Below are positions 1 to 23,154 of a DNA stretch of 23,154 bases, one piece after another. The stretch is taken from positions 1-23,154 of the IMG/VR virus record IMGVR_UViG_3300027861_000202. One strand, written 5' to 3'. Each line of letters opens with the position of its first letter. The stretch's first letter is position 1. Position numbers and translations under genes: made by a program. The notes beneath the pieces were generated by a model that made no database searches, was not told the DNA's origin, and saw only the letters and a program-made list of their open reading frames with translations. Source of the DNA: a virus.

Positions 1-1
1 T

Positions 2-934
2 AACACAACAGCTTTAGGTGAGATTATTAAACCTGAAACAACAATTTTTGTTAGATATAGGGTTGGTGGTGGACCATCTTCAAATGTGGGGCCAAACATT
101 ATAAACAGTATTGGTTCTACTATCGTAAATATAAACGGACCATCACCAGCAATAAATCAAACGGTTAAAAATTCATTAAGAGTTAATAACCCAATACCAG
201 CAATTGGTGGGGCAGGAATACCTTCAGTAGAACAAATAAGACAACTAACTAAATATAATTTTGCTTCACAAAATAGAGCGGTAACAATAAAAGATTATAA
301 CGCTTTAATTGGTAAAATACCTGGTAAATTTGGTTCACCATATAGGTACTTAGTAACAGAAGAACAAAATAAAATACAAGCCTACATATTAGGGTTAGAC
401 TCAAGTGGTAAATTAAGTAACCAATCATCTAACACACTAAAAGAAAATATAGCCACATGGTTATCTGATTATAGGATGATAAATGATTATGTTTTAATTA
501 GGGATGGTAAAATAATAAATTTAGGTTTTGATTTAGATTTATTTATAGACAAACTAGTAAATCAATCAGAAGTAATAAATAATGTTATAAATAGTATTAA
601 AGAATATTTTGACATTAAAAAATGGGAAATGGGTGATAATGTTTATATGGCACAATTAGTAGAAAATATTAATAATGTTGGTGGTGTGTTAAATGTTATA
701 GATATTCGTGTATATAATTTAATAGGTGGTAATTACTCCTTAAATCAAACAAACCAACCATTTATACCCGCTTCACTAGATTTAGCCACATCAACCTTCA
801 ATAACGCTAAAAGAATTGATTTGGGTGAAGATTACGCTTTATTCGGAGACCAAGACTCTATGTTTGAAATTAAAAACCCAGCAAGTGATATAAAAGTTAG
901 AGTAAAAAGAGCTTCGACAGTAACAGAATCTTAA
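2..934 (+). CDS. Baseplate wedge protein, T4 gp6 / baseplate-J-like (5' partial)
   Basis: The reading frame is open from the left edge, so the N-terminal part lies outside the window; 310 residues remain. An in-frame ATG-less stretch upstream of the first possible internal start encodes VRYRVGGGPSSNVGPN, which belongs to the protein, so the gene is truncated by the window and does not begin inside it. The pattern [RK]Y-x-V-GGG-x-x-x-NV, then NNPIPAIGGAG-x-P-x-V-x-x-IR and F-x-S-QNRAVT-x-x-DY-x-ALI, is characteristic of T4 gp6 and related baseplate-J-like wedge proteins. In T4, gp6 forms the inner ring of the baseplate and holds the wedges together in the virion. Full-length relatives have roughly 500-700 residues, so about half is present. 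It ends in TAA one base before the next ATG, consistent with co-translation. Family assignment is from recognisable motifs; the role follows from the family. Confidence 0.72.
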   Translation, partial: NTTALGEIIKPETTIFVRYRVGGGPSSNVGPNIINSIGSTIVNINGPSPAINQTVKNSLRVNNPIPAIGGAGIPSVEQIRQLTKYNFASQNRAVTIKDYNALIGKIPGKFGSPYRYLVTEEQNKIQAYILGLDSSGKLSNQSSNTLKENIATWLSDYRMINDYVLIRDGKIINLGFDLDLFIDKLVNQSEVINNVINSIKEYFDIKKWEMGDNVYMAQLVENINNVGGVLNVIDIRVYNLIGGNYSLNQTNQPFIPASLDLATSTFNNAKRIDLGEDYALFGDQDSMFEIKNPASDIKVRVKRASTVTES

Positions 935-935
935 A

Positions 936-2714
936 ATGGAAAGAATTAAACAGTTATTAGGTAGAGCTAAGTATAAACTAGCTATAGACACTGATTTTAA
1001 TTATAAATTAAATTTTGAGTCTAAACTTAAACCATTAAAAGATAACTTAAATAAAATAATATCTGTTTTAAGTCAAGAGGATGTCGCAATAGAAGAAAGA
1101 TTTTTATCAACAAAATATAGATTTTTAGGTAGGTTAAACATAGTAACTGATAATACCGTCACAATAACCGATAACAATGGTGATGTAACACCTAAATCAA
1201 AAGATTGGTCACCAATGTTTTACGGAGGAAGCCAAAATACCCCACCAAACGACCCATATAATTGGGTATTACAGTTATTGTACCCATATAGAATAGACAA
1301 ATATACTAAAGTACAAACAAATCAAGCTTATAGAGGCATAACAATAAAGAATCTATATAATAAGAATATTTCTGGAACTAAATCACAAGTATACTTAGAA
1401 ACCCTACAAAAACACGGTTTAGTTGAGGGTGATTTTTTTTACTTATATAGTATAACCAATAATAGTATTTATACGGGTATACAAAAAGTTGAATTTTTGG
1501 GTGATGAAGGTGAAGGGGAAGATTATATAATAAGGTTAAAAAGAAAATATAAAGTACCTGAAAATAGTTTAATTTTAAAAAAAGTATTGGGCCCTTCTGA
1601 TAGTGATTTAAACTTTTTAAATACTATCGGAGCATTAAAAATAACTACATGCGACTCAACCGGTTCAACAACTAACTCAAACTATATTAAAGTTACTACA
1701 GGTAATTTATCTGTTTTTTCAGGTAGAACACACAACCTAAGAGAAGGTGATTATGTTGAAGTTAGAGTTAATGATAATAATTTTACATTAAATGGTCTAC
1801 ATAGAGTAGAAAATATAGTTAACCGATATGAATTTGTTTTAGATTTAAAAATAAGTAACACACCTAACACTATTATTAATAATATAGACATTTCTCTTAG
1901 GAAAATGGATGGAGTACCATCGGATTATTATATACGTAAATTTAAATTATTATCAGATACAAGATACGATATAACAAAAGCCTCTAGTTTCGGTAATAGC
2001 ATATACCCAAAAAGTTTGAATAATAATTTTGGTGTAGCTAATACAACATGGTTATTTAATTTTACAAATAGTATAGACACCAAAAAGTTATATAACCATA
2101 GAGGTGGTGATTTAACACAAATACATATCGCAACAATAAAGAGAGCCGGTAAAAACCCATTTAATTGGTCTAATGTCACATCTCATTGGGATTTTCAAAG
2201 AAGGTATAGTGAAAATAGTAATAAATTAGAAGATGTTTCTATAAATAATAGTAGTGGAGTAGGTTCAATAGAAAAAAAACTAGTTAATATAGACGAGTAT
2301 TTTGGTGATTTTGTTGAATATAATAGATTTAGTTTAATAGAAAAAACAATATCAAAGGTTACCCATAGATTTTCTTTAAATAACACACCCACAATAGAAA
2401 ACGGTTACTACTTAGAACCATTTCAACAAATAAATATTAGAAAATACTCCAATCAAATAGAAACAGCTTTATCGGGTAGAAAAGTTGTTGGTATACCCGG
2501 TGACGCCGAAAAAAGACCAAACGGGGATATTATATGGAGAGATATTTTAACACCTGGTTTTATAGAAGAGGGTAATAATGGTGTTGATTACCCTTTTTTA
2601 AATGGTTCTAATTATGTGTACACCAACAAACATCTTTTTGTTAGAAGACAAGACCCAGATGAAATCATAACTATCTTTAATGAGAAAACGGTAGAACCAA
2701 TAATTGTTTGTTAA
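936..2714 (+). CDS. Putative baseplate/tail protein with two HxLxxGD modules, function unknown
   Basis: This is a 592-residue protein I do not recognise as a whole. It starts with ATG one base after the upstream stop (TAA-A-ATG). The N-terminal 50 residues are charged and probably helical (MERIKQLLGRAKYKL onward). Two similar short modules are visible: HGLVEGDFFYLYS near residue 160 and HNLREGDYVEVRVND near residue 266. Each is followed by a Gly turn, a V/I strand and a Y-x-[IF]-x-L strand. Modules of the type H-x-L-x-x-GD-x-V recur in phage tail and fibre proteins as small beta-barrels, so this resemblance supports a virion role but not a specific one. There is no signal peptide or membrane segment. 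Position directly after the gp6-like gene suggests a baseplate component, which is an inference from context. Confidence 0.6.
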   Translation: MERIKQLLGRAKYKLAIDTDFNYKLNFESKLKPLKDNLNKIISVLSQEDVAIEERFLSTKYRFLGRLNIVTDNTVTITDNNGDVTPKSKDWSPMFYGGSQNTPPNDPYNWVLQLLYPYRIDKYTKVQTNQAYRGITIKNLYNKNISGTKSQVYLETLQKHGLVEGDFFYLYSITNNSIYTGIQKVEFLGDEGEGEDYIIRLKRKYKVPENSLILKKVLGPSDSDLNFLNTIGALKITTCDSTGSTTNSNYIKVTTGNLSVFSGRTHNLREGDYVEVRVNDNNFTLNGLHRVENIVNRYEFVLDLKISNTPNTIINNIDISLRKMDGVPSDYYIRKFKLLSDTRYDITKASSFGNSIYPKSLNNNFGVANTTWLFNFTNSIDTKKLYNHRGGDLTQIHIATIKRAGKNPFNWSNVTSHWDFQRRYSENSNKLEDVSINNSSGVGSIEKKLVNIDEYFGDFVEYNRFSLIEKTISKVTHRFSLNNTPTIENGYYLEPFQQINIRKYSNQIETALSGRKVVGIPGDAEKRPNGDIIWRDILTPGFIEEGNNGVDYPFLNGSNYVYTNKHLFVRRQDPDEIITIFNEKTVEPIIVC

Positions 2715-3703
2715 TGAGTACCTATAAATTTAAAATAAGGAATAATTATAATTTCACAACAGGGGGTACAATAAACCCTATGATATATAGTGCTTACACA
2801 GGAACCCAAGAATTCACCAAATACTTAACAATATTTAAAAAAGATTTTGAACCACCATTTTCATCATTAAATAGTGATAATATTGATGGTAAAAGTGAAA
2901 AAATTTTTAGGAGAAGATTAGGATTAACCCCAGCACCAGATTTTACAATAAACAACCCACCATTTGACGTAATTTCTTCAGGAACCACTATCATTCCATC
3001 ACTTAACTATAAAAATATCACATTCCCCATAGAAGTAAATTTTGATGTTACGGATTATGGTGATGAAATAAATAATTTTGTAAAATCAGAGCAAAAAAAA
3101 GCTATTAATAAAATTGTTGATTATGAGAGAGTTAGGTATACAAGTGAACCTTACCCTAGTATAGGGTTAAAGTTTAGGTTTTTTGATAAGGACAATACCC
3201 AATATGACGATAACAACCTAACAGGTGGTTATACCCTAGCTGGATTTAATGAAGATGAAATTAATAAAAAAAATAACTTTAAAAAAAGTTATTTTAGGTT
3301 ATATTTTTTTGATAGTAACGATACCATGTCACAAAACTTACTATTAACAGAAGAAATTGACGTGTTCCAAAGTAAAAAACCTGAGTTTAACTTTAGTAGG
3401 ATATTTTGGTTAAAAAAAGATGAGTTATTTTTAAATGGTAATAATAATAGAATTGTTTATATGGAAGCTAGATTTTTTAATGCTAAAACTGGTAGGGTAC
3501 ATAGATTTATGAACCCACCAAGTTCAATAGTGAACCCAATCCCCATATCTAATTTAAAAAATAACCAAGAATGGAAAACAAGTCAAATATTAATATTTAA
3601 CCCAAAAAACACAAATGGAGTTTATAAATTTAAAACAGTAAACGGTGTTGGAGCTAACACACAAAACACAATAACAATGACAGAATATATATTAGAAACC
3701 TAA
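2714..3703 (+). CDS. Conserved-looking phage structural protein, function unknown
   Basis: A 329-residue protein beginning MSTYKFKIRNNYNF. I choose ATG 2714, whose A is the last base of the upstream TAA (TAATG), over the TTG at 2708. Four other junctions in this window use the same TAATG overlap, and the ATG is the better codon. The C-terminal half is rich in aromatic residues and alternating beta strands (for example SYFRLYFFD and RIVYMEARFF near residues 195-255), suggesting a beta-sandwich. No cysteines, no signal peptide and no transmembrane segment are seen. It sits between two probable baseplate/fibre genes in a coupled string and ends with another TAATG overlap. I do not recognise a family; a structural role is inferred from context only. 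Confidence 0.55.
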   Translation: MSTYKFKIRNNYNFTTGGTINPMIYSAYTGTQEFTKYLTIFKKDFEPPFSSLNSDNIDGKSEKIFRRRLGLTPAPDFTINNPPFDVISSGTTIIPSLNYKNITFPIEVNFDVTDYGDEINNFVKSEQKKAINKIVDYERVRYTSEPYPSIGLKFRFFDKDNTQYDDNNLTGGYTLAGFNEDEINKKNNFKKSYFRLYFFDSNDTMSQNLLLTEEIDVFQSKKPEFNFSRIFWLKKDELFLNGNNNRIVYMEARFFNAKTGRVHRFMNPPSSIVNPIPISNLKNNQEWKTSQILIFNPKNTNGVYKFKTVNGVGANTQNTITMTEYILET

Positions 3704-6579
3704 TGTCTTTTTACGAAAGAAAAATAAAATATTACAAATCTTTTAGATTAATAGATACTACAGGTAATAATGTTAAAGATACTATTACATATAAACCTTA
3801 TAGTGAAAACTATTTCTTACAAGTAGGGTTAGAACAAGAACTTAAAAATATTGGACACTATAATCTAGGTGTTAATGATGATTTTGAAATTGTTGACTTT
3901 AGTAGTATTTGGGGTGAAAATGGTAGTGGTATTATAAATGATGGTACTTACACACCACCACCCCTGAGTGACCCACAAGGAGGTGACGATTCTTCAGCTG
4001 CTTTACCTACAAATGAGTTTTGTAATGATGAAACGGCGACTAACTATGAACCTGACCTTGTTGGTGTAGCTGGATTCTCACCATGTGCTAATAACCAGTG
4101 TTGTGAGTACCTTGATTTGGGTAATTATAGTTTTAATGCGGGTTCGGGTGGTGGTACTGGAGGTATTGAATATGATTGTTTAGCCCTATATACTGATTGG
4201 GGCCCATGGAACCCTGATTTAGTATTAAACGATACCGAACAAATATATGTTAATTCAGAACAATGTTCACTAACTTTTAGGTTATGGAATATAAACAACA
4301 CTCAACCCGATATAAACAACCCAAGTAGTTTTAATGGTGGTTGGTATGGAGCAACAATTGAAGTAGAGATAAATGATGGTTCAGGATTTCAAACACTATC
4401 ACCAACTAGCCCATTAATAGAAAGTATTGACCCAAGTATAGAATATAGTGGGGGTAAGTTTACGTTAGGTGATGATGTAAAAATATGGTTAGCTAAAAAA
4501 TCTATACTTGGGGCAACTGAATGGTATTCAACCATACCATTTAGAGATTTTACAATAACACCATCACCAGGTTCTACAGTAAGAATAACTTATCGTAATG
4601 GGATAAGTGGTAATTACCAACCGAACGCAAGTAAATTAAAACTACAGTTATTTAAAGGAAAAATTTCAGAACCTAAACCAATAGAACCCTACGCTCTTCA
4701 AACTTATACAGTTGGTAGTTCATGGAGTTGGTCTACCCCATTTGTTTTATCTAGTATTGGTTATACAAACCCTACAAGTTATGATAGTGCAGGTAATAAA
4801 TTTGTGTTTATTGGTGAATATAATTCTTATCTTATAGCTGGTAATAATTCAGTCAATGATTGGTCAAAATATTTAAAAGGTGTGTTATTCCCAACAGAGA
4901 CAGTTCCATGGTTTGGTGATGATATTTCATCTGACGTTGGTAATTTTTATAATGTACTAGAATTACAAAATATTGAAATATTTGGGGCGACTATCGCTTC
5001 GGCTGGTAACATTTCACCCATTGTATCGGATACTAACTTTTTTTCTAATCCATCAGAAGAGATATACAGTCAACCATTTGAGTGTATATCTGACCCAAAC
5101 CCAGTGAGTTATTTTGATAAAAATGGTGATGGATTTATAGAGTCGGACCAAAATTACCCAATCGTAGACCCGACAAATGGTGGTTCGGTTGATACCGGAT
5201 TATTTAGTAGGACTAGGTATGACTCACCTTATATATACATTAAACCTGGAACATCAGGCGGTAATGACCCATTAACATCTAATCTATTAATATCAGTAAC
5301 ACCACCTTCAGGTGGCGATTTAATAACTAACCCAACATCAGCTGGATGGAGAGGTTATAGGTTCAATTCAACCAATTCAATTCAAATAGTCTCCCCAACA
5401 TGTCAATTAAGTGGTGTTGACAACGATTATAACTCTGTGACAGAATTAACAGAAACATCAAACGTAAATATATTTTTACCACAACCTGATTACCTAACAA
5501 ACCCAATACCAACCTCAGCGGCTAATTTTGGTAACGGAGCATTAGTTCCTCATTTTTGGAATTTTGGTGATTATGATTCAAGAGGTGGGTGTTGTGCTAA
5601 AGTTTATGACCCATCTTTAGAATTTGACTCTAGTGGGCCATACTTAAAAAGTAGGTGTTCAAGATGTCATGGAGAGTTAACAACAAGGTCAGCACAACCA
5701 GTATTTGATAATGACACAAAAATAAAAATGCAAACAACAGGTAGTGATACCTATTATGGACCATTTTATGACCCACAAAACCCAAGTTATAATGGGTATG
5801 GTTTAGCCTTTTCAAAAGCAACTAATTTTTGTAGAAATGAAAAATCTAAAAATGGTGTTAGAGTAATAACAACTAATCCTGGTAATGATGGTTTTGATTT
5901 ATCTATAGGTGGTATTATTCATGGTGGAGCCAAAGAAGACTCAATCGGTCAAGTTTATACCAACAATAATACCCAAAATTTCCAATGGAATGAAGTAGAC
6001 TGTAATCCTGGTTTTGGTTCTAATAGTAAAAAATTACCTTTAAAATGTGAAAAAGTAAGTACTAACGATTCTAGATGTCCAAGTGGTAATTGTATGAAGT
6101 GTATTTATTGTTTTAGTTGTAGTGATGAACCTATAGGTCCAGGTGTCTTTACGGGTGATAATAGTACTGGAGGTAATAATGGGGGTGGTGTAGTAGAAAT
6201 ACCTTCAGTTAATTTAATAGATGGTGTTTCAGGGCCCGTATCATTTAACACAGGTAATAATGTAAATGCCCCAACGGCAGGTAATTTTAATGGTTATATA
6301 GAAATAGCGGTTAACAACCCTAATAACAGTGATAATTTTCAAATATTAACAGGAACAGTTTTTGGGTCTTCTCCTTCAGATGAAACTGAAGTTATATTAA
6401 CCATTATTAACCAAGTAACTTCAGCGGTTATTACTACAATTACTTATACTGTACCTTATACTGATGGAACATCAACATATACAGAATCAATAAACCTACC
6501 AATAGGTACGTATTTATATACCTTAGAACAAAATTTTACTTTCAATGCGGTAGGTGTTACACAATTAAGTTTAATTTAA
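3703..6579 (+). CDS. Large Cys-rich putative tail/fibre protein with GCxDP-like module, EF-hand-like loop and CxxC clusters
   Basis: A 958-residue protein starting at the ATG of a TAATG overlap. Visible parts, in order: an N-terminal 70-residue segment; a Cys-framed module at about 106-135 (CNDETATNYEP, ending CANNQCCEY) that matches the GCxDPxAxNY modules of the genes at 10338 and 11939; a beta-rich region; an EF-hand/dockerin-like loop DKNGDGFIESDQ at about 472-483, with acidic or Asn ligands at positions 1, 3, 5 and Gly at 6; a Cys pair at 630-631 followed by CSRCHGE at 652-657; a tight cluster C782, C792, C797, C800, C803, C806; a Gly/Asn-rich linker; and a C-terminal beta domain of about 115 residues. 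The Cys clusters look like zinc or disulfide sites. No export signal is seen, so this is probably an intracellularly assembled virion protein, most likely an adhesin or fibre. The family is not recognised. Confidence 0.6.
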   Translation: MSFYERKIKYYKSFRLIDTTGNNVKDTITYKPYSENYFLQVGLEQELKNIGHYNLGVNDDFEIVDFSSIWGENGSGIINDGTYTPPPLSDPQGGDDSSAALPTNEFCNDETATNYEPDLVGVAGFSPCANNQCCEYLDLGNYSFNAGSGGGTGGIEYDCLALYTDWGPWNPDLVLNDTEQIYVNSEQCSLTFRLWNINNTQPDINNPSSFNGGWYGATIEVEINDGSGFQTLSPTSPLIESIDPSIEYSGGKFTLGDDVKIWLAKKSILGATEWYSTIPFRDFTITPSPGSTVRITYRNGISGNYQPNASKLKLQLFKGKISEPKPIEPYALQTYTVGSSWSWSTPFVLSSIGYTNPTSYDSAGNKFVFIGEYNSYLIAGNNSVNDWSKYLKGVLFPTETVPWFGDDISSDVGNFYNVLELQNIEIFGATIASAGNISPIVSDTNFFSNPSEEIYSQPFECISDPNPVSYFDKNGDGFIESDQNYPIVDPTNGGSVDTGLFSRTRYDSPYIYIKPGTSGGNDPLTSNLLISVTPPSGGDLITNPTSAGWRGYRFNSTNSIQIVSPTCQLSGVDNDYNSVTELTETSNVNIFLPQPDYLTNPIPTSAANFGNGALVPHFWNFGDYDSRGGCCAKVYDPSLEFDSSGPYLKSRCSRCHGELTTRSAQPVFDNDTKIKMQTTGSDTYYGPFYDPQNPSYNGYGLAFSKATNFCRNEKSKNGVRVITTNPGNDGFDLSIGGIIHGGAKEDSIGQVYTNNNTQNFQWNEVDCNPGFGSNSKKLPLKCEKVSTNDSRCPSGNCMKCIYCFSCSDEPIGPGVFTGDNSTGGNNGGGVVEIPSVNLIDGVSGPVSFNTGNNVNAPTAGNFNGYIEIAVNNPNNSDNFQILTGTVFGSSPSDETEVILTIINQVTSAVITTITYTVPYTDGTSTYTESINLPIGTYLYTLEQNFTFNAVGVTQLSLI

Positions 6580-6589
6580 AAAAATAATT

Positions 6590-7030
6590 ATGATATTAAG
6601 TGGATATACAGATTCTAAATTAGCACAAGTAAAAACATATGATGTAAACCAACTTTACCAAGTGGGGTATAAAGGGGTGACACAGATTACTTATGGTGTA
6701 AATGGTGAAATTAATGAAGTTACTTACGAAATAAATGGTATAATATATATAACTAAAATAGGTCGTAACTTAAATTTAGGTTCAAACGTCTTTGCCACAC
6801 CAACAAGATATTACTTTGAATCTGATGGTTTAACACAGGAAACGATAAACGTTATTAAAAAAGAGGTAGAAATGTCTATTTCTGAACCACCCAAAATAGA
6901 AGAAGAGATATTTATTGAAAGACAAGAGACTTCTGTTTTTGAAAGACATTTAAGAATGGGTGAAATAAAAACAATAGAACAATTGGAAGAATATAAAAAT
7001 GGATATTACAATATATTTAAATTAACTTAA
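6590..7030 (+). CDS. Small phage protein of unknown function
   Basis: A 146-residue protein starting ATG after an A-rich leader (aaaaaataatt) with no Shine-Dalgarno. The N-terminal 80 residues look like beta hairpins (QITYGVNGEINEVTYEING, with alternating polar and nonpolar residues). The C-terminal part is acidic and helical (KIEEEIFIERQETSVFERHL, then a Glu/Lys-rich helix ending NIFKLT). It lies 10 nt after the Cys-rich fibre-like gene and 1 nt before the next gene, so it is part of the same transcript. The small size and the split beta/helical layout would suit an adaptor or an assembly chaperone for a neighbouring fibre, but nothing in the sequence proves this. I do not recognise a family. 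Confidence 0.55.
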   Translation: MILSGYTDSKLAQVKTYDVNQLYQVGYKGVTQITYGVNGEINEVTYEINGIIYITKIGRNLNLGSNVFATPTRYYFESDGLTQETINVIKKEVEMSISEPPKIEEEIFIERQETSVFERHLRMGEIKTIEQLEEYKNGYYNIFKLT

Positions 7031-7031
7031 A

Positions 7032-7934
7032 ATGGCAACAGCAACATACGGAACAATTAGACCATCTAACGTATCACCTAGTGACGTAGATATTTTTTAT
7101 ACTTATACCCCAAGTAGGGATATACCACCACAAACACCAGTGAGAATTTTAGATGCAAATAACTTCTTAACACAATTTAATACACCTTTAGTTAATAATA
7201 ATGTACAACCGACATTACCAGGTCTATATAATTTAAACTTACCGGCTAATTTATTTTCAGCCAAAGGTTATTACACTATAATGATAAGACCAAAGCAATT
7301 CTATTCAACTATTTTTGATTGTGGTGTTTTATCGGCATACCCAGATATTAAAGGGTTAATTTTTAACGTTAATGGATTACCCACACAATTAAGTAATAAC
7401 GATGGCATGGTTGGTTATAGAATAGAGTATTTAAACGATAATGGTAACATAATACCTAATACATATAGGATAGTTACTTCAGCTAATTTAACCGAAGCTG
7501 TTAGTGCTAACATACCTAACACAACACAAAAATCAACTAGATATAGATTTAATGATAGTTCTAATTTACTTTTTACAACTGTAACACCTAGTTCACCATC
7601 ATCAATCACACCAAATAAAATACCATTTATCGGTTCACCTGGTGGTAATGTTGTGATTACAAATACTTTTTTTAACCCTGTTACAATAGAATTAGAGATG
7701 GTTGAGTATGACACAGAAACACTAGCTTATGGTTTATTTGGGAATCAGAGTAAAGGAATTCAAGATGGTAAATACACTATTTATAATTTTAATAACGAAA
7801 TATATAAACAATACAATTTATATGAAATACAAGACCAGTTCACTGGTGAACCATTATTTGAGATTAGAGAAGAAACCGAACAAATTGATAGTTCTAAGGA
7901 CTTTGACACAATAACTAATATACCAAACGCATAA
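7032..7934 (+). CDS. Putative virion protein, beta-rich, function unknown
   Basis: A 300-residue protein beginning MATATYGTIRPSNVSPSDVD, with TAA-A-ATG spacing from the upstream gene. The sequence is dominated by Thr, Asn, Pro and Tyr with alternating strands, a typical composition for tail baseplate or fibre beta-sandwich proteins. The last 50 residues are acidic (LFEIREETEQIDSSKDFDTI). There is one Cys, no signal peptide and no membrane segment. It lies four bases before the P2 gpI-like gene, in the interval where a P2-type module has only J and I, so it belongs to an expansion of the baseplate. I do not recognise a family; the structural role is an inference from composition and context. 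Confidence 0.55.
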   Translation: MATATYGTIRPSNVSPSDVDIFYTYTPSRDIPPQTPVRILDANNFLTQFNTPLVNNNVQPTLPGLYNLNLPANLFSAKGYYTIMIRPKQFYSTIFDCGVLSAYPDIKGLIFNVNGLPTQLSNNDGMVGYRIEYLNDNGNIIPNTYRIVTSANLTEAVSANIPNTTQKSTRYRFNDSSNLLFTTVTPSSPSSITPNKIPFIGSPGGNVVITNTFFNPVTIELEMVEYDTETLAYGLFGNQSKGIQDGKYTIYNFNNEIYKQYNLYEIQDQFTGEPLFEIREETEQIDSSKDFDTITNIPNA

Positions 7935-7938
7935 ATAA

Positions 7939-10377
7939 ATGCCTAGAAAAGTAGTACCTGGTTCAATAACAGAACCATATAAAATAGGACAAGGTGATTT
8001 TTCACCTAATTTAGTGGGACAACAGTTTACACAAGGTAGTACACTATTCACATTAGGTAATTTTGCTATAACGACTAATACTAGTGGTTCTGGAATCAGT
8101 AAAGTTTATAATACAGGTTCTTTTTCTGAGTCCTACTCATTAGAAACACTAAATTTAACAGAACAAGATTCCCAAACACTTTCAAACGAGTCAATAAAAA
8201 TAGTTTTAAACCTAGACCCAACAAACTTAGAAAGATTTGTGTATTTTGGTAGTTTTTATGAGTTTATTTCAGCAACAATAAAAAGTATTTTATTAAAATG
8301 GAAAGGTTCACTATATGTTAACATTTTTATCCCTACAGACGAAACTCAAACACCAAGGAATACAATTTTAAATTATAGTTATGATAGTGTTAATAACAAG
8401 TCATACTTTAAAATACCAACCTCAACAATAATAAACAATTTCGCTTTGTTTTATCAGTCAGAATTTGGTGGTGAAAGTGATGAAAACCAAAACCCATTAT
8501 TTAACCCCCAAGATAATTATGGGGACATATATAACCTTAACACAAATTTTAATTATTACCAACTAAGTAATGTTTTTGGTGATTTTTATATAACAAACTT
8601 TACTGGTAGTACAAAAACAGACCCTTACATATACCTTGAAGTTAATGATAATGTGTGGCCACCATTAGAATCTATTGGTTTTGGTTCTTACAATTACCAT
8701 ATAAGACCAAAAGAAGAAATACTAAACAAATACTTTTTTAATCTGTTAGATGAGTTTGAAAAACAAGTTTTAAATCAATTAACCACACCACAATACACTA
8801 TTAATATACAATCACCTAAAAAAACAGATAAAGGTAATATAATACTATCTCAAAAAAAATTAACATGGCCTACATCTGATGGTTATAATTTGGATAACGG
8901 TGGACCGGAATTCCAAAATTATATAACAGGGTGGTTAAATGAGGCTAAAAATTTCGATGAAATTAAAACAGATTTAATTGCTAGAAGATTTGTTACAGGC
9001 TCAATCATAGAATTTGATACTGATGGTGGTGGTAATGAAGTTTACGGTAGAAAGGTTAACAAACTACTGAGAATTTATGGTAGGGAGTTTGATGAAATTA
9101 AAAAATACATAGATGGGATATCTTTCGCTAGAATAGTAACTTATAGTAAAAAAGATAATACCCCTGATGAATTAGTTAAAATTTTAGCTAGTGAAATGGG
9201 GTTAGATGTGTTATTAAGTTTTTTCGATAACAATCTTTTCCAAGACGTACTACCAGGTAATACAACACAAGAAGGCTATGGTAACCTACAAAATGTACCA
9301 TTTTCCGGTTACTCAAGAAACTTATCACCAAAAGAGATGGATGTTGAACTATGGAGACGTTTAGTTATAAACGCTTGGTGGTTATTTAAATCTAAAGGTC
9401 ATAGAAAAGTTTTAGAATTTTTCTTAAGTCTATTCGGTATCCAAAATTGTGTTATAACTTTAGATGAGTATATCTATATAGCAGAAAACGCACCATTAGA
9501 TGTAGAAAAAACCATAGAAGATATCATAAAATATAGTGACAATGATGTGGGTCTACCTAACACAGTATCACCAGTAATTCCTGACCCTACAAACACTAGT
9601 GATATCAATATTAGTGATTATCCATTGGATATATACGGTTTCCCTAGGTTAGCAACTAATTCACCTGGTTACTATTACCAAAACAACGGTTTTTGGTATA
9701 ATGGTGGTAATTTATCGGAAACAGGTAATAACCCACACATAGGCCCATATGATTACGGTAAAGCTTATTTAGGTGCTCTTGAGTGTTTTATTGAAGATTT
9801 TGAAGGTATAACAACGGGTACAACCACTTTTAATACAATAGATAATTTATTTACGGATTATGAAAACGGCACTATAGAAAACGGTTTAAATAATTTTGGA
9901 CCTGACTATGCTGAAATAATGAATGGTACAAATAGAGTTAGTGGTGGTATTAATTTAATTTCTGCTGGAGCTGACACAACATTATCATATGGTGATAGTG
10001 AACAATCCTTTAGACTTTTATTTAACGTAAACGACTGTATAATACCATGTCCTGAATTATACATTAACTACGGTAATGGTGTTATTTTTATTGGGCAAAA
10101 TTTTGGTAATTCAATAAATATAACACTAGAACAATTCCCAACACTCTTTCAGGAAAATACGACACCATTAGTTGAAGGTTTAAATATAACAGAAGTATGT
10201 TGTTCTCAAGCAGGAGGGTATTATTTACCACAACAACAAAACGACATACCTTTAGCTGAAGATGTTTTTACTATACCAGAGTTGTTTGACCAAAATAATG
10301 CTTTAGGTCTACCCCAACCACCAACCCCTAGAACAGTTTGTTGGTGGTGCCCCCAACCAAAGTACTATGTGGTTTAG
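7939..10377 (+). CDS. Baseplate tail protein with P2 gpI-like region; 0-frame product of a probable -1 frameshift gene
   Basis: An 812-residue reading frame starting ATG after ataaataa. Residues about 375-500 carry the best match to the Tail_P2_I / gpI group: IYGREFDEIKKYI followed by a helical stretch, then WRRLVINAWWLFKSKGHRK and a final helix ending FGI. In that family a K-[SG]-KGT-x-x-A/V motif in the same place precedes the last helix. P2 gpI sits at the baseplate edge and connects it to the fibres. The N-terminal 370 residues and the C-terminal 300 residues (including NNPHIGPYDYGKAY near 600) are additions. The tail holds one TEVCCSQ repeat unit (nt 10198-10203), of the same kind found repeatedly in the next frame. 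It ends in TAG at 10375-10377, the only non-TAA stop in the window, next to a frameshift-like site, so translation probably also continues into the following frame. Confidence 0.68.
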   Translation: MPRKVVPGSITEPYKIGQGDFSPNLVGQQFTQGSTLFTLGNFAITTNTSGSGISKVYNTGSFSESYSLETLNLTEQDSQTLSNESIKIVLNLDPTNLERFVYFGSFYEFISATIKSILLKWKGSLYVNIFIPTDETQTPRNTILNYSYDSVNNKSYFKIPTSTIINNFALFYQSEFGGESDENQNPLFNPQDNYGDIYNLNTNFNYYQLSNVFGDFYITNFTGSTKTDPYIYLEVNDNVWPPLESIGFGSYNYHIRPKEEILNKYFFNLLDEFEKQVLNQLTTPQYTINIQSPKKTDKGNIILSQKKLTWPTSDGYNLDNGGPEFQNYITGWLNEAKNFDEIKTDLIARRFVTGSIIEFDTDGGGNEVYGRKVNKLLRIYGREFDEIKKYIDGISFARIVTYSKKDNTPDELVKILASEMGLDVLLSFFDNNLFQDVLPGNTTQEGYGNLQNVPFSGYSRNLSPKEMDVELWRRLVINAWWLFKSKGHRKVLEFFLSLFGIQNCVITLDEYIYIAENAPLDVEKTIEDIIKYSDNDVGLPNTVSPVIPDPTNTSDINISDYPLDIYGFPRLATNSPGYYYQNNGFWYNGGNLSETGNNPHIGPYDYGKAYLGALECFIEDFEGITTGTTTFNTIDNLFTDYENGTIENGLNNFGPDYAEIMNGTNRVSGGINLISAGADTTLSYGDSEQSFRLLFNVNDCIIPCPELYINYGNGVIFIGQNFGNSINITLEQFPTLFQENTTPLVEGLNITEVCCSQAGGYYLPQQQNDIPLAEDVFTIPELFDQNNALGLPQPPTPRTVCWWCPQPKYYVV

Positions 10378-11270
10378 ATTATTATAACATAGTACCCGCA
10401 TCACCAACATTTACACAAAGACAGGTAGGTGATAATGAATCAGATGGTGACAAAGACGTTACTGGTTGTATAGACCCACAGGCTTTAAATTATAATCCAC
10501 AAGCAACAATTTCTTGTGGACCTTCAGGACCTTATACATTAGATTTAGGTGGACAACTAACATCTGGGTGTTGTGTTAAAAATAACACCATACCAAACCC
10601 TGAAGGACCTGAAACTGATTTAGAAATAGCTCCCATTCCTTGTACAGGGTTAATATCACAAAATTTAAATCAAGAGTACTTTATTGATGGAAGTGCTGCT
10701 AGAGAAGAATGTTGTACACAACAAGTTATTGGTTCACCTGTATCATTTATTGGTGGGGTTTGTATACCTACCCCTATTGAAAACTCACCCTGTAACCCAG
10801 AACAGATAACTTTAGGTACTGATGGTGTTGTAGGTGGGATAAATGAAGAACAATGTTGTAATATAGATACAGTAGGGCAACCTGTTTTTTGGGATGGTTT
10901 TAGTTGTAGATTGTTAGACGAAAATTTATGTGTTATTTTAACAAATGATAATCAAAATATTACAAATGAAGAATGTTGTAGTTTAAAAGGTGGTTATTTA
11001 GGTACTGATTTTAACGGTAATGTTATTTGTATTCAGAACACCAACCAATCGGGTGAACCAATCGGAGACACTAATGAAACACCGGTTTGCCCTGAAACAT
11101 ACCTACTAACATTAACTGAAACTATTATTAGTAGTGATACAGGTGATTACTCACTACTTTCAGACTCTACAGGACAAGTAGTTAGCCAAGAATGTTGTAG
11201 TAGATATAATGATTTGGTTGGTGATAGTGAGTCTTGGTATTATGATATTAATTTAGGTGGTTGTGTAAGA
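10192..11270 (+). repeat. Degenerate ECC protein repeats spanning the frameshift junction
   Basis: Codon pairs for adjacent cysteines occur at 10198, 10710, 10854, 10974 and 11193. They are preceded by Glu, Val or Gln and followed by about 12-30 residues and a further single Cys (for example EECCTQQVIGSP, EQCCNIDTVGQP, EECCSLKGGY, QECCSRYND). After the junction the spacing is 48, 40 and 73 codons. The first unit is in the 7939 frame and the rest in the -1 frame, which supports the two frames being one protein. The repeats are divergent at DNA level, so they are old duplications. Confidence 0.6.
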
Positions 11271-11924
11271 CAAATTGAAGAAATAAACTATGTTGCGACT
11301 AGATACCAATTAGTAGAGTCCTTTTTAGGTGAGGTATCTTTCTTTCATGCAGGTTCTGATTTAGGTATTTATAGTTTATTAGAAAGAATATTCTTAAAAA
11401 TAACTAAACTAACTATAAATGGGGTCGACTATTTACAAACAGTACAAACGCCAGGAACAGTTATAGACCCAACAGTTAACCCACCAGACGAATGGAATAG
11501 TGTTTTATTCTTACAAAAAGTATTTAACGATTTAGGGTTAACTAATTATAAAGCTCAATTACCTGGAACACCAGCAAATATAGCTACACCAACTAACACA
11601 GTAGGTTTAGAAACTGACGATTTTAAAGAATATGGTTTTTATATAATTGGACCTAAAGGTGATACATTTGAAATAGATGTTGATTTTTATACAGCCTCAA
11701 CACCACCACCAAATGGACAATTTGTATTTAATTGGTTTAGAGAATCTTCATCATTACTTGGTGACCCTAATAACCCTAGGTTTATACCAGCGGAACCGGG
11801 TTATGATGCCGATAACACAATCTCACCAACAAACGAGAGTTGTTTTACAATAACAAAATCACCTTACGGTTCAGAACCAGAACAGTGTTATCCATACACT
11901 TTAGGGCCAAGAACTTATGAGTAA
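10338..11924 (+). CDS. Cys-rich C-terminal extension of the 7939 gene, read by -1 frameshift (no ATG of its own)
   Basis: A long open frame with no ATG anywhere in its 528 codons. Only TTG/TTG/GTG/GTG codons at 10338-10349 could start it, and these lie inside the upstream gene without an A-rich leader. Joining the frames at the C5 run (10350-10354) gives WWCPPTKVLCGLDYYN, a smooth continuation, and a product of about 1328 residues. The content continues the upstream theme: a GCIDPQALNYNPQA module (Cys at nt 10467), then four [E/Q]-x-CC units (nt 10710, 10854, 10974, 11193), each followed by G-x-x-C or a similar turn. After these comes a non-repetitive C-terminal domain (nt about 11300-11924) with IFLKITKLTINGVDYLQT and a Gly/Pro-rich end. 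The first 100 residues after the junction are paralogous to the N-terminus of the 11939 gene. The likely role is a fibre- or receptor-facing extension of the baseplate protein (inference). If not frameshifted, it would be a separately initiated gene or a frameshift pseudogene. Confidence 0.62.
   Translation: MLVVPPTKVLCGLDYYNIVPASPTFTQRQVGDNESDGDKDVTGCIDPQALNYNPQATISCGPSGPYTLDLGGQLTSGCCVKNNTIPNPEGPETDLEIAPIPCTGLISQNLNQEYFIDGSAAREECCTQQVIGSPVSFIGGVCIPTPIENSPCNPEQITLGTDGVVGGINEEQCCNIDTVGQPVFWDGFSCRLLDENLCVILTNDNQNITNEECCSLKGGYLGTDFNGNVICIQNTNQSGEPIGDTNETPVCPETYLLTLTETIISSDTGDYSLLSDSTGQVVSQECCSRYNDLVGDSESWYYDINLGGCVRQIEEINYVATRYQLVESFLGEVSFFHAGSDLGIYSLLERIFLKITKLTINGVDYLQTVQTPGTVIDPTVNPPDEWNSVLFLQKVFNDLGLTNYKAQLPGTPANIATPTNTVGLETDDFKEYGFYIIGPKGDTFEIDVDFYTASTPPPNGQFVFNWFRESSSLLGDPNNPRFIPAEPGYDADNTISPTNESCFTITKSPYGSEPEQCYPYTLGPRTYE
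10350..10395 (+). promoter_or_regulatory. Candidate -1 ribosomal frameshift site: C5 run plus 9-bp stem-loop
   Basis: In the 7939 frame the codons are TGC-CCC-CAA over a run of five C (10350-10354). Seven bases later a perfect 9-bp inverted repeat begins: GTACTATGT at 10362-10370 and ACATAGTAC at 10387-10395, with a 16-nt loop that contains the 0-frame TAG. A prolyl-tRNA on CCC at 10351-10353 can re-pair with CCC at 10350-10352, which moves the ribosome to the -1 frame, open for 1.5 kb. A slippery run, a short spacer and a stem-loop is the standard layout of -1 frameshift signals. The site lacks a full X-XXY-YYZ heptamer, because the A-site codon CAA does not re-pair, so it would be a P-site slip. 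A one-base assembly loss in the C run would produce the same frame change. Confidence 0.5.
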
Positions 11925-11938
11925 ATATTTAAAGATAT

Positions 11939-14437
11939 ATGGCACAAGAAAATGAAGGTATAGGTATTGACCCCGACAAAGATATTTTTGGGTGTACTGA
12001 CCCAACAGCAGCGAATTATAATGCATTCGCAACTCAAAGTACTGGACCAAACGGTCCTTATACCGCTGGGGCTTGTCAAGGTGGTGCAGCACCTGGAACC
12101 ATTTGTTCAGGTGAATGTTATAAAACTACATCAACAGGTGGTGGTGAAGGTCCTGATTTAGATTTAGACCCAAACCTAGAAATAATTGACTTATTTAATT
12201 GTCCACAAACAAGTGAGTTAACTATAAGTACTGAAACTTTCATAGTTAATGGACCTGACGGTCAAAGTTTAGGTATTGATTGTTGTACGGAATCCGTTGT
12301 TGGTTCACCAGTAACATTAGTTACAATAGGTGGTAAACTTAATTGTATTTTAAATCAAAATCCACCTTGTCCACCTATAGAATCAATAGCCATAGCAGAA
12401 GACCAAACAACAATAATAGGTATAAACTCAGAAGAATGTTGTACACAATTAGGACAAAACCAAAATTTTAATACAACATGGGATGGAAAAGATTGTTTAA
12501 TAATAAATCAAAGTGAGGATTGTACTTTTACCGAGTTTGTGGTCGAAGCACAATCAAGTAACCCAAATATCCCACAAGGCTTTTTACAGGTATTAGGTGT
12601 TAGTGAAAATAATAGAGAACCTATACCATTAACTAACCACCCTGATTGTTGTACTAGTGATAACGTAGGTTTTGATGTTATATATAATGAGGACCTAGGT
12701 TTATGTTTACAACCGTCACCAACACCACAACAACCCCCAACAACGGTAATAACATTAAACGAAAACCCACTAGAAAATAAAGAGTGTGATGATTTATTAG
12801 TTTCTGTTAAATTATATTTTTCACAACCACCCGAAGATTGTTTGTCTGAAACCGAGATTACAGCTTTTTTAATACCAGATAACCCATCTTTTACTGTTGA
12901 ACAATTAGGTATTTTTACATCAGAATCAGATGGCTTCAATACTTGGGTAGATTTAGGTGCTAGAATTATCATACCCAATGACGATGATAGTCAAACTAAT
13001 AATCTTAGTAGTTTTGATTTACAACTAGCATTACAAGGAAATTTACTCGGTTGTTGTGATTACGACATAAGGATAGACAATATAAGGGTTGATTGTTTTA
13101 ACGAAGAAGATAGGATTTTTTATCAAAACAGTAGTTGTCCTGGTTTTAACCTAAAAAGAGTTATTGATAATAAAAAATCTTGGGTGTACAATCCAGGTAC
13201 AGTTAATATTGGTAAATCTAATGATGATAATATTGATAGAAATCAAGGTGACAAAGGGTTATTAGAAAAATTTGGTTTTATTAACAGAACTTTCGCTCCA
13301 AGTGCTGACGCAGACTTACCATGGAGGTATACAGATTATTACGAACAATCAAATATAAGGGAACCACATAGTAAAGCTGTTGTAAACAGTAAAGAAATGG
13401 AACTCACATTTAATATGTGTGGTCTGTGTTGTATTGAACCAAGTCCATGTCCAGCTGGATACACTTTAAGTGCGGGTACAGAAACTTGTTATAAAGAAAC
13501 AATTGGTTGTCCTGATGGGTTTAGATTATCTGACGGTATATGTATTAGTGGTGAGACTTGTGATTGTTTAAATATTGAATGGTCACTTTCAGGTGGTACT
13601 AGTGGGGCAACTTTAAATACACATTTTGTTGCGACGATAGATGGTAAAAGAGCTTGGATTTTTGATGTAAGTGGTGATACACATTCAATAGAATACCAAA
13701 CCGTTGAAAATAGTTGGTTTATTTTCCATTCTTTACCAGGTAGTGGTAAGTCGTACCAATACGCATCTACCACTGAATGTCCAACGTCCACATTAGTCGA
13801 ATGGACTGATGTTGGAACATCACCAGGTTTCCAATTTACTGGATTAACAATAACAGAAGGTATATGTACAGGAACAACAGCTACCACTATAAACACCCTA
13901 GAAACGACTAATTCAGGTTCTTATTGTTTAGAAAAAGTAAGTTTATTACAATTAGAAGATTACAAAAAAACTTTCCAAAGTTTTTGGGTTAGAATGATTG
14001 AACAGTTTGTTCCAGCGACAACAATATTTGTTTCGGGTGAAAAATGGTGTAATAATGATGAGTTAATATGTACAGAATTTGAGGAATGTGATTATGATTA
14101 TGAATATGTTGAATCTGAAATAACAGTAATTAACTATGGTACAGACTTCTCACCTATCGCAACAGGGACTACTAATAACGGGGGTGACTTAACAGAAGAA
14201 AATGATAGTGATACAGTTATAGATAATGATTCTGGTGGTACACCTAATGATTCAGATGATGGACCAATATTTGATGACGGTACTACAGTAATACCAACAC
14301 CAGACGATAGTAATTCACAAACAATAGTTGATAGTGAAGAACCTTTTAGTAACACTAGAAACCAAACATTACAAAATGAAGTTAATGTTTATAACACCAT
14401 ATTAACAAATGGTGAACCACAAATAGTATTTGAATAA
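11939..14437 (+). CDS. Cys-rich repeat fibre-like protein, paralogue of the preceding extension
   Basis: An 832-residue protein starting ATG after aaagatat. It opens with FGCTDPTAANYN (Cys19) and a GPNGPYTAG turn, closely parallel to the GCIDPQALNYN and GPSGPYTL segments of the preceding frame; both then run through an acidic linker (GPDLDLDPN) into a CP motif. ECC-type units follow at nt 12281, 12437, 12647 and 13052. Around residues 494-540 lie Cys-Pro-x-Gly units (CPAGYTLSAG, CPDGFRLSDG) ending GETCDC, like short EGF-type disulfide repeats. A compact beta domain follows, then a helical stretch FWVRMIEQFVPATTIFVSG near 690, and a low-complexity Asp/Ser/Thr/Gly-rich tail that ends in an Asn/Gln helix. 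The role is probably a tail-fibre or adhesin component; there is no export signal. It ends with a TAATG overlap. The family is not named. Confidence 0.6.
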   Translation: MAQENEGIGIDPDKDIFGCTDPTAANYNAFATQSTGPNGPYTAGACQGGAAPGTICSGECYKTTSTGGGEGPDLDLDPNLEIIDLFNCPQTSELTISTETFIVNGPDGQSLGIDCCTESVVGSPVTLVTIGGKLNCILNQNPPCPPIESIAIAEDQTTIIGINSEECCTQLGQNQNFNTTWDGKDCLIINQSEDCTFTEFVVEAQSSNPNIPQGFLQVLGVSENNREPIPLTNHPDCCTSDNVGFDVIYNEDLGLCLQPSPTPQQPPTTVITLNENPLENKECDDLLVSVKLYFSQPPEDCLSETEITAFLIPDNPSFTVEQLGIFTSESDGFNTWVDLGARIIIPNDDDSQTNNLSSFDLQLALQGNLLGCCDYDIRIDNIRVDCFNEEDRIFYQNSSCPGFNLKRVIDNKKSWVYNPGTVNIGKSNDDNIDRNQGDKGLLEKFGFINRTFAPSADADLPWRYTDYYEQSNIREPHSKAVVNSKEMELTFNMCGLCCIEPSPCPAGYTLSAGTETCYKETIGCPDGFRLSDGICISGETCDCLNIEWSLSGGTSGATLNTHFVATIDGKRAWIFDVSGDTHSIEYQTVENSWFIFHSLPGSGKSYQYASTTECPTSTLVEWTDVGTSPGFQFTGLTITEGICTGTTATTINTLETTNSGSYCLEKVSLLQLEDYKKTFQSFWVRMIEQFVPATTIFVSGEKWCNNDELICTEFEECDYDYEYVESEITVINYGTDFSPIATGTTNNGGDLTEENDSDTVIDNDSGGTPNDSDDGPIFDDGTTVIPTPDDSNSQTIVDSEEPFSNTRNQTLQNEVNVYNTILTNGEPQIVFE
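12275..13060 (+). repeat. ECC protein repeats in the 11939 gene
   Basis: Adjacent-cysteine units at nt 12281 (IDCCTES), 12437 (EECCTQL), 12647 (PDCCTSD) and, more divergent, 13052 (LGCCDYD). Intervals between the first three are 52 and 70 codons. Each unit has a following single Cys after a W-D-G, G-G-K or D-L-G turn (for example TWDGKDC). They correspond to the units in the -1 frame of the preceding gene, so the whole block was probably duplicated. Confidence 0.6.
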
Positions 14438-16038
14438 TGTGTATACTCTGTAAAAAAACAATAACAAACTTACCAACGGTAGACATTAACCAATCAATAC
14501 AAACAGATGTTGATAGGTCAGGACTTTCCAATATCTACAATATAAGTAATACGGTTAATTTTTGTAACGAAGAGTTTAAACAACCTCTTTACTATATGGA
14601 TGGTACTGTTAAAGCTACCACTGGGTACACAACAACAGCTTGTAGTGGTGTAACTACAGCAACAACATATTCCATATCAGGGTGTTCGGCAGTTTATAAT
14701 CTATCGGAAACAGATAGTTTTGATATTACTTTTAATATAACAGGTAATACTGAATACACTGGTTATACCGGTAGTTTTTGTTACCATACTTTTGATTTAG
14801 ACCAACTAAATAAACAATTAGACTATGTAACACAAAATGATTCCGTGTTAACAGATTGTTTTACTTTTTCAACAATAACAGGTAACACTATAGTAGACAC
14901 TATTAATAAAGGCCAACTTCCAGTAAAAGATGCACAATATTTCTTAAAAGATTATTCTAAATTTAATACAAGAAATTGCCCAACCAAATTATTAATAAAT
15001 ACATTTAATCTAAGTACTTACCTAAAAGAAGATTTGTTTTCAGAAGGTTGGTATTTTATTACTGTAACTAACCCTGACAAACCACAATTAAATAGAAATT
15101 CTTTATCTAATTTAGTTAATGATAGTATATTAAGAACAGAAAATGTATTCATAAAAGATGGACAAACAACTATATTTAAAATTAATGGTATACCATTAAA
15201 TAATAAAATGATTGTTTCAGTTAATGGTGTACAACTAACTGAAGGAGCTGATTGGGTAAGTTCTACAGATAATGTTGGTTTAATAGAGTTTGTTTCTGGT
15301 TATTTAGACCCACAAAACGATATTTTAACTGTTACTTATTTAGATTTACAAAAAAGTACTGAAGATATTTTTAATCTAAATGAAGATTATTTAGAAATGG
15401 ATGCTTTTATTGTTTCTGGAATTACAAATGATGTTGTTTATTCAGGAGCTTCTAGACCATCTGTTAATTATAACACAATTAAATCTAGACAAGAACTACT
15501 AACCACCCAACAAATAAAAAGTGGTTCTTACGTTATTTTTGTTATAAATGGTGTCACTATGACAGAAAACGTAGACTATTATAGAAGTAATAGTGACGAT
15601 AGAAGATTAATAATGGACCCTAAAACCATAATTAGTGTTGGTGATAGTATTTCAGTGTTTTATTTAACGGACTCTTCTAGTGAATATTTAGATTTAGGTT
15701 TCTTCAGAACATTAAAACCAACACTTAACTGGTACGTACCAGAAAGTTATGACCAATATCTAAGTAAAAACGGTAAATTTTTATTACAAATAACAACTAA
15801 AGGTGACGATAACTTCCAAAGTCCTATACAACAAAAGCTTGTTGACTTTACACAAAGACAATCTTTTTATTCACAAGAATTAGACGAACTACCAACAAAT
15901 CTAGGACAAAACTTTTTATTTAGAGTATATTTTTTTAAGAATTACCCTATATTATTTGGAAATGAAATTACAACTAGAAATGTTAGTGATACTGGAGCTT
16001 TCGAAGTTAACATAAACTACTCTAAAAATAGTTATTAA
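14437..16038 (+). CDS. Fibre-like protein with two NGV beta modules
   Basis: A 533-residue protein coupled to its neighbours by TAATG overlaps at both ends. The N-terminus has a CxxC (MCILCKK) and a Thr/Tyr/Cys-rich region to about residue 135. Two repeats of a phage fibre module follow: at about 249-305 (VNGVQLTEGADW, ending D-I-L-T-V-T-Y) and at about 365-411 (INGVTMTENVDY, ending GDSISVFY). The pattern V-[FI]-[VI]-NG-V-x-L-x-x-G-x-DY, a variable turn, then GD-x-[IL]-x-V-x-Y is widespread in tail and neck fibre proteins of T4-like and marine phages. The last 120 residues are beta- and Gln-rich, with FLFRVYFFKNYP near the end. A fibre or baseplate accessory role is likely from the modules. 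No signal peptide or membrane segment is seen. Confidence 0.62.
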   Translation: MCILCKKTITNLPTVDINQSIQTDVDRSGLSNIYNISNTVNFCNEEFKQPLYYMDGTVKATTGYTTTACSGVTTATTYSISGCSAVYNLSETDSFDITFNITGNTEYTGYTGSFCYHTFDLDQLNKQLDYVTQNDSVLTDCFTFSTITGNTIVDTINKGQLPVKDAQYFLKDYSKFNTRNCPTKLLINTFNLSTYLKEDLFSEGWYFITVTNPDKPQLNRNSLSNLVNDSILRTENVFIKDGQTTIFKINGIPLNNKMIVSVNGVQLTEGADWVSSTDNVGLIEFVSGYLDPQNDILTVTYLDLQKSTEDIFNLNEDYLEMDAFIVSGITNDVVYSGASRPSVNYNTIKSRQELLTTQQIKSGSYVIFVINGVTMTENVDYYRSNSDDRRLIMDPKTIISVGDSISVFYLTDSSSEYLDLGFFRTLKPTLNWYVPESYDQYLSKNGKFLLQITTKGDDNFQSPIQQKLVDFTQRQSFYSQELDELPTNLGQNFLFRVYFFKNYPILFGNEITTRNVSDTGAFEVNINYSKNSY

Positions 16039-19000
16039 TGCAAAATAAAAGTGTTAGAATAAGGACAGACTTAGGCGATAAAAATTTAATGGTAGAGTTG
16101 AACCAAGACTTTGATTTTTTAGAAATACTAAGTTTAAAGATATCCCAAGAAGATTTATACAACACCTTTTGTGCTGACTATGGTGTTTTGGTTGGTAGGG
16201 TTATAGCTAATAAAGGCTTCGGCGTACCAAACGCTAAAGTATCTATTTTTATTCCTGTTACAGATGAGGGTGAGAGAAATGGGTTAATTGAACAACTATA
16301 CCCATTTAGAGATGTCACAACTAAAAATGATGAAGGTTATAGATATAACTTATTACTATCTGAAGCAACTTGTGATTTAAACACCCCAGTAGGAACCTTC
16401 CCAACAAAAGAAGACGTTTTAAATAACGACATTCAACTAGAAATATTTGAAAAATATTATAAATACACTACTCGTACAAATGAAGCTGGTGATTACATTC
16501 TTTTCGGTGTACCAACAGGACAACAGACAGTACATATAGATGTAGACCTAAGTGATATAGGTTCAATATCTTTAAGACCTTATGATTTAATTGAACAAGG
16601 TTTACCCAAAGAACTATTTGATGGTTTTACTAGATTTAGGTCTTCAGAAAATTTAGATGAACTACCACAATTAAAAGCACAAAGTAAAAGTGCTAATATA
16701 GTACCGTTTTGGGGTGACACAGATAAATGTGAGTTTGGTATTACCAGGACCGATTTTGATACGGGTGTTGAAATAGTCCCATCATCTATTTTTATGGGTT
16801 CTATTTTTACTGATACTAAAAAAAATTCTTTAAATAAAAGATGTAACCCAAAAAATGACGCTGGTGAACAATGTGAGTTAACTACTAGGGCAGGTTCCAT
16901 AGACATACTAAGAGTTGTTTATGATGATTTAGAAAGACCAACTGGTATAGAAAGTTTTACTACTAGAGCGGGTAAAGATGTTATAGATGATGACGGAACT
17001 TATACTTTTAATTTACCTATGTATTATGATAGAGTTATCACAGATGAGTTTGGTAACTTAATACCCTCATCAGAACCCGGTGTTGGTATTGCAACAAAAG
17101 GTAAGTATAGATTTAAAATAAAATTTAACGAACCTTCTTTAAGAAGAAAATTTACTACAGCAAGTTTAATAGTACCATCTTTACATAAATTTCACGGGGG
17201 GACACTTGGAACAGAACAACAAAGATGGACTACCGATATATCACAATATGACGATGCTAATCAGGCGAATATCCCTGGCGGAGACCCCCTAGATATTATT
17301 AACAACCCCAACGTTACCCCAGTAGTACAAGACCCAAACAATCCATTACCAAAAACAGTTAGTAGTGATTTAGATTTAGATTTTCACACATTTGAGTGGA
17401 AACAAGTATACACATTGTCACAGTTCATTAAAAAATATAAAAGAGGTTCTAATAGATTTAGTTTTATTGGTCTAAAAGGTTGTGATGAATGTGATTATAA
17501 TAATTACTTTCCTTTTACTACAGCAATGAAAAAAGCTAGTTTCGCTTTTTTCATACAGAAATTAGTAATAAATTTAATATCTTTTTTCTATAAAATAATT
17601 ATCATTTTAGGTAACTTAAGGATATGTTCTTATTTAAGATTTACTAATGATGGAAAATGTAGACAACTAGCTAATTTTGCACCATTTAGATTTTTAGCTG
17701 ATTTTTTAGCCCCTAATATATTATTAGAATGTGGTGATGATGTTTATACTATAGACCCATATTGTGGTGGGTTAGAATCTTGTACTTGTAATGGTAACCC
17801 CGTAATAACAGGTAATAATACTGGTAATGAACCTTGTTGTCCTAAAGATAATGGAACCGATTGTGATACGGGTGCTTGTTTAAGTTTTAATTTTTTCGTA
17901 CCAAACGAAACAAATTGTGTATCGTTAAACCAACTAGAAAATTGGAAGTGTTGTTCTATATATGAGTCAGCTAAAGAAAATAAAGCAATAAAATTTACTT
18001 TCTTTGATGCGTGGTTAAATGGTTCAGCTTATCTATTCCAATTCAAAAGTAAAACCAAAATTAAAAACGATGGTACAATTAAGAATAAATTTTGTGGACC
18101 TGGAAGTACAAATATAGGTGGTGATAATTACGCTGGATACAATGCATTTTCAAGTTTTTTTGTTGGTGATGAAGAAGCTAAATACTTACAGAATACTTGT
18201 AACGATGGTAGGTGTTTAATTTTAGGTCCTTCAGATAACCCTGACGATAGAAATTATGTGGGGGGAGTTGATTCAGGGACACCACAGATAAGGGTACCCC
18301 TAAACACACCAGGACTACCAAACGGAGCTAACGACTCCAAAGAATACCTTTATTGTAATTGGGTATCATCTACAAAAATAGTTAGTGTAGGTAGAATAGA
18401 AATGTGTGATGATGTTTTTAATGAAATTAAAAATTGTATAAGTACTAATAGTGAAAATACCGCAGGAAATACAGTATTTGATTGTAATATAAATGATTTA
18501 AGATTAGGTGATAAAATAAACCCATATACAGGTGATAACTTAGGTGAACTAAGTCCATACAACATACCAACAGCAGCTTCAGGTATAAACCCACCACAAG
18601 TAATTAAAATAGGTACGGGAGGTGAAAGTGGTTTTGACAGACAAGAAACAACTAAAAAATTAGATGAGTCCTCATTTGAAGACCCAAAAGATGTCTTTAT
18701 TTATTTATTAAGACAAACAAATTGTAATTTAGACAAATTGTTTACTAATGCAGGTAACCCACAATGTCATGAAAGGGAATTAGAACAAGAATATAGAGAC
18801 CCTATAAGTGAAGTATCTAAAGAACATAACACAGTGGTTACAATACCAGTAGAAATCCCTACTGGTGGTTATGATACAGATAACCCATCTGTTTGGGATG
18901 TTACAGGTAGTTTCACAAATTTTGACCCTGATGGTGTTAATGGTCCGTTTGCTATTGATACATTATTAGAGGATAGGTATAACCCTAACATACCCAACTC

Positions 19001-19136
19001 CACCTATAGTGTGGGTAACGTTAATTATTACACAAACCCTTATATAGATGTTAAAACTAATATGCCATATTTTTATTTTGGTTTAATACCAGGTAAAACA
19101 GCAATTAACAAATATAGAAAGAAATATTTAGTATAA
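16038..19136 (+). CDS. Large structural protein with carboxypeptidase-regulatory-like Ig domain and internal hydrophobic segment
   Basis: A 1032-residue protein started by the ATG of a TAATG overlap. Residues about 48-176 read as a carboxypeptidase-regulatory-like (transthyretin-type) beta-sandwich: GVLVGRVIANKGFGVPNAKV at one end and TNEAGDYILFGVPTG-x-x-TV at the other, with an insertion between. Residues about 502-527 are strongly hydrophobic (FAFFIQKLVINLISFFYK, then IIIIL), long enough to span a membrane, with Lys on both sides. A Cys-rich region follows at about 580-645, with CTCNGN, CC, CDTGAC and KCC motifs. The C-terminal 250 residues include YLYCNWVSSTKIVSVGR and a helical F-I-Y-L-L-R-Q-TN segment. 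The N-terminus has no signal peptide. Virion protein by context; the Ig-like domain suggests surface binding, and the hydrophobic segment could be buried in a trimer core or used at the host envelope. The family is not otherwise recognised. Confidence 0.6.
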   Translation: MQNKSVRIRTDLGDKNLMVELNQDFDFLEILSLKISQEDLYNTFCADYGVLVGRVIANKGFGVPNAKVSIFIPVTDEGERNGLIEQLYPFRDVTTKNDEGYRYNLLLSEATCDLNTPVGTFPTKEDVLNNDIQLEIFEKYYKYTTRTNEAGDYILFGVPTGQQTVHIDVDLSDIGSISLRPYDLIEQGLPKELFDGFTRFRSSENLDELPQLKAQSKSANIVPFWGDTDKCEFGITRTDFDTGVEIVPSSIFMGSIFTDTKKNSLNKRCNPKNDAGEQCELTTRAGSIDILRVVYDDLERPTGIESFTTRAGKDVIDDDGTYTFNLPMYYDRVITDEFGNLIPSSEPGVGIATKGKYRFKIKFNEPSLRRKFTTASLIVPSLHKFHGGTLGTEQQRWTTDISQYDDANQANIPGGDPLDIINNPNVTPVVQDPNNPLPKTVSSDLDLDFHTFEWKQVYTLSQFIKKYKRGSNRFSFIGLKGCDECDYNNYFPFTTAMKKASFAFFIQKLVINLISFFYKIIIILGNLRICSYLRFTNDGKCRQLANFAPFRFLADFLAPNILLECGDDVYTIDPYCGGLESCTCNGNPVITGNNTGNEPCCPKDNGTDCDTGACLSFNFFVPNETNCVSLNQLENWKCCSIYESAKENKAIKFTFFDAWLNGSAYLFQFKSKTKIKNDGTIKNKFCGPGSTNIGGDNYAGYNAFSSFFVGDEEAKYLQNTCNDGRCLILGPSDNPDDRNYVGGVDSGTPQIRVPLNTPGLPNGANDSKEYLYCNWVSSTKIVSVGRIEMCDDVFNEIKNCISTNSENTAGNTVFDCNINDLRLGDKINPYTGDNLGELSPYNIPTAASGINPPQVIKIGTGGESGFDRQETTKKLDESSFEDPKDVFIYLLRQTNCNLDKLFTNAGNPQCHERELEQEYRDPISEVSKEHNTVVTIPVEIPTGGYDTDNPSVWDVTGSFTNFDPDGVNGPFAIDTLLEDRYNPNIPNSTYSVGNVNYYTNPYIDVKTNMPYFYFGLIPGKTAINKYRKKYLV

Positions 19137-19183
19137 AAAAAAATAAATCAATGTTATTGATATTTATAAAAAAAACATAAAAC
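19137..19183 (+). promoter_or_regulatory. Longest intergenic gap; small AT stem-loop and A-rich leader
   Basis: The 47-nt gap is the only one above 15 nt in the window. It is almost entirely A/T. It holds a 6-bp inverted repeat, ATCAAT at 19147-19152 and ATTGAT at 19156-19161 with loop GTT, followed by an A-rich stretch up to the GTG start. No T-run follows the stem on the + strand, so it is a poor intrinsic terminator. A promoter for the fibre cluster could lie here, but I see no convincing -35/-10, Bacteroidota -7 (TAnnTTTG) or T4-late motif on the + strand. An ATG at 19151 opens only a nine-codon frame ending in TAA at 19178. Confidence 0.3.
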
Positions 19184-21211
19184 GTGAGTTATATAGATAA
19201 AAATTCTGATATTGTTGTAAGTGCTAGACTTACAGATAGAGGTAGACAATTACTGGCCAATGGAGCTTTAACATTTAATTCTTTTAAATTAGGTGACTCT
19301 GAAATAGATTATAGTACTTTAGGTGCTACATATGATGTTACACTAGAAAATATTCTTAGAGCAAAGGCCGAACAGCCTGAAATGAAAACATTTCTACTAC
19401 CTTTAACAACTACACCAGCATCACAAGCTGGGGTTGGGTTAACAACTGTTACCGCTTTAGAGTTATCTACAGTATCACAATCACCTGAATTAGGTTTTTT
19501 TAAAACACAAACAGGTTCTACAGTCTACACGGCCTACACAACCAACTACTCAGTACAATCGGATACAATGATTCCTTTAGGTAGTTTAACAGGTTCTACA
19601 GAGTTTGTACCTGTTAGACAATCATCAACATACGGTTCAAATGTATACGAACCAACCTATGGTGATTTTATGTTGGTTAAAATGAGTAACGATGAGATAA
19701 GTGCTACACAAACAAATACTGTTATTGAGGAAGACTTACCAGTACCTTACTTATGGTATAAGGTACAAGGTACTTCAGGAACTTTAGCTGGAAATGATTT
19801 AAATGTAGAGTTAGATAGAGATTTCGCGTATTTCCCAAGTTACGCTGGAGGTAATGAATGTTGGGCAGCTTTTTATCCTAGTGGTAGAACTTTTGATTCA
19901 AGTAGTATTTATAGTGGTGGTACTGTATGGAACCAAAACAATGTTTGGTCTTATGATATGGCTGGTGTTTCTGATGGTCTAGGTACTTATGAAACATTTC
20001 CTAGTTATGGTTCTGAAAACTTTATTGGTTCAAAAGAATATTTTGGATACACATCTGAAATAACTAGTAATTGTAATGACTATAGGTCTATAGCTATAAT
20101 TCACTACACAAACGAACAAACTTGTAATAACCAATCAGAAAAAAATTACGGACAATCATTATATATAGATACTACGGTACCAGCATCACCAATAGTTAAC
20201 TTACCCACATTAATGTGGCATAAAAGAGCTTTCTCAGGTTCAGGTACAGCAGATATGATTGGACAATCTTTTTCTGGTATAAGTACAGAAAAATATGTTA
20301 CAATAAGTGGTGTTACTACAGAGGTAAGGTATTTTGATTTAGCTGACGAACAAAACAATGTTATAGGTAGAATATTCCCGGACCAACAAGTAGTAACTAT
20401 AGACGACCAAGAGGTTGTTGCAGCTTTATCTTATAAATCAAACAGGAATTGGACACTACCAACACTAGGTTATGGTTTACAAACAGTTACAGATGGTTTA
20501 ATGGGTCAGACTCAAGAACTATACGTAACTTATCTACTAGAAAGTACATCAGGTTATACAACAGGTATTCACACACAAGATTATACATGTGTTCTATTAA
20601 CAGAAGAAGAATGTCCTGATAACGCTAAAAAAGATGTACAAATCACATTCCCAACATCAGAATTGTCTTATATGTCAATTAGTGGTGGTACAGGATTTGA
20701 AGCTGACAAATTCAAGATAATAGCACAAAGAGTTAGTACGGGTGAAAAACCAACTTCAGACGGTTGGAAAATAATGGACTTTACTAATGAGATAACTAAT
20801 CATACTACTGGGTCTACAATTAACCCATTAAACTTAGAAAACACAACTTTTACTATTACAAAAAATAAGTACTTAAACGGAACTAATTATCTTTTACACG
20901 ATTACATAAATATACCAACAACTTTAGAACCTAATTTACTACAATTTGGTGACGAAAACTTTTTCTTTGGTAACTTTGAATCAGCTGGTGTGTCGAAAAA
21001 ATGGAGAACAAAATTCCAAATAGTAGTACCACCAACACAATTTAATACAACAACAAACCCAACATGGGTAAATAGTGGTCAAAACCCACATATATCTGAA
21101 GTTGGTATATATAGTACTGGTGGTGATTTAGTTGCTATAGGTAAAATGAATTTACCGATAGAAAAAAATAACACAACGACTGTGATAATTGAAATAGCTT
21201 TTGATTTATAA
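19184..21211 (+). CDS. Tail-fibre-like protein with tail-collar-type N-terminal module
   Basis: A 675-residue protein started by GTG at 19184 (GTG-agt-tat), after an A-rich leader. The next in-frame ATG is near residue 67 and would remove the conserved N-terminus, so GTG is preferred. The N-terminal 47 residues contain LTDRGRQLLANG-x-L-x-F-x-x-FKLGDSEIDY. This is similar to the start of the two following genes and to the pattern LT-x-x-G-x-x-x-[IL]-A-x-[AG]-x-x-G-x-L-x-F-x-x-[MF]-x-[IVL]-GDG of P2 gpH-type tail-collar fibre N-termini, which attach fibres to the baseplate. The rest is Thr/Ser/Gly/Tyr-rich beta sequence, with a C-terminal part containing NPTWVNSGQNPHISEVGIYS, a motif reminiscent of P2-type fibre domains (E-[IV]-G-[IV]-Y). 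The role is probably a host-recognition fibre or its attachment segment. It overlaps the next gene by one base. Confidence 0.62.
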   Translation: MSYIDKNSDIVVSARLTDRGRQLLANGALTFNSFKLGDSEIDYSTLGATYDVTLENILRAKAEQPEMKTFLLPLTTTPASQAGVGLTTVTALELSTVSQSPELGFFKTQTGSTVYTAYTTNYSVQSDTMIPLGSLTGSTEFVPVRQSSTYGSNVYEPTYGDFMLVKMSNDEISATQTNTVIEEDLPVPYLWYKVQGTSGTLAGNDLNVELDRDFAYFPSYAGGNECWAAFYPSGRTFDSSSIYSGGTVWNQNNVWSYDMAGVSDGLGTYETFPSYGSENFIGSKEYFGYTSEITSNCNDYRSIAIIHYTNEQTCNNQSEKNYGQSLYIDTTVPASPIVNLPTLMWHKRAFSGSGTADMIGQSFSGISTEKYVTISGVTTEVRYFDLADEQNNVIGRIFPDQQVVTIDDQEVVAALSYKSNRNWTLPTLGYGLQTVTDGLMGQTQELYVTYLLESTSGYTTGIHTQDYTCVLLTEEECPDNAKKDVQITFPTSELSYMSISGGTGFEADKFKIIAQRVSTGEKPTSDGWKIMDFTNEITNHTTGSTINPLNLENTTFTITKNKYLNGTNYLLHDYINIPTTLEPNLLQFGDENFFFGNFESAGVSKKWRTKFQIVVPPTQFNTTTNPTWVNSGQNPHISEVGIYSTGGDLVAIGKMNLPIEKNNTTTVIIEIAFDL

Positions 21212-21435
21212 TGGGGTTCCTATCTAAAGATACAAATGAGGTTAAATTAATTTTAACACCTTACGGTAAAACTAAATTTTTATCAAAAGGATTTAAAGAT
21301 ACTTTTAGATACTTTAGTTTTTCTGATGATGACATTATATATCACTTATGTGTAGAGCCACAAGGAATATTAGAAATAACAGGTAGTCATAAAAGTTCTA
21401 CAACACAAAAAGAACCTAGATACAAAACAACATAA
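21211..21435 (+). CDS. Small protein consisting only of the shared N-terminal fibre module
   Basis: A 74-residue protein, started at a TAATG overlap. Residues about 9-57 align with the N-termini of both flanking genes: VKLILTPYGKTKFLSKG, then F-x-YFSFSDDDIIY, then EPQG-x-x-x-ITGSH. The closest match is the downstream gene (LTNYG, FKYFSLSD, IYYVETDP, NITGSK). It stops soon after the module, so it is either an independent docking or plug protein or a remnant of a full-length fibre gene whose distal part was lost. The frame is clean and ends in TAA four bases before the next ATG. No other function can be read. Confidence 0.6.
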   Translation: MGFLSKDTNEVKLILTPYGKTKFLSKGFKDTFRYFSFSDDDIIYHLCVEPQGILEITGSHKSSTTQKEPRYKTT

Positions 21436-21439
21436 AATA

Positions 21440-22582
21440 ATGGCAAATAATGTAAATTTAAAATTAACTAATTATGGTCTACGTAGATTAATGTCTATTG
21501 GAGCTGAACAAAGTTTTAAATATTTTAGTTTATCCGATATGAACGAAATCTATTATGTAGAAACTGACCCTAATTTAAACGACATAATGAACATAACTGG
21601 TTCTAAAGCTTTATTTACAGCTAGAAAATCTTGTGTAGACGCAGTACCAACAACAGCTCAAGTATCTCCCCCAACAGAAACAACTATTGATAGGACACAA
21701 CAAAGATGGTTAGTTAATTACTATAAATCAAATTGTGGCACCCAAGACTATACTAAATCTAATCTAAACGTAACTATTAATCTACATGAGTATTTTAATT
21801 GGTTAGAAGGTGTTTCATCAACAACAGCTTATACAGAATCACTGGAGACAAGTTTAAAAATAATACAAGGTGTTTATTTAAACAAACAAGAACAAAATTT
21901 CGTTGATAAGACATGGTCAAATATAGATACTACAAGTAGGTTCGTTCCTTTATATGACTTTGTCACCAATAAAGATAGAGAAAACTATTTAAAATTTAAT
22001 AGTAAATACATCCAATACAAAGGTGAACAAAGAACACAAGTAGATAGGTCTTTCGATAGATTTTACACAAGTTTATTATTAGGTTTTGGTGTGAATATTG
22101 AAGGCAGTTACTACCTAGAAGGTCATAACTCTTACGTTACATTCAACCCACCACAATTTGGGTACGTAGTGAATGGTAAAACTAATTTTGTTGGTTTAGA
22201 AACAATAACCAACACTGATAATTATAAAGAAATTACACCAGCTGTGATTATAGGGTCAAACCCAACAGACTTATATTATTTAAATGAACCCAATAATTTT
22301 AGAACATTAGATATAAATGGTTTTATGGGGCAGGCCATATGGGGTTATGTTAACACAAAAGGACAATCATTAATAAAAGGTATGATTGAAAAAGCTAAAA
22401 ATCATATAGAGTTTTATTTTGAGGAAACTTCTTTCGATAAATGGGAACTACCTATTAACCTTAGATTAAGAATACCTGAAACAGGTGGGTTAGACGTTAT
22501 AGGTGGTAATATAAGTTATAATTTTGTTTACGACCCTAACGCAACCACATTAGGTTACGATAATATTTTAATAACTAACTAA
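21440..22582 (+). CDS. Tail-fibre/baseplate-associated protein with shared N-terminal module
   Basis: A 380-residue protein with ATG after taaaata. Residues about 4-56 carry the shared module (VNLKLTNYGLRRLMSIG, F-x-YFSLSD-x-N-E-IYY, NITGSKALF). The remainder is unlike the neighbours: a mixed region with WLVNYYKSNCG and a stretch with INLHEYFNWLEG, then DRSFDRFYTSLLLGFGVNIE and a Gly-rich segment NGFMGQAIWGYVNTKGQSL. It ends with strands (LPINLRLRIPETGGLD). There is no signal peptide or membrane span. Its position beside two genes with the same module suggests that all three products dock at equivalent sites. I do not recognise the C-terminal domain; fibre assignment is by module and context. 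Confidence 0.58.
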   Translation: MANNVNLKLTNYGLRRLMSIGAEQSFKYFSLSDMNEIYYVETDPNLNDIMNITGSKALFTARKSCVDAVPTTAQVSPPTETTIDRTQQRWLVNYYKSNCGTQDYTKSNLNVTINLHEYFNWLEGVSSTTAYTESLETSLKIIQGVYLNKQEQNFVDKTWSNIDTTSRFVPLYDFVTNKDRENYLKFNSKYIQYKGEQRTQVDRSFDRFYTSLLLGFGVNIEGSYYLEGHNSYVTFNPPQFGYVVNGKTNFVGLETITNTDNYKEITPAVIIGSNPTDLYYLNEPNNFRTLDINGFMGQAIWGYVNTKGQSLIKGMIEKAKNHIEFYFEETSFDKWELPINLRLRIPETGGLDVIGGNISYNFVYDPNATTLGYDNILITN

Positions 22583-22584
22583 TC

Positions 22585-22884
22585 ATGACAACTATATACT
22601 ATAGAAATAATACAGACTTTCTTAACAGAAATAGATTTAAGGACAAATTAGAAAATAACAGTAATTCAAGTTATAACGCTTTCCTTTCACCAACTTCTGT
22701 AGACCTTTACTATAAAACTAATGATAGGGTACAGACAATAAATTTCCAAATGGCAGACTTTATTCCTTTATCAGTTAACGATATTGGATTGAGACCTGGT
22801 AGTTTTATTGTGGGTAATGTTGATAATAATAGAGTTGTTATAAATAATAATAATAATTCACCTAGTGTGATAACAAGAAACTAA
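22585..22884 (+). CDS. Small phage protein of unknown function
   Basis: A 99-residue protein starting ATG two bases after the upstream TAA. The N-terminus is Asn/Arg-rich (MTTIYYRNNTDFLNRNRF). The middle has a beta-like segment around FQMADFIPLSVNDIGLRPGS, and the C-terminus contains an Asn run encoded by an AAT repeat near 22843-22857. No cysteine, signal peptide or membrane segment is present. It continues the string of closely spaced genes and is followed by an A-rich leader for the next one. The family is not recognised. Confidence 0.5.
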   Translation: MTTIYYRNNTDFLNRNRFKDKLENNSNSSYNAFLSPTSVDLYYKTNDRVQTINFQMADFIPLSVNDIGLRPGSFIVGNVDNNRVVINNNNNSPSVITRN

Positions 22885-22895
22885 AAAAAAATAAA

Positions 22896-23154
22896 ATGAG
22901 TTCATTAGTATCGACAGAAAGTGTCAATCTAGAAAACACAATAGAGGAAAGTAATTATTTTTACGCTATACCTGGTGATAAAATAGAGTGGACATATATA
23001 CCATCTTCTACAGACGTAAACTTTAAAACAAATGTTTGGTCACACTTTTATGCTAATTTAGGTTTATATACAAACGAAATTGCTGATAATTACAACATTA
23101 ATTTTAGTCAGGGTGGTTATTTAAATACATCTTTAGAAAAAATATATGAAGCTT
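22896..23154 (+). CDS. Phage protein of unknown function (3' partial)
   Basis: Starts with ATG after the leader aaaaaaaataaa and stays open to the right edge, giving 86 codons. It begins MSSLVSTESVNLENTIEESN and continues with aromatic-rich sequence (YFYAIPGDKIEWTYIP, then TNVWSHFYANLGLYTN). There is no signal peptide. The short spacing, shared strand and A-rich start context match the genes before it, so it is most likely the next member of the same structural operon. Too little is present to identify a family. Confidence 0.55.
   Translation, partial: MSSLVSTESVNLENTIEESNYFYAIPGDKIEWTYIPSSTDVNFKTNVWSHFYANLGLYTNEIADNYNINFSQGGYLNTSLEKIYEA

Follow-up and report, generated by a model that had tools for sequence, protein, structure and literature searches.

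An N-terminal module is common to three consecutive genes (A, B, and C) of an uncultured huge phage, and profile comparisons point to this module being the N-terminal half of a domain with remote kinship to the collar domain of P2 gpH (PF12571). The reading that we consider moderately probable is that collar-like half-domains stand at gene ends, and that the split set of the window lineage is completed in trans by B or C together with a further gene, D. The window, i.e., the whole stretch of DNA analyzed, is a 23,154-base virus record, and it is a fragment because gene D runs past its end. The relevant features are as follows.

86..934, + strand: relative of a baseplate wedge subunit (phrog_219, 7e-11)
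19184..21211, + strand: gene A, 675 aa, GTG start, with both collar-like halves, one per end
19184..19318, + strand: N-half of A, residues 1-45
21035..21208, + strand: C-half of A, residues 618-675, resembling 'RELGLYDDAGTLIAVAN' of P2 gpH
21211..21435, + strand: gene B, 74 aa, a stand-alone N-half
21440..22582, + strand: gene C, 380 aa, an N-half followed by an unrelated body
22585..22884, + strand: small gene between C and D, 99 aa
22896..23154, + strand: gene D, 86 codons inside the window and the rest beyond its end

The body of A between its two halves comprises roughly 570 residues, and the ATG of B overlaps the A stop codon by one base. As a relative of a baseplate wedge subunit is encoded in the window, the array is placed beside contractile-tail baseplate genes. 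Pfam and PHROGs scans of A, B, and C of the window returned nothing usable. The gene at 7939, referred to in the initial annotation as a gpI-like protein, had no Pfam match up to E 1, and its sole PHROG match was to a PHROG of unknown function (0.049); thus, its designation as a gpI-like partner is a motif resemblance. Two elements beyond those of the initial annotation were also seen, namely, a C-terminal partner piece in A and the further gene D, which belongs to the set.

The module had been proposed from an alignment of the three N-termini, and its presence in all three genes was found to be real. In a pairwise test, the first 70 residues of each product were compared by BLOSUM62 local score with 5000 shuffles. 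The B-C score was 105 (z 21), a value reached by 0 of the 5000 shuffles, and by this measure B and C are plainly homologous outright. The A-C and A-B scores of 40 and 36 were equaled or exceeded by 28 and 46 of 5000 shuffles, respectively, and are weak alone; a firm link of A to B and C was provided by the sequences of relatives. A profile built from A modules alone was run against the window and its relatives, among them nine loci carrying C (L003-L011). C was recovered in the window and all nine loci, and B in the window and four of the nine, each time in register and ranked ahead of any unrelated ORF. The E values for the window's own genes were weak (0.04 for C and 0.3 for B), and at E 5 neither B of L006-L010 nor the second gene of L013, L014, or L015 was found with this profile. 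With an iterated profile, the genes missed earlier were found, and window B and window C were matched at 8.6e-17 and 4.5e-14, respectively. Across 21 modules, the invariant columns were M1, T17, G20, D38, and Y43 in A numbering. The ITGS stretch of B and C was kept in L003 and L006 and appeared as INGS/ISGS in L004.

In the module tree, which is short, B and C grouped together with support of 94/90, just below the tool's star. The grouping of B with C as nearest relatives suggests that they arose by duplication within the window lineage. The claim of duplicated docking pieces was accordingly kept in part: the duplication agrees with the tree, but the duplicated module is only half a domain. 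The 21211 product is, as had been noted, little more than the module, since B is a 74-aa N-half.

The other half was recognized at the opposite end of the proteins. A and the ~400-aa second gene of its relatives both end in a conserved segment like 'ISEVGIYDxxxNLIAIGK', and in A this C-half ('SEVGIYD...LVAIGK') lies ~570 residues beyond the N-half. P2 gpH contains two like segments, 'T-x-x-G...AVGDG' and 'RELGLYDDAGTLIAVAN', within one N-terminal domain, PF12571 (Phage_tail_fib, DUF3751). In PF12571 of P2 gpH and R-pyocin, LT-x-x-G ... GD comes first and RE-x-GIYD-x-x-G-x-LIAVG follows, and this order is kept by the profile. In PMC6363177, the P2-like collar domain is located at the fibre base with suggested baseplate contact. 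The arrangement differs, however. In P2 gpH the halves occupy one run of ~150 residues with the fibre behind, whereas in the window group the halves are separated by some 300-600 residues or located in different genes; they are not contiguous within ~150 residues but stand at opposite ends of A and, for B/C and D, in separate genes.

To compare the two groups, we built a P2 collar profile from gpH and the starts of 13 other fibres and aligned it to the complete A family with the region left unspecified. The two best alignments fell on the C-terminus (40.6) and the N-terminus (36.4), while the maximum among 300 column-shuffled decoys was 23.8; each hhalign value refers to one comparison, and the two A ends had probabilities of 41-64%. 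Against 16 fused second genes (defined below), the corresponding scores were 44.2 and 35.1, with a decoy maximum of 25.5. The pooled N-half matched the P2 collar at a profile-profile E of 1.4e-6 (score 36.5; 300 column-shuffled decoys at or below 20.6), and the pooled C-half of A, fused genes, and D matched at 1.2e-7, above all 300 decoys. The proposed likeness to a P2 gpH-type collar thus held for the pooled module but not for every gene taken singly: the small B profile alone gave a weak match (E 0.0094, probability 4%) and the window-clade C profile alone gave no match at the module. The window-clade D profile alone also matched weakly (0.0026), and the C-half profile found no C-half in B or C.

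Specificity was assessed by comparing 64 ORFs of at least 180 aa from seven chosen loci, as single sequences, with the gpH profile. The 14 A, fused, and D genes, all matching via the C-half, took the first 14 places among the 64, by a narrow gap (E 0.029 for the worst member and 0.034 for the next ORF, which is unrelated). N-half-only genes were absent from the best 22. PF12571 itself was not matched by A, B, or C, by anything in the whole window record at E 10, or by any of the 46 A-family members at E 0.1; among 22 other sequences (4 C, 2 third genes, and 16 fused second genes), one gave a sub-threshold match at 0.046. Because no member reached the curated Pfam cut-off, the relationship to PF12571 is one of remote kinship rather than membership. 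Single members matched PHROGs, some named tail fibre or tail collar fibre and others of unknown function, with 5.4e-4 as the best value. PDB sequence searches with the module, P2 gpH alone, the gpH profile, and the A profile gave no credible chain.

The distribution of the halves was then surveyed among relatives. Scans of viral contigs yielded 13 loci with A and 2 with C, and when the second gene of one relative served as the query, 66 loci were obtained, two of them from contigs already in the set; tblastn of A and C against phage records gave no match. In 82 loci (78 contigs), all forward frames of at least 50 codons were scored with N-half and C-half profiles. Two genes, each with both halves (NC NC), were found in 57 of the 82 loci, and this arrangement is referred to as the fused type. 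The split type (NC N- N- -C), to which the window belongs, was found in 12 loci from 10 contigs; this sample is small, with L006-L010 alike. Here, A holds both halves and is followed by two genes that have just the N-half and then, downstream, by D, which has just the C-half. The remaining 13 loci reached an edge (L012, L036, L047, L063, L080, L082, and L083), were in pieces or incomplete, most simply through frame breaks (L050, L052, L054, and L070), or carried an inserted gene (L031 and L048). A fused second gene and a split set occurred together in none of the 82 loci. When 17 virus records were counted, three N-halves were present in all 10 split-type records and two in all 7 fused-type records. 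Two C-halves were present in 16 of the 17, and the seventeenth had two plus a stray match (E 0.008) in a 28-codon frame. By these counts and at the thresholds used, no further copy of the module is present in those records, a set that includes many fragments.

The split set was related to the fused second gene by hhalign. D matched residues 106-399 of the fused second gene at 2.6e-11 (window clade) and 6.4e-30 (L013), with the C-half included and the N-half absent, while B matched the first 47 residues at 8.7e-6. A C-half profile built without D rows still found D (4.9e-6 and 3.1e-11). By these profile matches, D is the body and C-half of the relatives' fused second gene. Within the window, 75 of the 86 residues of D are identical to those of L003, and in relatives D is present at full length, e.g., L003:9667-10836, as body plus C-half. 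The 99-aa gene upstream of D did not match the C-half profile. In an unrooted tree of A with 46 rows, the split types (6 rows) lay on one side of a 100/100 branch, and other long branches were flagged; as the tree has no root, fission and fusion are both possible.

Being short and located where the start of the fused gene would be, B could be regarded as a functionless, decaying remnant of a gene broken by insertion of C. This is very improbable, however, given the conservation of B. The dN/dS values for the six pairs of its four distinct sequences were 0.05-0.20, which corresponds to purifying selection, and its start overlapped the A stop in all four. Moreover, the B and C scans matched the same 7 contigs. 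B fits a co-produced subunit on account of its dN/dS and overlapping start, and on these sequence comparisons it is a conserved stand-alone half-domain.

The AlphaFold model of A, based on 46 sequences, had a mean pLDDT of 75.7 and a pTM of 0.73. Its N-half was modeled as a strand (12-16), a helix (18-25), and a strand (33-37), and its last strands covered 597-674. A Foldseek search of the PDB returned no clear match to the whole chain, and TM-scores were low. In VIA-align, each of the six best chains came from a phage or an archaeal virus, and the titles of five name a tail, baseplate, connector, or neck. Their alignments started at model residues 11-28, ended at 675, and comprised 88-139 aligned residues; the ranges give only the first and last residue and leave inner aligned stretches invisible. 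The Z values of 6.6-8.1, at 8-15% sequence identity, are in a range often reached by models without true relatives and are no proof of kinship. Near-start to last-residue alignment was seen with phiKZ gp139 (9xpg_D, 139 residues), the T4 baseplate chain 5iv5_BJ (114 residues, 10% identity, Z 6.8), the Klebsiella phage baseplate chain 9f4a_A0, the HFTV1 tail chain 9h4p_BD, and the connector/neck chains 9mt4_K (89 residues on a 107-residue chain) and 9c39_K. The functions of these six chains differ, and the Z values are too low for a claim of kinship. Chain 5iv5_BJ is gp7, and from their like alignment ranges 9f4a_A0 would be its counterpart. Two of the targets are only 107-108 residues long, which is most simply explained if both ends of A are adjacent in the model, and this supports their packing as one domain. 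For HFTV1, no function of the matched domain could be taken from PMC12494034. A0A6J5L8D6 of an uncultured Caudovirales phage, an uncharacterised protein without annotated function, is also related to A along most of its length (Foldseek 2.5e-51, 26% identity, TM 0.72 by query).

These observations bear on a different account, in which every N-half docks alone and the C-half acts as a second, independent element, with B serving as a free adaptor or cap and no assembly taking place in trans. It would suit C, which has a body and no C-half that was found, and genes 2 and 3 of L013, L014, and L196, which consist of an N-half with their own long bodies. On the other hand, PF12571 members (four of four tested P2-profile members) hold both halves in one contiguous domain of ~150 residues, the superpositions of the A model on small known domains start from both of its ends, and the number of C-halves is two in 16 of the 17 records, the remaining one having a stray additional match. 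We regard docking by the N-half alone as unlikely. The model of C was of low confidence (pLDDT 38.4), and C may hide a diverged second half.

Starting from the module homology, the second segment, D as the missing part, and the distribution among loci, the favored mechanism of completion in trans can be outlined. In the ordinary form, two consecutive genes each carry the halves at both ends with a body between, and the termini would pack as one domain. A and the second protein would sit on the baseplate through the collar-like domains built in this way from their two ends. In the window lineage, A keeps the two-half form, while the second protein is in pieces, namely, B, C (N-half with a different body), and D (body and C-half). 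B, or the N-terminus of C, would complete the half-domain of D in trans on the baseplate, with the N-half acting as a small separate docking subunit. The inferred steps of this outline are the probable completion of one half by the other in trans, the formation of one physical domain in the case of D, and docking on the baseplate.

B is favored only slightly over C as the partner of D. The positional partner is ambiguous because the nearest relative of B is C and vice versa, and because in L013 the N-half of the fused gene is matched better by the third gene (9.8e-8) than by the second (4.4e-4). As two N-halves are present per free C-half, alternative or joint partners are possible. Beyond the module, the body of C showed no homology to the third gene of L013 or L196. 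A more specific version is offered tentatively: the docking domain might be wrapped around its cargo in most of the group and might have become a two-piece fastener in trans, B plus D, in the window lineage, with C allowing alternative partners at one C-half site.

C and genes 2 and 3 of L013 combine like N-termini with bodies that differ, which could also recall a modular system for swapping fibres, as the initial annotation had proposed. Such a system is most improbable, since all 12 split-type loci, from 10 contigs, had the same order and the stretch 18800-23154 contained no repeats, direct or inverted, of at least 18 bases.

By the completion-in-trans reading, two proteins that lack annotation but are conserved across a large group of uncultured huge phages become a probable docking-domain family, and the half-domain explains why one gene consists of the module only. 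Moreover, the natural comparison of fused and split types predicts specific protein partners, and assembly in trans, if true, would mean that separate virion proteins complement each other in forming a domain. No literature on this arrangement was found by title or abstract start, which does not establish its absence from print. PMC12619734, on large aquatic phages, may concern related phages, but no link to these contigs was found.

A more distant case was met when A of locus L016 was searched against phage records by tblastn, which returned one record, LR756508 (484 kb). It contains one clear N-half (5.0e-9) in a frame of its own, with no ATG, GTG, or TTG ahead of the module; a second match (0.056) is doubtful. 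C-halves are located at the ends of two other genes. As its halves are in separate frames, separation of the halves also occurs in a distant huge-phage genome.

In the related loci L031 and L048, a mobile endonuclease-like gene appears, judging from its sequence, to have landed in the collar-like module. The first ~26 codons of a 333-aa ORF in L031 were a diverged copy of the start of the A gene, the first gene of the collar array, with 65 of 90 bases being equal. After this copy, treble-clef zinc-finger and DUF723 matches were found, together with a weak PvuRts1I-like match, and an intact A gene followed immediately. The same ORF recurred in L048.

L031 2862-3863: 333-aa ORF with the diverged A-start copy and endonuclease-like matches, also in L048

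Homing-endonuclease-like genes were also observed inside or just behind the collar array of three different phages, including the distant 484-kb huge phage LR756508 (L179). In this phage, the two genes carrying the C-half of the collar-like domain flanked a gene for a PspC-domain protein.

L179 4439-5794: homing-endonuclease-like gene, GIY-YIG and/or NUMOD matches
L016 12124-13083: homing-endonuclease-like gene, GIY-YIG and/or NUMOD matches
L011 12947-13786: homing-endonuclease-like gene, GIY-YIG match below the cut-off
L179 6121-6423: PspC-domain protein, domain match 1.9e-15

When the loci were scored with the N-half and C-half profiles, A or the second gene, which follows it, was fragmented or incomplete in L050, L052, L054, and L070, where either erroneous sequencing or genuine decay may be the cause. 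In the lineage of L013 and L196, the second gene continued after the N-half with approximately 1000 residues of other sequence; the whole product of B, the second window gene with the module, is 74 aa.

L013 10413-13748: second gene, N-half and long body, 1111 aa
L196 4764-7943: second gene, N-half and long body, 1059 aa

Large products were encoded upstream of the window array.

7939-14437: products of 812, 528, and 832 aa
16038-19136: product of 1032 aa

No credible Pfam match was found for the 812-, 528-, and 832-aa products. The 1032-aa product contained a carboxypeptidase-regulatory-like stretch (0.0027, below the cut-off). Judged by eye, the 528- and 832-aa products seemed Cys-rich.
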